The notes under the pieces are model-generated. The model saw nothing but the letters and a program-made list of their open reading frames with translations, was not told the DNA's origin and did not search any database. A stretch of DNA of 64,000 bases from Microbacteriaceae bacterium PS02070 (lineage in GTDB: Bacteria > Actinomycetota > Actinomycetes > Actinomycetales > Microbacteriaceae). Every line of letters begins with the position of its first letter. Within the stretch, counting starts at the first letter, position 1. Both the position numbers and the translations under genes were made by a program. Shown here one piece after another: positions 1 to 64,000 of the stretch. Where the stretch lies: NCBI GenBank assembly GCA_029959865.1, contig JASCPE010000001.1, positions 496,001-560,000 on the forward strand. The letters are read 5' to 3'.

Positions 1-163
1 CGTCCTGTTCCTCGCGCGCGAGCGCGTCGGCGGCGAGCCCATCGGCATCGGTTGCGCGTCCCTCGCTGGCCACGCGGCCGGCCAGTGCGCGGATGACGGC
101 AGCCTTGTCGTCGCCGAGTGGGGTGTCCAGGCTGACAAGGCCCGGGGTGATGGTGTCAGACAC
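1..163 (-). CDS. fruA: PTS fructose transporter, EIIA end (partial)
   Basis: Only the first 54 codons are present; the gene runs off the left edge. The translation opens VSDTITPGLVSLDTPLG and resembles the N-terminal EIIA domain of fructose-specific PTS permeases, which pass phosphate from HPr to incoming fructose at the membrane. The GTG start at 163 is chosen because an AGGAGG-type ribosome site lies just upstream. It follows fruK by 30 bp on the same strand, the usual fruR-fruK-fruA order. The phospho-accepting histidine and the IIB and IIC domains lie outside the window, so the domain order cannot be checked. Confidence 0.8.
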   Translation of the reverse strand, partial: MSDTITPGLVSLDTPLGDDKAAVIRALAGRVASEGRATDADGLAADALAREEQD

Positions 164-193
164 GGTGACCTCCTGCGGTCGTAGTGAGGGGAA

Positions 194-1132
194 TTAGGTG
201 AGTTCGCGCACGGGCACGTCGCCCGCGGGTAGGTCGTGGGGAGCGGGGGCCTGGGTGCCCGGCAGCGACGCGGCCGCGGCTCCATAACGGATCGCGGTGC
301 GCAGGCGTTCGTCCGGGTCGTTGCCACGGACGGCGGCGAGGACGAAACCCGCGAGTGAGCTGTCGCCGGCGCCGACCGTCGAGACCACGCTGATCGGCGG
401 GGGCGTCCCGAGCCACGCACGGTCACCGTCAAGGAGCAGAGCGCCTTGTGCGCCGAGGGTCACCAGCGCCGCGCCGACGCGGGAGGGGACGAGGTCGCGG
501 GCGCGGGCGAGGACGACGTCGATGGCGTCGTCGGGCTCCTGACCGAGAAGGTCCGCCAGTTCGTCGTCGTTCGGCTTGATGAGATCCGGGGCGCCGTCCG
601 CAACGACGGCGGCGAGCGCCGCGCCGGAGGTGTCCACGGCGATTCGGGGAGCATCCTCGCCGAGCGCCTGGCGGACGGCGTGGATGATGCGGACGTAGAA
701 GTCGTCCGGGGCGCCGGGTGGCAGCGACCCTGCGAGGACCAGCCACTGCGCGGAGGCGGCCTCGCGCACGACGGCGTCGACGAGCGCCGATGCGCCCCGC
801 TCGGAGAGAGCGGCGCCGGGCAGGTTGAGTTTGGTCGTGGTGCCCGCGGGGTCAGTGATCGTCAGGTTCGCTCGCGCGTGCCCGCTCACCGGCACGCGGC
901 GGGTCTCGAGCCCGAAGCCGTCCAGCAGTGCGGCGAGGGGGTCGTCGTGGGAGAGAGGAAGGATCGCGACGGTCTGTTCGTCGGCGGAGGCGATGACCCG
1001 GGCGACGTTGATGCCTTTGCCGCCGGCGTCTTCGCGGGCCGACTGCGCGGCTTGCACATCACCGATCCGCAGGGGCGCGGGGAGGGTGATGGTCCGATCC
1101 AGCGAGGGATTGGCGGTGAGGGTGACGATCAT
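194..1132 (-). CDS. fruK: 1-phosphofructokinase (PfkB family)
   Basis: A 312-residue PfkB-family sugar kinase. The N-terminal motif GGKGINVAR (about residues 37-45) and the C-terminal VGAGD anion-hole/catalytic motif (about 253-257) are intact. In the fructose PTS pathway it converts fructose 1-phosphate to fructose 1,6-bisphosphate in the cytoplasm. It overlaps the upstream DeoR regulator by 4 bp (ATGA) and precedes the PTS permease gene, so substrate assignment rests mainly on this context. Other PfkB kinases such as tagatose-6-phosphate kinase are the alternative, less likely beside a fructose PTS. Confidence 0.92.
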   Translation of the reverse strand: MIVTLTANPSLDRTITLPAPLRIGDVQAAQSAREDAGGKGINVARVIASADEQTVAILPLSHDDPLAALLDGFGLETRRVPVSGHARANLTITDPAGTTTKLNLPGAALSERGASALVDAVVREAASAQWLVLAGSLPPGAPDDFYVRIIHAVRQALGEDAPRIAVDTSGAALAAVVADGAPDLIKPNDDELADLLGQEPDDAIDVVLARARDLVPSRVGAALVTLGAQGALLLDGDRAWLGTPPPISVVSTVGAGDSSLAGFVLAAVRGNDPDERLRTAIRYGAAAASLPGTQAPAPHDLPAGDVPVRELT

Positions 1133-1908
1133 GCTGTCCAGACCTCCACATCGGCATCTGCCAGGGCGGTCGCGAGCGCGCCGGTAGGGGTGGCGTCGGT
1201 GACGAGCACGTCGAGGTCTGCCAGCGGTGCGAAGCGGACGAGGAGTTCCGCGTCGAACTTGCCCGCGTCAGCGACGACGATCACACGGCGGGCAGCGGTG
1301 ACGATGGCGCGCTTGACGGCGGCCTCGTCGGGGTCCGGGGTGCTCAACCCGAAGTCGGCGGCGATGCCGTTCGTTCCGATGAACGCCACGTCGGGGCGGA
1401 GCGCGGAGATCGCGGAGACGGTGTCGGCCCCGACCGCGGCGGCGGTGAGCCCACGGATACGACCGCCAATGAAGGACAGGGAGGCGCCGGGCACCGCGGC
1501 GAGGGAGTGACCGAGGGTGAGCGAGTGCGTGACGACCTCGATCCGCGCGTTCCCGAGGCGGGGTGTGAGCGCGTCTGCGACGGCGGCGGTCGTTGTGCCG
1601 GCGTCGAGGTAGATCGATCCGGTGAAGTCGTCGCCGATCGCGTCGAGTGCGCGCTGTGCGATGGCGGCTTTCGCGCTGCCGTGCTGCTGAAGCCGATCGG
1701 CCAGCGGGAGCTCGACCGTGCTGAGGCGTTCGCGGGAGACCGCTCCCCCGTGGACGCGCCGGAGCCTGCCGAGGGATTCCAGGAGGTCGAGGTCACGGCG
1801 GATCGTCTCGGTCGTGACGTCGAATCGCGCCGCGAGTGCGACGACGGCCACACGACCTTCTTCACCGAGCAGGCGCGTGATCTGCTCGTGGCGCTCCGTT
1901 GCGTACAT
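1129..1908 (-). CDS. fruR: DeoR-family transcriptional regulator of the fructose operon
   Basis: A 259-residue DeoR-type regulator. The N-terminal winged helix is recognisable (RHEQITRLLGEEGRV, then FDVTTETIRRDL), followed by a sugar-phosphate-binding domain with IYLDAGTTT and IGTNG motifs of the DeoR_C fold. An upstream in-frame ATG at 1935 is rejected because it would lie inside the -10 box; the ATG at 1908 has a GGAGGG site 8 nt upstream. It probably represses its own fru operon and is relieved by fructose 1-phosphate or a similar ligand, as is known for related regulators; that is inferred from context. Confidence 0.88.
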   Translation of the reverse strand: MYATERHEQITRLLGEEGRVAVVALAARFDVTTETIRRDLDLLESLGRLRRVHGGAVSRERLSTVELPLADRLQQHGSAKAAIAQRALDAIGDDFTGSIYLDAGTTTAAVADALTPRLGNARIEVVTHSLTLGHSLAAVPGASLSFIGGRIRGLTAAAVGADTVSAISALRPDVAFIGTNGIAADFGLSTPDPDEAAVKRAIVTAARRVIVVADAGKFDAELLVRFAPLADLDVLVTDATPTGALATALADADVEVWTA

Positions 1909-1935
1909 GCCGGGAACCCTCCGTTGGATTCTCAC

Positions 1936-1965
1936 ATTTTACAACACAAACCCACACACTCACAA
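1936..1965 (-). promoter_or_regulatory. fru operon promoter
   Basis: Reading the minus strand, TTGTGA (1960-1965) and TAAAAT (1936-1941) are separated by 18 bp, a good sigma-70-type promoter in an unusually A/T- and TGTG-rich stretch. The transcript would start near 1929 and keep the ribosome site of fruR. Repeated TGTG/GTGTG blocks between and upstream of the boxes are candidate DeoR operator half-sites, but no single clear dyad stands out. Confidence 0.6.
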
Positions 1966-2089
1966 GCGTTTCCACATTCCCACACCGGGCTTGCCCCGCC
2001 TCGTCGGCTCCGACCCGGCGCCGACCCCACGCCGCCCCTCCCGCTAGGCGCCCGCGGGTTGAGGCCGGCGAGGGGCTCGCGGGTCGAGG

Positions 2090-3067
2090 TCAGCTGGAGG
2101 CGAGGGCAGCGAGGCGGGCGTACGACGCCTCCATGCCATCGACCATGCCCGTCGCAAGGATCATGTCGCGCAGTTCCTTGCTCGGGTACTCGATGAGGAG
2201 TGTCAACAGAGTGACGCCGTCTTCCTCGTACAGAGTGAGGTCGTTGATCGTGCCGGGGCCCTCCATGCCGACCATGCGCTCGGTCGTGACGGCTCGGCGA
2301 ATGGGCTCACTGAGAAGCATCTCGCCCTCGAACGCGAACGCTTCGCCCTCGATGCCTTCGTCGGGCTCCCAGCGGAAGAGGTACGAGCCGCCCACCTCGG
2401 CGCTGATCTCGCATCTCGTCAGGTTCCACCCATCCGGCCCATGTTGCCACTGGCGCAGAAGCTCGGGCTCGTGGTGTGCCCGCCACACGAGTGCTTGCGG
2501 ACCGTCGATCAGTCGCGTGAACGTGACGTGTGTGTCGTCGATGATCTCGTGCCGCGTCCCCTTGCCGCCGTAGAAGTCGCGCAGATCGTGCAGAACGGCG
2601 TCGAGCTGGTTGACCGCCATCGTGGAGCCCTCGACCGCGCCGAAGGAGATGACCTGCTCCAGAGCCTCGGCGGTGGTGAAGGAAGTGGTGTTGACCATGC
2701 GGCTGCCGGTCTCGGTCGCGCTGAAATCGAAGACCATACGCATCGTGGGCATGCCCTCGAGGAGGTCGCCCTGGTCGTTCGCGAAGCCGTCGAGCACCTC
2801 GAGTCGGTGCGGCGCGTCGATGGCGATGAACTCCCATCGCCCGTTCGACTTCTCCCCCTGCGGGCTGGTCATCTCATAGGTGGCGATCCCGCCGGGCGTC
2901 AGGTCGAACGCGGTGAAGACGGCCGGCCACCCGGGTGGGCCCCAGAAGCGCTCGAGCTGGCGTGGGTCGGTGTGCACCGCCCACAAGCGCTCCACCGGCG
3001 CGTCGAACTCGGCGGTGAGCGTCATGGTGAGCGCTTCGGGGTCGGTGGTGACGTCGGTGACAGGCAT
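2090..3067 (-). CDS. Two-domain SRPBCC (AHSA1-like) protein
   Basis: A 325-residue protein made of two tandem START/SRPBCC-type domains (roughly 10-150 and 165-310). Each has the features of AHSA1-like proteins: an opening strand then VERLWAVHTDPRQLERFWGP in the first and a matching LRQWQHGPDGW in the second. Such folds bind hydrophobic ligands; the substrate is unknown. The start at 3067 begins MPVTDVTTD and sits one base after the stop of the ArsR gene, so the two are translationally coupled. ArsR-AHSA1 pairs are common in actinobacteria. A longer in-frame start at 3142 would overlap arsR and looks false. Confidence 0.85.
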   Translation of the reverse strand: MPVTDVTTDPEALTMTLTAEFDAPVERLWAVHTDPRQLERFWGPPGWPAVFTAFDLTPGGIATYEMTSPQGEKSNGRWEFIAIDAPHRLEVLDGFANDQGDLLEGMPTMRMVFDFSATETGSRMVNTTSFTTAEALEQVISFGAVEGSTMAVNQLDAVLHDLRDFYGGKGTRHEIIDDTHVTFTRLIDGPQALVWRAHHEPELLRQWQHGPDGWNLTRCEISAEVGGSYLFRWEPDEGIEGEAFAFEGEMLLSEPIRRAVTTERMVGMEGPGTINDLTLYEEDGVTLLTLLIEYPSKELRDMILATGMVDGMEASYARLAALASS

Positions 3068-3068
3068 G

Positions 3069-3431
3069 TCAGCTTCTCTCTTGTGGGGTCGGGGTGGACG
3101 GCGTTTCTGCCAGGAGTGCGTCGAGTCGGGATATCCGGGCACGCCACAGGTCCTCGTACTGAGAAAGCAGTGCGCGGGCGCGGGCGATCATGGTCGGATC
3201 AGCCCGCACGAGGCGCTCGCGGCCCTCGGCACGCTTGACGATGAGGTGGGCCGCTTCCAGCACCGCCACGTGCTTCTGCACCGCCGCGAACGATATGTCG
3301 TACTCCGCCGCGAGGGCCGACACGGAGCGCTCCGCCTCAATCGCGCGCCGCAGGATGTCGCGACGAGTCGACGCCGCCAACGCATGAAACAGGCGATTCG
3401 TCTCATCTTCTGTCAGTTCTTCTACAACCAT
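3069..3431 (-). CDS. ArsR-family winged-helix regulator
   Basis: A 120-residue ArsR/SmtB-like repressor. The helix-turn-helix spans about residues 15-75 (HALAASTRRDILRRAIE, then DISFAAVQKHVAVLEAAHLI). No cysteine cluster typical of metal sensing is visible, so it probably senses something other than metal. The gene appears leaderless: the ATG at 3431 is 8 nt after a strong -10 box, and a near-perfect palindrome overlaps the start codon, which points to autorepression. The downstream SRPBCC gene is in the same transcript. Confidence 0.9.
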   Translation of the reverse strand: MVVEELTEDETNRLFHALAASTRRDILRRAIEAERSVSALAAEYDISFAAVQKHVAVLEAAHLIVKRAEGRERLVRADPTMIARARALLSQYEDLWRARISRLDALLAETPSTPTPQERS

Positions 3432-3440
3432 TTGGTTGTA
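3423..3440. promoter_or_regulatory. ArsR operator palindrome over the start codon
   Basis: TACAACCA-TT-TGGTTGTA: two perfectly inverted 8-bp arms around a TT centre. It covers the ATG at 3429-3431 and touches the -10 box at 3440-3445. Position and symmetry fit an operator bound by the ArsR product to block its own leaderless transcript. The link is inferred from position only. Confidence 0.65.
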
Positions 3441-3468
3441 CGTTAGGTCTTCTCGGTCGCCATGTCAA
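3440..3468 (-). promoter_or_regulatory. Promoter of arsR-SRPBCC operon
   Basis: On the minus strand TTGACA (3463-3468) and TAACGT (3440-3445) are exactly 17 bp apart, the best sigma-70 match in the window. The -10 box is 8 nt from the ATG, so the transcript is expected to begin at or within 1-2 nt of the start codon. Confidence 0.75.
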
Positions 3469-3694
3469 GACCTCCCTTGTCGGGAAGTGCTTGGGATGAC
3501 ACAAAGCGGCCAACCTTCAGGGCAAGCTCGAGCGGACGTCTTCGCGAAGGCTCAGTTCCTCTACGCAAAGGCCAGGCATGATCTCTTCCCGGCGCCTGGA
3601 TCGTCGGCGAGCAAGAAGCGGAGCAGCGTGCGCGCAATCAGCTTTCCGTAGGCCGACGAGCACTGCTTCCCGTAATCGGTGCCTGTGGGCCGCG

Positions 3695-5974
3695 TTACAG
3701 ACCTTCGGCTGCGAGAGCTGACATGAGGTTTGCCCCAACTTGGACGCGGTCGACCGCATCCAGCATGCAGCGTTCGCCGGCACGCTGCGGAACCGGCATC
3801 AAGCCATCACGCACTCCCAACGTGGAAGCGACCCTTGCGAGAGCCTCCTGATGCTCGCACCCGGTCGGCGGCGCGATCTCGTACCCGTCCGCCCGGCACC
3901 TGAGTCGCGTGCCGGATCGACGAAAAGTCAACCATCGCTCGCCCCATTCGTAGCCGGTGAACCACGGGTCCTCTGCGAGATCGCCGATCCGACTTTCTCG
4001 CCATGCTGCGAGTAGGTAAGGGTCGCGGTAGTAGCTGTTGAGTTGGGACTTGTTGAGCATGCAGAGCGAGTAGCCAAGCTCGCCGGCACGTCCAAAGTAG
4101 ATGCCCGACTTGCCCTCACGCATGGAGTCGTACTTGGTGAGGTAGTAGCGCCAATCGAACTTTCCCTCGATTTCGGCTTCTCGCAAGCCGCGACTCCGAA
4201 GCGCGCTCAATCCCGCTTCAACAGTCTCAGCAGGCGCCACGTGATCGAGCACTGCTCCTAACGCCTCGCGAGTTTGCGAGAGTGCATCACGGTTTCCGAC
4301 CGCGAGTACGGCGCGCCAGGAGGCGAGATTGCCATCCTGTCCCACTCCGAACTGGAACGATCTGCGCTCCCTATCTCGTGGGCGAGCGTATGGAGCCACT
4401 GCGAGTAGCGCAGCGGTCAATTGGGTCCAGTTCGCTGCGTCGCCGAAGGCACGGATGAATGCTTCCGCGCGCCTCGGTAGCGCGTAAGGATCGAGCTCGA
4501 AAGCAACGAGTGAGCCTCGAAGGATGACCGTGTCCTCCAGAGCGAACAGCGAGGACTCCATTTCGGGATAGGCGGCGCGGATGCGCGCCTTCAGGAGCTC
4601 ATCGTCGAACTGAGCGCGATTAAACGCGGTGGCGTCGTCAGTCAAGCCATCCACCGCGATCCGCTCGACCTCAGCAAGCATGGCGGGCATTCTGTCGAGC
4701 CGGATCTCGTTTTCGGACGCGTCGATCAGGTTGCGAATCACGCGTAGGCGTTCCCGCAACTCCCTACCTGCCTCAGTCGACACCGAACGGCGATAGGCGA
4801 GGACTGCCCCTAGGAGCAGTTGCTGCCCGAATGAGAATAGTCGCGTTGATCCCCGGCTCTCTCCGTAGGTGAGTACGCAGTTCTCAAAGAGGTCAGTGCG
4901 TCCTTCGGTAGCGGCGAACAACGGCATCGGTCCGCCTGATGTGCGGACTGCGCGGCCGCTTATGAACAGTTGGCTGAAGTATGCCGACGGATCCGCCCCA
5001 GTCCACGTGTCGAATGCATCGATGACGTAAGCAAGGTGATCACGAGCCCTCGGGTTGTGCTCATCGAAGAGCTTCTCGGCGCGCGGCTCAATCGGCCCCT
5101 GCTTGATGTGACCCTCTTTCCACTCGCAGATCTCGATGAGAAATTTTAGGTAGCGCAACAGCTCGTCATCGATGATGTCGTCGTCGCCACGATAGGGCCA
5201 GAAGGGGTCTGCCCACGCGCCGTCGATCCGATGCGCGAAGGTTTTCCCAGGGTCGATTGGTGCAATGTCGGCCTCGAGCCGGGCCTTGAAGTTCTCGAAC
5301 GGCGTCAGGGGCTTACCGCGCGAGTTCATTTTGATGTAGAGATCTTCGGGTGCTCCCATCTCATTGATGGGCAGCAGATGGAAGGAGACAGCAGGGCGAT
5401 CAGCGTCTGCGATCCGATGCCAGAGTTGAGCCGCGTCCTCGTCACCGAATCGCTGATGGATGCTCTCGATCATCGTGAGCATCGATTGAATAGTCGGATC
5501 GTGACGCCAGACGTACTGATACCACGACTGGTCTCGGATCCAGTCGGTGGGAGCTTCGCAGTCGACCGGCGGGGGAAACCCGACCAACCGCGCGCAGAAC
5601 AGCCGTGCACTTGCACGCGTCGCGTAAGTGAACTCGGTCCACGCTTGCGACGCGAGATCGACTCCTGCCCGATGCGCGAGATACCAATGGAGTAGAAACA
5701 GCGTGGTGAGCCGTTGCTGGCCGTCGAGCGGTCGCAGAGTGCCGCTGTCCGTCTCAACGTCCCCATAGACGAAATCCAGACCGATCTCTTGCGGTTCGTC
5801 TGCAGTTAGCGCTGAGTGGAGTACCTCCAGGAAGGCCGAACGAATCTGCGAGGTGGCCGGATCCGTTCGTCCTTGCGCGTAGTCACGCTGGATGAGTGGG
5901 ATTTCCACTCGCTTGATTGCCCCGTCTGCGCCACCTATCAACTGCGCGAAGGTCGTAACGCGGCTCTCAGTCAT
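3695..5974 (-). CDS. DUF262 protein, second gene of a GmrSD-like pair
   Basis: A 759-residue protein with an N-terminal DUF262 (ParB-like NTPase, GmrS-type) domain. The motifs IQRDYAQGR (28-36) and DGQQRLTTL (84-92) are intact, as is a later MNSRGKPLTPFE motif typical of the family. No HNH/DUF1524 EHI motif is visible in the long C-terminal half, which I do not recognise. The start at 5974 has an AGGAG site and lies 8 bp inside the end of the upstream DUF262 gene. DUF262 proteins occur in modified-DNA restriction (GmrSD, BrxU, SspE). This one probably works with its partner as a defence module; biochemical role unknown. Confidence 0.82.
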   Translation of the reverse strand: MTESRVTTFAQLIGGADGAIKRVEIPLIQRDYAQGRTDPATSQIRSAFLEVLHSALTADEPQEIGLDFVYGDVETDSGTLRPLDGQQRLTTLFLLHWYLAHRAGVDLASQAWTEFTYATRASARLFCARLVGFPPPVDCEAPTDWIRDQSWYQYVWRHDPTIQSMLTMIESIHQRFGDEDAAQLWHRIADADRPAVSFHLLPINEMGAPEDLYIKMNSRGKPLTPFENFKARLEADIAPIDPGKTFAHRIDGAWADPFWPYRGDDDIIDDELLRYLKFLIEICEWKEGHIKQGPIEPRAEKLFDEHNPRARDHLAYVIDAFDTWTGADPSAYFSQLFISGRAVRTSGGPMPLFAATEGRTDLFENCVLTYGESRGSTRLFSFGQQLLLGAVLAYRRSVSTEAGRELRERLRVIRNLIDASENEIRLDRMPAMLAEVERIAVDGLTDDATAFNRAQFDDELLKARIRAAYPEMESSLFALEDTVILRGSLVAFELDPYALPRRAEAFIRAFGDAANWTQLTAALLAVAPYARPRDRERRSFQFGVGQDGNLASWRAVLAVGNRDALSQTREALGAVLDHVAPAETVEAGLSALRSRGLREAEIEGKFDWRYYLTKYDSMREGKSGIYFGRAGELGYSLCMLNKSQLNSYYRDPYLLAAWRESRIGDLAEDPWFTGYEWGERWLTFRRSGTRLRCRADGYEIAPPTGCEHQEALARVASTLGVRDGLMPVPQRAGERCMLDAVDRVQVGANLMSALAAEGL

Positions 5975-7703
5975 CTTCGTCTCCTGTCTCGACGGCCAAG
6001 CCTGGAAGGAGATAGGGGCCGAGTGCATCCAGGATGGCTTCCAGGTACGCCTGCCTGTCCACCATTCCCCAGAAGTGGAGCTGTTGATCGGCGTTCGGTG
6101 TGTAGTACTTCAGGAATACGTTCCGCGTGCAGGCCGGTATGTAGCTGCCGCCCTTGTCGCGGCGAAGAATCTCCTGGCGCTTGACCTCAAAGACAGAGTT
6201 GCTCAGCGCGCTGTTCGAGCCGGAGTCGAGGAGGGCGAGATTGGTAATGGAGTGGATGTCCACGTCTGAGCTCTCGCCGAGCGCTGCTACGACCTTCGCC
6301 TCTATCCCACGGAAAGCACTCTCCACGAGTTTCGATGAGTTGAGGGCGACGTCGATCTCGGCTTCGAGGCTCTGCCTGAGAGAGGCCGAAATCGAGGGAA
6401 CCGCCGAGATGGCACAGCGGTGAAGGCGAAGCCACTCGAGCCACTGGTCCTGCCGGGTGAGTCTCTCAGCACTCTGTGCATGGATGTGCTCCAGAGACCA
6501 TCGTTCTTCAGCGTGAGCATGAAACGAATAGCGCTCCGACGATGAACTCTGCCGGCGCACCGTCTCGACGTTCATCAGCACAAGCGCGCGTTCGGATCGA
6601 ATCGCGCTCCTTCCCTCATAGTTGAGTTCTCGAACGCCCTCCTCCGAGAGTGACAGATGCGCGCTGATTCGATCGATGAGAGCCGCGTCAAATTCGCTCT
6701 TCGTCTTTTCCATCGACATCGCGACGATATGGGCAAGGTCATCACCAGCACTCACGAGGAAGCCGACTCTGTGAAATACATCGCGGTCTTCGTACCAGCC
6801 GGTGATGAGCGAATGAAGATCCAGTACGCGTTCCCATACCTGGAGAGGAGCTGCGTCGATATCAGGTCGCAGTGTCTCGAATGTGTGAAACAGTGGGCGG
6901 TCACGCCCGGTCGGACCGCCCACAATGACGTCGAGCAAGAGGCTGATGTGAGTCGAATCCGCGCGCTTTCCCGCAGTTATGAAAGCCCACAACTCGGGGT
7001 TGCGGAGATCGCGCTCGATCGAGTCCCACTGGGCCGCAACCTCGAATGATCGGCCCCGTGACGGTGCAGCTGCCTCGACCTTGGACAGCAGGAGAGCCTT
7101 TACGAGTTCCGCGTCCGTGAGGGGAATTCGACCAACGTTTAGCCTTCGGAAGACTGTCGCCGAATCTGTCTCTGCCGGAGCTTCGTACCAAATGATCCGC
7201 ACCCGCTCGAAGAAATAGCCGTAGAGCTTGTTGGCGACGAACTGGCGACGCGCCCCGTGCGCCTTGAACCAAGCCGCGACTGCTCCGTAGGCGCCGGCCA
7301 GGTGAAACGCATCGATGTTTGATCCTGGTTTGATTGCAGCGGGATCGGCGAGATACTCGAGCATTTCCGGGCGTGTCTCGTAGTCAAGGGAATAGGGCGG
7401 AGGCGTGCTCTGAAGCGACTCGTTTCGCATGTAAGCGAGGATTAGGAAGAGCGTCGTCAATCTTTGCTGACCCTCGATCAACTCCCAGCGATCGTCGCCT
7501 GGCATCGCCTTGACGACGACCGGCTGAAGGTAATACGACGGTTGGTCGCTGTTCCACAGGTCGTCTAGGAGCCGTTCGACTTCTTCGCGACCCCACCGGT
7601 ATCCGCGCTGATAAGCCGGAACCCAGAAGCGTTCCGCTATGTCGCCGACGTAGCGCTCACGCAACGCAGAGTCTGCAGTTTCCTGTGGCAACCCAGCCCC
7701 CAT
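5967..7703 (-). CDS. DUF262-DUF1524 fusion, GmrSD-like nuclease
   Basis: A 578-residue protein with the GmrSD layout in one chain. The N-terminal DUF262 domain carries YQRGYRWG (31-38), EGQQRLTTL (77-85) and VFRRLNVGRIPLTDAELVKA. The C-terminal DUF1524-like His-Me/HNH region has SLEHIHAQ (403-410) and the later N-L...SNSVFEVKR signature near 485-505. Related fusions hydrolyse nucleotides and cut modified or unmodified foreign DNA. It is the first gene of a two-gene operon with a second DUF262 protein. No clear ribosome site precedes the ATG at 7703, so the start is less certain. Confidence 0.85.
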   Translation of the reverse strand: MGAGLPQETADSALRERYVGDIAERFWVPAYQRGYRWGREEVERLLDDLWNSDQPSYYLQPVVVKAMPGDDRWELIEGQQRLTTLFLILAYMRNESLQSTPPPYSLDYETRPEMLEYLADPAAIKPGSNIDAFHLAGAYGAVAAWFKAHGARRQFVANKLYGYFFERVRIIWYEAPAETDSATVFRRLNVGRIPLTDAELVKALLLSKVEAAAPSRGRSFEVAAQWDSIERDLRNPELWAFITAGKRADSTHISLLLDVIVGGPTGRDRPLFHTFETLRPDIDAAPLQVWERVLDLHSLITGWYEDRDVFHRVGFLVSAGDDLAHIVAMSMEKTKSEFDAALIDRISAHLSLSEEGVRELNYEGRSAIRSERALVLMNVETVRRQSSSSERYSFHAHAEERWSLEHIHAQSAERLTRQDQWLEWLRLHRCAISAVPSISASLRQSLEAEIDVALNSSKLVESAFRGIEAKVVAALGESSDVDIHSITNLALLDSGSNSALSNSVFEVKRQEILRRDKGGSYIPACTRNVFLKYYTPNADQQLHFWGMVDRQAYLEAILDALGPYLLPGLAVETGDEDD

Positions 7704-8041
7704 TAAAAGTCGGCGGCGCGAGCTGCTGCCGCCCGCTATGACGATACTGGGAAGTGGGAGTCGACATCAGCACGCGGGCGAGCTCCCCGTCCTAGAGGAC
7801 ATTCCGCGATCGAATGAAGCGCACACCCACCGGCGCCAACGAAGAGTAGGAGACGAGGACGGAGCTGCTCGGTCCTGTCCGTCAAGAGAGGACGGGGCCC
7901 ATGCGACCACGCTGGCAAGGACGGTTCCCGGGTCAATAGGTGCGGTAGCCCCGCCCCCCGCCCCCGTCCGCACACCGTCGCCACCGGCACGGATAGGATG
8001 GGACGCATCCCCCGGCACCCCACGATTCGGAGTTCAGCCGC
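7704..8041. other. Intergenic region between DUF262 operon and purL
   Basis: 338 bp with no convincing gene on either strand. It must hold the divergent promoters for the DUF262 operon and purL. A TAGGAT box at 7994-7999 (plus strand) is a reasonable -10 for purL, without a good -35. No repeat, tRNA end or integrase remnant that would mark an insertion point is visible. Confidence 0.5.
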
Positions 8042-10357
8042 GTGAGCACGCCCGTCGCAGACACCGTCGACAACGCCCTTTCAACGCCGGAGCGCGAGCA
8101 GCCGTATGCGGCGCTCGGCCTCAAGCCGGATGAGTACGAGCAGATCCGCGAGATCCTCGGCCGCCGCCCCACCAGCGGGGAGCTGGCGATGTACTCCGTC
8201 ATGTGGAGCGAGCACTGCTCCTACAAGTCGAGCAAGATCTACCTGCGCCGGTTCGGCGAGAAGGTCTCAGACGAGATGAAGACGCGCCTCATGGTCGGCA
8301 TGGGGCAGAACGCCGGCGTCGTCGACGTCGGCGAGGGCTGGGCGGTCACCTTCAAGGTCGAATCGCACAACCACCCGAGCTACATCGAGCCATTCCAGGG
8401 CGCCGCGACCGGCGTCGGCGGGATCGTGCGCGACATCATCTCGATGGGTGCTCGCCCCGTCGCGGTGATGGACCAGCTCCGCTTCGGCGCGATCGACAAC
8501 CCCGACACCGCCCGCGTCGTGCACGGCGTCGTCGGCGGCATCTCCTTCTACGGCAACTGCCTCGGCCTGCCGAACATCGGCGGCGAAACCGTGTTCGACC
8601 CGGTGTACCAGGGCAACCCACTCGTCAACGCCCTCGCCGTCGGCGTGCTCCGCCACGAAGACCTCAAACTCGCCAACGCGTCCGGCACGGGCAACAAGGT
8701 CGTGCTCTTCGGCGCCCGCACCGGCGGCGACGGCATCGGCGGCGCCTCGATCCTCGCCTCAGACACCTTCGCCGACGGTGGCCCGACCAAGCGCCCCGCA
8801 GTTCAGGTGGGCGACCCGTTCGCCGAGAAGGTGCTCATCGAGTGCTGCCTGGAGCTATACCAGGGCGACCTCGTCGAGGCGATTCAAGACCTCGGCGCCG
8901 CAGGAATCTCCTGCGCGACGAGCGAGCTGGCCGCCAACGGCGGATCCGGCATGCGCGTCGACCTCGAGCAGGTCCTGCTGCGCGACCCCTCGCTCACGCC
9001 CGAGGAGATCCTCATGAGCGAGAGCCAGGAGCGCATGATGGCGATCGTCGCACCCGACAAGCTCGATGCCTTCCTCGCCGTCACCGACAAGTGGGACGTC
9101 GAGACGAGCGTGCTCGGCGAAGTAACCGGCGACGGGCGCCTGGAGATCTTCTGGCACGGCGAGAAGATCGTCGACGTCGACCCCTCCACCGTCGCGGTCG
9201 ACGGCCCCGTCTACGAGCGCCCCGTCGCCTACCCGACCTGGATCGACGCGCTGCGCGACGACTCCGCCGCGGCCCTTCCCCGCCCCGACGACGCGGACGA
9301 CATCCGCGCTCAGTTCTTCGCGCTCCTGCAGAGCCCGAACCTCGCCGACACCTCGTGGATCACGAACCAGTACGACTACTACGTGATGGGCAACACCGCG
9401 CTGTCGTTCCCGGATGACGCCGGCATGATTCGCGTCGACGAGGAGTCCGGACTCGGATTCGCGATCGCGACCGACTGCAATGGGCGCTACTGCCAGCTCG
9501 ACCCCTATCAGGGAGCCCAGCTCGCCCTCGCGGAGGCGTACCGCAACGTCGCCGTCACCGGCGCGGTCCCGGCCGCGGTCACCGACTGTCTCAACTTCGG
9601 GAGCCCCGAAAACCCTGAGGTGATGTGGCAGTTCGGCCAAGCGGTCGACGGCCTCGCTGACGGCTGCCTGGAGCTCGGCATCCCGGTCACCGGCGGAAAC
9701 GTCAGCTTCTACAACCAGACCGGCGACACCCCGATCTTCCCGACCCCCGTCGTGGGCGTGATGGGCATCATCGACGACGTCGCCCGGCGCATCCCCTCGG
9801 GCTGGCAGGACGCAGGCGAGAACATCTACCTGCTCGGCGTCACCTCGAACGAACTCAGCGGCTCGCAGTGGGCAGCCACCGTGCACGACCACCTCGGCGG
9901 TCGGCCCCCCGCAGTCGACCTCGGCGCGGAACGCCGCCTGGCTGAGCTCCTCCACGCCGCCGGTCAGCAGTCGCTGATCTCCAGCGCCCACGACCTCTCC
10001 TCGGGTGGGCTCGCGCAGACGCTCGCCGAAGGCGTCATTCGCTTCGGCGTGGGCGCCCGCGTCTGGCTGAACGAGATCATCGAACGGGATGGCATCGACG
10101 CGGCCACCGCCCTGTTCTCCGAGTCCACCGGCCGGGTCATCGTGACGGTGCCCCGCGAGGACGACGTGAAGTTCCGAGGGCTGTGCGCGGGTCGGAACTA
10201 CCCCGTGCTGCGCATCGGCGTGACCGACCTCGCCCCGGGCGAAGAGGCGGCGCTCCAGGTGCAGGGCCTCTTCACCGCGCCGGTGAGTGAACTGCGCGGT
10301 GCGGCCCAAGGCACTCTGCCGGCCGCCTTCGGTGAGATCGTGCGGGAAATCGCATGA
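8042..10357 (+). CDS. purL: Phosphoribosylformylglycinamidine synthase subunit PurL
   Basis: A 771-residue small-type PurL, the ATP-dependent synthase subunit that turns FGAR into FGAM in purine synthesis together with PurQ (glutaminase) and PurS, which are not in this window. Visible hallmarks include [11 protein letters not shown] near the N-terminus, the [10 protein letters not shown] substrate motif, [10 protein letters not shown] in the first nucleotide site, and the second-half motif GNVSFYNQT. Length matches the family. The GTG start has a GGAG element about 10 nt upstream. Its stop overlaps the ATG of a very small membrane-protein gene. Confidence 0.97.
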
Positions 10358-10488
10358 GCGAGGATGACGACTACTCCGACCTGCGTGACAAGCATGCCGC
10401 GCGCACGCGATTCGTCGCGTGGGTCGCAATCATCTCTCTCGTGCTCGTCGGCGGCGGCGCCACGGTGTTGACGCTGCTCCTCGGCTGA
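10354..10488 (+). CDS. Small single-pass membrane protein coupled to purL
   Basis: A 44-codon ORF that opens on the ATGA overlapping the purL stop. It begins [20 protein letters not shown] and continues with one hydrophobic helix of about 23 residues ([15 protein letters not shown] and onward) to the end. The acidic N-terminus, basic junction and single transmembrane segment look like a real protein, not random sequence. I do not recognise the family. Four-base coupling to purL suggests co-translation; function unknown. Confidence 0.6.
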
Positions 10489-10523
10489 GCCTTCCCTCCC
10501 AGGACGCTTCCGGGGATACTCAC

Positions 10524-10529
10524 TACCAT
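10524..10529 (+). promoter_or_regulatory. -10 box of leaderless gene
   Basis: TACCAT followed by six bases (GGGAAC) and then the GTG at 10536. The spacing places the transcription start at the start codon, so this gene would have its own leaderless transcript apart from purL. Confidence 0.55.
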
Positions 10530-10535
10530 GGGAAC

Positions 10536-11369
10536 GTGGACGCGCTCATCGGCGTATTCGCCGAGCTCTGGTGGACGGTCCCCGCTGTGATGGCCGGCGG
10601 AACCGCAACGGTGTTCGTAGCGCGCAAGACGCGCGGCGGCAACGGGCGCGCGCGCCGGTTGGAGGTCACCGCAGCACTCCACGAGGTCGAGCGAGCGCAG
10701 ACCCGTGTCGCCGAGGCCCGAGCCTCGGTCGCACGCACGCGCGCGGACTACATGGCCATCAAAGCCCAGCGCGACTACCCGGCAATGGTGCAAGCGAAGC
10801 TCGCCCAGCGCGACGCGCGCCGAGAACTACGCGCCGCGCAAGCGGACATTCGCGCCCGACGCGCCAGAGTTCAGGCCGCGCGCGTTGCCCTGCGCACCAT
10901 TCCTCGCAACGAGCCGCGCGAGTATCCGCTCGGGCGAGTACTGGTCGCACACGACCAGGTGGTCTCCCGGTGGATGGAGTACGAGACGGACGTCGCGAAG
11001 CAGATCGCGTTCCCTGCGATGACCGATGCGCGCGTCCCGCTCACCGCTGCCTTTCTCGATGCATCCCACGTCGCGCGGGCGCTTCGCCCCGCCGGACCGA
11101 CCGCTCGCGTCTCCCCCGACCACTTCCTGAAGTATCGGGAGAGCGTCGCAGCACTCGCCGAGGCATTCGAGTCAGCCGAGAAGGAAGCATGGCGCATCGC
11201 GCGCGCCGAAGAGCGCCGCTCGCGCGTGTCGCGTCCCACTGCACCGCCGGTCCCCCTCGGCCCGTCAACGCCACCTCCCGCGAGCGAAGCGCCCGGGCTT
11301 ACGCCCCGCACGGCGCCTCCGCGCGACAGCAGCATCTGGCCCGTGCCGTCGCGTCGCCCCGCACCCTGA
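10536..11369 (+). CDS. Hypothetical membrane-anchored coiled-coil protein, paralogue A
   Basis: A 277-residue protein of unknown function. It has one N-terminal hydrophobic segment (LIGVFAELWWTVPAVMAGG), then an Arg/Ala-rich coiled coil (about 40-120), a conserved block VSRWMEYETDVAKQIAFPAM, and a Pro-rich disordered tail. The conserved block is shared with the next gene (VTARWLDYELDVAKLIAFPAM), so the two are tandem paralogues. The GTG at 10536 is preferred to an upstream ATG because it sits 6 nt after a TACCAT box and gives the hydrophobic N-terminus at the start. No enzyme motif seen. Confidence 0.75.
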   Translation: MDALIGVFAELWWTVPAVMAGGTATVFVARKTRGGNGRARRLEVTAALHEVERAQTRVAEARASVARTRADYMAIKAQRDYPAMVQAKLAQRDARRELRAAQADIRARRARVQAARVALRTIPRNEPREYPLGRVLVAHDQVVSRWMEYETDVAKQIAFPAMTDARVPLTAAFLDASHVARALRPAGPTARVSPDHFLKYRESVAALAEAFESAEKEAWRIARAEERRSRVSRPTAPPVPLGPSTPPPASEAPGLTPRTAPPRDSSIWPVPSRRPAP

Positions 11370-11416
11370 GGCGCACGCGAGAGCGACCTCGCCCCGAGTC
11401 GAGCACTCCAGCGAAC

Positions 11417-11422
11417 TAGCAT
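11417..11422 (+). promoter_or_regulatory. -10 box of second leaderless paralogue
   Basis: TAGCAT lies 7 nt before the ATG at 11430, the same leaderless arrangement as in the preceding paralogue. No clear -35 box. Confidence 0.5.
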
Positions 11423-11429
11423 GTTCGCT

Positions 11430-12158
11430 ATGGACGGCTTCTGGAACTTCGCCGGCAACTACTGGTGGTTGGTGTTCCCGCTCGGCGGCGTGCTCACGAG
11501 CGCGTTCTGGACCGTCAATGGTCAGGTCAAGGATGCCTCGAAGCGGCGGCACAAGCGGCGTCTGGAGATCCTGGAGGCGAAGGCACGGCTCCGTGCGAGC
11601 AGTGCCCAGCCCGCGGTCGCCCAGCTGCCCAGAGAATCAGTGGAGTCTGCGCCGTCCCAGGCCGCGCAGATCCAACGAGCAATGGATATCCACGACTCCG
11701 TGACCGCGCGGTGGTTGGACTACGAACTCGACGTCGCGAAGCTCATCGCCTTCCCGGCAATGAGTGACGGTCGACAAGACCTGACCGCGCGCTTCCTGCG
11801 CGCGAAGAAGGTCGCGGACCGCCTCCGCCCTGCCGCACCAGACACGAAGCTCTCCAAGGACGAGGTGACCGAATACCGCGACGCTGTCACCGACTTCGAG
11901 GTCGCCTTCGACCTTGCCGAGCGTGACGCTCGCCGGCAGAAGGATGCCGCGTTCAGCGAGACTGAGCGGGCCCGCTTGGACACGGCGAAACGCCTACTCA
12001 ACCTCGCGGTGGATGAAGCCGCCACCCCCGCAGAGCGGCAGTCCGCCTACCGACGCGTGCGTCAGCAGCTCGACGGGCTGATCGACGTCTCCGACGATGC
12101 GTATGACGTCCTCAAGGAACGTGTCGGTCTGCAGCTTCCGCCCGGCTCCCCCGCGTAG
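11430..12158 (+). CDS. Hypothetical membrane-anchored coiled-coil protein, paralogue B
   Basis: A 242-residue paralogue of the preceding gene. It starts MDGFWNFAGNYWWLVFPLGG, a short N-terminal membrane segment, followed by a Lys/Arg-rich helix, the shared RWLDYELDVAKLIAFPAM block, a matching LTARFLRAKKVADRLRPAAP stretch, and a longer helical C-terminus (SETERARLDTAKRLLNLAVDEA) that paralogue A lacks. The start is set at 11430, 7 nt after a TAGCAT box, rather than at the ATG at 11421 that overlaps that box. Function unknown; the pair has no sequence link to the flanking purL or TRIC genes. Confidence 0.75.
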   Translation: MDGFWNFAGNYWWLVFPLGGVLTSAFWTVNGQVKDASKRRHKRRLEILEAKARLRASSAQPAVAQLPRESVESAPSQAAQIQRAMDIHDSVTARWLDYELDVAKLIAFPAMSDGRQDLTARFLRAKKVADRLRPAAPDTKLSKDEVTEYRDAVTDFEVAFDLAERDARRQKDAAFSETERARLDTAKRLLNLAVDEAATPAERQSAYRRVRQQLDGLIDVSDDAYDVLKERVGLQLPPGSPA

Positions 12159-12228
12159 CCCTCGGCCGCGACGGGTCCCGCGAGTCGCGTGAATGCGCTG
12201 GGGTGTGCGCACGGCGAAGATGGGAACC

Positions 12229-12933
12229 ATGCCTGAGCCCGCGTTCATCATCCCGCTCTGGGCCGATCTTCTCGGCGTCGGCCTGGGCGGAATCCAGGGC
12301 GCGCTCTTCGCCTCCGGTTTCCGCGGTCAGCGCCGCCTCGACTTCTTGGGTGTGGCCATCATCGGCATTCTGATCGGGATGGGCGGAGGCCTCATCCGCG
12401 ACCTCCTGCTCGGCGTCGCGCCCGCGACGTTGCAGAGCAACTGGTACCTAATCACCGCCGCCGGTGCCGCGCTGATCGGAATGCTCCTGGCTGGGATCTT
12501 CGGGAGACTCAACCGGGTGATCGTCGGCCTTGATGCGGTGGTCATCGGCATGTTCGGCGCCTTCGGGACGAGCAAGGCGCTCGCGCTCGGCCTTCCGGCG
12601 ATCCCGGCGCTCTTCATCGGGGTTGCGGCAGCCGTCGGCGGCGGCGTCCTGCGCGACGTCATGATGGGCCTACCGGTTGCGATCATGCACGTCGGCTCGC
12701 TCTACGCGGTCGCCGCGGCCGCCGGCTGCACCACGATCGTCATCGCAGACGCCTTCGGCTTGGACACCGGCATCGCCGCGATCATCGGAATCGTCGTGAC
12801 CGCTGTCATCCGTGTTCTCGCCGTGATCTTCGATGTGTCCCTCCCCGAGCAGCGCATGCTGCATCGCCGCAAGGTCGCCGCCGAGACCGCCGCGATCACG
12901 ATCATCCGGAACGAAGACCCCCGCAACTCCTGA
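12229..12933 (+). CDS. TRIC-family (UPF0126) cation channel protein
   Basis: A 234-residue integral membrane protein of the bacterial trimeric intracellular cation channel family (YicG/UPF0126). It has about seven hydrophobic helices arranged as an internal repeat, each half carrying the glycine-rich GGGLIRDLLLG or GGGVLRDVMMG motif that lines the pore in solved homologues. Family members conduct K+ in vitro; the physiological role in bacteria is unclear. I start at the ATG at 12229 (MPEPAFIIPLW); ATGs at 12193 and 12220 are alternatives. It is monocistronic. Confidence 0.88.
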   Translation: MPEPAFIIPLWADLLGVGLGGIQGALFASGFRGQRRLDFLGVAIIGILIGMGGGLIRDLLLGVAPATLQSNWYLITAAGAALIGMLLAGIFGRLNRVIVGLDAVVIGMFGAFGTSKALALGLPAIPALFIGVAAAVGGGVLRDVMMGLPVAIMHVGSLYAVAAAAGCTTIVIADAFGLDTGIAAIIGIVVTAVIRVLAVIFDVSLPEQRMLHRRKVAAETAAITIIRNEDPRNS

Positions 12934-12948
12934 GACTGCAGGCCGGTC

Positions 12949-12998
12949 GCGAGACTGCAGGAAGAACCCGCTGTCTCACCACGGGCGTGCAGTCTCGC
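12949..12998. repeat. Inverted-repeat element, possible dispersed REP-like unit
   Basis: GCGAGACTGCA (12949-12959) is repeated in exact inverse as TGCAGTCTCGC (12988-12998) around a 28-bp centre. A direct copy of GAGACTGCAGG also begins at 12932. It lies just after the TRIC gene and before the GntR promoter. It could fold into a terminator-like hairpin, but the long centre and extra direct copy look more like a small repeated element. No second copy occurs in this window as far as I can see. Confidence 0.5.
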
Positions 12999-13045
12999 GG
13001 TGTGGGCGGGGGCGGGTGGGCCGGGCAGGGGCAAGAACGCGGGTG

Positions 13046-13110
13046 TTGACACGCGGGCATGTGGTGTGGTTCATTAGTCAAGTAAGTAACCAGATAAGTA
13101 AGGAGCGACA
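13046..13110 (+). promoter_or_regulatory. GntR-ABC operon promoter and probable operator
   Basis: TTGACA at 13046-13051 with a weak -10 (TTCATT, 13070-13075, 18-bp spacer). Just downstream, to the ribosome site AAGGAG, is an A/T-rich block with repeated AAGTAA units (13080-13102). Repeats placed between the -10 and the gene fit an operator for the YtrA-type regulator encoded immediately after. Confidence 0.55.
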
Positions 13111-13497
13111 GTGATCGAAGAGGGCAAGCCGATCTTCCTTCAGATCGCCGGGACCGTCGAAGACGCAATCGTCGACGGCTCGCTGGCGGAAGAGTCCCAA
13201 GCACCCTCGACGAATGAACTCGCTGCCTTTCACCGCATCAATCCCGCAACCGCCGCGAAAGGAATCGCCATGCTCACCGAAAAGGGCGTGCTGTACAAGC
13301 GCCGTGGCGTCGGCATGTTCGTCGCCCCCGGCGCCCGGCACCGCCTCCTCCTCGAGCGTCGTGAGGCCTTCGCGCAGCGGTTCGTGGACCCCTTGCTGGC
13401 CGAAGCCCACACCCTGGGCCTCGGCGCAGACGACCTGACCGACATGATCCGCGCGCGGGCCACGCTCGCCGACATCCCCGAAGGGAATGACCGATGA
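13111..13497 (+). CDS. GntR-family regulator, short YtrA type
   Basis: A 128-residue GntR regulator. The winged helix occupies residues 1-75 (PIFLQIAGTVEDAIVDGSL, then PSTNELAAFHRINPATAAKGIAMLTEKGVLYKRRG with the wing at the end). The remaining 50 residues are too short for a FadR- or UTRA-type ligand domain, as in the YtrA subfamily that controls adjacent ABC exporters. The GTG start has AAGGAG 5-6 nt upstream. It overlaps the ATPase gene by 4 bp and probably represses its own operon. Confidence 0.92.
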   Translation: MIEEGKPIFLQIAGTVEDAIVDGSLAEESQAPSTNELAAFHRINPATAAKGIAMLTEKGVLYKRRGVGMFVAPGARHRLLLERREAFAQRFVDPLLAEAHTLGLGADDLTDMIRARATLADIPEGNDR

Positions 13498-14402
13498 CCG
13501 CCGTTGTTGAGGTCCGAAACCTCACCAAGCGCTACAAGAACACCGTGGCCGTTGACGATGTCTCCTTCGACATCGAAGAGAACACGATCTATGGCCTCCT
13601 CGGCCGTAACGGTGCCGGCAAGACCACCGTGATGTCCATCCTCACCGCACAGAACTTCTCGACGAGCGGACAGGTCCGCGTCTTCGGGGAGAACCCCTAC
13701 GAGAACGCTCGCGTGCTCAGCCGGGTGTGCTTCGTGCGGGAGAGCCAGAAGTATCCCGAGGACGCGATGCCTAAGCACGCGTTCAAGACCGCTCGCCTCT
13801 TCTTCCCGCACTGGGACCAGGATCTGTGCGAACGGCTCATCAAGGACTTCCAGCTCCCACTCGACAAGCGAATCAAGAAGCTGTCCCGCGGTCAGCTTTC
13901 CGCCGTCGGTGTCATCATCGGCCTCGCGTCCCGCGCGGAGATCACCTTCTTCGATGAGCCGTACCTCGGGCTCGACGCGGTTGCACGGCAGATCTTCTAT
14001 GACCGCCTCCTTGAGGACTATGCCGAACATCCGCGCACCATCGTGCTGTCGAGCCACTTGATCGATGAAGTGTCGAACCTCATCGAACGCGTCATCGTGA
14101 TCGACCAGGGACGCATCTTGATGGACGAAGAGACGGATGTGATCCGAGAGGGCGCGGCGACCATTGTCGGGGAAACCGGTGCGGTCGAGGCCTTCATCGA
14201 GGGTCGCGAAGTGCTCCACCGCGAGAGCCTCGGCCACGTCTCCTCGATCACCATCATGGGCGCGCTCTCCCGCGAAGAGCGTCTCCGCCTGACGGAAGGC
14301 GGCCTCGACGTCGCCCCCGTCTCCCTGCAGCAACTGATCGTCCGCACCACCCAGCGCGCCGCCACGGAAGCGGTGGCTGCCGAGGAAGGAGCTCTGCGAT
14401 GA
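13494..14402 (+). CDS. ABC transporter ATP-binding protein
   Basis: A 302-residue ABC ATPase. Walker A is GRNGAGKTT (37-45), the signature is LSRGQ rather than the usual LSGGQ, and Walker B is ITFFDEP. A C-terminal extension of about 80 residues follows the ATPase core, as in exporters with a partner permease. Together with the GntR regulator and the six-helix permease downstream, it resembles the YtrA/YtrB-type export systems of Gram-positives that respond to cell-wall stress or peptide antibiotics. The substrate cannot be read from the sequence. Confidence 0.9.
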   Translation: MTAVVEVRNLTKRYKNTVAVDDVSFDIEENTIYGLLGRNGAGKTTVMSILTAQNFSTSGQVRVFGENPYENARVLSRVCFVRESQKYPEDAMPKHAFKTARLFFPHWDQDLCERLIKDFQLPLDKRIKKLSRGQLSAVGVIIGLASRAEITFFDEPYLGLDAVARQIFYDRLLEDYAEHPRTIVLSSHLIDEVSNLIERVIVIDQGRILMDEETDVIREGAATIVGETGAVEAFIEGREVLHRESLGHVSSITIMGALSREERLRLTEGGLDVAPVSLQQLIVRTTQRAATEAVAAEEGALR

Positions 14403-15100
14403 AACGCGTATCGAATGTCGTCCGGATGCAGCTCATCAACAGGGAGACGTACATCTGGTCACCCCTGATCATCTTGGGTGGCGCTTTCCTCATCACCCTC
14501 GCGATCTACGGGATCATCCTTTCAGCGGGCGTCGACGGCGACATGTACGGGGGTGGCGCGCAGGCACCGCTGTGGTACTTCGCGATCGTCGGCGTGCAGG
14601 CTCTGACGCTCACCTTCCCGTTCTCGCAGGCGATGAGTGTGACGAGGCGGGAGTTCTACCTCGGCACGCTCCTGACCGCCGCGCTGACGGCGGGGATCCT
14701 CGCGATCGTCTTCGTGATCGGCGGCCTCGTGGAGGAGCTCACCGGAGGTTGGGGCTTCGGAGGATACTTCTTCTACCTCCCGTGGGTGTGGGAGGCGGGC
14801 CCACTCGGTGCGGCAGCGTTCTTCTTCATCCTGGCGATGGTGTTCTTCGTGATCGGCTTCGCGGCGGCAACCATCTTCAAAAGGTTCGGGATGATGGTGC
14901 TCTCCGTCGTGCTGATCACCCTCACCCTTCTGCTCCTGGGTGCCATCTGGCTGATCACGGCCAATGGCTCGTGGATGGACGTGTGGGCGTGGTTCGCTGA
15001 GGCTGGGGTCGTGGGGCTCACCCTCTGGGGAGCGCTCCTGACCGCCGTCCTCGGGGTCCTGTCCTACTTCGCGCTGCGGCGAGCAGTTCCTGAACGCTGA
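14399..15100 (+). CDS. ABC transporter permease
   Basis: A 233-residue polytopic membrane protein with about six hydrophobic segments, including LIILGGAFLITLAIYGIIL near the N-terminus, LWYFAIVGVQALTLTF, a middle pair, and a final VVGLTLWGALLTAVLGVLSYF. It starts on the ATGA overlap with the ATPase gene, so the two are coupled and should form one transporter. There are no soluble domains. A strong hairpin 16 bp after the stop ends the operon. Export of an antimicrobial or lipid-like molecule is likely from context; not proven. Confidence 0.88.
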   Translation: MKRVSNVVRMQLINRETYIWSPLIILGGAFLITLAIYGIILSAGVDGDMYGGGAQAPLWYFAIVGVQALTLTFPFSQAMSVTRREFYLGTLLTAALTAGILAIVFVIGGLVEELTGGWGFGGYFFYLPWVWEAGPLGAAAFFFILAMVFFVIGFAAATIFKRFGMMVLSVVLITLTLLLLGAIWLITANGSWMDVWAWFAEAGVVGLTLWGALLTAVLGVLSYFALRRAVPER

Positions 15101-15115
15101 TCGCACGCACGCGCT

Positions 15116-15147
15116 GACGGGGGTACTTCGAAAGGAGTACCCCCGTC
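15116..15147. terminator. Bidirectional hairpin terminator
   Basis: A perfect 12-bp stem (GACGGGGGTACT at 15116-15127 pairing with AGTACCCCCGTC at 15136-15147) with an 8-nt loop, placed between convergent genes. No U-tract follows on either strand, as is common in high-GC actinobacteria. On the minus strand it lies within an open reading frame that has not yet met a stop codon. Confidence 0.75.
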
Positions 15148-15148
15148 G

Positions 15149-15553
15149 GTGCGTGATCGGGTCGAGCACGTCGTCGACATCGGTTCCCGCCACGAGCTGC
15201 GCGGCGATCGCGACGCGATCCGCTTCCGGCGTCTCGTCGTCGTACAGGTCGGTCAGCAACGCCCGCACAACGGCACCGAAGCTCGGGTACTGCGCTGACG
15301 GCTCGTCGCGTTCCGCGTCCCACGACACGAAGGTTCCATCGTCCGCGGAGAAGACCGTCACTGCGCCTCGTGACCACAGGGGCACGAGATCGTCGCGGCC
15401 GGAGTCTTCAATCACCGACCACGCTGGGGCGCCCACAGCCTGAACATGGGAGGAGAGCGCCTCGTGCAGCGCTTCGCCGCCTTCGATTGCGAGGGTGATG
15501 ACCGTGCCTGGCAACCCGCGTTCGCGGATCCGTGTTGCCAGGTCGTCGCTCAT
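15149..15553 (-). CDS. Hypothetical SUKH/SMI1-like protein lacking a stop codon
   Basis: Coding begins at the ATG at 15553, one base after the chorismate mutase stop (TGAGATG). About 135 codons look genuine (for example PLWSRGAVTVFSADDGTFVSWD, then SFGAVVRALLTDLYDDE) and loosely recall SMI1/KNR4-type proteins; that assignment is weak. The frame then enters the 12-bp hairpin without a stop and stays open to 14522, antisense to the ABC permease, where the residues look like ordinary shadow translation. Neither other minus-strand frame has a stop before the hairpin. The listed end marks the last supported codon, not a true terminus. Confidence 0.5.
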
Positions 15554-15554
15554 C

Positions 15555-15842
15555 TCAGCGCTCGGCCGCCTCGGTGTGGTGTCGGATGACTTCCGCGACG
15601 ACGAAGGAGAACCATTTCTGCGCGAACTCCGGATCGAGGTCGGCCTCTATCGCGAGGCGGCGCAATCGCGCGACCTGCTCCTCTTCGCGTGCGGGATCCG
15701 ACGGTGGCATGTCGTGCTCGGCCTTGAGTACACCGACCTGCTTCGTGCGGCGGAAACGCTCGGCCAGCATGAAAACCAGGGCCGCATCGATGTTGTCGAT
15801 GCTCGCGCGCAGTTGCAGCAGTTGGTCGCTCGGGTTCGTCAT
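15555..15842 (-). CDS. Chorismate mutase (AroQ-type)
   Basis: A 95-residue all-helical chorismate mutase of the AroQ class, converting chorismate to prephenate for Phe/Tyr synthesis. It shows the family pattern LRASIDNIDAALVFMLAERF, then VGVLKAEHDMPPSDPAREEEQVARL with the active-site Arg, Lys and Glu positions, and a final helix WFSFVVAEVIRHH. Two adjacent ATG codons (15845 and 15842) follow GGGGAGG; the second gives better spacing. It lies about 100 bp after the lactonase gene on the same strand and is coupled to the stop-less gene downstream. Confidence 0.88.
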   Translation of the reverse strand: MTNPSDQLLQLRASIDNIDAALVFMLAERFRRTKQVGVLKAEHDMPPSDPAREEEQVARLRRLAIEADLDPEFAQKWFSFVVAEVIRHHTEAAER

Positions 15843-15943
15843 CATCGCCTCCCCTTCGAGACTACCGGGCATACCCTCGCGCCGTTCGGAGATGACCGCG
15901 CGTTCCACCCGCTCGATCGACCTCTCCTGCGCCCACGCAGACA

Positions 15944-17119
15944 TCAGCGAATCGCGAGAAGCTGCGTCGGCGCCGGAGTCGCAGCGCGGTACCGCGGTCT
16001 GCCGGGAACGCCGGTGCGTGTATCGATCGGAAGCGACACGACATCATCGGAATACTGGCCCGCGACCAGGAGAGTGTCTCGTTCGATGAGGTGGTGCCGC
16101 GGCCAGTCCACCCCTGCCTCGACGAGCGCGACCGGTTCCAGCGTACGGCCGTTGGCTCGCACGCGCAGAGTCGCGAGGGTGTTGCTCCCCCGCAGGCCCG
16201 CGTACACGAACTCACCGTCCCGAGACAGTGCGATCTCCGCAGCCTGATCTGAGGCGAGGCCGCCGAGTGAGACCCCGGAGACGATCGACCATGTTCCCGC
16301 CACGTCGGGGCGCAGCACGAAGACCTCGCCGCTGAGCTCCGTCACAACGTACAGATGACCGGAGGGATGCCAGATGCTGTGGCGGGGCCCACTCCCCTTC
16401 GGGAAGATCACGTGCTGCCGCTGCCGGAAGCCCTCGGGGTGGACATCCCAGAAACGCCACAGGTCGAAGTGCATGTCGATGGTGCCGAGGCCCATCGGAA
16501 GGAAGCGCGCCTCGTGCGCGAGCGGCGATCGCTCGGTCTCCGCGTCTTCCTCGGTCTGCGGGGATTCGGAGCCCTCTGGGGTGTCCGGCGAATCCGCCCA
16601 GGGAATCAGGTCGCGATACTCGTCGCTGACGACGTCGCGGAGCACGCGGGCGGCATCGGCGAGGTCTGATGGGGGGTCGGTGGCCGCGGAGGCACCCGCC
16701 GCGAAGGGGTCCGGCGGTGCCGGCGCAATCGAGGGTGTTCCCAGCCTGCCGCCGATCAGGGGGATCCGCGCGAGGCGACCGTCTCCCGCGCACGATGCGA
16801 CCAGCGTTCCGCCGCCCGGTGCAACGGCGATGTGACACGGCGCGGACCCGACCCGCACCGGATCGCCGAGGGGTCGAAGGGTGTCACCGTCGCCTCGACG
16901 GAACGCACGCACGGTGTCGGCGCCCTCCATCGCGGCATAGACGACCTCTCCCGTCGGGTGCCAGGCCAGCCAGGAGGGCGACCCCGAGACGGTCGCCGCA
17001 TCGGGCCGCGCGGTGAGCGCACCGGAGGCGAAGGGAGAGTCCCCTCCGGCATCCAGCACGCCGATTCCCTCCGCAGCCCCCTCGAGCTCGGGACCGTATG
17101 CGCCGACGTAAAAGCGCAC
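15944..17119 (-). CDS. Lactonase-family beta-propeller protein (6-phosphogluconolactonase-like)
   Basis: A 391-residue protein with the repeated blades of the seven-bladed lactonase family (YbhE/Pgl type): SPSWLAWHPTGEVVYAAMEG, APCHIAVAPGGGTLVASCAGDG, GPRHSIWHPSGHLYVVTELSG and EIALSRDGEFVYAGLRGSNTL. Members hydrolyse 6-phosphogluconolactone or act on other cyclic esters. Here a 70-residue acidic insert in the middle is not typical of E. coli Pgl. The GTG at 17119 lies one base after the purA stop, indicating coupling. Substrate not certain. Confidence 0.85.
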   Translation of the reverse strand: MRFYVGAYGPELEGAAEGIGVLDAGGDSPFASGALTARPDAATVSGSPSWLAWHPTGEVVYAAMEGADTVRAFRRGDGDTLRPLGDPVRVGSAPCHIAVAPGGGTLVASCAGDGRLARIPLIGGRLGTPSIAPAPPDPFAAGASAATDPPSDLADAARVLRDVVSDEYRDLIPWADSPDTPEGSESPQTEEDAETERSPLAHEARFLPMGLGTIDMHFDLWRFWDVHPEGFRQRQHVIFPKGSGPRHSIWHPSGHLYVVTELSGEVFVLRPDVAGTWSIVSGVSLGGLASDQAAEIALSRDGEFVYAGLRGSNTLATLRVRANGRTLEPVALVEAGVDWPRHHLIERDTLLVAGQYSDDVVSLPIDTRTGVPGRPRYRAATPAPTQLLAIR

Positions 17120-17120
17120 G

Positions 17121-21270
<4,150 letters not shown>

Positions 21271-21353
21271 GGCGCCTCCTCACTGTCAGAGAGGGACTGA
21301 CCGCACCGGCCTGGTCCTTCGATATCGGACCCGAGGCTCAGCGTCCTGGAGTT

Positions 21354-21710
21354 TCAGCCGCCGGCGGCGGGCGGTGTTCCCTTTGCCTCGTCGAGTTCAT
21401 CAACGACGAGCGACCGCTGATCGTACGTCCCGTTGCGATATGCCTGGCGTCCCACCATGTGGGCCGACAACGGCGCCGTCGCGAACTGAATGAGCATGAT
21501 CGGCACGAGGAAGGCGACCACCGGCCACGACTCCAGCGACAGTCCGATCGCGATCAGAATGAGCAACAGCCCGAGCACTTGCGGCTTGGTCGCCGCGTGC
21601 AGACGCATCGGCACATCGCGGAAGCGGAGGATGCCGATCGCGGCCGTCAGGCAGAGGAGCGCACCGATCAGGATGAGGATGAGCGCAACCAGGTCGAGGA
21701 TCTCGCTCAT
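21354..21710 (-). CDS. mrpG: Na+/H+ antiporter subunit G
   Basis: A 118-residue three-helix membrane protein with the MrpG/PhaG signature GALLCLTAAIGILRFRDVPMRLHAATKPQ. It is the last gene of the Mrp operon and overlaps mrpF by 4 bp. The charged C-terminal tail (VVDELDEAKG) follows the helices. The subunit is needed to assemble the multi-subunit secondary antiporter that expels Na+ in exchange for H+. Confidence 0.93.
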   Translation of the reverse strand: MSEILDLVALILILIGALLCLTAAIGILRFRDVPMRLHAATKPQVLGLLLILIAIGLSLESWPVVAFLVPIMLIQFATAPLSAHMVGRQAYRNGTYDQRSLVVDELDEAKGTPPAAGG

Positions 21711-21976
21711 CGTTGGCCGTCCCTTCTCGCAACGAAGCGCGCGATCGCAATCGATCCGAACACGCCGACTGCGGCGACGATGAGCAGCAACGGCAGGCTC
21801 CGGGTGTGGTTGTTGATCGCCATCTCCGCGCCGAGGGCGCAGATGATGAGCGTCAGAAGCACATCCGAGGCGACCGCGCGGTCCAGAATCGAGGGGCCGA
21901 GGATGATGCGGATGAGCGTCAGTGCTGCCGAGACGGCGAAGATCACGACGATGATGGCGATGAGGATGCTGGTCAT
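21707..21976 (-). CDS. mrpF: Na+/H+ antiporter subunit F
   Basis: An 89-residue three-helix protein of the MrpF type with the conserved LIRIILGPSILDRAVASDVL segment. The start at 21976 (MTSILIAI) is the one that overlaps mrpE by 4 bp; a longer reading frame upstream is antisense-like and rejected. It belongs to the membrane complex with subunits A to G. Confidence 0.92.
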   Translation of the reverse strand: MTSILIAIIVVIFAVSAALTLIRIILGPSILDRAVASDVLLTLIICALGAEMAINNHTRSLPLLLIVAAVGVFGSIAIARFVARRDGQR

Positions 21977-22539
21977 GCGCTGACCTCCTTCTGGATGCCG
22001 CGGACCTCGGCGAGTTGCGCCTTCGATCCGACCGCACGGACGATCCGCATCTCCCACAACTGGACCTGTCGGCGCTGCTTCTCGATGTCGTCGTCGTTGC
22101 GCACACCGATGACGTGGAGGTACAGGATGCGGCGGTCCCGGTCGACGTCGACGACGAGCGAGCCGGGGATGAGGGAAGAAGTGACGGCGACGTGCGTGAG
22201 CAGCAGGTCATCGTCGGTGGCCAACGGAACGGCGATAACAGCCGCACCCGGCTGACGACGGAAGTCCAGCACCTGCCACGCGACCGTCAACGACCCCCAA
22301 ACCAGCGCTCCGAGGAACTGCACGACGAAGACGAACAGCCACCACGGGTTGAACCGGCCGGATAGCTCCACGGGTGGCAGACGGAACACCGTCGTCACCA
22401 CGATTGCGGCGATAACCCCAAACAGGAAGGCGAGAACAGTGAACTGGCCCCACAACAGCATCCAGAGCACCACAAGCCACAGGAAGAACGGCAACTGGCG
22501 CCAGAACGTGCGCCGCTTCTGCGCTTTCGTCTCAGGCAT
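21973..22539 (-). CDS. mrpE: Na+/H+ antiporter subunit E
   Basis: A 188-residue MrpE: two or three N-terminal helices (FFLWLVVLWMLLWGQFTVLAF) and a soluble C-terminal part with LLLTHVAVTSSLIPGSLVVDVD, the family core. The ATG at 22539 shares one base with the mrpD stop (TGATG), a tight translational coupling. A predicted start further upstream at 22611 would lie within mrpD and is not used. Confidence 0.92.
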   Translation of the reverse strand: MPETKAQKRRTFWRQLPFFLWLVVLWMLLWGQFTVLAFLFGVIAAIVVTTVFRLPPVELSGRFNPWWLFVFVVQFLGALVWGSLTVAWQVLDFRRQPGAAVIAVPLATDDDLLLTHVAVTSSLIPGSLVVDVDRDRRILYLHVIGVRNDDDIEKQRRQVQLWEMRIVRAVGSKAQLAEVRGIQKEVSA

Positions 22540-24104
22540 CACGGCTCCACATCCTGTTCCAACTGCCCGATACTCATCGGTGTCAGGAGAGCCTCGCCGA
22601 TGTTCTCGCACAGATCGTAGATCGGACCCGCGAACACCGTGAGGGCGAGCGTGACACCGACCATCCCGACGGTGGACGCCGTCATGATGCGGGGGATCGC
22701 GCGGCGCTCGGTCTGCGTCGTCGCCGCGGGGGCCCCACCCAGGTAGGAAATGCGGTCAACGACGTCGGGCTCCTCGGTCTCCCCCTCGTCCTCACGCCAG
22801 AAGGCGAGGTTCCACGCGCGCATGAGCGCGTAGAGCGTCAGGAGCGAGGTGACGATCCCGCCGACGACCAAGACGTACATGATCGGAGTGCCGACCTGGA
22901 GGGCGGATTCGAACAGCGCGAACTTGCCGATGAAGCCCGAGAACGGGGGGAGGCCACCGAGGTTGATCGCGGGAATGAAGTACAGCAGAGCAATCAGCGG
23001 CGCCGCCTTCATCAACCCCTTCACCTTGAGGATCGACGTAGAACCGGCCCGGCGCTCGATGAGCCCGACCGCGAGGAACAGCGTCGTCTGCACGATGATG
23101 TGGTGGATCGTGTAATACACCGTCGCCGCCAGCGCGCCCGCGGTTCCGACTGCCAGGCCGAAGATCATGTAGCCGATGTGGCTGACGAGGGTGAACGAGA
23201 GAATTCTCTTGAGCTCCGCCTGGGCGACGGCGCCCAGGACACCCACGATCATCGTCGCGAGGGACACGATCAGGAGGATCGTGCTGATATCGCTGTCCAG
23301 GAACAGCTCGGTCTCCGTGCGGATGAGCGCGTACACGCCGACCTTCGTGAGCAAGCCCGCGAAGACGGCAGTGACCGGGGCGGGAGCCGTCGGATAAGAG
23401 TCAGGCAGCCAGAACGAGAGCGGGAAGATCGCCGCCTTGATCGAGAACGCGACCACGAGCATCAGGTGCAGAACGAGCTGGGTCTGATCGGGAAGCTCGC
23501 CGAGTTTCTGCGCGAGGTCGGCCATGTTGACCGTGCCGGTCGCCGCATAGATCGCCGCGATCGCGGCGAGGAACAGGATCGATGAGACGAGCGAGACGAC
23601 GATGTACACGACGCCCGCGCGGATGCGCGATTCCGTCGATCCGAGCGTGATCAGCACGTAGGAGGCCACAAGAAGGATCTCGAAACCGACGTACAGGTTG
23701 AACAGGTCGCCGGCAATGAACGCGTTGAAGATTCCCGCCGCGAGGATCAGATACGACGGGTGGAAGATCGAGACGGGCGTGTCATCATCGTTGTCCGCAG
23801 CGCCCTGCCCGACCGAGAAGAGCAGGACTGCGAGGAGGACGATCGAGGAGACGACCACGAGCAAAGACGCGAACTGGTCGACGTACAGGACGATCCCGTA
23901 GGGAATCGGCCACCCCGCGACCGAGACGGCGATGGGCTGTCCGGTGACCTCGATGTTCCACAGCAGCATCGCCGCGATCGCGAGGGTCAGCGTGAGGGTT
24001 GTGATCGACACGCCCACCTGTACCTTGCGGCGTCGCCCGAAAATGAGTGCAACGGCGGCACCGAGGAGGGGAAGGGTCACGAGAAGAGGAACGAGCGAAC
24101 TCAT
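22539..24104 (-). CDS. mrpD: Na+/H+ antiporter subunit D
   Basis: A 521-residue, roughly 14-helix protein homologous to NuoM/N. It carries the conserved proton-channel elements seen in MrpD: FEILLVASYVLI with its glutamate, SFWLPDSYPTAPAPVTAVFAGLLTKVGVYAL with the lysine, and a later HHIIVQTTLFL segment. It overlaps mrpC by 4 bp. A cytoplasmic hydrophilic tail (EDEGETEEPDVVDRISYLGG) sits before the last helix. Confidence 0.95.
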   Translation of the reverse strand: MSSLVPLLVTLPLLGAAVALIFGRRRKVQVGVSITTLTLTLAIAAMLLWNIEVTGQPIAVSVAGWPIPYGIVLYVDQFASLLVVVSSIVLLAVLLFSVGQGAADNDDDTPVSIFHPSYLILAAGIFNAFIAGDLFNLYVGFEILLVASYVLITLGSTESRIRAGVVYIVVSLVSSILFLAAIAAIYAATGTVNMADLAQKLGELPDQTQLVLHLMLVVAFSIKAAIFPLSFWLPDSYPTAPAPVTAVFAGLLTKVGVYALIRTETELFLDSDISTILLIVSLATMIVGVLGAVAQAELKRILSFTLVSHIGYMIFGLAVGTAGALAATVYYTIHHIIVQTTLFLAVGLIERRAGSTSILKVKGLMKAAPLIALLYFIPAINLGGLPPFSGFIGKFALFESALQVGTPIMYVLVVGGIVTSLLTLYALMRAWNLAFWREDEGETEEPDVVDRISYLGGAPAATTQTERRAIPRIMTASTVGMVGVTLALTVFAGPIYDLCENIGEALLTPMSIGQLEQDVEP

Positions 24105-24622
24105 CGGTCACCTCCCGGGCGGTCTGTGGGAGCGTCGTCGCGAATCGCGTCGAGGTCTCGGTTGTGAAGCACCGTGATCGGCGCGGTATCGGTGCCGACG
24201 AAGTCCGTCGTGGCGTCGTCATCTTCCTCGGTGATCTCGTCGTCCATCGTGTCTTCGTCCTGCGCGGCACGCTCGCGGACCTCGAGGTCGGCGGCGTCAT
24301 CCTCGACCGTGTCGGCCTGGCCCAGTTGCCACGAGCGATAGATCAGGGCGAGCAGGAAGGCGGAGACCGCAAAGGTGATGACGATCGCCGTGAGCGTCAG
24401 CGCCTGAGGCAGCGGATCGCTCTCCGCCTCGGGTGAATCCGCCGCACCGTAGAAAGGCGCGACGCCGGGCTGACCCATCGAGATGAGCAGGAACAGGTTC
24501 GCGGCGTTGCCGAGGAGCAGGAAGCCAATCAGCACCCGGGTGAGGCTGCGCTCGAGCATCGCATAAACGCCGGCGGCGAACAGCACGGCCATGATGATGA
24601 TGAGGACCAGAGAGGCGTTCAT
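24101..24622 (-). CDS. mrpC: Na+/H+ antiporter subunit C with acidic tail
   Basis: A 173-residue protein. The first 110 residues are a typical three-helix MrpC/NuoK-like subunit (AGVYAMLERSLTRVLIGFLLLGNAANLFLL, then ALTLTAIVITFAVSAFLLALI). About 60 further residues form an Asp/Glu-rich hydrophilic tail (DDAADLEVRERAAQDEDTMD and onward) not found in Bacillus MrpC; similar extensions occur in actinobacteria. Four-base overlaps link it to mrpA and mrpD. Confidence 0.92.
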   Translation of the reverse strand: MNASLVLIIIMAVLFAAGVYAMLERSLTRVLIGFLLLGNAANLFLLISMGQPGVAPFYGAADSPEAESDPLPQALTLTAIVITFAVSAFLLALIYRSWQLGQADTVEDDAADLEVRERAAQDEDTMDDEITEEDDDATTDFVGTDTAPITVLHNRDLDAIRDDAPTDRPGGDR

Positions 24623-27549
24623 CGGAGAGCCCCCACTCGCCTGGTCTGCTGCGCCTGGCGGTCAACCTCAGCGCCGAGCGAGCGCAGCACGTCGAGCACG
24701 AGTCCGACGACGACGAGGTAGACACCGACATCGAAGATCGTCGAGGTGACGAACTCGACGTGACCGAGCACGGGCCAGTCCGCCTCCCAGAACGTGCTCG
24801 TCAGCGGCGCCGCCCCGAAGAGCAGCGGGAGGATGGCGGCAAGAACCGCGAGCGTCATGCCCGCGCCGAGTAGCCGGCCGGCGTCGGTGAACGCCGCAGC
24901 TCCGAGCTCGTAGCGACCGCCGGCGACATAGCGCATCACCAGCGCCATCCCCGCGACGAGGCCGCCGGCGAACCCACCGCCCGGAAGATTGTGACCCGCG
25001 AAGAGGAGATAGAAGGACACGATGATGATCGTGTGGAAGAGCACACGCACGATCACCTCCAGGATGATCGATCGGTTCTCCGGACGCACTCGCTGGCCGC
25101 CGACGAGCCAGGCCTGGCGGTTGCCGGATGACGCCGCGGTGCGAGGGCGAGGACCCTCATCGGTCTCGACGAGCGGCCGACGCGTGCGAACGGAACCCGT
25201 CGGCATCGAGGAGATCTTCGAGATGAACGTGTCCGAGCGCTCCGTCACGAAGACGAGTGAGGCGACACCGGTGGCAGCGAGAATGAGGACGGACAACTCG
25301 CCCATGGTGTCCCAGCCGCGCAGGTCGACGAGGGTCACGTTGACGGTGTTCTGCCCGTGTCCGATTTCGTAGGCGAGTTCGGTGAAGCGTTCCGAGATGG
25401 GGCGTGCCACCCGGGCACCCGTAGCGACGATGGCCACGGCTGCCATCGTCACGCCGACGCCGATCGCGAGCACCGCGCGCACGATCGGGAGAGCCGAACC
25501 GTTGTGCTCACCGAGCCGAGCGGGGATCCGGCGGAGCACGAGCGCGAAGGCGACGAGTGTCACCGTCTCGACGAGGATCTGGGTGAGAGCGAGGTCGGGC
25601 GCTCCGCTCGTCGCGAAGAGGACGACCATACCGAGACCGGTGACCGAGACGAGCACGACACCGGTGTACCGCTTGGTCGCAAGCACCGCGACAATACCGG
25701 CGACGATCATGATCGGTGCGACGAAGGGCTGCACCGGCGACTGCCACGCATCCAGCGCGGTACGCCACTCGGTTCCGGCCAGGAGCGCCGTCGCCTCCGC
25801 GGCGATGAAGACGACGAAGATCGTCCCCACATAGACCGGTAGCGAACCACGCTGGGTGAAGGCGGTGATCTCCACCGAAATTCGTGCGATCGCACGGAGG
25901 ACCCCGTTGTACACGTCGTTCGCGGTGAAGGGGAGGAGACGCTTGCGGTATCCCTTCACCTGGACGAGCCAGAACAGCGCGCCACCGAGGACGAGCGTGC
26001 CGATCGAGAGGAACAGAGCGGGTTCGAATCCGTGCCAGAGCGCGAGGTAGTAGGGGTGGTCCGGTGCCGCGATCCCCGGGCTCGCCGCGGGCGCGACGTC
26101 GGCGTAGACGGAGAGCAGATCGCCGATCGGCGCGATGAACACACCGCTGATGACCGTCAAACCTGCCAGGAGGATGGGTGCCGTCAGGAAGAGGATGGGC
26201 GGGTCGGGCCATTCGGTACGCGGCTGAACGGTGCCGTCGGACTGCTTCTTGGTCCAGAACGCGCCCCAGATGAAGCGGATGCCGTAGGCGACCGTGAGGA
26301 TCGAGCCGAGGACGACGCCGACGAGGGCAACGATCGCCCAGGGCGCACCGGCGAGCGCCTCGTGGAGGAAGGCAGTGAGCACCCCCTCTTTCGCCGCGAA
26401 TCCGATCGTCGGGATGACACCGCCCATCGACGCGACCGCGAAGATCGCGAAGACGGCGAGGGTTGGCGCCTGCCGTCCGACGCCCGACAACTCGTGGATG
26501 TCGCGTGTGGAGAGCTGACGGTCGATGATGCCGACGATGAGGAACAGGGCCGACTTGAACATCGCGTGGCTGAGCAGGAGCGCGAGGCCCGCCAGCGCGG
26601 CATCGCGCGTGCCATAGCCGAGCACGACGGTGAGGAAGCCGAGCTGACTGACCGTACCGAACGCGAGGATGCGCTTGAGATCCGACTCACGCAGGGCTTG
26701 CAGTCCGCCGAGGAGCATGGTGAAGACGCCGAGCGCAATGACGATCGGGCGCCACGGTGCCGCGAGGGCGAAAATCGGCGCGAGCCGCGCGATGAGGTAG
26801 ATCCCGGCTTTGACCATCGCAGCCGCGTGCAGGTAGGCCGACACCGGCGTCGGTGCGGCCATCGCGCCGGGAAGCCAGAAATGGAAGGGGAAGATCGCGG
26901 ACTTGCTCAGGGCTCCCACCAGGAGCAACACCAGCGCGGCATCGACGATCGCGCCGGTGGGCGCCTCGGCGAGCATCTGCGACAGGCTCGTCGTGCCGGT
27001 GTCGACCACGAGCATGACCGCGCCGATGAACATCACAAGGCCACCGAGCGTTGTCACTAAAAGTGCCTGCAACGCGGCTCGGCGGCTCGCTCCGCGCTCG
27101 TGATAGAAGCCGACAAGCAGGTAGGAAAGGACGCTCGTGACTTCCCAGAGCATCACCAGCACGATCAGGTCATCAGACAAGACCAAGCCGTACATCGCGC
27201 CCGCGAAACCGAGCAGGACGCCGGCGAAGTATCCGACGCCGGACTTCTTTCCGGAGAAGTACCACCGGCAGTACAACATCACGAGGGCGCCGACCCCGGT
27301 GACGACGAGGGACATGACCCAGGACAGGGCATCCATCCTCATCGAGACATTGAGCCCGAGAGCGGGAATCCAGTCGTATGACTCGTAGGGAATGTTGCCG
27401 CTGAAAACGCTCGGGCCGAGCAGAATCGTGTGGATGAACGCCGCCGCGGGGACGATCGCCGCGACATAAAAGACTCGCGACCCCGTCATCTTGCGCAGCA
27501 CCGGCATCAGGAACGGCGCGAGGGCGAAGAGCGCGAGCAGGGCAAGCAA
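24619..27549 (-). CDS. mrpA: Na+/H+ antiporter subunit A (A-B fusion)
   Basis: A 976-residue polytopic protein. The N-terminal two thirds are NuoL/MrpA-like with LWEVTSVLSYLLVGFYHE, FHFWLPGAMAAPTPVSAYLHAA and a downstream KEGVLTAFLHE. The C-terminal part carries an MrpB-like region (HTIIIVSFYLLFAGHNLPGG), so no separate mrpB is needed. The start is TTG at 27549, supported by GAGGAGG 5-6 nt upstream. It heads the operon A-C-D-E-F-G, used for sodium and pH homeostasis in the cell membrane. Confidence 0.95.
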   Translation of the reverse strand: MLALLALFALAPFLMPVLRKMTGSRVFYVAAIVPAAAFIHTILLGPSVFSGNIPYESYDWIPALGLNVSMRMDALSWVMSLVVTGVGALVMLYCRWYFSGKKSGVGYFAGVLLGFAGAMYGLVLSDDLIVLVMLWEVTSVLSYLLVGFYHERGASRRAALQALLVTTLGGLVMFIGAVMLVVDTGTTSLSQMLAEAPTGAIVDAALVLLLVGALSKSAIFPFHFWLPGAMAAPTPVSAYLHAAAMVKAGIYLIARLAPIFALAAPWRPIVIALGVFTMLLGGLQALRESDLKRILAFGTVSQLGFLTVVLGYGTRDAALAGLALLLSHAMFKSALFLIVGIIDRQLSTRDIHELSGVGRQAPTLAVFAIFAVASMGGVIPTIGFAAKEGVLTAFLHEALAGAPWAIVALVGVVLGSILTVAYGIRFIWGAFWTKKQSDGTVQPRTEWPDPPILFLTAPILLAGLTVISGVFIAPIGDLLSVYADVAPAASPGIAAPDHPYYLALWHGFEPALFLSIGTLVLGGALFWLVQVKGYRKRLLPFTANDVYNGVLRAIARISVEITAFTQRGSLPVYVGTIFVVFIAAEATALLAGTEWRTALDAWQSPVQPFVAPIMIVAGIVAVLATKRYTGVVLVSVTGLGMVVLFATSGAPDLALTQILVETVTLVAFALVLRRIPARLGEHNGSALPIVRAVLAIGVGVTMAAVAIVATGARVARPISERFTELAYEIGHGQNTVNVTLVDLRGWDTMGELSVLILAATGVASLVFVTERSDTFISKISSMPTGSVRTRRPLVETDEGPRPRTAASSGNRQAWLVGGQRVRPENRSIILEVIVRVLFHTIIIVSFYLLFAGHNLPGGGFAGGLVAGMALVMRYVAGGRYELGAAAFTDAGRLLGAGMTLAVLAAILPLLFGAAPLTSTFWEADWPVLGHVEFVTSTIFDVGVYLVVVGLVLDVLRSLGAEVDRQAQQTRRVGALR

Positions 27550-27584
27550 CTGGGCCTCCTCAGCTCACGGGGGTCGTAGTTTCT

Positions 27585-27590
27585 ATCCTA
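27585..27590 (-). promoter_or_regulatory. mrp operon -10 box inside the lacI stop
   Basis: TAGGAT on the minus strand; its TAG is the stop codon of the LacI-type gene (27588-27590). It is about 36 nt from the TTG of mrpA, leaving room for the ribosome site. No -35 of quality is seen in the lacI coding end. Confidence 0.5.
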
Positions 27591-28667
27591 TCCGCCCTGA
27601 GGCGAGGCGGACGACGCCGGAGCGGGTCCGGTTGTGTTGCCGACGCGGAATTCGCAGGTCAGCACCAGAGAAGCCGCTGGCGTTCCGTTGAGCATCGCCT
27701 CGATCGCCACCCCCGCCGCACGCCCCTTGCCCGTGGCGTCCTGTACGAGAGTTGTGATCTCGTAGGGCGCGATTCCGTCGACGCGAATCCCGTCGAAACC
27801 GACGACACTGAGGTCTTCGGGGACGCGCAGTCCCGCTTCCTGGGCAGCGCGGATCACTCCCGCGGCGAGCAGGTCGCTCTGCGCGATCACCGCGGTCGGG
27901 CGGTCAACGGGTGGCACGTGCGGGCCGAACAGGACCCTTCCCGCGGCGAGTCCCTCGTCGATCGAGCTCGCCGTCGTCGCGTACGCGGGCGCGTCGGGAT
28001 ACTCCTCGCGCACCCCAGCCAGGCGCTCCCTCGTGACGGCGTAGTCGATCGGATCATCGTCACCGAGAAATCCCGGTCGACGCTCGGCGTTCGCCGGGAG
28101 AGTCACGACGGCGACCGATTGATGGCCGAGTCCGCGCAGGTGCCGCGCCGCCTCCCGGTGCGCGACGTGATTGTCCAGGGCGATCGTGACGACGTCCTCC
28201 GCGACGTCGGCCTCCACCACGACGATCGGCACGCCGCGACGACGCAGGGTCGCGACGGTGGGGCGCAGTTCGTCACTGCATCCCACGAGAACAGCCGCGT
28301 CCAACGGAGCTGACGTGAGGGTCGGGCCCGCGCGCTCCCCCGTCTCCGCGTCCCGCAACAGCAGCAAACCGGCCCCCAACGGTGCAACCGCGTCGGCAAG
28401 ACCGTCCATGAGCATTGTCTTGACCGGATCGAGAAAGGCCACGCGGAGATAGTCATCGAAGACCACCGCGACGATGCCGCTGCGGCCGTGGCGCAGCGCG
28501 GCGGCCCGGGGATCCGGCCCCGCGTACCCGAGGTCCGCGGCCGCGGCGAGGACCTTGCGTCGGGTCGCCTCTGCGACCGGCCCGCGTCCACTGAAGACCA
28601 CGGACGCGGTCGATGCCGCGACGCCGGCGACACGAGCGACGTCCGCGAGGGTGGCGCGCTTGTCCAT
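27588..28667 (-). CDS. LacI-family transcriptional regulator
   Basis: A 359-residue LacI/GalR regulator. The helix-turn-helix and hinge are clear (ATLADVARVAGVAASTASVVFSGRGPVAEATRRKVLAAAADLGY), followed by a periplasmic-binding-protein-like domain ending VVGFDGIRVDGIAPYEITTLVQD. It is divergent from an MFS transporter gene, and a palindrome of the LacI operator type lies between them, so it probably controls that transporter. The effector, likely a sugar or nucleoside, is unknown. Downstream on the same strand is the mrp operon, which has its own promoter. Confidence 0.92.
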   Translation of the reverse strand: MDKRATLADVARVAGVAASTASVVFSGRGPVAEATRRKVLAAAADLGYAGPDPRAAALRHGRSGIVAVVFDDYLRVAFLDPVKTMLMDGLADAVAPLGAGLLLLRDAETGERAGPTLTSAPLDAAVLVGCSDELRPTVATLRRRGVPIVVVEADVAEDVVTIALDNHVAHREAARHLRGLGHQSVAVVTLPANAERRPGFLGDDDPIDYAVTRERLAGVREEYPDAPAYATTASSIDEGLAAGRVLFGPHVPPVDRPTAVIAQSDLLAAGVIRAAQEAGLRVPEDLSVVGFDGIRVDGIAPYEITTLVQDATGKGRAAGVAIEAMLNGTPAASLVLTCEFRVGNTTGPAPASSASPQGG

Positions 28668-28700
28668 GGAAGCAGAGTAGACGACGGATCTCCCGAGAGT

Positions 28701-28720
28701 CGAATCGATTCGGCTAGGCT
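28701..28720 (+). promoter_or_regulatory. LacI-type operator and leaderless MFS promoter
   Basis: CGAATCGATTCG (28701-28712) is a perfect 12-bp palindrome with the AA-N-CG-N-TT core of LacI-family operators. It abuts TAGGCT (28715-28720), which lies 6 nt before the GTG of the MFS gene. Binding here would block the transporter promoter and, because of the short divergent gap, could also regulate lacI itself. Confidence 0.6.
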
Positions 28721-28726
28721 CGCGGG

Positions 28727-29950
28727 GTGCAGATCACTCGCAAGCGGCTCTGGGCGTGGGCGGTGGCCATCGTCATCGTCTTCTTCGCCACCGGAATGGC
28801 CATGGCCACCTGGGCGTCCCGGGTTCCCGCGATCAAAGCCAGCCTCGATATCGACAACACGCAGGTCGGGCTCCTTCTCCTCGGCACCGGTGCCGCGTCG
28901 ATCCTGGGTCTCTCGCTCGCGCCGATCATCCTGCTTCGCGTGGGGGCGCGGGTGGGAATCCTCGCGGGCATGCTGATCTTCTCCGGCGGTGTGCTCCTCG
29001 TGGGCATCGGGTCAGACCTCGTGCAGTCCTACCCCCTGACGCTCGGCGGCCTCATCCTGTTCGGGCTCGCCATGGGGTCGGTCGACATCATGATGAACGT
29101 CGAGGGCACCGACATCGAGCGTCGCTTCGCGCGAACGATCCTCCCCCTCCTGCACGCCTTCTTCAGCCTGGGCACCGTCGCCGGCGCGGGCCTCGGGTTC
29201 CTGCTCGTGGGCGCCGGGGTCTCGATACTCCCCCACCTCACAGCGGTCACGGTCCTCCTTGCCGTCATCGCGGTGACCGTCGGCTTCCTGATCCCGCGCG
29301 GGAGCCGCACCGAGGAGACGGCCCCGCACGAGGAGGAGCGGTTGCCCTGGCGTCAGCGACTGCGCACGACGCTCTCCGCCTGGCGCGAGCCGCGCACATA
29401 CGCGCTCGGAGTCGTGATGCTCGGCATGGCGTTCGCCGAGGGCGGTGCGACGGACTGGCTCCCCCTGTCGATGGTCGAAGGCCATGGTTCGAGCGAGCAA
29501 CTCGGCGCGGCGGCGTTGACCGTCTTCTCGATCAGCATGACGGCTGTGCGGGTCGCCGGCGGCCCGCTCGTCGACCGCCTCGGTCGCGTCGCCGTTCTGC
29601 GCGTCCTCGCCGCCCTCGCAACCGGTGGGCTGTTGCTGTTCATCCTCGCGCCGAACGTTCCGCTCGCCTTCGTCGGCATTGTGCTGTGGGGAATGGGCGC
29701 CTCGCTCGGGTTCCCCCTGGGGATGTCGGCGGCGGCGGATGATCCCGCGAAGGCCGCCGCACGCGTCGCGGCCGCGTCGACGATCGGCTACATCGCCTTC
29801 CTCTGCGGGCCGCCCCTCCTGGGCTTCATCAGCTCCCACATCGGGCTGCTCAACACGCTGTTCATCGTGGTGGGGCTAGTCGCCGCTTCCGGCCTCGCCG
29901 CCGGCGCTGCTCGACCGCTCGCCGGTTCACCGCAGTCTCAGCGCGAGTAG
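28727..29950 (+). CDS. MFS transporter
   Basis: A 407-residue, 12-helix major facilitator. The GTG start lies 6 nt after a TAGGCT box, so the mRNA is probably leaderless. The MFS motif between helices 2 and 3 is weak; GPLVDRLGRVAVLRVLAAL between helices 8 and 9 is clear. The general layout (IKASLDIDNTQVGLLLLGTG near the start) recalls FucP/YbjJ-like MFS proteins that handle sugars or amino-sugar metabolites. The adjacent divergent LacI regulator supports a carbohydrate-type substrate; transport direction is not evident. Confidence 0.88.
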   Translation: MQITRKRLWAWAVAIVIVFFATGMAMATWASRVPAIKASLDIDNTQVGLLLLGTGAASILGLSLAPIILLRVGARVGILAGMLIFSGGVLLVGIGSDLVQSYPLTLGGLILFGLAMGSVDIMMNVEGTDIERRFARTILPLLHAFFSLGTVAGAGLGFLLVGAGVSILPHLTAVTVLLAVIAVTVGFLIPRGSRTEETAPHEEERLPWRQRLRTTLSAWREPRTYALGVVMLGMAFAEGGATDWLPLSMVEGHGSSEQLGAAALTVFSISMTAVRVAGGPLVDRLGRVAVLRVLAALATGGLLLFILAPNVPLAFVGIVLWGMGASLGFPLGMSAAADDPAKAAARVAAASTIGYIAFLCGPPLLGFISSHIGLLNTLFIVVGLVAASGLAAGAARPLAGSPQSQRE

Positions 29951-30040
29951 GACTGTCGGGTGTCGGCCTGTCCGTGCCCGTTGCTCCGTCGCGGGAAGCG
30001 CTGACCCCGATGTCGGCAGTCCCGCGTACCGTCGTCCGGT

Positions 30041-30598
30041 ATGGGCCTTGTCATCTTTGATACCGCGGCTACTTTGAATGGCTTCCTCGCCGACGAACAC
30101 GGCTCGTTGGACTGGCTGTTCCGCGCCCCGGACCCGGAAGGTCTCACGTCAGAGCTCGTTCCCGACGGTGCAACGGTGCTGGTCGAAGGCTCGACGACGT
30201 ACGAGTGGGTCCTGAGCCACGAGGATCTGCTCGCCCATCCGGAGAAGTGGGGAGAGTTCTACGGCGCGAAGCCGACGTTCGTCTTCACCTCCCGAGCACT
30301 CCCCGTTCCTCTGGGCGCCGATGTGCGATTCGTGTCCGGATCGGTGACCGAAGTGTTCCCAGAGATTCGCTCCGCGGCCGGCGAAGGCGACATCTGGGTC
30401 GTCGGCGGGGGAGACCTTGCTGGCCAGTTCATCGACGCAGGACTGATGGATCAGGTCGCCGTCTCGATTGCTCCCGCAACCGTTGCGGCCGGGGCCCCGC
30501 TGCTCCCCCGCACGGTTGGGTCTGACCGGCTTGCACTGGTTTCGGCGCGCGCCGTGGGTCAGTTCGCCAGGCTGGTCTACTCGATCACGCGAGAGTGA
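30041..30598 (+). CDS. Dihydrofolate reductase-family (RibD C-terminal) protein
   Basis: A 185-residue protein of the DHFR/RibD-C superfamily: MGLVIFDTAATLNGFLAD at the N-terminus, the VLVEGSTTYEWVL segment, and the nucleotide-binding IWVVGGGDLAGQFIDAGLMDQV. Members are NADPH-dependent reductases of unknown substrate and are not the housekeeping folate enzyme, whose residues are not conserved. A TACCGT box 8 nt before the ATG suggests a leaderless transcript. It stands alone between the MFS and nucS genes. Confidence 0.85.
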   Translation: MGLVIFDTAATLNGFLADEHGSLDWLFRAPDPEGLTSELVPDGATVLVEGSTTYEWVLSHEDLLAHPEKWGEFYGAKPTFVFTSRALPVPLGADVRFVSGSVTEVFPEIRSAAGEGDIWVVGGGDLAGQFIDAGLMDQVAVSIAPATVAAGAPLLPRTVGSDRLALVSARAVGQFARLVYSITRE

Positions 30599-30700
30599 CC
30601 GAACCTGTTCACCTCGTCACGCCGCTGAACGGGGTGGGCTGACTGCCACTGCCGACATGCACATTCCGGCGAGTCTCTCTCGGCCTGAGAAGATGAAAGG

Positions 30701-31414
30701 GTGCGTCTTGTCATTGCCCGTTGCTCCGTCGACTATGCCGGAAGGCTCAACGCCCACCTTCCGCTGGCCACGCGTCTGCTCGTCCACAAGGGCGACGGCA
30801 GCCTCCTCGTCCACTCCGACGGCGGCAGCTACAAGCCGCTGAACTGGATGAGTCCCCCGTGTGCGCTGCGGGTCGAGCCACGCGCCGACGAGGACGAGGA
30901 AGACCTCATCGAGACGTGGCACGTGACACATGCGAAGTCCGGTGACGCGCTCATCGTTCGCATCTATGAGATCCTTCACGACTCCGCGCACGACCTGGGT
31001 GTGGACCCCGGCCTCATCAAGGACGGCGTCGAGGCTGACCTCCAGCGCCTGCTCGCAGAACAGGTCGAGGTCGTCGGTGAGAACCTCAGCCTCGTTCGCC
31101 GAGAATTCCCCACAGCGATTGGACCGGTCGACCTTCTCCTCCGCGACGAGGAGTTCGACGGGAGCGACGCCCATCCGCATACCGTCGCGGTCGAGGTGAA
31201 GCGTCGCGCGGGGATCGATGCCGTCGAACAGTTGACCCGCTACCTGGACTTGCTCAATCGCGACTCGCACCTCCGCCCCGTGCGGGGAGTCCTGGCCGCG
31301 CAGAGCATCGCACCGCAGGCCAGGACCCTCGCGACCGACCGTGGCATCGCGTGCCTCGTACTCGATTACGACGCCATGAAGGGCGCCGAGTCACGCGCGG
31401 ACACGCTCTTCTGA
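30701..31414 (+). CDS. nucS: Mismatch-specific endonuclease NucS
   Basis: A 237-residue NucS/EndoMS, the actinobacterial and archaeal enzyme that cuts mismatched DNA in place of MutS/MutL. The N-terminal DNA-binding domain is followed by the PD-(D/E)XK nuclease core: D144 in [10 protein letters not shown]165 and K167 in VAVEVKRR, and Q177. The C-terminal ADTLF resembles the short motif by which NucS binds the DNA sliding clamp. Start at GTG 30701. It is monocistronic, with a GAAGAT element 6 nt upstream that is a weak -10. Confidence 0.95.
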
Positions 31415-31449
31415 CTCCCGCGCGGGTCGGTCGGCACGGCAAGACAGCG

Positions 31450-32058
31450 TCAACGAGCAGGTGGCGTCGGCTCTCCGAGCGAAAGCATGAGCCGGTTCGC
31501 CCAGTTGAAGAATGCGGCGCTCTGAATGACGTCGACGATCGCCTGGTCGTCGAATCCGGCTTCGCGCAGCGCGCCCACATGGGCCGCGCCGAACCGTGAC
31601 GGCGTGGCCGTGAGCGCGGCCGCGGCCTCCTGCACCGCGGTCCACCGCGGGTCCTGCTCGGCGTCGATCCCTTCGTCCAGGAGTCGCTGCACGTCGTCTC
31701 GGCGTTTCGGGGCCTGGATCGTCGCAAACCGGGAGTGCACGGACGCACAGAAGATGCAGCCATTCGTGCGGGATGCCGTCGCTGCGGACAGCTCTCGCTC
31801 GGCACGCCCCAAGCCCGCGTCGGTGTTGTAGAAGATGTCGTTGTCGGCGCGGGTGCGCGCTCCGAGCACGACCGGGTCCCGCACCAGCAGGCGGAAGTAA
31901 GGGCTGGCCGCGCGAGAGCGTTCGGTCAGGGCCGTGTAGTCGTCCTCGGTGAGGTCCTCGATCGCCTTCGGCTCGAGCCACGGCTCCCACCCCAGCTCGT
32001 CCTGTGTGAAGACATCGGGACGAACCAGGTCCGGGTAGCGGATCACTCGATCGGTCAT
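31450..32058 (-). CDS. Alkylhydroperoxidase-domain protein, Avi_7169 type
   Basis: A 202-residue CMD/AhpD-like protein. The redox motif NGCIFCASVHS gives Cys101, Cys104 and His108, the AhpD CxxC-xxx-H pattern. Its N-terminus (GWEPWLEPKAIEDLTEDDY) and overall match fit the Avi_7169 family, which is found beside Avi_7170-type and luciferase-like partners as here. Chemistry is unknown; disulfide or peroxide-linked reduction of a product of the monooxygenase is plausible. It starts one base after its upstream partner and is the last gene of the operon. Confidence 0.85.
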   Translation of the reverse strand: MTDRVIRYPDLVRPDVFTQDELGWEPWLEPKAIEDLTEDDYTALTERSRAASPYFRLLVRDPVVLGARTRADNDIFYNTDAGLGRAERELSAATASRTNGCIFCASVHSRFATIQAPKRRDDVQRLLDEGIDAEQDPRWTAVQEAAAALTATPSRFGAAHVGALREAGFDDQAIVDVIQSAAFFNWANRLMLSLGEPTPPAR

Positions 32059-32059
32059 G

Positions 32060-32647
32060 TCAGTTCGCCTCCTTGAGGACGGTCAGCCCTGCGACGACAC
32101 GGAGCTGAAAGTGCACGAACGCGATGAGCTGCGAGACGGTGACAATGCCGTCGGTGTCCCAGCCGGCGTCCACGAGCGCCTGGAGCGCGTCGGGGCTGGC
32201 ATCACGCGGATGGAAGGTCAGCAGGTGCGCGTGCTCCAGCGCCGCTGCCAGTCGATCGCCCGCTGCCTGGCGCACCGGGGCAGACGCAGACCAGTGCACA
32301 CCTTCCTCGTTTTCCTCGCTCAGCGGCCCGGGCGGGTAGGAACCGTAGGGGCCGTGCGTGATCGCTCCCGGCAGTGCGGCATCGAGCACGGCGAGGATGG
32401 CGGGGGCTGACTCTTCGAGCAGCTGCCGATAGTGGTCGGCGGTCTCGGTCGCGGCGCTGAGCGCGGCGGTCCAGTAGGCAAGCGCGGCGCGCTCAGTCGT
32501 GCTCGCCCGGCTCCGGTCGGACGGTGCGACGAACAACGCCTCGTACGTCGTCTGCGCGTCGCTGCGTGCGGTCGGCCGCTTCGCGCGAAGCGCGTCGATC
32601 GGGTCGCCTGCGACGACCCCGACCAGCTGATCGATGAGGTCAGCCAC
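32060..32647 (-). CDS. CMD-domain protein, Avi_7170 type
   Basis: A 195-residue protein of the Avi_7170 family: DPIDALRAKRPTARSDAQ at the start, HGPYGSYPPGPLSEENEEG in the middle and the conserved LEHAHLLTFHPRDASPDALQ and GIVTVSQLIAFVHFQLRVVAG near the end. It lacks the CxxC of its neighbour, so a redox role is unlikely for this chain alone. The GTG at 32647 has AAGGAGG upstream and overlaps the monooxygenase gene by 8 bp. An upstream ATG at 32803 lies in antisense-like sequence and is rejected. Confidence 0.83.
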   Translation of the reverse strand: MADLIDQLVGVVAGDPIDALRAKRPTARSDAQTTYEALFVAPSDRSRASTTERAALAYWTAALSAATETADHYRQLLEESAPAILAVLDAALPGAITHGPYGSYPPGPLSEENEEGVHWSASAPVRQAAGDRLAAALEHAHLLTFHPRDASPDALQALVDAGWDTDGIVTVSQLIAFVHFQLRVVAGLTVLKEAN

Positions 32648-33680
32648 GGACCCCTCCTTCCTTCGTGACGGAGGCAGAAGGCTGCCAGCCGAGCGCCGGC
32701 GCCACCTTCGTCGCGATGAGTTCGAGCGAGCGCACCAAGACCTCATGGGGCGGGTCGATCGGATGCGCTTGGAAAACGAGATCGGTCGCGTCCCGCAGGA
32801 CATGGTCGTGAGAAAGCTCCTCGATCACCTGCTCCGGAGTCCCGATGTGCAGATCGAGGATCTGACGGGCCTCCTTCGTGGTCGCGCCGTCGGGCAGGCC
32901 GACTCCGAAGGGCTTCAAGGCGGGAACGCCCCGCTCGATGCCGCGTCGGATCAATCGCTCAATATCCTTCTCGTCATCGAGCACAACGAGGGTGCGCGAC
33001 CCGAAGACGCGCGGACGTACGCCTGCGGGGAGCGCCTCGGTGTAGGCGTCGACCACTTCCCGCTGCGTGTCCGCCAACGCGCTCCAGCCCGACCCGGTCG
33101 TGTGCGGATGTGTCTTGGAGAGCATCAATCCGGAACCCGCAGCCCCGATCCGCGCTGCGCCGGATGCAGAGAACGTCGCCTGCCACAGGGTGTCCAGGAG
33201 TTCCGGCGCGGACGGGTAGAGCCTGCCATGGTCTGCCGTCAGCTCGTCGCCGCGCAGGGCACTCGTGAGTTGCTCAAGGTGCCGCGCGAAGATCGCCGGG
33301 CGCTCCTGCGGGTCATACCCGAAGGGCGGGAAAGAACTCGGCGTTCCGCCGCTTCCCACCCCCAGCTCGAATCGACCGTCGGAGAGCAGAGACAGCACCG
33401 CGGCATCCTCGGCGACGCGCAGCGGCGCCTCCAGCGGAAGCGTCACAATCCCGGTCCCGAGCACAATCCTCGAGGTCTGAGCGGCGGCCTGGGCGAGAAG
33501 AACGAACGGTGAGGGCAGGCCACCCTCCTGCTCGTGGAAGTGATGCTGCGCCACCCAAGCGGTGTCGAACCCGTATTTCTCTGCGGCGCGGATCTGCGCG
33601 AGCGCGAGCCGGTACCGCTCGCGTGCCGTGGTGTCATCGAGCACCCGGGTAAAGAATCCGAGTCGTTTCCGGTGGGTCAT
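32640..33680 (-). CDS. FMN-dependent luciferase-like monooxygenase, KPN_01858 type
   Basis: A 346-residue flavin-dependent bacterial-luciferase-fold enzyme. The features RLGFFTRVLDD, FDTAWVAQHHFHEQEGGLPSPFVLLA, LGTGIVTLPLEAPLRVAEDAAVLSLLSDGR and GVGSGGTPSSF match the uncharacterised KPN_01858 family. Such enzymes use reduced FMN and O2 to oxidise small organic compounds. It overlaps the ABC ATPase gene by 4 bp and is followed by the two CMD-type genes, so import, oxidation and a later redox step appear to be one operon. Substrate unknown. Confidence 0.88.
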   Translation of the reverse strand: MTHRKRLGFFTRVLDDTTARERYRLALAQIRAAEKYGFDTAWVAQHHFHEQEGGLPSPFVLLAQAAAQTSRIVLGTGIVTLPLEAPLRVAEDAAVLSLLSDGRFELGVGSGGTPSSFPPFGYDPQERPAIFARHLEQLTSALRGDELTADHGRLYPSAPELLDTLWQATFSASGAARIGAAGSGLMLSKTHPHTTGSGWSALADTQREVVDAYTEALPAGVRPRVFGSRTLVVLDDEKDIERLIRRGIERGVPALKPFGVGLPDGATTKEARQILDLHIGTPEQVIEELSHDHVLRDATDLVFQAHPIDPPHEVLVRSLELIATKVAPALGWQPSASVTKEGGVRG

Positions 33681-34408
33681 TCGTCTCCACTCCGTCCGAG
33701 GTAGGCCTCTTGGATACGCGGATCGTCCAGCAATTCTCGCGCCGTTCCCTCCATCGTGATCTCACCCGTCGTCAGGACGTACCCGCGACTCGCGATCGAG
33801 AGGGCGAGTTCCGCCTGCTGCTCGACCAGGAGCACGGCGATTCCGAGTTCCCGATTGAGCCGAGCGATCTCCTCCAGCACCTGATCGACCAGCTTGGGCG
33901 AGAGTCCCATGGTCGGCTCGTCCATACAGACCAACCTCGGGCGACTCATGAGGGCTCGGGCGAAGGCGAGCATCTGCTGCTCCCCGCCGGACAGGGTGCC
34001 TGCGTCCTGGTGGCGTCGCTCGGCGAGCCGTGGGAAGTGATCCCGCATGCGCTCCAGGTCCTCGCTCACCCCCGCACGATCCTTGCGCGTGTAGGCACCC
34101 GCCAGCAGATTCTCATCCACCGTCATCTGCGGGAAGACGCGGCGAGCTTCGGGCACGCTCGCGATTCCGGCGCGCACGCGCTGGGTCGTGGACCGCGTCG
34201 TGATGTCGGACCCGGCGAACGAGATCGCCCCTCCGCGCGCCTTGTTCAGGCCCAGGATCGTCTTCATCGTGGTCGACTTGCCCGACGCGTTGCCGCCCAG
34301 CAAAGACACGATCTCCCCCTCGCCGACCTCGATGGAGACACCGCGAAGTGCGTGGAAAGGGCCGTAGAAGACATCGACGCGGTCGAGTCGAAGAAGGGGA
34401 TCGCTCAT
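33677..34408 (-). CDS. Liv-type ABC transporter ATPase (LivF-like)
   Basis: A 243-residue ATPase of the branched-chain amino acid (HAAT) importer type. Walker A GGNASGKST, signature LSGGEQQ, and Walker B LVCMDEP are intact, and VPEARRVFPQMTVDENLLAGA is typical of LivF. Four-base overlaps join it to the monooxygenase gene downstream and the LivG-like gene upstream. Within this operon it probably powers uptake of the monooxygenase substrate, not necessarily an amino acid. Confidence 0.9.
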   Translation of the reverse strand: MSDPLLRLDRVDVFYGPFHALRGVSIEVGEGEIVSLLGGNASGKSTTMKTILGLNKARGGAISFAGSDITTRSTTQRVRAGIASVPEARRVFPQMTVDENLLAGAYTRKDRAGVSEDLERMRDHFPRLAERRHQDAGTLSGGEQQMLAFARALMSRPRLVCMDEPTMGLSPKLVDQVLEEIARLNRELGIAVLLVEQQAELALSIASRGYVLTTGEITMEGTARELLDDPRIQEAYLGRSGDE

Positions 34409-35262
34409 CGCGCCTCCCCCTCGCTGGCGCCGCGGCGCCGACCGAGATATGCCTCGATGACGACGGGATTGTGTCGGACGGCGCGTGGGTTGCCTTCGGC
34501 GATGATCCTCCCGCCATCCATGACGATGACTCGGTCGGAGACCCGCATGACGAGATCCAGCTTGTGCTCGACCAGGAGCATCGCCTGTCCCTGCGCTTTC
34601 AACTCCAGCAGCTGATCCAGCACCTCCGCCGTCTCGGACTGGTTCATCCCCGCCGTCGGCTCATCCAGCACGAGCAGCTTCGGCCCCAGGGCGAGAGCAC
34701 GCGCGATCTCGGTGCGTCGCCGGTTCGCGTAGCTCAGCGAGTACGCCGGATCATCCTGTCGCGGTCCGAGCCGTGCGTGGAACCGGCCGATCTCGTCCGC
34801 GACACGCGCGTCGATCTCGGCCCTCTCCCGCCGCGCGGCTGGCGTGCCGACGATCGCGACGAACAGCTCAGCCAAGAGCGGGATCCACCTCAAGAGGAAG
34901 ATCCGAGACAGCCTGCGCAGCGGTCTGCTCGCTTTCAGCCGTGAGTGCAGCCCGACCTCGATGTTGTCGGCGACCGACAGCGTCGCGAACACACGGCCGT
35001 TCTGGAAGGTGCGGGCAATCCCGAGTTCCGCCACGTGTACGGGGTCCGCTCGCGTGATGGCCTCTGCGTCGATCACGATCTGCCCGGCGTGCGGAGGGAT
35101 CGTTCCCGTGACGAGGTTCAGTGTCGTCGTCTTCCCGGAGCCGTTCGGGCCGATGATCGACACCACCTCGCCCTGGTGGACCGCGAACGAGATGTCATCG
35201 ACGGCAGTCAGGCCATCGAAGCGGCGCACGAGCCCCGTGACGGTCAGCAGTTCTTCGCTCAT
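34405..35262 (-). CDS. Liv-type ABC transporter ATPase (LivG-like)
   Basis: A 285-residue ATPase, the LivG partner. Walker A GPNGSGKTT, the LivG-specific IARTFQNGRVFATLSVADNIEVGLH, a slightly altered signature LSYANRRRTEIARALA (in place of LSYGQQRR), Walker B LLVLDEPTAGMN, and a HKLDLVMRVSDRVIVMDGG H-loop. The Tyr-Ala-Asn in the signature is unusual and may slow hydrolysis or simply vary. The start at 35262 is coupled (4-bp overlap) to the fused permease gene. Confidence 0.9.
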   Translation of the reverse strand: MSEELLTVTGLVRRFDGLTAVDDISFAVHQGEVVSIIGPNGSGKTTTLNLVTGTIPPHAGQIVIDAEAITRADPVHVAELGIARTFQNGRVFATLSVADNIEVGLHSRLKASRPLRRLSRIFLLRWIPLLAELFVAIVGTPAARRERAEIDARVADEIGRFHARLGPRQDDPAYSLSYANRRRTEIARALALGPKLLVLDEPTAGMNQSETAEVLDQLLELKAQGQAMLLVEHKLDLVMRVSDRVIVMDGGRIIAEGNPRAVRHNPVVIEAYLGRRRGASEGEAR

Positions 35263-37061
35263 GAGTTCCTCACCAGCACACCGCCAGGACGGAAACGTAC
35301 AACCAGGATCAGCACCAGCCCGTACGCGATGACGCGGAGCTCCGGGGTGAAGCGCAGCAGCTCCATTGCCCCGATCAGGACGACCGATCCGACCACGGCC
35401 CCGTACGGGAGGCTGACGCCACCGAGGATCACGATGGTGACGACGAGGACCGACATCAGCATCGTGAACATCGTCGAATCGATGTACGTGTACTGGTGCG
35501 CCAGGAGCGACCCCCCGATGCCGGCGAAGAAGGCCGAGACGGCGAACGCCAATGCCTTGTAGTCGCGGACGCGAACCCCGGAGGCGAGAGCTGCCACCTC
35601 GTCGGCGCCGACGGAGAAGATGACTCGACCCAGGTGCGAACGCCGAATGCGCCAGGTCAGGAACAGCGTGACCGCCAGGATCGCGAAGTCGATCAGATAG
35701 AACGCCAGCGGCGTCGAGAGGCGGATGCCACCGATCGAGGGGGCGGGGATGCCGCTGACTCCTTGTGGCACGAGGAGCTGGATGACCGCGACGATCGCCA
35801 ACCCGAGGCCGAGCGTCGCGATTGAGATGTAATGGCCCTTCACTCCCCAGATCGGTGAGGCCAAGACCGACGCGATCACCGCCGCCGTCACTCCGGCAAG
35901 TGGCAACGCCACCCAGAAGGACAGGTCGAGCTGGGTCGTGAGCAGGGCCGAGGTGTACGCGCCGATCGCGATGGGGCCCGCCTGTCCCAGCGCGATGACA
36001 CCCGCCTGACCGGCGGTGACGGTGAATCCCGCCGCGATGATCGCGTAGATCAACACCTGAGTGCCCGTCGTGAGGACATAGTTGGTGCCGAAGAGCGGTA
36101 CCACGACTCCGAGGAGGACGAAACCGGCGATCCACCCCCATCGCGGGATCCGCAATGGTCTGCCTTTGCCGAGGAAGGTGCCGGTCAGCGGTTCGCTGGA
36201 GATCAGCGGCACCTTTCCGAACAGTCCCCCGGGTCGGATGATGAGCACCGCGAGCAACACGGCGAAGACAATGATCTGCCGTGCCGTGTCCCCGAAGAAG
36301 TAGATGCCGAAGGATTCGAGGATGCCGAGCACGAATCCACCGACGACGGCACCGACCAACGATCCGAGGCCGCCGAGGGTCGCCGCGACGAATGCGGTCA
36401 GGCCCGTATTGAGCCCCGAGGTCGGGTTGGCGACACCGATGTAGAGAGCGAAGAAGATGCCAGCAAGTCCGCCCAGCGCTGAAGCGATCACGAAGGAGAC
36501 GTGCTGCACTGTGGCGACGGGGATACCCATCTGCAGGGCCGCTTCCTGATCCTGCGCTGTGGCGCGGATCGCCCGTCCGAGTTTGCCGAACTTCAGGAAG
36601 AGCGTCATGGTCACCATCACGACGGCGGTGATGCCCAGCATGATGAGGTCGGACGTGCCGAAGCTCATGTTCCCGATCCGCAGGTCGGCGGTGGGGAGCA
36701 CCTGCGGGAAAGCGCGGAAGTGCGCGCCAAACGCCAGCTGCGAGCTGTTGTCGAGGATCTGCGCGACCGCGTAGGTAGAGAGCATCGCGGCCAGCGGGAG
36801 GAACTTCGCCAGCGGGCGGACGACGGCGACGTTGATCAGCAGCCCGAGGGCGCCGCAGATCAGGAGCACGAGCGGGAGCGCGATCCAGAACGAGAGTTCC
36901 AGGCGTGCGACGAAGAACCACGCCAGCATCGCACCGAGCCCGAAGAAGGAGAACTGCGCGAAGTTGACGACGTTCATGACGCCGAAGACGAGCGAGATGC
37001 CGACTGCTCCGAGGGCGTAGACGTTCCCTCGGAGCAGCCCGGCGATCAGAAGGTCGAGCAC
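35259..37061 (-). CDS. Fused LivH-LivM permease
   Basis: A 600-residue membrane protein with two complete HAAT permease domains in one chain. The first (about 1-290) resembles LivH (GNVYALGAVGISLVFGVMNVVNFAQF). A linker with LTGTFLGKGRPLRIPRWGW joins a LivM-like half (TAGQAGVIALGQAGPIAIGAYTSALL, then GIGGSLLAHQYTYID). These normally are two proteins. I start at the GTG at 37061, which aligns with LivH N-termini; the ATG at 37136 would overlap the preceding gene by 29 bp and is the alternative. Confidence 0.86.
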   Translation of the reverse strand: MLDLLIAGLLRGNVYALGAVGISLVFGVMNVVNFAQFSFFGLGAMLAWFFVARLELSFWIALPLVLLICGALGLLINVAVVRPLAKFLPLAAMLSTYAVAQILDNSSQLAFGAHFRAFPQVLPTADLRIGNMSFGTSDLIMLGITAVVMVTMTLFLKFGKLGRAIRATAQDQEAALQMGIPVATVQHVSFVIASALGGLAGIFFALYIGVANPTSGLNTGLTAFVAATLGGLGSLVGAVVGGFVLGILESFGIYFFGDTARQIIVFAVLLAVLIIRPGGLFGKVPLISSEPLTGTFLGKGRPLRIPRWGWIAGFVLLGVVVPLFGTNYVLTTGTQVLIYAIIAAGFTVTAGQAGVIALGQAGPIAIGAYTSALLTTQLDLSFWVALPLAGVTAAVIASVLASPIWGVKGHYISIATLGLGLAIVAVIQLLVPQGVSGIPAPSIGGIRLSTPLAFYLIDFAILAVTLFLTWRIRRSHLGRVIFSVGADEVAALASGVRVRDYKALAFAVSAFFAGIGGSLLAHQYTYIDSTMFTMLMSVLVVTIVILGGVSLPYGAVVGSVVLIGAMELLRFTPELRVIAYGLVLILVVRFRPGGVLVRNS

Positions 37062-37107
37062 GGCGGTTCGAGCCGGATCCCACGCGAAGCGGTGCAGCGC
37101 AGCGAAC

Positions 37108-38274
37108 TCATCCCTCGTACACCGTCCAGGTGCCATCCTTCAGCGTCGTCGGCGTCAGGGTCGGGTCGGCGACGCGACGGGTCTCCTGGTCGAATGTGAT
37201 GGACCCGTAGATCACGCTCGGGACGTCTGCGATCTCCTCGAAGCCTGCCAAGATGCCCTCGCGCGTGAGTCCCCCCGCCTCTGCGGCTGCAGCGGCAACG
37301 TACAGCGCGTCGTAGGCGGTGGCTTCGAACAGGGTCACATCGTCCTCCTGCGGGTACTTCTCGAGGAAGGACGCGACGAAGTCCTGGACAAGCGGGTCGT
37401 CGCTCGTTTCGACGAACTGGCTGGGGATGACCGCGCCCTCCGCCTCGGGGGTGCTGTTGAACGACGCCTCGTCCTGACCTCCGAAGAATGTGCCCTCGTA
37501 GCCGATCGCGCGCAGCTGACTGACCAGCTTTGCCGCGTCCGGGCCGTAGCCGACGTGCACGAATGCCTCGGGATCACCCTCGACGGCCTTTGTTAGCGAT
37601 GGACGGTAGTCATCGCTCGTCGCGTCGATGCCTTCCGCCGCCGTGATCTCCAGCCCCACGCGCTCTGCCTCTTCCTCGAAGGCGTCGAAGGCGGGGATAC
37701 CCCAGTCGGCGGTGTTCAGATACGTCACGGCAACGGAATCGACGCCCAGTTCCTTGATGTAGTTGGCGGTCCACGTGTAGTTCGCCTTCGTCGTGATGGC
37801 ACTGGACCACTGCCACTGGGTCCCGTCTTCCGTGAAGGCGGGGTTTGAGTTGTTGAACCCGTACTGGAGCAGCTCACCGTCGGTGTAGATCGGCGATGCC
37901 GGGATCGACGCGGCGGAGGAGTAGTCGCCGAAGACGAGGATGACGTCGGAATCGGCGACGAACTTCTGCGCGACGGTCACCGACTGCTTCGGGTCGGACT
38001 GGGAGTCCTCGTACTTCAACTCGATCGGGTGGCCGTCGATGCCACCGGCCGCATTGATCTCTTCCACGGCGAGGTCGAATGCAAGGCGGAACTGCTCCCC
38101 GTACTCGGCATACTGGCCGGTCGTGGCGGACGAGACACCGAAGTACACCGGGCTGCCGTCCTCGATCTCCTCGGCCGAATCCGACCCCTCCGCCAAACTG
38201 CAGCCAGCAAGGGCCGCCACGGCGACGATCGATAGGGCGACGGTAGACCAACGATGGCGTCGGGCGAGTGTCAT
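37108..38274 (-). CDS. Liv-type substrate-binding lipoprotein
   Basis: A 388-residue extracytoplasmic binding protein. The signal peptide MTLARRHRWSTVALSIVAVA ends in the lipobox LAGC with Cys25 as the lipid anchor. The mature protein is a two-lobed periplasmic-binding fold of the Leu/Ile/Val type (YFGVSSATTGQYAEYGEQFRLAFDLAVEEINAAGGIDGHPIEL and ending SITFDQETRRVADPTL; quoted in parts). It is the first gene of the operon, giving the importer its specificity. The ligand is unlikely to be inferred from sequence alone. The start at 38274 is chosen for the proper signal peptide. Confidence 0.9.
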   Translation of the reverse strand: MTLARRHRWSTVALSIVAVAALAGCSLAEGSDSAEEIEDGSPVYFGVSSATTGQYAEYGEQFRLAFDLAVEEINAAGGIDGHPIELKYEDSQSDPKQSVTVAQKFVADSDVILVFGDYSSAASIPASPIYTDGELLQYGFNNSNPAFTEDGTQWQWSSAITTKANYTWTANYIKELGVDSVAVTYLNTADWGIPAFDAFEEEAERVGLEITAAEGIDATSDDYRPSLTKAVEGDPEAFVHVGYGPDAAKLVSQLRAIGYEGTFFGGQDEASFNSTPEAEGAVIPSQFVETSDDPLVQDFVASFLEKYPQEDDVTLFEATAYDALYVAAAAAEAGGLTREGILAGFEEIADVPSVIYGSITFDQETRRVADPTLTPTTLKDGTWTVYEG

Positions 38275-38524
38275 GAGCGTTCTGCCTCTCTGAACGGCCG
38301 GTGCGGCCATGAGCTGTGGACCCGAGGCCCCCATCGGGAAAGGAGCTCAGGCGCGTCTGACTGTAGGGCGAGGAGCCCCCTCGGCGTCGAATTATGACGC
38401 CAAGGGTCATCGCGGGCCCTGCGCGCACCGGCCGCGGGCGCGGGGCGCGAGACCTTTCGACCCCGACTCCGACCCCGGCACTCACCGCGAGGAACGAAGT
38501 TGCACACTGTTGTGTATCTTCCGT

Positions 38525-38530
38525 TATCAT
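38525..38530 (+). promoter_or_regulatory. -10 box of YhgE operon (leaderless)
   Basis: TATCAT, then 6 nt, then the GTG at 38537. TTGCAC at 38500-38505 is a possible -35, though at a long 19-bp spacing. The spacer contains ACAC-N4-GTGT (38504-38515), a small dyad that a TetR-type repressor such as the one encoded downstream could use. Confidence 0.55.
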
Positions 38531-38536
38531 CAGGTG

Positions 38537-41524
38537 GTGCGAAACAGCGGACGCGTCTTCTCCCGGGATCTCTCCCGGATCGGGCGCGCGCGGCGTACCT
38601 GGATCATCGTGCTCGGCGTTCTTCTCACGCCGGCGCTGTACGCCTGGTTCAACATCTCCGCGTTCTGGGACCCCTATGCCGCAACGGGTGATATCGCGGT
38701 TGCGGTCGTCAATCTCGACGAGGGTGCATCGTCGGAACTGACCGGCGCGGTGGATGTCGGAGCGCAGGTCGAGGACCAGCTGGCCGACAACGACGAGCTC
38801 GGTTGGCAGTTCATGGACGAGAACGCCGCGCTGGAGGCCGTCCGCGCAGGCGACGTCTACGCGACCATCGTCATTCCGGCCGACTTCAGCGAGAAGCTTC
38901 TCAGCGTCACGACCGGGGATTTCGTCCGGCCCGCACTCCGGTACGACGTCAACGAGAAGATCAGCGCCATCTCTCCCAAGATCACCGATGCCGGCGCCAC
39001 CGCGATCGATCGACAGATCACCAGCAGCTTCAGCGCCCAGGTCGCCGAGGCAGTCACCGAGACCCTGCGCGACGCGGGCGTAGACGTCGAGGACCGCGTG
39101 CGTGGCGCCCAGGAAGACTCGATCACTGCGCTCGACGAGGCCGCCGACAGAGTGGAGTCTGCCCGCGATTCGGTCGCCGACCTGCGCCAGGGAGTTACCG
39201 ACTCGCGTGACTCCCTCACGGCGTCGCGGGGAACCCTCGACGACATCGATGCAACCCTCGCCGACGTCCAATCCGCTGCCCAGCAGGCCCAGTCCATCGT
39301 CGCCACCGCGCAGGAGCAGGCCCTGGTCTTCACCGACGCCGCGACGGCTGCCTACGTCGAGGCTGCAGGCCTCCTCGCCGACGCCACCGGCTCCGCGAAC
39401 ACTCGGGTGTCCGAGGTCACTCAGGTCCTGGACCGCGTCGGGGGACGTGTCGATACCGCCATCTCCGCCGCGACCACGGTGACGAGTTCCCTCGCCGACG
39501 CTCTTGCCGGGCTCCAAGCACTCGTCAATGGGGGCGATCTTTCCGCCGACGCTCAGCAGCAGATCGACGCGGTGCTAGCCGACCTCGAAGAGCGCAACAC
39601 CGCCAACGAACAGCTTCTCGCTGACCTCGACACTCTCAACGGCGATGCCGGCGAGACCGTGGACGCCGTCGGGTCAACCGCGTCGGCCCTGCAGGACGCA
39701 ACGCAGAACGCGTCCGATGCCGCCGCCGGGTTGCGTACAGCCCTCGGCGAGAACGTGCCGGCACTCACCCGAAGCATGACGGCGCTCGCGACCAGCGCCG
39801 GAGCCTTCTCGGAGGCGATCGGCCTTCACCGCACACAGATCGTCCAAGCCCATGGCCTCCTCGACGACCTCGACGCGCAGCTCGCATCCACCGCCGATGC
39901 GCTCGACGCTCTGGAGGATGATCTCTCCGCCATCGGGTCCGGGGTGCAGACCGCACGCACGGACATCCTCGCGCTGAGCTCCGCCTCGCTCTGGAATGAC
40001 CTCTCGGACGTCACCGGGCTCGAGCCGACCCAGATCGCCGACTTCATCGCCTCCCCCGTGGATATCACCGAGCACGTCGTCTATCCGGTGGCCAACTACG
40101 GTTCCGCGATGGCGGCACTGTTCACCAACCTCTCGCTGTGGCTCGGCGCGTTCATGCTCACCGTCATCTTCCGCACCGAGGTCGACACGGAGGGTCTGCC
40201 GTCCCTCACTGTCACGCAGGCCTACTTCGGACGATTCTTCCTGCTCGCGATGTTCGCCGTGATCCAAGGTGTCATCGTCAGCGTCGGAAACCTCATCATC
40301 GGGATTCAGACGGTGAGCGCTGTCGCGTTCGTGGCGACCAGTGTCCTGGTCGCCCTCGCCTACGTGAGCATCGTGTACGCGCTCTGTGTCGCTTTCGGGC
40401 ACGTCGGTCGCGGACTCGCCGTTCTCCTGGTGGTCATGCAGATCCCGGGCGCCTCCGGCCTCTATCCGATCGAGATGATGCCCGACTTCTTCCGCGCGAT
40501 TCACCCCCTCCTCCCCTTTACGTACGGCATCGACGCCATGCGCGAGACGATCGGCGGCTTCTACGACGGCCACTACGCGCGGGCTCTCGGGATCCTCGGC
40601 ATCTTCGTCCTCGCGGCCTTCCTCGTGGGACTCGTCGTGCGTCGACGCATGGTCAATCTCGCACGTCTGTTCAATCGCGAGGTCTCCTCGACAGGGCTCC
40701 TCGTCGCGCAGGACGTGCAAGTCGGGACCGTCACCTACCGCCTCTCGAGCGTCGTACGCGCCCTCTCGGACCGGAACGAATACCGCCACGACATCGCACG
40801 GCGCACACGACTGATCACAGCGCACTACCGCACGATCCTGCGGGCGCTTCTCGCCGCGGGTGCTCTCGGACTCGTCATCATCGCCGTGGTTGCATGGGCA
40901 GTGCCGGCCGAGAAGGCGGCGTTCCTCTTCGCCGGCGTCGTGTGGTGCCTCGTCGTGATCGCCTCGCTCGTCGTGCTGGAGTACCTCCACGAGAGCCTTC
41001 GCGCGTCCGGCGAAGCCACCTCCGCCGACGAAGAAGCAGAGGCCACCTCGGCGACTGCGGCAGCAAACCGACGCCGCGCCACCTTCGTCACCGAAGGCGG
41101 AGCCGAAGACCGCGGCGCATCCGCCGGGGGTATTGCGCTGGCGACGCAGCCGCTGCCGCTCCCCGACACCGAGGCCCCGAGCCCAGCCGAGCCTGACGCC
41201 GACATCGAGCATCTGGAGTCGCTCTTCGAGAGCGGCGGAGTGTCTGGCGCTCTCTCGTCACCGTCTGACCAAGAGACTCCGCCTTCCTCCGACGTGCCCG
41301 ACGACGAAACGGACAGCGTGGGAGAGAGCGACGGCACCGACCTGGGCGACTCTGATACCGATCCGGACGGTGAGGACGCTCAGATCGGCCAGGCTACAGA
41401 CTCACTCCCGGCGGATCAGGACTCGGCCGATTCCGACGGCGCCGCGACACACACGCGCGAGGGTGAACAGCCCGCCAGGCATGACACGACCGAGCCGAAG
41501 GACGGAGGTGAGACGGGCGCATGA
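38537..41524 (+). CDS. YhgE/Pip-family membrane protein, long form
   Basis: A 995-residue protein of the YhgE/Pip (phage infection protein) family. Order: one N-terminal helix (about 20-40, TWIIVLGVLLTPALYAWFNI), a long extracellular region rich in Ala/Thr/Ser heptads (60-520), a block of about six helices (531-720) holding SGLYPIEMMPDFFRAIHP, two more helices (about 770-820), and a disordered Asp/Glu/Ser-rich tail of about 170 residues. The fold recalls ABC-2 permeases without an ATPase. Role unknown; homologues serve as phage receptor or take part in export. Start at the GTG 6 nt after TATCAT. Confidence 0.87.
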   Translation: MRNSGRVFSRDLSRIGRARRTWIIVLGVLLTPALYAWFNISAFWDPYAATGDIAVAVVNLDEGASSELTGAVDVGAQVEDQLADNDELGWQFMDENAALEAVRAGDVYATIVIPADFSEKLLSVTTGDFVRPALRYDVNEKISAISPKITDAGATAIDRQITSSFSAQVAEAVTETLRDAGVDVEDRVRGAQEDSITALDEAADRVESARDSVADLRQGVTDSRDSLTASRGTLDDIDATLADVQSAAQQAQSIVATAQEQALVFTDAATAAYVEAAGLLADATGSANTRVSEVTQVLDRVGGRVDTAISAATTVTSSLADALAGLQALVNGGDLSADAQQQIDAVLADLEERNTANEQLLADLDTLNGDAGETVDAVGSTASALQDATQNASDAAAGLRTALGENVPALTRSMTALATSAGAFSEAIGLHRTQIVQAHGLLDDLDAQLASTADALDALEDDLSAIGSGVQTARTDILALSSASLWNDLSDVTGLEPTQIADFIASPVDITEHVVYPVANYGSAMAALFTNLSLWLGAFMLTVIFRTEVDTEGLPSLTVTQAYFGRFFLLAMFAVIQGVIVSVGNLIIGIQTVSAVAFVATSVLVALAYVSIVYALCVAFGHVGRGLAVLLVVMQIPGASGLYPIEMMPDFFRAIHPLLPFTYGIDAMRETIGGFYDGHYARALGILGIFVLAAFLVGLVVRRRMVNLARLFNREVSSTGLLVAQDVQVGTVTYRLSSVVRALSDRNEYRHDIARRTRLITAHYRTILRALLAAGALGLVIIAVVAWAVPAEKAAFLFAGVVWCLVVIASLVVLEYLHESLRASGEATSADEEAEATSATAAANRRRATFVTEGGAEDRGASAGGIALATQPLPLPDTEAPSPAEPDADIEHLESLFESGGVSGALSSPSDQETPPSSDVPDDETDSVGESDGTDLGDSDTDPDGEDAQIGQATDSLPADQDSADSDGAATHTREGEQPARHDTTEPKDGGETGA

Positions 41525-43704
41525 AAGACACGCTGCGATTGGCGCGGGACGACCTGCGCCGCGCGTTCTCAACGGTGATGTCCGGGATCGTCATGTTCGG
41601 CCTCCTGGTGATCCCGTCCCTGTTCACGTGGTTCAACGTGATCGCAAGCTGGGATCCCTTCTCCGAGACCGATAACCTCACCGTCGCCGTCGCCAGCTCG
41701 GACGAGGGCTACCAGAGCGACCTCGTTCCCCTCCGCATCAACGTAGGGGAACAGGTGCTGTCCGCGCTTCGCGCGAACGACCAGCTGAACTGGGTGATCA
41801 CGACCCCTGAGGACGCTGTCGACGGCACCGAGTCCGGCGAGTACTACGCCGCGATCGTGCTCCCCGCGGACTTCAGCGCCGACATGCTGACCTTCTATTC
41901 CGACGGCGGGCAACGCACCTCGATCGCGTACTACACGAACGAGAAGAAGAATGCCCTCGCCCCGAAGATCACCGGCCAGGGCGCCGAAGGCGTGTCCACT
42001 CAGATCAGCCGAGTGTTCAACGAGACACTGAGCGAGATCGGGTTGAGTCTGGTCGCATCGCTGTCGGATTACCTCACCTCTGACGAGACCCAAGCGGCCC
42101 TGACCCGGCTCGAAGCCCGGGTCTCCGGCGTCGCGGGGCAGTTGCGGTCGGGCGCTCAGACCGCGAGCATGTTCGATGCTCTGCTGGCAACCAGCATTCC
42201 GCTCGTCGACGGAGCGTCCTCCCTCGTATCCTCCACAGCGAGCGCGTTCGAGAACACCGGCGATACGGTGGGCCAGGGCGTCGACGCGGTCGGAGACCTC
42301 AGCACCACCCTGCAGACCGCGGCGAGCGCGCTGACGACCGGACTGTCCAACACCGCGTCCGGCTACGCCGCCGTCGGCGAGCAAGTCGATGCTCTCTTCG
42401 CCCGAGTCGATGATCTCAGCGCCAGCCAGGCGGACGTGCTCAGCACGGTCGCCGAGCGGGTGCAGAACCAGATCGACCAATCCACGGCCGTTCGCGACGC
42501 CCTCGAATCGACGGTGCGACCCACGCTGCCGGAGGCCGCGCAGCCCGCTCTGGACGCTGTCATCGCCGACCTCGACACCGTGATCGGCCGCCAGCAGAGC
42601 ATGCACGATCGCCTCACCGAAGCGGTGACCGACGTCGAGACCGGCAATCAGAACGCCCAAAGCAGCCACGATGAGATCACGGCCGCCATCGAGGATGCCC
42701 GGGCGGCGATCACCGACGCACAAGCGTCCTACGACGAGGGACTCCGGCCGCAGTTGGACGAGCTCTCCGCGACCCTGTCCCAGATCGGGGCGGGGATCGG
42801 GACGATCACGGATGACCTGAGCAGCGCGGCGCGGCGTCTGACGGACGGCGACGGCAGTGTCGAGGAGACACTCGCCGGCGCGCGCACCACCACGCAGGGG
42901 ATCTCGTCGTCGCTGGAGGAGACGGCCTCGACATTCGATGACCTGGAGACAGCCCTGTCCCGCGCCATCGACACCGGCAACCTCGACCAACTCCGTGACG
43001 TCATCGGCTCCGACGCGGGCGCGCTGGCATCGGCCCTGGCCGACCCCGTGAAGCTGGACCGCGTCGCCGTCTACCCGATCGTCAGCTTCGGCGCCGGCAT
43101 GACGCCGCTCTACACCGCGCTCGCGCTGTGGGTGGGCGCGCTGCTGGCCACGGTCGCGGTGCGTACTCAGGTGCCCGATCGTCCGCTCCCCGGGACGGAG
43201 CTTTCGCCGACGCAGGCGTATCTCGGCCGCTACGGGATCTTCGCGCTCATCTCCCTCGGTCAGAGCACGCTCCTGATCCTCGGGCTGATCGCCTTCGTCC
43301 GGATCGAACCGGCGCATCCGTGGCTGTTGCTCCTGGCGGGGTGGCTGACCTCGCTCGTGTTCTCCCTCGTCGTCTACACGCTCGTGGTGGCGTTCGGGAA
43401 TGCGGGCAAGGCGCTGTCCATCCTGCTGCTGGTGATCCAGATCTCCGGGTCGGGCGGCGCGTATCCCCTCCCACTTCTGCCGCAGTGGTTCCAGAACATC
43501 AGTCCGTTCCTCCCCGCCACCCACGCCATCGATGCGATGCGTGCCGCGATCGCCGGCGTCTACCGCGGTGATTTCGCGGCCGCCTGCGGAATGCTAGCGC
43601 TCTTCATCGTTCCCGCACTCCTGCTGGGTGTCGTTCTGTCCCGTCAACTCAGGTCGTTCAATCGCTCCCTTGTCTCCGCTCTTGAATCCACGAAGGTGAT
43701 GTGA
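41521..43704 (+). CDS. YhgE/Pip-family membrane protein, second copy
   Basis: A 727-residue paralogue of the preceding gene, coupled to it by a 4-bp overlap. It has the same plan: N-terminal helix (VMSGIVMFGLLVIPSLFTWFN), long coiled extracellular part, then about six helices from residue 531 with GGAYPLPLLPQWFQNISPFLPATHAIDAMR. It lacks the extra helices and acidic tail of the first. The two probably make a hetero-oligomer. A TetR-type gene follows on the same strand. Confidence 0.87.
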   Translation: MKDTLRLARDDLRRAFSTVMSGIVMFGLLVIPSLFTWFNVIASWDPFSETDNLTVAVASSDEGYQSDLVPLRINVGEQVLSALRANDQLNWVITTPEDAVDGTESGEYYAAIVLPADFSADMLTFYSDGGQRTSIAYYTNEKKNALAPKITGQGAEGVSTQISRVFNETLSEIGLSLVASLSDYLTSDETQAALTRLEARVSGVAGQLRSGAQTASMFDALLATSIPLVDGASSLVSSTASAFENTGDTVGQGVDAVGDLSTTLQTAASALTTGLSNTASGYAAVGEQVDALFARVDDLSASQADVLSTVAERVQNQIDQSTAVRDALESTVRPTLPEAAQPALDAVIADLDTVIGRQQSMHDRLTEAVTDVETGNQNAQSSHDEITAAIEDARAAITDAQASYDEGLRPQLDELSATLSQIGAGIGTITDDLSSAARRLTDGDGSVEETLAGARTTTQGISSSLEETASTFDDLETALSRAIDTGNLDQLRDVIGSDAGALASALADPVKLDRVAVYPIVSFGAGMTPLYTALALWVGALLATVAVRTQVPDRPLPGTELSPTQAYLGRYGIFALISLGQSTLLILGLIAFVRIEPAHPWLLLLAGWLTSLVFSLVVYTLVVAFGNAGKALSILLLVIQISGSGGAYPLPLLPQWFQNISPFLPATHAIDAMRAAIAGVYRGDFAAACGMLALFIVPALLLGVVLSRQLRSFNRSLVSALESTKVM

Positions 43705-43744
43705 TGATGCACACTCGTTCCGCATCCGCGGGTGGTCGGCGCTC

Positions 43745-44383
43745 ATGACCACGCCCGCTCCCCTCCGGCGCCGAGACGCCACCGCGAACCGGGAGGCGAT
43801 TCTTCGAGCAGCGCAGGCGGTCCTCGGCTCCGACCCCACGGCGCCCTTGGACGCCATCGCCCAGGCTGCGGGGCTGACGCGGCGCGCGCTGTACGGGCAC
43901 TTCGCCGATCGAGACGCCCTGCTTCGCGCGGTGATCTCCCTCGGCGCCGAGCGCTTCAACGAGATCGCCGCCGATACCGACGACCGTGATCCGCGTGTGG
44001 CGCTGGCCCGGCTCGCCTCGCGACTGTGGCGCGAAGCCGGGGTGGTGCGGGCGGCCGCGAACCTCGCGCTGGATGATCAGCACGTCTTCGACACGATGCA
44101 CGCACTGACCCCGGTGCGGGAGCGGGTGCGCACCCTCACCGAGCTGGGCGTGCGCGCCGGCGTCTTCCGACGCGACATCGCCGTGGGAGCCCTCTCGCAA
44201 CTCATCGAGGAGACCGCGCGCACGGCGCTGAGAAGTCGAAGCGTCGAGCCGCCGGACGGTGAGGCGGTGATCGTGCGCGTCGTTCTGAGCATTGCCGGCC
44301 TGTCCTGGGTCGATCAGGTGACGCTCCTGGAGGAGCACCCTGAGATTCTGGGGCGCGCGGAGGCACACGAGACCCCTCAGTAG
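43745..44383 (+). CDS. TetR/AcrR-family regulator
   Basis: A 212-residue regulator. The helix-turn-helix lies near residues 15-58 (NREAILRAAQAVLGSDPTAPLDAIAQAAGLTRRALYGHFADRDALLRAVI; quoted in parts). The C-terminal domain is divergent, as usual for ligand-binding parts. It is the third gene after the two YhgE genes and may repress their promoter near 38525. There is no ribosome site of note before the ATG at 43745. Its TAG stop forms part of the -10 box of the next gene. Confidence 0.88.
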   Translation: MTTPAPLRRRDATANREAILRAAQAVLGSDPTAPLDAIAQAAGLTRRALYGHFADRDALLRAVISLGAERFNEIAADTDDRDPRVALARLASRLWREAGVVRAAANLALDDQHVFDTMHALTPVRERVRTLTELGVRAGVFRRDIAVGALSQLIEETARTALRSRSVEPPDGEAVIVRVVLSIAGLSWVDQVTLLEEHPEILGRAEAHETPQ

Positions 44384-44386
44384 GCT
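44381..44386 (+). promoter_or_regulatory. -10 box of HAD gene within tetR stop
   Basis: TAGGCT, with its TAG being the tetR stop codon, then 6 nt and the ATG at 44393. This gives the HAD gene a leaderless transcript independent of the tetR operon. Confidence 0.6.
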
Positions 44387-44392
44387 GGAGTC

Positions 44393-45073
44393 ATGCCGAT
44401 CAGATCACCGTGGAGTTGCGTGCTGTGGGATGTCGACGGCACCCTCGTGGACGCCTCTGAGGGAATCCTGCGTCGACTCGACACGACACTGACCCACTTC
44501 GGCGGCCGTCCGCCGACGCGATCGGAGCTGTCGTATTGGATCGGCCCGCCCATGTACGACTCGTTCCAGCGCAATGCCGGAATGACACCCGAACAGGCGA
44601 CCGAGGCCACCACTTTCTACCGCACGCTGGCGCTGGGCGACGGATACGCAACCGGCGCGAAGCTGTACCCGGGCGTCGAAGACCTCATGCGGGAGCTTCA
44701 CCACGCAGGCGTTCCGCAAGCGACGGCGAGCTCGAAGCCGGAGATCCAGGTCGCCAGCCTCATGGATCACTTCGGGCTTGACCGATACCTCTCTGCAGTC
44801 GTTGGAGCGACTCCGGACGAGAAGACCCTCAGCCGCAAGGCCGACATCATCGCAGAGTCCCTCCGCAGGTTGAACGACGCGGGAGTCGATACATCCCGTC
44901 CGGTCCTCATCGGCGACCGTCACCACGACGTCGAAGGGGGCATCGAGCGTGGCGTCCCGGTGATCTTCGTCACCTGGGGCTTCAGCTGGCCTCACGAAAC
45001 CGAGGGCGCGCAGGCGGTCGTCTCCGACATCCAAGAACTACGTGACCTGCTCCTGGTCAAGGACGACGTGTGA
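44393..45073 (+). CDS. HAD-superfamily hydrolase, phosphoglycolate phosphatase-like
   Basis: A 226-residue HAD phosphatase. Motif I is WDVDGTLVD with nucleophile Asp13 and acid Asp15; motif II is the ATASSKP serine region; motif III is the KAD lysine; motif IV is IGDRHHDVEG with two acidic residues. The cap domain is of the Gph type. The substrate is probably a small phosphate ester such as 2-phosphoglycolate. The 4-bp GTGA overlap couples it to the coiled-coil protein downstream. Confidence 0.9.
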   Translation: MPIRSPWSCVLWDVDGTLVDASEGILRRLDTTLTHFGGRPPTRSELSYWIGPPMYDSFQRNAGMTPEQATEATTFYRTLALGDGYATGAKLYPGVEDLMRELHHAGVPQATASSKPEIQVASLMDHFGLDRYLSAVVGATPDEKTLSRKADIIAESLRRLNDAGVDTSRPVLIGDRHHDVEGGIERGVPVIFVTWGFSWPHETEGAQAVVSDIQELRDLLLVKDDV

Positions 45074-46341
45074 ACGAAACCCTGGCCGAGGTTCTCCGCT
45101 GGGCCATCCCGGCGGCGGTCGTCTTCGGCATCACGGCGCTCGCGATCCTGGGCGGCGTCGTCGCCATCCGCGCGGTACGGCGTTCTCCACGCGCCCAAGC
45201 GAGCGCTGAAGCGGAACGCACGAGGGCCGGGTCGGCCCTCGTCGCATTGGACGCGGCCGTCGAGGAGCTCGACCTGGAGCTCGGCCTGTCCGGCGCGCTC
45301 TATGACGGGACCGCACCCCCCGCGCTCCGACGCGCGCGCACCACGGCCGACCGCGTGCTGGAGGAGAGCTTCGAGAGCTACGTAGAACTCGGCCCCGCGG
45401 TGCACCCCGCCGAGAATAGGCGTGTCGCGGCACGCATCGCTGCCCGAGCCGAGGAGGCGCTCGCGGTGATCGAGCGTGCGCGTGGAGAGCACAGCGCATG
45501 GGTACAGGCGAACGTGTCGGCCGCGGACCAAGTGGCCGCGGCGCGACGACGGTGGCAGGACCTGCGCGAGCAGTACCGCGACCCGGATGCGCTCGTCCGC
45601 GAGCTCAGCGAACAGTTCGACGTCTCGGAGTGGGAGCAGGCACGACGCAGCGCACCCCTCGTCACGGCCGAGCTGAGCGAAGCGGACCGCTTCCTCACTG
45701 CCGCTGAGCGCGCGGTAGACAATCCGACGACCTCGGCGTTGCCCCTGCTCGCTCAGAGCGAGCGGGCGCTGCGGCGAGCGCAGGCGGCGGCGAGCGCTCT
45801 CGAGGAGAATCACCGGCTCGTGCAGGAGGCGGCCCGCGCAGTGGCGGTCGAGGCGGACGCCGCGCGGACGGCACTGCGTCAGGCTGCGGGAGTGCGCGAC
45901 GGTCTGGACGACCCCGCTGATGCCGACCGGCTGGGGCGGGAGCTGCGCACAATCGAGGCCGCACTGACACTTCAGGAACAGGCGGCGCCCTCCACACCGA
46001 CCGGTGCCACGCGTGAGATCGCGCGTCTGCGCGATCGGCTCGACCTCGCCCTCGGAGACGCCCGTACGGCGCAGCACCGCATCCGTTCGGCGCGATCGGC
46101 TCTTACCGGTGCGATCGCGGCGGCGCGGTCTTCCATCGCACACGCGGAGGCGAAAACAACGAACGGCGGCGCAGACGCTCGCGCGCGCCTGGCCGCCGCT
46201 CATCGAGAGCTTGCCGCCGCGCAACAGACCAGCGATGACCCCGTGGGTGCGCTGGATGCCGCTCGGCGAGCGTCACGTCACGCGGAGGACGCATCGGCGC
46301 TGGCCGATTACGCACGTCTCCAACGAGACGGACACCTCTGA
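45070..46341 (+). CDS. Membrane-anchored coiled-coil protein of unknown function
   Basis: A 423-residue protein with one N-terminal helix (about 12-36, IPAAVVFGITALAILGGVVAI) followed by almost continuous Ala/Arg/Glu-rich helix with heptad patterning. It starts on a GTG that overlaps the HAD stop. Local segments such as SEQFDVSEWEQARRSAPLV and LPLLAQSERALRRAQAAASAL look like parts of actinobacterial TPM-associated or septal coiled-coil proteins, but I do not recognise the family. It ends head-to-head with the cold shock gene. Confidence 0.75.
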   Translation: MNETLAEVLRWAIPAAVVFGITALAILGGVVAIRAVRRSPRAQASAEAERTRAGSALVALDAAVEELDLELGLSGALYDGTAPPALRRARTTADRVLEESFESYVELGPAVHPAENRRVAARIAARAEEALAVIERARGEHSAWVQANVSAADQVAAARRRWQDLREQYRDPDALVRELSEQFDVSEWEQARRSAPLVTAELSEADRFLTAAERAVDNPTTSALPLLAQSERALRRAQAAASALEENHRLVQEAARAVAVEADAARTALRQAAGVRDGLDDPADADRLGRELRTIEAALTLQEQAAPSTPTGATREIARLRDRLDLALGDARTAQHRIRSARSALTGAIAAARSSIAHAEAKTTNGGADARARLAAAHRELAAAQQTSDDPVGALDAARRASRHAEDASALADYARLQRDGHL

Positions 46342-46351
46342 TCGGATCAGA
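46337..46351. terminator. Palindrome across two convergent stop codons
   Basis: TCTGATC-G-GATCAGA is a perfect 7-bp inverted repeat with a one-base centre. It contains the TGA of the coiled-coil gene on the plus strand and of the cold shock gene on the minus strand. It is short for an intrinsic terminator but is the only dyad in the 5-bp gap between the genes. Confidence 0.35.
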
Positions 46352-46553
46352 TCGGGCGGATGGACTCCGCCTGCAGGCCCTTGGGGCCCTGGGTGATTTC
46401 GAACTCGACCCGCTGGTTTTCTTCCAACGAGCGGTAGCCCTTAGATTCGATGGCCGTGTAGTGAGCGAAGACGTCGGCGCTTCCGTCATCAGGGGCGATG
46501 AAGCCGAAGCCCTTCTCTGCGTTGAACCACTTGACCGTACCGCTGGTGCTCAT
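46347..46553 (-). CDS. cspA: Cold shock protein (CspA family)
   Basis: A 68-residue single-domain cold shock protein. RNP1 is GFGFIAP (K-G-F-G-F-I) and RNP2 is VFAHYTAI, where many family members read VFVHFSAI; the rest matches the fold ([15 protein letters not shown] and ending [13 protein letters not shown]). It binds single-stranded RNA or DNA as a chaperone. The leader of about 40 nt contains a GACCG/CGGTC hairpin, which may matter for temperature-dependent expression. The gene is single. Confidence 0.95.
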
Positions 46554-46601
46554 GAACTGCTTTCTGAAAGGGAGACCGACAACCTCTGCCGGTCGGTACC
46601 C

Positions 46602-46607
46602 ACGCTA
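46602..46607 (-). promoter_or_regulatory. Possible cspA -10 box
   Basis: TAGCGT on the minus strand, about 48 nt from the cspA ATG. This would give a short structured 5' leader. No -35 box is seen. Confidence 0.35.
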
Positions 46608-46703
46608 ATCACGTCGCCCCGATGGGTTATCTCTCGACGTCAGAAGGTGACACAAACGTTGCATGCTGGTCACGTGCCGGACACGTGCCGTTCGCGATCG
46701 CTC

Positions 46704-46781
46704 TAGACTGCGGGCGTGACGAGGCGCGTGGCACGTGTGGTGATCGCTCCGGACAGCAAACTTTCTGCGACCGCAGCGTGA
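46704..46781 (+). pseudogene. Promoter and first codons of a glycerate-kinase-like gene (remnant)
   Basis: A TAGACT box (46704-46709) lies 6 nt before a GTG (46716). The following 21 codons read VTRRVARVVIAPDSKLSATAA and then stop (TGA, 46779-46781). The VARVVIAPDS opening is typical of glycerate kinase (GlxK/GarK), where the usual FK after PDS continues for about 370 residues. Here the frame is lost after about 14 matching residues. It looks like a 5' scrap with an intact leaderless promoter. Identity rests on a short match only. Confidence 0.4.
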
Positions 46782-46877
46782 ACCGGAAGGGGGGCAGCGA
46801 ACGGCTCCACGACACGCGGAGCGCTCTAGGCGCATCCGTCCTCCCCCCGCCTCATCATCTTCTAGGCACGCCGCCGC

Positions 46878-47250
46878 GTGACCGCGTACCTGGCGGAGCG
46901 CGGCGGCGGCAGCATCGTCAACATCGCCAGCGAGCCCCGGACATCATGTTCGCTGACCAAGCCGCGTACACTGCGACGCAGGCGGTCGCATCGGCTCCAC
47001 CCGCGCACTCGCGGTCGAGCTCACCGGCTGCGGGGTGCGGGCGACCCCGCTGATGCCGACCGGCGTGATGACCGATGGGCCGCACCGCGTGGGCGGACGA
47101 GAATGGTGAGGCGTGCTGACGCAACATCATCCTCGGGAGGTTCGCGGGGGTGGAGGATGTCGCGGCCACCGTGCTGTTCCGGGCTCCCACGGCGCGACGA
47201 TGACCACCGCGGCCGACCTCCTCGTCGGCGGCGGCAACACCGCGCGCTGA
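46878..47250 (+). pseudogene. Short-chain dehydrogenase remnant, frameshifted
   Basis: Pieces of an SDR C-terminal half occur in different frames along this stretch: YLAERGGGSIVNIAS, then a trace of AAYTA, then ALAVELTGCGVRATPLMPTGVMTD, then AGVEDVAATVLF and ADLLVGGGNTAR before a stop at 47248-47250. In a working SDR these form the Ser/Tyr active-site region and the C-terminal end. The N-terminal Rossmann glycine motif is absent and several frameshifts separate the pieces. The region between it and the upstream glycerate-kinase scrap has no further recognisable coding. Confidence 0.6.
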
Positions 47251-47281
47251 ACGTGTGGCTATCCAACGCCGACGCCGCGAA

Positions 47282-48436
47282 TCAGCGTAGGCGCGCGCCG
47301 CGACGGTAGACGGCCGCCGTAAGGTCGACCCCGGGACGGTAGGGGATGTGGGCGGCCGACGGCGCCCTGAGAACCTGGAAGCTCGCGAGTCCACCGACCG
47401 CGATGCGGCCGACCGCGTCAGGCGTGCCGTCGAGGCCGAGCGCGGCGGCACCTCCGGTAGTGGCGGCGGCGAGGGCCTCGTCGAGCGAGAGACGGTGCTG
47501 CAGCACGGCGGTGGCAATACAGAACGGCATCGAGGTAGTGAACGACGTGCCGGGGTTGGCGTTAGACGCGATCGCCAGCCGCACCCCGGCGTCGGCGAGC
47601 TCGCGCGCGGGGGCAAGACGCTCGCGCGTGGACAAGTCGGCGCCGGGAAGGATCGTCGCGACAACTCGTGACCCGGCGAGCGCGTCAATGTCGGCCGCAT
47701 CGAGGTGGTTGACGTGGTCGACGCTCGTCGCGCCGAGCTCGACCGCGAGGGCGACGCCGCCGGAATGACCCAGCTGGTTGCCGTGCACCTTGAGCTTGAG
47801 TCCCGCGGCACGACCCGCCTCGAGCACCTCGCGCGCCTCGTCGACGGTGAAGGCCCCACGCTCGCAGAACACGTCGATGAATGACGCGTAGGGCGTCACG
47901 GCCGCGAGCATCGGGCCCGTGACCAGGTCGAGATAGTCGCGCCGATGGACACCCGATGGCACGAGGTGTGCGCCGAGGAACGTCACGACGTCAGCCACCT
48001 CGGCGCTCACGCGGGCGAGGCGCGCCTCGGAGGCTACGTCGAGTCCGTACCCAGTCTTCGCCTCGATCGTCGTGGTGCCGCCGCGCCCGCCCTCGTCGCG
48101 CAGACGGCGCCCATGCTCGCGTAGCTCATCGTCAGATGCGGCGCGTGTGGCGTCGACGGTCGCCTGGATGCCGCCGGCGGCATATGCTTCCCCGGCCATG
48201 CGTGCGGCGAACTCCGCGGAGCGATCGCCCGCGAACACGAGATGCGTGTGCGAGTCGACCCACCCCGGGAGGACCGCCCGCCCGGCGGCGTCGAAGCAAC
48301 CGTCGGCCGCTGGCGCATCCGCGTTGCTCCCAATCCACGCGATGCGTTCGCCGTCGATGACGAGGGCGGCGTCGGCGAGCGTGCCGGCGTCGGCGTGCGT
48401 GCGCAGTTCGCCGATGTTGGTCACCAACAGCGTCAT
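47282..48436 (-). CDS. hutI: Imidazolonepropionase
   Basis: A 384-residue amidohydrolase-fold enzyme, third step of histidine breakdown (4-imidazolone-5-propanoate to N-formimidoyl-glutamate). The metal site SHTHLVFAG gives His63 and His65. IEAKTGYGL, KLKVHGNQLG and TSVDHVNHLD hold other conserved residues, and NPGTSFTTSMPFC holds the Asn and Asp/Cys region. It is coupled by 4 bp to hutF. It is the last gene of the hut run and is followed by the SDR remnant. Confidence 0.95.
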   Translation of the reverse strand: MTLLVTNIGELRTHADAGTLADAALVIDGERIAWIGSNADAPAADGCFDAAGRAVLPGWVDSHTHLVFAGDRSAEFAARMAGEAYAAGGIQATVDATRAASDDELREHGRRLRDEGGRGGTTTIEAKTGYGLDVASEARLARVSAEVADVVTFLGAHLVPSGVHRRDYLDLVTGPMLAAVTPYASFIDVFCERGAFTVDEAREVLEAGRAAGLKLKVHGNQLGHSGGVALAVELGATSVDHVNHLDAADIDALAGSRVVATILPGADLSTRERLAPARELADAGVRLAIASNANPGTSFTTSMPFCIATAVLQHRLSLDEALAAATTGGAAALGLDGTPDAVGRIAVGGLASFQVLRAPSAAHIPYRPGVDLTAAVYRRGARLR

Positions 48437-49614
48437 CCCGACTCCTCCAGGCGAGCGTCGATCTTCGCGATCGCGGCGCGCAGCATTCTCGCGGGGTCGC
48501 GCCCGTCGGCGAGCAGTCCGTCGCGCGCGACGACCACACCGCGGACGGCGACTTCGCGCACGTCGGCAGCGGTCGCCGCGTACGCAAGCTGGTCAGGGGC
48601 CGCGCCGGCCGTACGCACGGACGCGGCGTCAAGCGTGATTGTGTCGCGCGCGTGATCGGCCACACCAAGAGACCGAAAGCCTCCGTCGGTACGCGCGGCC
48701 TCGAGCTCGGCGGGGGTGAAGCGTCCGCGGGCGAGGGAGCGTAGACGCTCGCCCGCTTCCAGCCCGCGCACCTCGAGGAACGGGTCGATCACGACGTGTT
48801 GATCGGAGCCGATCGCGATGACCGCCCCGGCGTCGGCGAGCGCTCGGGCCGGGCCGACGCCGTCGCCGAGGTCGGCCTCCGTGGTGGGGCAGATGACCGC
48901 GGTGACTCCCGCCGAGCCCAGCGTCGCGATGTCGTCGTCCACGAGGTGCGTGGCGTGCACGACCGAGAGACGGGACGACAGTGCGCCCGCCTCGGCGAGG
49001 ACGCCCGTGGGGGTGCGGCCGAATGTCGCGAGCGACTGTGCGTTCTCGGCGGGCTGCTCAGAGAGATGAATGTGCAGGGGCACGTCGGAGGGCAGACCCA
49101 TGATGATCTCGCCGATTCCCTCAGGCGACACGGCGCGCACCGAGTGCACCGCGGCGCCGATCGTGACGAGATCGGAGGCGAGCGGGGCGAGTGCGTGCCA
49201 TCGGTCCAGCCACGCTGCCGAAGTACCGTCGCCGAATCGCGCCTGCTCGGGCAGGAGGGCGGCGCCGGGCGCGCTCGCGAGATAGCACGTGTCCAGCAGC
49301 GTGAGACGGATACCGACGCTCTCGGCAGCCGCGGCCAGGGCCGCGCCCATCGCGTTCGGATCGGTGTAGGGCGTGCCGTCCGGGCGGTGGTGGACGTAGT
49401 GGAACTCGCCGACCGCGGTGTACCCCGCGATGAGCATCTCCCCGAAGACGGCCTCAGCCAGGTCGCGGTACAGATCGGGATCGAGGGTCGCCGCGGCGCG
49501 GTACATGAAATCGCGCCACGTCCAGAACGACCCACCCTCGCCGTGCGTGCGACCGCGCAGGACGCGGTGGAATGCGTGCGAATGCGCGTTCGCGGCGGCG
49601 GCGACAACCGTCAT
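48433..49614 (-). CDS. hutF: Formimidoylglutamate deiminase, N-terminally short
   Basis: A 393-residue HutF-type deiminase that turns N-formimidoyl-glutamate into N-formyl-glutamate and ammonia. Metal ligands are visible in ANAHSHAFHRVLRG (His11, His13), LHIHLSEQP and VVHATHL, with FWTWRDFMYR and GEFHYVHHRPDG typical of the family. Homologues are about 450 residues and have some 50 more N-terminal residues forming a beta-sandwich. Here that part is missing: the ATG at 49614 overlaps the upstream stop by 4 bp, so the short form is genuine as encoded. It might be catalytically altered. Confidence 0.88.
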   Translation of the reverse strand: MTVVAAAANAHSHAFHRVLRGRTHGEGGSFWTWRDFMYRAAATLDPDLYRDLAEAVFGEMLIAGYTAVGEFHYVHHRPDGTPYTDPNAMGAALAAAAESVGIRLTLLDTCYLASAPGAALLPEQARFGDGTSAAWLDRWHALAPLASDLVTIGAAVHSVRAVSPEGIGEIIMGLPSDVPLHIHLSEQPAENAQSLATFGRTPTGVLAEAGALSSRLSVVHATHLVDDDIATLGSAGVTAVICPTTEADLGDGVGPARALADAGAVIAIGSDQHVVIDPFLEVRGLEAGERLRSLARGRFTPAELEAARTDGGFRSLGVADHARDTITLDAASVRTAGAAPDQLAYAATAADVREVAVRGVVVARDGLLADGRDPARMLRAAIAKIDARLEESG

Positions 49615-50837
49615 CCCACCCCTCCAGCGAGGTCGCGTAGCACAGCGGTGAGAGCGTCGACGCCGGCGCGGCAGTCGTCGTCTGAGGCGCCCTCGCTGGG
49701 GGCGTGCGAGACGCCCGTGGGGTTGCGCACGAACAGCATCGCGGTCGGCAACACGTCGCCGAGCACACCCGCATCGTGACCCGCGCCGGTGGCGAGTACG
49801 GGGACGTCGCCCAGGATGTCGAGGAGCCGACGCTGCACAGCCGCATCGAACACGACCTGGGGGCCGTACGACTCCTCCACGACCTCGAGCGTGCATCCCT
49901 GGGCCCTCGCGGCCCCGTGGGCGGCCGCGACGATGCGCTCGCGCAGCGCGTACGCCGCGGCGTCGTCGTCGGCGCGCACGTCGAGCCACGCATCGACGCG
50001 ACTCGCTATGACGTTCGACCCGCCGGGGACGGGAACGACCCGCCCGACGGTCGCGCGCGCGGCATGGACGTGATCGTCGCCCTCGCCTGCAATGCGGGAG
50101 GCGGCAAGGGCCGTCTCGGCGAACGCGACGACAGGGTCGTGCCGATCGGCCATGCGGGTAGTGCCAGCATGGTTGCCTTCGCCCGAGAATGTGAGCCGGT
50201 ACCGCCCGTGGGCGAGGATCGCGGAGGCCACGGCCACCGGATGCCCGAGCTCGATGAGCCCGCGGCCCTGCTCGACGTGCAGTTCGACGAAGGCGGCAAG
50301 ATCCGCGATCCGCGCGTCGTCGCGGCCGAGGCCGGCCGGATCGAGACCGTGCGCGGCCGCCGCGTCGGCGAACGTGCGCCCGCCGCCATCGGTCAACGCG
50401 GCGACGCGTTCGGGATCGATAGACCCGCCCATGAGTTTCGATCCGAGGCAGGCGACGCCATACCGCGAGCCCTCCTCCTCGGCGAAGACGGCGATCGTAA
50501 CTGGCACGGCGGGGACGAACCCCTCCGCCTGGAGACGTGCGACCGCACTGAGGGCGGAGACCACCCCGAGCGGGCCGTCGTACGCGCCCCCGCCGGGCAC
50601 GGAGTCGAGATGGCTGCCCACCGCGACGGTTCCGGGGCACCGCGCTCCCCACCAGGCCCAAACGTTGCCGTTGCGGTCGGTCTCGACGTCCAGCCCGAGC
50701 GATTCGGCGCGCGCAACGAACCAGGCGAGGAGCGCCCGCTCGGCCGGGTCGAACACATGCCGGCTCCAGCCGCCGCGAATGGGATCGCGCCCAATGTCCT
50801 CAATCTCGCGCAGGAGGTCGACCACGTCGAAGCTCAT
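49611..50837 (-). CDS. M20-family amidohydrolase (allantoate/carbamoyl-amino-acid type)
   Basis: A 408-residue dinuclear-zinc amidohydrolase of the M20 allantoate amidohydrolase/N-carbamoyl-amino-acid hydrolase family. Metal-site motifs: VGSHLDSVPGGGAYDGPLGV, AEEEGSRYGVACLGSKLMGG, ELHVEQG. It lies between hutU and hutF, and no hutG is present. HutF yields N-formyl-glutamate, which must be deformylated; this enzyme is the obvious candidate, making it a non-orthologous HutG. That is an inference from context. Its TAA-spaced start at 50837 is 2 bp after the hutU stop. Confidence 0.88.
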   Translation of the reverse strand: MSFDVVDLLREIEDIGRDPIRGGWSRHVFDPAERALLAWFVARAESLGLDVETDRNGNVWAWWGARCPGTVAVGSHLDSVPGGGAYDGPLGVVSALSAVARLQAEGFVPAVPVTIAVFAEEEGSRYGVACLGSKLMGGSIDPERVAALTDGGGRTFADAAAAHGLDPAGLGRDDARIADLAAFVELHVEQGRGLIELGHPVAVASAILAHGRYRLTFSGEGNHAGTTRMADRHDPVVAFAETALAASRIAGEGDDHVHAARATVGRVVPVPGGSNVIASRVDAWLDVRADDDAAAYALRERIVAAAHGAARAQGCTLEVVEESYGPQVVFDAAVQRRLLDILGDVPVLATGAGHDAGVLGDVLPTAMLFVRNPTGVSHAPSEGASDDDCRAGVDALTAVLRDLAGGVG

Positions 50838-50839
50838 GC

Positions 50840-52504
50840 TTAACCCTCGAGCATCGGGATGCGCAGGCCGCGCTCGCGGGCGACGTCCTTCGCGTGCTCG
50901 TATCCGGCGTCGACGTGCCGCATGACTCCCGTGCCGGGGTCGTTCGTGAGTACGCGTTCGATCTTCTCAGCGGCGAGCGGGGTGCCGTCGGCGACCGTCA
51001 CCTGCCCGGAGTGGATCGAGCGGCCGATGCCGACGCCGCCGCCGTGGTGCAATGACACCCAAGTGGCGCCCGATGCGGTGTTGAGGAGCGCGTTCAGCAG
51101 CGGCCAGTCGGCGATCGCGTCCGAGCCGTCCTTCATGGCCTCGGTCTCGCGGTAGGGGCTCGCGACCGAGCCCGAGTCGAGGTGGTCACGACCGATCACG
51201 AGCGGCGCCGAGATTCTGCCCTCGGCGACTAGCTCGTTGAATCTCAGACCCGCGAGGTGACGCTCTTTGTAGCCGAGCCAGCAGATGCGCGCCGGGAGAC
51301 CTTCGAAGTGCACCTTGTCGGCGGCCTTCGTGATCCAGCGCCGCAGCGACTCGTTCTCGGGGAACAGCTCGAGGATCGCCTGGTCGGTGACGGCGATGTC
51401 GGCGGGGTCGCCCGAGAGCGCCGCCCAGCGGAAGGGTCCGAGGCCCTCCTCGAACAACGGGCGGATGTACGCTGGCACGAAACCGGGGAACGCGAACGCG
51501 TCAGCAAAACCGCCGAGAAGCGCGCCCTGACGGATCGAGTTGCCGTAGTCGAAAACCTCGGCGCCCTTCGCGATGAAGCCCACCATCGCCTCGACCTGTC
51601 GCGCCATGGAGCGCTGCGAGAGTTCGGTGAAGCCCTCAGGATCGGCCCTCGCCACTTCCGCCCACTCGGCGACGGTGTATTCGACGGGAAGGTATGACAG
51701 CGGGTCGTGGGCACTGGTCTGATCGGTCACGATGTCGATCACGATGTCGTCGCGGTCGAGAAACGCGGGGAAGAGGTCGGCGGCGTTTCCGGTCACGCCG
51801 ATCGACAGCGCAGTACGTGACGCCTTCGCGTCGTTGGCACGGGCGATCGCGTCGTCGATGTCGGCAGCGAGCACGTCCAGGTAGCCGTGGTCGGTGCGGC
51901 GCTTCAGCCGCGCGGCGTCGACGTCGACGACGATCGCGACGCCATCGTTGAGCGTTACCGCGAGCGGCTGCGCGCCACCCATGCCGCCGCATCCGCCGGT
52001 CAGGGTGATCGTACCGGCTAGCGAACCGTCGAAGCGCTTGCGTGCGATCGCGGCGAAGCACTCGTAAGTGCCCTGCAGGATGCCCTGCGTGCCGATGTAG
52101 ATCCACGACCCCGCCGTCATCTGGCCGTACATCGTGAGGCCCTCGGCCTCGAGGCGACGGAACTCGGGCCACGTCGCCCAGTCTCCCACGAGGTTCGAGT
52201 TGGCGATGAGCACGCGCGGCGCCCACTCGTGGGTGCGGAAGACACCGACGGGCTTGCCCGACTGCACGAGCAGCGTCTCGTCGGACTCGAGGCCGGTGAG
52301 GGTGCGCACGATCGCCTCGTACGCCTCCCAGTTGCGCGCGGCGCGACCGGTGCCGCCGTAGACGACGAGGTCATCGGGACGCTCCGCGACCTCGGGGTCG
52401 AGGTTGTTCATCAACATCCGCATGGCAGCCTCGGTCTGCCAGCTCTTGGCCGTGATCGCGGAGCCGCGGGCCGCGCGGACGGGGTGTGCGCCGGGAAGTG
52501 TCAT
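50840..52504 (-). CDS. hutU: Urocanate hydratase
   Basis: A 554-residue urocanase, the NAD+-dependent enzyme that converts urocanate to imidazolonepropionate. Conserved stretches include [49 protein letters not shown], the active-site [14 protein letters not shown] with its cysteine, and [17 protein letters not shown]. Length fits. The ATG at 52504 ([14 protein letters not shown]) has a GGATGA-like purine run upstream. It faces hutD on the other strand, with 124 bp between carrying a degenerate copy of the hutH-region operator. Confidence 0.97.
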
Positions 52505-52557
52505 GCGACCATCATCCGCCCCCAGCGTCGTGACGGAAGACCTTCCGCGGCATCCGG

Positions 52558-52575
52558 TGTCCGAGATCTGAGACG
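52558..52575. promoter_or_regulatory. Degenerate TGTCTG-N6-CAGACA dyad before hutU/hutD
   Basis: TGTCCG-AGATCT-GAGACG has the same spacing as the strong dyad at 55910-55935 and matches 5 of 6 and 4 of 6 positions in its arms. It lies in the divergent gap of hutU and hutD, where a shared regulator could act on both. Confidence 0.4.
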
Positions 52576-52628
52576 CCTTCGACCATGCGCCCCCTATGCC
52601 GTGCGGCCCGGGTCGGCAGGCTGGGGGG

Positions 52629-53159
52629 ATGACGATCCCGCACACGGTCAGCATTGGCGACATCCCCGTCTCGGCGTGGGCGAACGGACGCGGCGAGACG
52701 GTGGAGCTGGCGCGTCAACCGGCGACCGGGCCCTTCGCATGGCGCCTGTCAATGGCGACGATCTCGGAGGCGGCCCCCTTCTCGTCCCTACCGGGCGTCG
52801 CGCGAGTGCTTCTGGCCGTGGACGCTCCGCTGACCCTGACGATCGACGGCGAGACGCACAAGCTCGCCCGCCACGGCACAGCGTCGTTCTCGGGGGGTCA
52901 GGAGGCCGCGGCATCCGCGCCTGCGGCGCCGCAGCGCGACCTCAACCTCATGGTGCGCGGGAGCGGGCTGCCGACGCTCGAGGTCGTGACGGTCGACGGA
53001 CGGATAGAGACGCCCCCCATTGTCGTCGCGGTCGTAGTGCTCGAAGGCGAGGTGACGGCACTTGGTCAGCGCCTCGTGCCGGGCGACACGGTTGTGACCG
53101 TCGGCGGCGCGGTTGCGCTGCGAGGTCGCGGCGTAGTCGCCTTTGCGTCGATCCGCTGA
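52629..53159 (+). CDS. hutD: HutD family protein
   Basis: A 176-residue cupin-like HutD protein, found in hut loci and thought to modulate the pathway, perhaps by binding formimidoyl-glutamate. Visible family patterns: [18 protein letters not shown] at the start, [30 protein letters not shown] in the middle (quoted in parts) and DLNLMVRG. The start at 52629 (MTIPHT) removes an artefactual N-terminal stretch. It is transcribed away from hutU. Confidence 0.85.
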
Positions 53160-53179
53160 CGCCCGTCTCCCGCCGGGGG

Positions 53180-54265
53180 TCAGGAGACCGCGAAGCGGGC
53201 GAGCACCCCGGACAGCGCTTCGGGCAGGCCGGCATCACCGAGTGAGATGCGTAGCCCCTCGCCGTCGAACACGCGCGTCGAGACGCCTGCCTCCGCGCAC
53301 AGCGCGCCGAGGGCGCGGCTGCGCTCGCCGAGGGGCAGCCAGACGAAGTTCGCCTCGGTCGCGAACGACGGGAGGCCCGCCTCCGCAAGGAGGACGCTGA
53401 CCTGGCCGCGCTGGGTGTGCACGGCCGCGACGATCGCGGCGCGGTGCGCGTCGTCGCCGAGCGCGGCGAGGGAAGCGGCGACCGACAGCGCGCTCACCGG
53501 GAACGGGGGCAGGATCTTGCGAGCGGCGGCGATCACGTCAGGATGCCCGATCGCGTAGCCAACGCGCAACCCGGCCAGCCCATACGCCTTGGAGAAGGTG
53601 CGCAGCAGCACGAGGTTCGCGTGGGCCGCCACGAGCTCGCGGCTGCGCGCGCGGTCGGCTCGCGCGTCGAAGTCGAGGTAAGCCTCGTCGAGCACGACAA
53701 GCGTCGAAGCAGGGACGGTGCCGAGGAATCCCGCGACTTCGTCATGCGTAAGCGCCACGCCCGTCGGGTTGTTCGGGGAGCACAGGATGACGGCCGCAGT
53801 CGCGTCGTCGACCGCTGCCGCCATCGCCGCGAGATCGTGTCCGCCGTCGGTGCGGTTGGGCACGAGCACCGGCTCTCCCCCCGTCGTGAGGACGCAGATC
53901 GGGTACGCCTCGTAGCTGCGCCACGGCACGACAACCCGCGCACCCGGCCACACATGGGCGAGCAGCAGGTAGTTGAGGAGCGACAGCGAGCCGTCGGCGA
54001 CCGCGATCTCGTCGGTGTCGGCTCCCAGCGCATCGGCGAGCGCCGTGATCAGGTCGACACCGCCGAGCACAGGGTAACGGTTCGGGCACGCGAGACGCTC
54101 GATCACGGCATCGCGCACCGCCGGCGACACCCCGTCGGGCGCCTCATTTGAGGACGCCCGCACGGTCACCGGCACGGTACTCGCGAGCGCCGCCGAATAC
54201 ACCGGGACGCCTGCGAGCTGAGGTCGCGCGGACACGGGGCTCGAGGCGCTCGACGACCACCTCAC
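53180..54265 (-). CDS. Aminotransferase, histidinol-phosphate (HisC)-like
   Basis: A 361-residue fold-type I PLP aminotransferase of the HisC/Cobalamin-like group. Motifs: NEAPDGVSP, SPNNPTG, VVLDEAYLDF, and the PLP lysine in TFSKAYGLAGLRVGY; ISLGDAGLPEAL near the end. A GTG start at 54265 overlaps the hutH stop by 4 bp and follows GGAGGAG, so it is part of the hut operon, unlike a biosynthetic hisC. It may interconvert imidazolepyruvate and histidine or act on histidinol-type amines. Confidence 0.85.
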   Translation of the reverse strand: MRWSSSASSPVSARPQLAGVPVYSAALASTVPVTVRASSNEAPDGVSPAVRDAVIERLACPNRYPVLGGVDLITALADALGADTDEIAVADGSLSLLNYLLLAHVWPGARVVVPWRSYEAYPICVLTTGGEPVLVPNRTDGGHDLAAMAAAVDDATAAVILCSPNNPTGVALTHDEVAGFLGTVPASTLVVLDEAYLDFDARADRARSRELVAAHANLVLLRTFSKAYGLAGLRVGYAIGHPDVIAAARKILPPFPVSALSVAASLAALGDDAHRAAIVAAVHTQRGQVSVLLAEAGLPSFATEANFVWLPLGERSRALGALCAEAGVSTRVFDGEGLRISLGDAGLPEALSGVLARFAVS

Positions 54266-55803
54266 GCGATCTCCTCCACGACCGTGCGCGCGGCGGCGAG
54301 GGCGGCGCCGGACTGCACGAAGGCGACGGCAGCCGCGATCTCGGGCGCGAGATAGCGGTCGGTGCCCGGGCCCAAGACATCCGTGCGGAGTCCGGCGACG
54401 ACTGCGGCCGCGACCCGGCCCGGCGCCTCGGCACGTAGGTCGATGCCGCGCGCGGCGGTGAGGATCTCGACGGCGACGACGCGCTGGGCGCCGTCGATCG
54501 CGCGGCGAAGCTTTCGCGCGGCCGACCAGCCCATCGAGACATGGTCCTCTTGCATGGCCGAGGTCGGGATCGAGTCTACGGATGCCGGGACGGCCAGGCG
54601 CTTGAGCTCGGAGACGATCCCGGCCTGCGTGTACTGGGCAATCATGTGGCCCGAGTCGACCCCGGGGTCGTCGGCGAGAAACGGGGGGAGCCCGTGACTG
54701 CGCGCAGAATCGAGCATGCGGTCGGTGCGCCGCTCGGAGATCGAGGCGAGATCGGCGACGGCGATCGCGAGAAAGTCGAGCGCGTATCCAACTGGCGCGC
54801 CGTGGAAATTGCCGTTGGACTCGACGCGGCCGTCGAGGGTCACGACCGGGTTGTCGACAGCGCTCGCGAGTTCACGGCTCGCGACGAGCGCGGCGTGCGA
54901 CACGGTGTCGCGCACGGCACCATGCACCTGGGGGGCGCAGCGCAGTGAGTACGCATCTTGCACGCGCGTGAACTCTGTCGCGCCGCCACGCGCGACAATC
55001 TCGCTGCCAGCGAGGACGCTGCGGATGACGGCGGCGCTCGCCGCCTGTCCGGGGTGAGGGCGCAGGGCCTGCAGGTCTGCAGCGAACACTGCATCGGTGC
55101 CCCGGAGAGCCTCGATACTGAGAGCGGAGGCGATGTCGGCGGTGGGGATAAGCGCAGCGAGGTCGTGGATCGCGAGGACAAGCATCCCCAGCATCCCGTC
55201 GGTACCATTGATAAGAGCGAGGCCCTCCTTCTCGCGCAGGACGACCGGGGTGATCCCCGCGGCCTCGAGGGCTGCGCCGGCGTCGACGAGCGCGCCCGAG
55301 GCGTCGCGCACGGCGCCCTCGCCCATGACAGCAAGGGCGCAGTGCGCGAGCGGGGCAAGGTCTCCCGAGCAGCCGAGGCTGCCGTACTCGCTGACTACAG
55401 GAGTGATTCCAGCGTTGAGCACGGCAGCGTATGCCTGGGCGACCTCCGGCCGCACCCCGGTGCGGCCGGTAGCGAGCGTCGACAGGCGCAACAGCATCGT
55501 GGCGCGCACTACCTCGCGCTCGACCTCGGCGCCGCTGGATGCCGCATGGCTGCGCACGAGCGAGGCCTGCAGCTGCGCGCGCAGCGCCGTAGGGATGGAC
55601 TTCGAGGCGAGGGCTCCGAAGCCGGTGGACACACCGTAGTGCGGACGGATGTCCTCAGCGAGGTCGTCGATGATCGCGCGTGATGCGGTCATGGCGGCGA
55701 CCGCCTCGGCGGTGATCTCCACCGGAGCGTCGAAGCGGGCGACGGCGACGACGCCTTCCGGAGACAGAGCGCCGACGCCGACGTTCACGACCTGAGTGCG
55801 CAT
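54262..55803 (-). CDS. hutH: Histidine ammonia-lyase
   Basis: A 513-residue HAL that eliminates ammonia from histidine to give urocanate. The MIO cofactor is formed from three adjacent residues; here they are Cys145-Ser146-Gly147 in YGSLGCSGDLAPLAH, where most HALs have Ala-Ser-Gly. Other active-site parts are intact: HYGVSTGFGALA, NGTDGML, QDAYSLRCAPQVHG, SNGNFHGAP and MQEDHVSMG. The start at 55803 gives MRTQVV. A 208-bp gap with two operator-like dyads separates it from the divergent dehydrogenase operon. Confidence 0.96.
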   Translation of the reverse strand: MRTQVVNVGVGALSPEGVVAVARFDAPVEITAEAVAAMTASRAIIDDLAEDIRPHYGVSTGFGALASKSIPTALRAQLQASLVRSHAASSGAEVEREVVRATMLLRLSTLATGRTGVRPEVAQAYAAVLNAGITPVVSEYGSLGCSGDLAPLAHCALAVMGEGAVRDASGALVDAGAALEAAGITPVVLREKEGLALINGTDGMLGMLVLAIHDLAALIPTADIASALSIEALRGTDAVFAADLQALRPHPGQAASAAVIRSVLAGSEIVARGGATEFTRVQDAYSLRCAPQVHGAVRDTVSHAALVASRELASAVDNPVVTLDGRVESNGNFHGAPVGYALDFLAIAVADLASISERRTDRMLDSARSHGLPPFLADDPGVDSGHMIAQYTQAGIVSELKRLAVPASVDSIPTSAMQEDHVSMGWSAARKLRRAIDGAQRVVAVEILTAARGIDLRAEAPGRVAAAVVAGLRTDVLGPGTDRYLAPEIAAAVAFVQSGAALAAARTVVEEIA

Positions 55804-55909
55804 GTGGGGGCCTTTCGTTGGTACGCGGCACCGCGACGATCCCTGCGGACGGTGGTGCCGGACTCCATCGTGCGCCCGGGCGGTGTCAGGGCGAGCGGAT
55901 CGACGGCGT

Positions 55910-55935
55910 CTTGTGTCTGAGTGGCCAGACACAAG
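55910..55935. promoter_or_regulatory. Strong operator dyad between hutH and dehydrogenase operon
   Basis: CTTGTGTCTG (55910-55919) and CAGACACAAG (55926-55935) are perfect 10-bp inverted arms around AGTGGC. The size and 6-bp spacer suit a dimeric regulator such as IclR (encoded at 60301). It lies about 107 bp upstream of hutH and 77 bp upstream of the adh start, placed to control both. Confidence 0.7.
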
Positions 55936-55940
55936 CATGA

Positions 55941-55958
55941 TGTCCATGATTTCAGACA
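55941..55958. promoter_or_regulatory. Second, weaker dyad next to the hutH operator
   Basis: TGTCCA-TGATTT-CAGACA keeps the 6-bp spacer and the full right arm of the strong dyad, with 4 of 6 matches in the left arm. Its centre is 27 bp from that of the first, compatible with cooperative binding of two dimers. Confidence 0.5.
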
Positions 55959-56011
55959 CCAGTGGCGCGCCCGATGCGGACAATCGGGGGTCGGGGGCTT
56001 TTCATTGAGGC

Positions 56012-56983
56012 ATGGCACGCACGATCCGGAGCCTCCGCCTGCACCGCGACCTCACCGCCGACGTGGCGGAGATCGTCGCGCCCCTGCTCGCCGACGGCGA
56101 GGTGCGCGTGCGCACCGGGGCCGCGGGCATCTGCGGCTCCGACGTACACGCCGCGCAGACCGGCGCGTGGATCGACTACTGGCCAGCGACCACGGGTCAC
56201 GAGGTCGCTGGCACCGTCGTAGAGAGCGCCGCGGCCGGGATCGCCGTGGGGTCGCGCGTGGTCGTCGACTCCCGTATCCCGTGCCGTGGGTGCGCCGACT
56301 GCGCGGTGTCGCCCCGCCTATGCGCGCACCTCACGTGGCTCGGAGAGGCGCGGCCCGGCGGATTCGCAGAGGAGCTCACGACCGCGGGAGCCGACGTATA
56401 CCCGATTCCTGACGACACCCTCCCCCTCGACGTGGCGGTGCTCGCGGAGCCTCTCGCGGTCGTGCTGCAGGCACTGCGCGGCGTCCCCGCCGACACGCGC
56501 ACGGTCCTGATCCAGGGCTACGGCCCGATCGGCGCGCTCGCCCACCTCGTGCTGAGCGGACGCGGCGTCGAGGTCGTCGTGGCCGAGACGCACCCCGCGC
56601 GCCTCGCGACGGCCGTCGCGCGCGGAGCGGTCACAGCCGCCGACGGCCCGAAACGGATCGACGTTGTGATCGACACCGCGGGATACCGCGGCTCGGTTGC
56701 CGCGGCGGTCGCCGCCGCGCGTCGGGGCGGTACCGTGATCGTCATCGCTATCGGCGACCACCCGATCGACATCTCCGCGCGGGCCCTCGTCGAGAAGGGA
56801 GTGAGCATCCTCACCTCGCTCGGCTTTGACGACGACGGAATTCCCGCGGCCATTGCGGCGCTCGCCGCCGAGCCGGTGGCGTTCGCGGGGGTCGTGAGCG
56901 ACCGCATCCCGCTGGACGATCTTCCCGCGCGGCTCACCGCGCCTGTCTCCACTCTCGGAAAGGTCGTGGTGGCCTTCGCATGA
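56012..56983 (+). CDS. Zinc-type alcohol dehydrogenase (MDR family)
   Basis: A 323-residue medium-chain dehydrogenase. The catalytic zinc ligands are indicated by GICGSDVH and the GHEVAG motif; structural zinc cysteines are in PCRGCADC and a later Cys. The Rossmann motif is GYGPIGALAHL, without the classical GxGxxG. It resembles threonine- or sorbitol-dehydrogenase-type MDR enzymes, substrate uncertain. It heads the divergent arm facing hutH and is coupled by 4 bp to an SDR gene. Confidence 0.85.
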   Translation: MARTIRSLRLHRDLTADVAEIVAPLLADGEVRVRTGAAGICGSDVHAAQTGAWIDYWPATTGHEVAGTVVESAAAGIAVGSRVVVDSRIPCRGCADCAVSPRLCAHLTWLGEARPGGFAEELTTAGADVYPIPDDTLPLDVAVLAEPLAVVLQALRGVPADTRTVLIQGYGPIGALAHLVLSGRGVEVVVAETHPARLATAVARGAVTAADGPKRIDVVIDTAGYRGSVAAAVAAARRGGTVIVIAIGDHPIDISARALVEKGVSILTSLGFDDDGIPAAIAALAAEPVAFAGVVSDRIPLDDLPARLTAPVSTLGKVVVAFA

Positions 56984-57702
56984 GCCGCAGATACCTCATC
57001 ACCGGCGGCACGAGCGGGATCGGTGCCGCGGCCGCACGCCACCTCACCGCGCAGGGTCACGACGTGCTCATCACCGGCACCTCGCGGGCCTCGGTCAATG
57101 CGGCGCTTGCAGAGGGGGTCGCCCCGCTCGGAGCGGTCGCCGACGTCACGGATGCCGCGGCGATCGCCTCCGCGTTCGAGGCGGCTGTGACGGCGTTTGG
57201 CGGCCTCGACGGCGTCTTCGCGAACGCGGGGATCGACGGCGAGGGCAAACCCGCTCAGGATCTCGACCCGCTGGCCTTCCGGCGCGTGCTCGAGGTCAAC
57301 ACGGTCGGCCCCTTCATCGTCGCGCAGGCCGCCCACCGGCATCTCGCCCGGCCGGGCGCCCTCGTGATCAACGCCTCGGTTAACGCGATGCGCCCGGAGG
57401 CGCACTTCGCCGATTACAACGCCAGCAAGGCCGCCGCGCTCTCCCTCGCGAAGACTCTCGCGTTGGAGTGGAGCGCCGAGGGGCTCTCCGTCGTCGCGGT
57501 GTGCCCCGGCTACTTCCCGTCGAAGATGACGAACGAGTGGCTCACCGACCCCGAGACCTCGAAGGAACTCCTCAGCCTCATCCCCGCAGGTCGCTTCGGG
57601 CGGCTCGAGGAGATCGGAGCACTGCTGGAGTTCCTCCTCGGCCCCCAGGCCCCCTTCCTCACCGGCGCCGCGATCACGATCGACGGCGGCCGCAACATCT
57701 GA
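56980..57702 (+). CDS. SDR-family oxidoreductase
   Basis: A 240-residue classical short-chain dehydrogenase. Cofactor motif TGGTSGIG near the N-terminus, NAG in FANAGIDG, and the catalytic Ser and Tyr/Lys in INASVNAM and YNASKAAAL. PGYFPSKM is the substrate-loop region. It overlaps the MDR gene by 4 bp and is followed after 23 bp by the HisD-like gene. Together with that dehydrogenase it may oxidise an alcohol in imidazole or amino-alcohol breakdown. Substrate unknown. Confidence 0.88.
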   Translation: MSRRYLITGGTSGIGAAAARHLTAQGHDVLITGTSRASVNAALAEGVAPLGAVADVTDAAAIASAFEAAVTAFGGLDGVFANAGIDGEGKPAQDLDPLAFRRVLEVNTVGPFIVAQAAHRHLARPGALVINASVNAMRPEAHFADYNASKAAALSLAKTLALEWSAEGLSVVAVCPGYFPSKMTNEWLTDPETSKELLSLIPAGRFGRLEEIGALLEFLLGPQAPFLTGAAITIDGGRNI

Positions 57703-57725
57703 CACACGAGAGAAAGAGCACCCCC

Positions 57726-59051
57726 ATGACGACTCCGTCCATTCGCGAACGCGGGCGCTGGACCGACATGTCGGCCGCCGACCGCGCCGACCTGACGACG
57801 CGCGGCATCGGCCGCGTGTTCGACCCCGAGCTGCGTGCGTCGGTGCTCGAGATCCTTGAGGACGTGCGCGACAACGGCGACGCCGGTCTCCTGCGCGCCC
57901 TCGCGAAATTCGACAAGGTAGAGGTGAGAGCCGACGGCATCCGCGTCTCCCGCGAGGAGTTCGTCGCCGCCCGCGCGTCGGTCGGCGACGAGATGCTCGC
58001 GGCGATCCGCGAGTCGATCGCGTTTGTGCGCCGGTACAACGAGTACATGATCGCCGAGGACGCCGACTGGAGCTTCGAGACCGCGCCTGGCGTCGTCGTG
58101 GGCGAGCGCACGAGCCCCATCGAGAGCGTCGGCCTGTTCGTTCCCGCCGGCAAGGGCTCGTTCCCGTCGGTGCTTGTGCAGCTGGGCACGCCCGCCATGG
58201 TGGCCGGTGTGTCGCACATCGCCGTGGTCACCCCACCCGTCCCCGGATCAGGCGGCAAGGTCGACCCCGCGATCCTCGTGGTCGCCGACGAGCTCGGCAT
58301 CACCGACGTCTTCCGCGTCAACGGTCCCGCCGGCATCGGCGCGCTCGCGTTCGGCACCGAGACGATCCCCGCCGTCCGCAAGGTCGTTGGCCCGGGCAGC
58401 CCGCCCGTCGCGGTCGCCCAGATCGAGGTGCAGCGCTTCGGCGTCGTGAGCAACATGCTGCTCGGCCCCAGCGAGAGCCTCATCCTCGCCGACGACTCGG
58501 CCGACCCGCGCTACCTGGCCGCCGATCTCCTCAACGAGGCCGAGCACGGCCCCGACTCCTCGAGCGTGCTCGTCACCGACTCGGCGAAGCTACTCGCCGC
58601 TGTACAGGTCGAACTTGCCGAACAAATCGAGAAGCTGCCGACGCCGCGCGACGAGTACGCACGGCGCGCGCTTCACAACGGCGGCGCCGTGCTCGTCGAC
58701 TCCATGGAGGAGGGCGCGGCGGTCGCGAACGCGTACGCTCCCGAGCACATGCAGCTCGTCGCACGGGACGAGGCCCGCATCCTCGACCTGATCGTCGACG
58801 CCGCCGAGATCCTCGTCGGGCAGTACACGACGGTGTCGATGGCCAACTTCGCCCTCGGCTGCCCGGCGGCGCTGCCTACGAGCGGGTACGGCAAGGTGTC
58901 TAGCGGCATCACGGCCCACACCTTCCGCAAGAAGCGCGCCGTAGCCAAGGCCACGCCCAGCGGTCTGCGCGCCCTCGCGCCGACTGTGCTCGCATACACC
59001 GCGCACGAGGGATTCCCCGCGCACGGCAACTCCGTCGCGATCCGGCTCTGA
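57726..59051 (+). CDS. Histidinol dehydrogenase-like enzyme (HisD family)
   Basis: A 441-residue HisD-family enzyme, an NAD+-dependent four-electron oxidation enzyme in the histidine pathway. Family parts: GLFVPAGKGSFPSVLVQLG, FRVNGPAGIGALAFGT, VVGPGSPPVAVAQIEVQ, and the metal-site region EHGPDSSSVLVTD and AYAPEHMQLV. It lies outside a his biosynthetic operon, between an SDR and a hydroxyacid oxidase, and is probably a catabolic paralogue, as known for histidinol use in some Arthrobacter or for HpsN-type dehydrogenases. The ATG at 57726 follows AGAGAAAG. Confidence 0.85.
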   Translation: MTTPSIRERGRWTDMSAADRADLTTRGIGRVFDPELRASVLEILEDVRDNGDAGLLRALAKFDKVEVRADGIRVSREEFVAARASVGDEMLAAIRESIAFVRRYNEYMIAEDADWSFETAPGVVVGERTSPIESVGLFVPAGKGSFPSVLVQLGTPAMVAGVSHIAVVTPPVPGSGGKVDPAILVVADELGITDVFRVNGPAGIGALAFGTETIPAVRKVVGPGSPPVAVAQIEVQRFGVVSNMLLGPSESLILADDSADPRYLAADLLNEAEHGPDSSSVLVTDSAKLLAAVQVELAEQIEKLPTPRDEYARRALHNGGAVLVDSMEEGAAVANAYAPEHMQLVARDEARILDLIVDAAEILVGQYTTVSMANFALGCPAALPTSGYGKVSSGITAHTFRKKRAVAKATPSGLRALAPTVLAYTAHEGFPAHGNSVAIRL

Positions 59052-59055
59052 CCGC

Positions 59056-60279
59056 ATGAAGCTGAGCGAGGCCCTCGACTTCGTGGGGCTCACCCGCGGC
59101 CGTCCGGCAGGGCGGTTCGCGAACCTGCACACGGTCGCCGACGTGCACCGCGCCGCCCGGCGCGCGCTCCCGCGCGGCATCTCCGACTACGTCGACGGCG
59201 GTGCCGACGGCGAGGTATCGATCACGGCCAACGAGCGCGCATTCGATGAGTTCCGCTGGCTACCCGATGCGCTCGTGCCAGCCGACGCCGTCGACACCAC
59301 GACGACGCTTGCGGGGGAGACGTGGGCGATGCCCGTCGGGCTCGCTCCCACCGGCTACACACGCATGATCCACCCCGCGGGCGAGATCGCCGTCGCGGAG
59401 GCCGCCGCCGAGGCATCCGCGCCCTACGTGCTCTCCACCGTCGCGACCACGACGATCGAAGACGTCACCGCCGCGACGCGCGCACCCTGGTCGCAGCTGT
59501 ACGCAATGCGCGACCGCGTCGTGACCGACGACCTCATCCGCCGTGCACTCGACGCAGGTTCACCCGTGCTCGAGATCGCCGTCGACACGGCGGTCGCGGG
59601 CAACCGCGTGCGGGATCGCCGCAACGGTCTCGTCATTCCGCCGCGCATGACCCCGTCGACGATCTTCGGCATCGCGATCAAACCCCGGTACTGGATGGGA
59701 ATGCTGACGAACGACTCGATCGACTTCGAGCAGGTGAAAGCCAGCGATCTCGACGGGCGCCTCCCCGGTGGGTCGATCGCCGACATCACGTCGGGGTTCG
59801 ACGCGGCGCTGGACTGGGACGAGATCGCGCGCATCCGCGGCATCTGGCCACGCACGCTGCTGTTAAAGGGGCCGCTGGGTCCGGCCAATGCGATGCGCGC
59901 GCTCGACCTCGGCGTCGATGGTGTGCACCTGTCCAACCACGGCGGGCGACAGCTCGACCGGGCCGTCGCTCCGATCGACCTCGTGGCCCCCGTGCGCGCG
60001 GCGATCGGTCTCGATGCGCTCGTCATCGTCGACTCGGGGGTGCGCACCGGCGGCGACGTCGCGATCGCGATCGCGCAGGGAGCGGATGCCGCGTTCCTCG
60101 GACGCCCATACCTGTGGGGTCTCGCGGCGGGCGGCCGCGAGGGCGTCGAGCGCGTGCTCGAGATCGTCCTCGCCGAGCTGGCCCGCACGATGGCCCTCGT
60201 CGGCGCCCCCACCATCGCCGCTCTGCGGGAGCGGGGGCCGCAGCTCATCGCTCAGCGACGTACGCTGGGCGGTATCTGA
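59056..60279 (+). CDS. FMN-dependent alpha-hydroxyacid oxidase/dehydrogenase
   Basis: A 407-residue flavoprotein of the L-lactate dehydrogenase (LldD)/glycolate oxidase family. FMN and substrate residues are in YVDGGADGEVSITANE, LAPTGYTRMIHP, LSNHGGRQLD (catalytic His and Arg), and IVDSGVRTGGDVAIAIAQGADAAFLGRPYLWG (quoted in parts). It could oxidise lactate, or by context imidazolyl-lactate to imidazolepyruvate. It begins 4 bp after the HisD-like stop, so the two are co-transcribed. Confidence 0.88.
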   Translation: MKLSEALDFVGLTRGRPAGRFANLHTVADVHRAARRALPRGISDYVDGGADGEVSITANERAFDEFRWLPDALVPADAVDTTTTLAGETWAMPVGLAPTGYTRMIHPAGEIAVAEAAAEASAPYVLSTVATTTIEDVTAATRAPWSQLYAMRDRVVTDDLIRRALDAGSPVLEIAVDTAVAGNRVRDRRNGLVIPPRMTPSTIFGIAIKPRYWMGMLTNDSIDFEQVKASDLDGRLPGGSIADITSGFDAALDWDEIARIRGIWPRTLLLKGPLGPANAMRALDLGVDGVHLSNHGGRQLDRAVAPIDLVAPVRAAIGLDALVIVDSGVRTGGDVAIAIAQGADAAFLGRPYLWGLAAGGREGVERVLEIVLAELARTMALVGAPTIAALRERGPQLIAQRRTLGGI

Positions 60280-60300
60280 CCCTCGCCATCGCACCGAAAA

Positions 60301-61158
60301 ATGGATGCCGAAATGACCGCTGACACCGACGCCGAGAACCCCGGCGCTCCCGCGTCTGATCGCGTGGTCGGCCCGCGGATGCCGGCGCTCCGCCACGGCG
60401 TCGCAGTGCTGCGCTTCCTCGCGAGCAAGCCCGGCCCGGTCGGTGCTGTCGCGATCGCACGGAGCCTCGGTCTGCCGCGCAGCTCGACCTACCAAATCCT
60501 CCAGGTACTCGTCGACGAGGGGCTCGTCGTGCATATCCCCGACGCGCACGGCTACACGCTCGCCGTCGGGGTGTTCGAGCTGGGTTCGGCGTACCTCCGG
60601 CATCAACCGCTCGAGCTGTTGGCGCGCCCGCTGCTCAGCCGGCTCATGATGACGCTCAACCTCACGGCACACGTGGGCATCCTGTACGGGCACGAGACGC
60701 TGTACCTGCTCAAGGAGCAGCCGGCGCACGCGACGACGCTCATCACCGAGATCGGTGTGCGCCTGCCAGCCCACCTCACCGCGACGGGGAGAGCGATGCT
60801 GTCGATGCTCTCGGCGAGCCAGGTCATCGCGATCTACGCCTCGCGCAGGGTGTTCGTGCAGCGCACGGAACTCGGCCCCAAGACGCTGCGGGAGCTGAAG
60901 GCGCTCCTTGCGCGCGACCGCGAGCGCGGGTGGAGCGTCGAGGATGGCCATACGACCGACGGCGTGACGTGCATCGCGGCCGCCGCGGCCGATCACAACG
61001 GCATGCCGGTGGCGAGCTTCTCGGTCTCGTTCCCGAGCGAGCAGCTGCCCGAGGGCGAAGCCCGCGAGCGCGTCGGCGTCGCTGTGCGCGAAGCGGCCGC
61101 TCAACTGACGCGTCGCCTCCGCGGTGACCCATCCGCCCTGGTTCGCCGCAGCGTCTAG
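60301..61158 (+). CDS. IclR-family regulator
   Basis: A 285-residue IclR regulator. The winged helix (about residues 32-85) has GVAVLRFLASKPGPVGAVAIARSLGLPRSSTYQILQVLVDEG; quoted in parts. The effector domain carries LTAHVGILYGHETLYL and TATGRAMLSML. It lies after the hydroxyacid oxidase at a 21-bp gap and is the only regulator in the hut region, so it is the best candidate for binding the dyads at 55910-55958 and 52558-52575. Effector unknown; urocanate or an imidazole acid would fit. Confidence 0.9.
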   Translation: MDAEMTADTDAENPGAPASDRVVGPRMPALRHGVAVLRFLASKPGPVGAVAIARSLGLPRSSTYQILQVLVDEGLVVHIPDAHGYTLAVGVFELGSAYLRHQPLELLARPLLSRLMMTLNLTAHVGILYGHETLYLLKEQPAHATTLITEIGVRLPAHLTATGRAMLSMLSASQVIAIYASRRVFVQRTELGPKTLRELKALLARDRERGWSVEDGHTTDGVTCIAAAAADHNGMPVASFSVSFPSEQLPEGEARERVGVAVREAAAQLTRRLRGDPSALVRRSV

Positions 61159-61228
61159 CGCTCCCGCCGCCGCACCGAAAGTGCATTACCTCGGCACTCC
61201 CCCGCCAGGAGACGGAGCCGGGAGCGGG

Positions 61229-62530
61229 TTACGGGGCCACGGCGTCGAAAAAGCTCGTGAACGCATCGGTGCCGGAGACCGGCTCGGCGCCCGCGGCGAC
61301 GGCGATGCTCCAGCCGATCGCGGCGCTCACTGGGGTGTGGCCGGTCGGGCCGCCCGCGCGCAGCTCGTGTACGAGGGTCGGGCAGCAGAACAGCGCCAAG
61401 CGCACGAGCCGCCGCCAATCGCCGGGCAGCTCGCCCCGCGCGTGCAGGTCGCGCAGCAGCGGGCGCCAGATCAGCTCGGCCTTCGCGTCGAGGAACGCGC
61501 GTCGTAGCATCCCAAGTTCGTGGTCGTGCACGACCTGCAGACGCCCGTCAGCGTAGGAGACGGATGCCGCGTATCGCTCGGTCGCGACCTGAGGTTCGTA
61601 GAGCCAGAACGGGTGCGCGAACACATTGTGGAAGGTCGTCTTCACCTCGGCTAGCAGCGCGGGTAGGTGTCGACCCGCGAAAGCCGGGTCGAATTGCGTG
61701 AGGTGGGCGCGGCCGTCCTCGTCGCGCTCGAACCACACGTTGGCGTTGTGCGCGTCACCGTGCGCGATGACCGCGCCCGGACCGTAACGCGCCGGGACGA
61801 GGGCCTCAAGCGCGTCCGCGAACAGCTCGCCGACCGTGCGGTCGTAATCGACGCCGTTCACGACCCACCGGGCGTCGCGGAACTGCTCCCATGTCAGGGC
61901 GGTGTCGCCGCCAAGGCGATGCTCGGCGTCCGCGTAGAACCGCGCGACGCGACCCGCCACGACCGTGCCGGCGGGGTCGGTCACCGGGTCGAACAGCCGA
62001 TCGCGGAACAAACGGTTCACCGGCTCCGCGGCGAGCTCGAACTCCGTCGCGGCGTGCAGCGTCTCGTGCATGCGCTGCGATGAAACGGCGTCCAGGCCGC
62101 GCTGGGCCGCGATCGCGTCCGCCAACTCCTCACCCTCAACGCGGTCGAACTCGAGTGTGCGGCAGAGGTCGGAGAAGCGCGGGTCGCGGCGCAACCGATA
62201 TAGGAGAATCTGTCGCCCGGGCTCGCCGTTCGCGAGCGCTGGGACGTCCACCGGATACCCTGCCGACTGCAATAGTTCGGCGTTGTAGTACTCCTGGATG
62301 GTGTCGTCCTCACCCTCCTCGGCGTGGAACTTGAAGAAGAAGCGCTCCCCGCCGAGCTCGACCGTGCCATTGAGGGAGTTGAGGCTGTAGACGTCGCGGT
62401 TGATCGCTAACGCGCCGACCTCGAGATCGGAGATCTCGCCGATCAGCGCGACGAGGCTGCGGTTCGCGGCGTTCTCGTCTCCCGCCAGGTACTGATCCCG
62501 CGCGATACGGGCCAGCGGCGCGGCGCTCAT
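61229..62530 (-). CDS. Kinase-like phosphotransferase (APH-type) in an ABC operon
   Basis: A 433-residue protein with a choline/aminoglycoside-kinase-like fold. An N-terminal lobe (GGERFFFKFHAEEGEDD has a Lys/Glu pair) is followed by the catalytic loop HGDAHNANVWF (257-264, Asp259 as base) and a QFDPAF metal-binding segment. The substrate is unknown; it is not one of the well-known aminoglycoside enzymes by length or context. It overlaps the ABC ATPase by 4 bp and so is co-expressed with a transporter. It may phosphorylate the imported compound to trap it. Confidence 0.8.
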   Translation of the reverse strand: MSAAPLARIARDQYLAGDENAANRSLVALIGEISDLEVGALAINRDVYSLNSLNGTVELGGERFFFKFHAEEGEDDTIQEYYNAELLQSAGYPVDVPALANGEPGRQILLYRLRRDPRFSDLCRTLEFDRVEGEELADAIAAQRGLDAVSSQRMHETLHAATEFELAAEPVNRLFRDRLFDPVTDPAGTVVAGRVARFYADAEHRLGGDTALTWEQFRDARWVVNGVDYDRTVGELFADALEALVPARYGPGAVIAHGDAHNANVWFERDEDGRAHLTQFDPAFAGRHLPALLAEVKTTFHNVFAHPFWLYEPQVATERYAASVSYADGRLQVVHDHELGMLRRAFLDAKAELIWRPLLRDLHARGELPGDWRRLVRLALFCCPTLVHELRAGGPTGHTPVSAAIGWSIAVAAGAEPVSGTDAFTSFFDAVAP

Positions 62531-63279
62531 GCGGCCTTCTCGTGCACGAGCTCACGAATTTGTGTGAAGAGCGCGCGGAACTCGGGCGCCTCGATCATCC
62601 CGGTCGAGCGTGGGCGCTCCAGGGGGACACGCAGGTCGGCCCGGATGCGGCCCGGCCGCGGGGTCATAACAACGACGCGGTCTGAGGTGAAGATCGCCTC
62701 CTCAATGTCGTGCGTAATCATGAGCACCGTGAGCTTGTGCTGCTCCCACACGCGCGTGAGGAGCGACTGCATGTCGCGGCGCGTGAGTGCGTCGAGCGCG
62801 CCGAACGGCTCGTCCATCAGGAGGATGCGGGGACGGTAGCTCAGCGAGCGGGCGATCGCCACGCGCTGCTGCATGCCGCCGGACAGCTGTGCAGGGAAGT
62901 GATCCTCGAATCCCTGCAGTCCCACGAGCGCGAGGTGCTCGCGCGCGTGGGCGGCGCGCTCCTTCTTCGAGAGCCGCTCGTTCTCGAGCGCGAACTCGAC
63001 GTTGCCCTGCGCGGTGAGCCACGGGAACAGCGTGAAGCCCTGGAAGACCACACCGCGGTCGCGGCCGGGCCCGTCGATCGGGCCGCCGTCGACGAGCACA
63101 TCGCCGGCGGTTTGGTCGGTGAGGCCCGCGATGACGCTAAGGAGCGTCGACTTGCCGCATCCGGAGGCGCCGACGACGGAGACGAACTCGTTCTCGCCGA
63201 GGTCGAGATTGAGGGGGCCGAGCGCCTGTACCTCGCCGAAAATCTTGGTGAGGGAGTCGACGTGGACGAGGCCGCTCAT
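62527..63279 (-). CDS. ABC transporter ATPase, nitrate/taurine type
   Basis: A 250-residue ATPase of the Tau/Ssu/Ntr type. Walker A GASGCGKST (37-45), Q-loop VVFQGFTLFPWLTAQGNVEFAL, signature LSGGMQQRVAIARSL, Walker B LLMDEPFGALD, and H-loop ITHDIEEAIF. It starts at 63279 on a 4-bp overlap with the permease gene. Importers of this class take up sulfonates, nitrate or thiamine precursors; the kinase neighbour argues for an organic alcohol or amine substrate here. Confidence 0.9.
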   Translation of the reverse strand: MSGLVHVDSLTKIFGEVQALGPLNLDLGENEFVSVVGASGCGKSTLLSVIAGLTDQTAGDVLVDGGPIDGPGRDRGVVFQGFTLFPWLTAQGNVEFALENERLSKKERAAHAREHLALVGLQGFEDHFPAQLSGGMQQRVAIARSLSYRPRILLMDEPFGALDALTRRDMQSLLTRVWEQHKLTVLMITHDIEEAIFTSDRVVVMTPRPGRIRADLRVPLERPRSTGMIEAPEFRALFTQIRELVHEKAA

Positions 63280-64000
63280 CGGCGGATCCTTTCGTAGCGG
63301 AACATCGCCCGGCCGGTCAGCCGCATGACGATGTCTGTGAGCAGCCCGAGGATGCCGAGCACGATGAGGTATGCGAAGATCAGGTCGGTCTGCAGGAAGC
63401 GCTGGGCGACGACGATGCGGTAGCCGAGGCCGCTGGTGGCCGCGACGAGCTCGGCCACCACAATCCAGGTCCAGGCCCACCCGAGAGTGATGCGCAGCGC
63501 GTCCCAGATGCGCGGCGCCGACGAGCGCAGCACGATGTTAGCGAGGATCCGGGTGTTCGACAGGCCGAGGGTCTCCCCGACGTCGATGAACGAGCGCGGC
63601 ACCGAGCGCACGGCGTCAGCCACGAGAAGCACCTGCTGGAAGAACGTGCCGAGCCAGATGATGAGGAACTTCTGCTCCTCGCCGATGCCGATCCACAGGA
63701 TGGTCAGCGGCACGAAGGCCACAACAGGCATGTAGCGGATGAAGTCGACGAGGGGCTGCACGGCGGCTTCGACGCGGATGCTGATGCCCACGAGCGCCCC
63801 GATCGGCACGGCCATGACGGTGGCGAGCACGAAGCCGACGAGGATGCGGTAGGTCGACGCGCCGAGATCGGCCCACAGCTCACCGTTAATAATCTGCTCC
63901 CAACCGGTGATCGCCACCTGCCACGGCGGCGGCAGGAAGCGCTCGTTGGTGGCGCCGGTGGCGCTGGCAATCGCCCACGCGGCCAGCAGCACCGCGAAGG
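63276..64000 (-). CDS. ABC transporter permease, nitrate/taurine type (partial)
   Basis: The C-terminal 241 residues of a Tau/Ssu-type permease; the 5' end is beyond the window. A frame-internal GTG at 63992 is not the true start, since coding continues upstream as FAVLLAAWAIASATG. About five helices are visible, with the EAA-type loop ALRITLGWAWTWIVVAELVAATSGLGYRIVVAQ (quoted in parts) and the N-terminal LADLGASTYRILVGFVLATVMAV region. It must pair with the ATPase downstream and with a binding protein outside the window. Confidence 0.88.
   Translation of the reverse strand, partial: FAVLLAAWAIASATGATNERFLPPPWQVAITGWEQIINGELWADLGASTYRILVGFVLATVMAVPIGALVGISIRVEAAVQPLVDFIRYMPVVAFVPLTILWIGIGEEQKFLIIWLGTFFQQVLLVADAVRSVPRSFIDVGETLGLSNTRILANIVLRSSAPRIWDALRITLGWAWTWIVVAELVAATSGLGYRIVVAQRFLQTDLIFAYLIVLGILGLLTDIVMRLTGRAMFRYERIRR

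What the first reader, a model, noticed from the sequence alone, without database searches (positions are those of the whole stretch)
3695..7703. Two-gene DUF262 operon resembling an uncharacterised defence system
Seen: a DUF262-DUF1524 fusion with an EHIH nuclease motif is followed, with an 8-bp overlap, by a second 759-residue DUF262 protein that keeps the DGQQR motif but has no HNH motif and an unrecognised C-terminal half. Hand counts of two 60-bp lines give 35 and 37 G+C (4681-4740, 6541-6600) against 41 in purL (8881-8940). Known: DUF262 and DUF1524 make up GmrSD, and related domains appear in BrxU and SspE restriction enzymes. Inference: one protein may sense nucleotide or DNA modification while the fused protein cuts, a split of roles not covered by those known systems.
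Basis: partly seen in the sequence, partly recalled or inferred. Interest (0 to 1): 0.72.

Follow-up and report, generated by a model that had tools for sequence, protein, structure and literature searches.

The report
GrwAB-type phage defence gene pair
Two overlapping bacterial genes in this window very probably encode a two-protein enzyme that cuts phage DNA carrying unusual chemical modifications; the arrangement was described in 2025 as GrwAB, so this is a further example, in Microbacterium, of a recently discovered kind of phage defence.

Summary
Window 5967-7703(-) encodes a 578-residue DUF262+DUF1524 protein (A) and 3695-5974(-) a 759-residue DUF262 protein (B) with an unrecognised C-terminal part; they overlap by 8 bp. 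Every B relative found had an A-type gene just upstream: 17 of 17 plasmid records in six phyla (one with an IS element between), 15 of 15 viral-contig loci, 6 of 6 Microbacterium genomes. A and B co-diverge (r 0.95), and both are under strong purifying selection (dN/dS 0.07 and 0.09).

The reading as a novel split of roles fails. The same architecture, gene order and motif spacing were published in 2025 as GrwAB, a modification-dependent type IV restriction system; TgvAB (2024) is a related variant. I could not align to the Vibrio cholerae GrwAB sequence itself.

Added here: the pair is an insert of about 4.5 kb beside purL, with an empty site in a congener. In M. yannicii an intact HmaABC defence operon begins about 1.8 kb downstream; the window keeps a decayed HmaA scrap. 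B looks like a GmrSD protein whose nuclease end was replaced by about 300 residues of unrecognised fold. Verdict: new member of a known kind.

The parts
5967..7703 (-). gene A (grwA-like), 578 aa: DUF262 (GmrSD_N, residues 23-206), middle part, DUF1524 His-Me nuclease (EHIH 405-408, N488, N497)
3695..5974 (-). gene B (grwB-like), 759 aa: DUF262 (residues 21-233; QR 29-30, DGQQR 84-88, N217), a helical middle part that tentatively resembles SspE/DndI, C-terminal part (452-759) of unrecognised fold
5967..5974 (-). 8-bp overlap of A stop and B start (ATGACTGA): translational coupling likely (inference)
3530..3668 (-). decayed remnant of a hmaA helicase gene; an intact hmaA lies downstream of the pair in M. 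yannicii
   Evidence: blastn 75% over 122 bp (window 3530-3650) to L009 hmaA; HmaA profile match at window 3582-3668, E 3.5e-4 for one genome; intact hmaA identified
3478..7939 (.). whole insert relative to the empty site (the two flanks abut in L091)

Best explanation
The pair is a GrwAB-type, heteromeric, modification-dependent (type IV) restriction system. Shown here: two intact, overlapping, co-inherited genes under purifying selection; both proteins carry a DUF262 NTPase site, and only A carries a His-Me (DUF1524) nuclease site; B matches SspE firmly in its DUF262 part and SspE/DndI tentatively in its helical middle, has no detectable nuclease and ends in a different domain. Inferred from GrwAB, TgvAB, BrxU and SspE: the two proteins form a complex in which the DUF262 domains bind and hydrolyse nucleotide and read hypermodified bases (sugar-modified hydroxymethylcytosine or 7-deazaguanine in the V. 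cholerae system), which licenses the DUF1524 of A to cut the invading DNA. Proposed here: B is a nuclease-less GmrSD paralogue standing in for the second protomer of a BrxU-like dimer, its C-terminal part serving as partner interface or as modification/DNA reader.
For: Linkage A-then-B in 17/17 plasmid records (13 opened; the other four from match coordinates; in L012 an IS3 element lies between), 15/15 viral-contig B loci, 6/6 Microbacterium genomes. Motif match to published GrwA (R81, H431, N521, N530) and GrwB (R86): here A has R81, H406, N488, N497, with the 9-residue N-N spacing in 16/16 A proteins aligned; B has R88. Mantel r 0.950 over 26 A-B pairs, 0 of 2000 permutations as high. dN/dS 0.067 (A) and 0.089 (B) against M. 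yannicii. B model: Z 12.9 to SspE 7drr over residues 1-221. Defence context: intact HmaABC and an integrase near the pair in M. yannicii, qatA about 4 kb from the Hymenobacter pair.
Against: No activity is shown for this pair. V. cholerae GrwAB sequences were not in reach, so homology to it rests on architecture, order and motif numbering. The natural target in Microbacterium is unknown. A-like genes without B exist: L121 (viral contig) and an A fragment with a stop in G162 (no B match there). The Prevotella and Segatella pairs are very distant (19-20% identity for B) and may be a different subtype. The B model is of modest confidence (mean pLDDT 65.6); its match to DndI over 2-451 has rmsd 11.6, and the match of the middle part to the SspE C-terminal fragment is only Z 6.6. 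Foldseek itself gave no PDB match at E<=0.001.
Confidence: 0.82

Rival explanations
1. A is a self-sufficient GmrSD/BrxU-like enzyme, and B is an inhibitor or regulator that keeps it in check (toxin-antitoxin-like), not a co-effector.
For: A has the complete DUF262+DUF1524 architecture, and an A-like gene occurs without B in one viral contig.
Against: In GrwAB both genes, and the DUF262 site of both, are needed for protection. Strong A-type matches (E<=1e-90) without B are rare in Microbacterium: 1 of 7, and that one is a fragment with a stop.
Confidence: 0.08
2. It is a member of the TgvAB subtype rather than GrwAB.
For: TgvAB is also a two-gene DUF262 / DUF262-DUF1524 system.
Against: TgvAB has the opposite gene order, and its DUF262-only protein differs from GrwB by the authors' account. 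A TgvAB-like Vibrio plasmid pair (L153; 447+637 aa, shorter gene first; so named by architecture only) scores 20 and 42 bits with the B profile, in the DUF262 region, against 926 for window B.
Confidence: 0.03
3. The pair is a decaying remnant without present function, like the HmaA scrap beside it.
For: The neighbouring hmaA is reduced to a scrap, and the pair is sporadic (6 of 295 Microbacterium genomes).
Against: Both frames are intact, and substitutions against the 88-89% identical M. yannicii copy are strongly purifying.
Confidence: 0.05

Closest known systems
GrwAB (V. cholerae WASA lineage, VSP-II variant; PMC12137116)
   Same: Two genes in the same order; A = DUF262+DUF1524 with R81 and an N-N pair 9 apart; B = DUF262 followed by a long part of unknown function, DGQQR Arg at 86 (88 here)
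   Different: Host is Microbacterium; no function tested; V. cholerae sequence not aligned here
TgvAB (V. cholerae VPI-2; PMC11411939)
   Same: Two-protein GmrSD-like system with one nuclease-bearing partner
   Different: Opposite gene order and a distinct DUF262-only partner
GmrSD / BrxU / SspE / DndI single-protein enzymes
   Same: A shares the full DUF262+DUF1524 architecture; B shares DUF262 and, tentatively, the helical part
   Different: Here a second, nuclease-less DUF262 protein goes with A
HEC-06 / HEC-05 (GmrSD-like proteins embedded in Hma clusters; known here only through a passage of PMC11411939)
   Same: A's best PADLOC match is HEC-06 (E 1.7e-26, best stretch residues 24-98), and in M. 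yannicii the pair sits near HmaABC
   Different: HEC-05/06 are said there to function independently; here there are two genes

Membership tests
GrwAB | Two adjacent co-oriented genes, DUF262-DUF1524 gene first | tested here: met
   conserved in 17/17 plasmid records (one with an IS element between), 15/15 viral B loci, 6/6 Microbacterium genomes
GrwAB | GrwA: QR, DGQQR, FxxxN motifs plus His-Me nuclease residues | tested here: met
   A: QR 32-33, EGQQR 77-81 (E in place of D), F185xxxN189, H406, N488, N497
GrwAB | GrwB: DUF262 with QR, DGQQR, FxxxN, then a long C-terminal part of unknown domains | tested here: met
   B: QR 29-30, DGQQR 84-88, Y213xxxN217 (Y in place of F); no PF07510 match at E<=1; no fold recognised for residues 452-759
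GrwAB | Sequence homology of B's C-terminal part to V. cholerae GrwB | not tested
   the sequence was not in reach: no Vibrio record was among the 17 plasmid records with B, and no Vibrio chromosome could be called up by name
GrwAB | Both genes needed for protection against phages with modified bases | not testable with these tools
   needs phage plating
TgvAB | Short DUF262-only gene first, nuclease gene second | tested here: not met
   order is reversed and B is 759 aa with a long extra part; TgvAB-like L153 compared
SspE / DndI (phosphorothioate-sensing) | Host carries ssp/dnd DNA-sulfur modification genes | tested here: inconclusive
   no DndB (PF14072) match in the own genome (2 of 14 control genomes ring); the other Dnd and Ssp families were not searched
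GmrSD/BrxU single-protein | Works as a single DUF262-DUF1524 protein | not testable with these tools
   A has the architecture, but its usual partner argues against it

The most novel reading that the evidence does not exclude
B's C-terminal 300 residues are a previously undescribed module that makes a nuclease-less GmrSD paralogue the obligate modification-reading half of a heterodimer. This part diverges fastest (dN 0.089, against 0.038 for the DUF262 part, in the window/M. yannicii comparison) yet stays under purifying selection, so it could tune the system to different phage DNA modifications, with the Actinomycetota clade reading one that V. cholerae GrwAB does not target.
Probability: 0.25. 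Interest if true: 0.55.

Novelty: new member of a known kind. Interest (0 to 1): 0.32.

Why it matters
It shows relatives of a very recently described two-protein restriction family in at least six phyla with strict linkage, gives an actinobacterial version for structural work, and places the pair near an Hma defence operon. The open question it helps to frame is why some GmrSD-type enzymes need a nuclease-less partner, and what the partner's C-terminal module reads.

Tried and rejected
NCBIfam had no family for either protein at E<=1. PADLOC 2023 matches only stretches; its copy is older than the GrwAB paper. phmmer of B against the PDB gave CcmA chains at E 0.004-0.005, taken as chance, and a DUF262 chain at 0.81; the profile did better (DUF262 chain 20yv 2.8e-7, SspE 6e-6). 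Foldseek with the full B model gave no PDB match at E<=0.001 (best BrxU, E 0.22); in BFVD two matches at E<=0.001, both named DUF262 proteins. The C-terminal model (residues 452-759, mean pLDDT 69.7) had no PDB match at E<=0.001 and none at Z>=5, and Pfam showed only weak matches (best E 0.047 among 11 members): inconclusive, since the alignment had only 11 rows. The promoter/terminator scan of 3400-8100 found nothing. P0001 has no match in the phage collection; its scan of genome contigs gave only M. yannicii, and its single-sequence scan of viral contigs nothing, while the alignment scan gave 14 loci. In a sample of 396 genomes of the phylum, 35 had a match to the B profile; only the own genome had a full-length one, the other 34 short DUF262-level ones. 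Rows dropped before counts: G014 and G056 (short matches) and viral locus L036 (scores higher with the A profile).

Literature: GrwAB was found by a full-text search for DUF262, DUF1524 and defense. Phrases such as 'two DUF262' found nothing; 'GrwAB' is in two papers of the library. Seen: PMC12137116 passages and section 11 whole; PMC12409362, PMC11411939, PMC10952713 and PMC4619093 passages only; all others as search listings. Payne and colleagues on Hma-embedded genes were not read, only met through PMC11411939.
Full report
What is there. On the minus strand, gene A (5967-7703, 578 aa) is followed by gene B (5974-3695, 759 aa), with an 8-bp overlap ATGACTGA. One detail: A's own NTPase motif reads EGQQR. 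The genome has no further GmrSD_N match beyond these two. The genus is named Microbacterium because G249, given as same genus, holds the contig that genome contigs calls M. yannicii (same length and 88% match).

The pair is a real unit. tblastn of B against 72,556 plasmid records found 17 records; two further B relatives used as queries returned 17 and 16 records of the same set. I opened 13 of the 17 and saw a DUF262 gene upstream of B in all 13, with an IS3-family gene between them in one, L012. ORF comparison gives A-type matches at that place in all 13, though in L011 the A gene is annotated as two overlapping pieces. For the other four records, sister strains of opened ones, the coordinates of A and B matches are adjacent. 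The opened records span Actinomycetota, Pseudomonadota, Bacillota, Bacteroidota, Campylobacterota and Spirochaetota. In viral contigs, 13 of the 14 loci carry B, all with A upstream (B is split in L029 and cut by the contig end in L032 and L035); the fourteenth, L036, is an A-type match. Two more B loci, L113 and L114, also have A upstream, in two frames in L114. In Microbacterium, B occurs in 6 of 295 genomes and A is adjacent in all 6. Conversely, strong A matches (E<=1e-90) in those genomes number 7, of which 6 have B; the seventh, G162, is a fragment with a stop and has no B match. One viral contig has an A-like gene without B. Distances among 26 A-B pairs correlate at r=0.950, and 0 of 2000 label permutations reach that; shared descent contributes to this.

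Selection. Against the M. yannicii pair, dN/dS by Nei-Gojobori is 0.067 for A and 0.089 for B, and 0.125 for B residues 451-759 (ratios from the dN and dS). So both genes, B's unknown part included, look maintained by selection.

Site and island. In G019 (L091) the purL side and the ArsR-like/AHSA1 side of this site abut, whereas the window has about 4.5 kb between them (3478-7939); L079 has 116 bp and L072 932 bp between the flanks (neighbour families). These 3 of 29 purL loci compared showed the same neighbour within the roughly 1.5 kb held on that side; the other 26 did not. Low G+C and GC3 agree with import. In M. yannicii, reading downstream from the pair, there is an unassigned 348-aa ORF and then, about 1.8 kb from B, HmaA, a 158-aa ORF, HmaB and HmaC (PADLOC E-values 0, 0 and 3.7e-259); a NUDIX gene lies next to the pair on the other side and an integrase about 1.9 kb away. 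DNA identity between window and M. yannicii covers window 3688-7756 (83.6%) and resumes at 3530-3650 inside hmaA (75% over 122 bp); the HmaA profile independently marks window 3582-3668, its five other matches in the genome being short stretches of larger ORFs elsewhere. The window therefore keeps the restriction pair and only a scrap of the Hma operon.

What B is. The B model (mean pLDDT 65.6) aligns by VIA-align to SspE over residues 1-221 (Z 12.9, rmsd 4.0, 200 aligned), to chain B of 9jfl, an entry titled DndBCDE-DndI, over 2-451 (Z 11.5, rmsd 11.6, 347 aligned), to the SspE C-terminal fragment over 223-488 (Z 6.6, a value that can be chance) and to BrxU (Z 4.8). Sequence profiles agree for the DUF262 part. 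I read B as a GmrSD-type protein in which the nuclease end is gone and a different part takes its place; the DUF262 match is firm, the helical middle tentative. The C-terminal part, folded alone, has helices followed by a small alpha/beta end and no recognisable relative; with 11 sequences this is weak evidence of a new fold.

Comparison with the known. PMC12137116 describes GrwAB: first gene DUF262-DUF1524, second gene DUF262 plus domains of unknown function, both required, with GrwA R81A, H431A, N521A, N530A and GrwB R86A abolishing protection. Phages hit include those with sugar-modified hydroxymethylcytosine and with 7-deazaguanine, and escapers change DpdA. The authors report 471 hits, in about 1% of genomes. 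The present A has R81, H406, N488 and N497, and B has R88; the 9-residue N-N spacing is seen in 16 of 16 A proteins aligned, while the H-to-N distance varies from 17 to 92 (90 in GrwA, 82 here). TgvAB differs in order and in the partner, and a TgvAB-like Vibrio plasmid pair matches the B profile only in its DUF262 region.

How it most likely works. Shown: architecture, linkage, selection, conserved active sites. Inferred from the published systems: nucleotide-dependent DUF262 pair, modification reading, DNA cutting by A. Proposed here: B as a nuclease-less stand-in for one protomer of a BrxU-like dimer (BrxU dimers as told in PMC10952713). The main weakness is that no V. cholerae GrwAB sequence could be aligned and nothing was tested at the bench.

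Verdict. Real, functional-looking, and already explained in kind: a GrwAB-type member in Microbacterium. Interest is modest; what remains open is the role of B's C-terminal part and the modification it reads.

Noticed in passing
window 3530-3668: Scrap of a hmaA helicase gene downstream of the pair; an intact HmaABC operon lies about 1.8 kb downstream of the pair in M. yannicii (L009, L094).
   Followed up: yes
L012 2986-8272 and L013 3247-8533: In two Paenarthrobacter plasmids the pair is interrupted by the same IS3-family gene (same protein accession) at different points, which suggests that the system can be lost on these plasmids.
   Followed up: no
L011 4276-6007: The A gene of the Paraburkholderia pair is annotated as two overlapping pieces, possibly a frameshift.
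   Followed up: no
L020 8333-10159: A third DUF262 protein gene lies on the opposite strand just after the pair on an Entomospira plasmid.
   Followed up: no
L015 2892-3800, L017 3031-3837, L021 2641-3552, L018 10226-11140: WYL-domain genes are annotated near the pair in 4 of the 13 plasmid loci opened, upstream in three of them; possible regulators of defence operons.
   Followed up: no
L121 781-2301: Solitary A-like protein of 506 aa in a viral contig, with a short H-to-N stretch in the nuclease and no B gene; the ORF at 5174-6835 looks by eye like a C5-cytosine methyltransferase.
   Followed up: partly
L153 2617-5866: TgvAB-like DUF262 pair (by architecture) on a Vibrio parahaemolyticus plasmid, followed by a relaxase gene.
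   Followed up: partly
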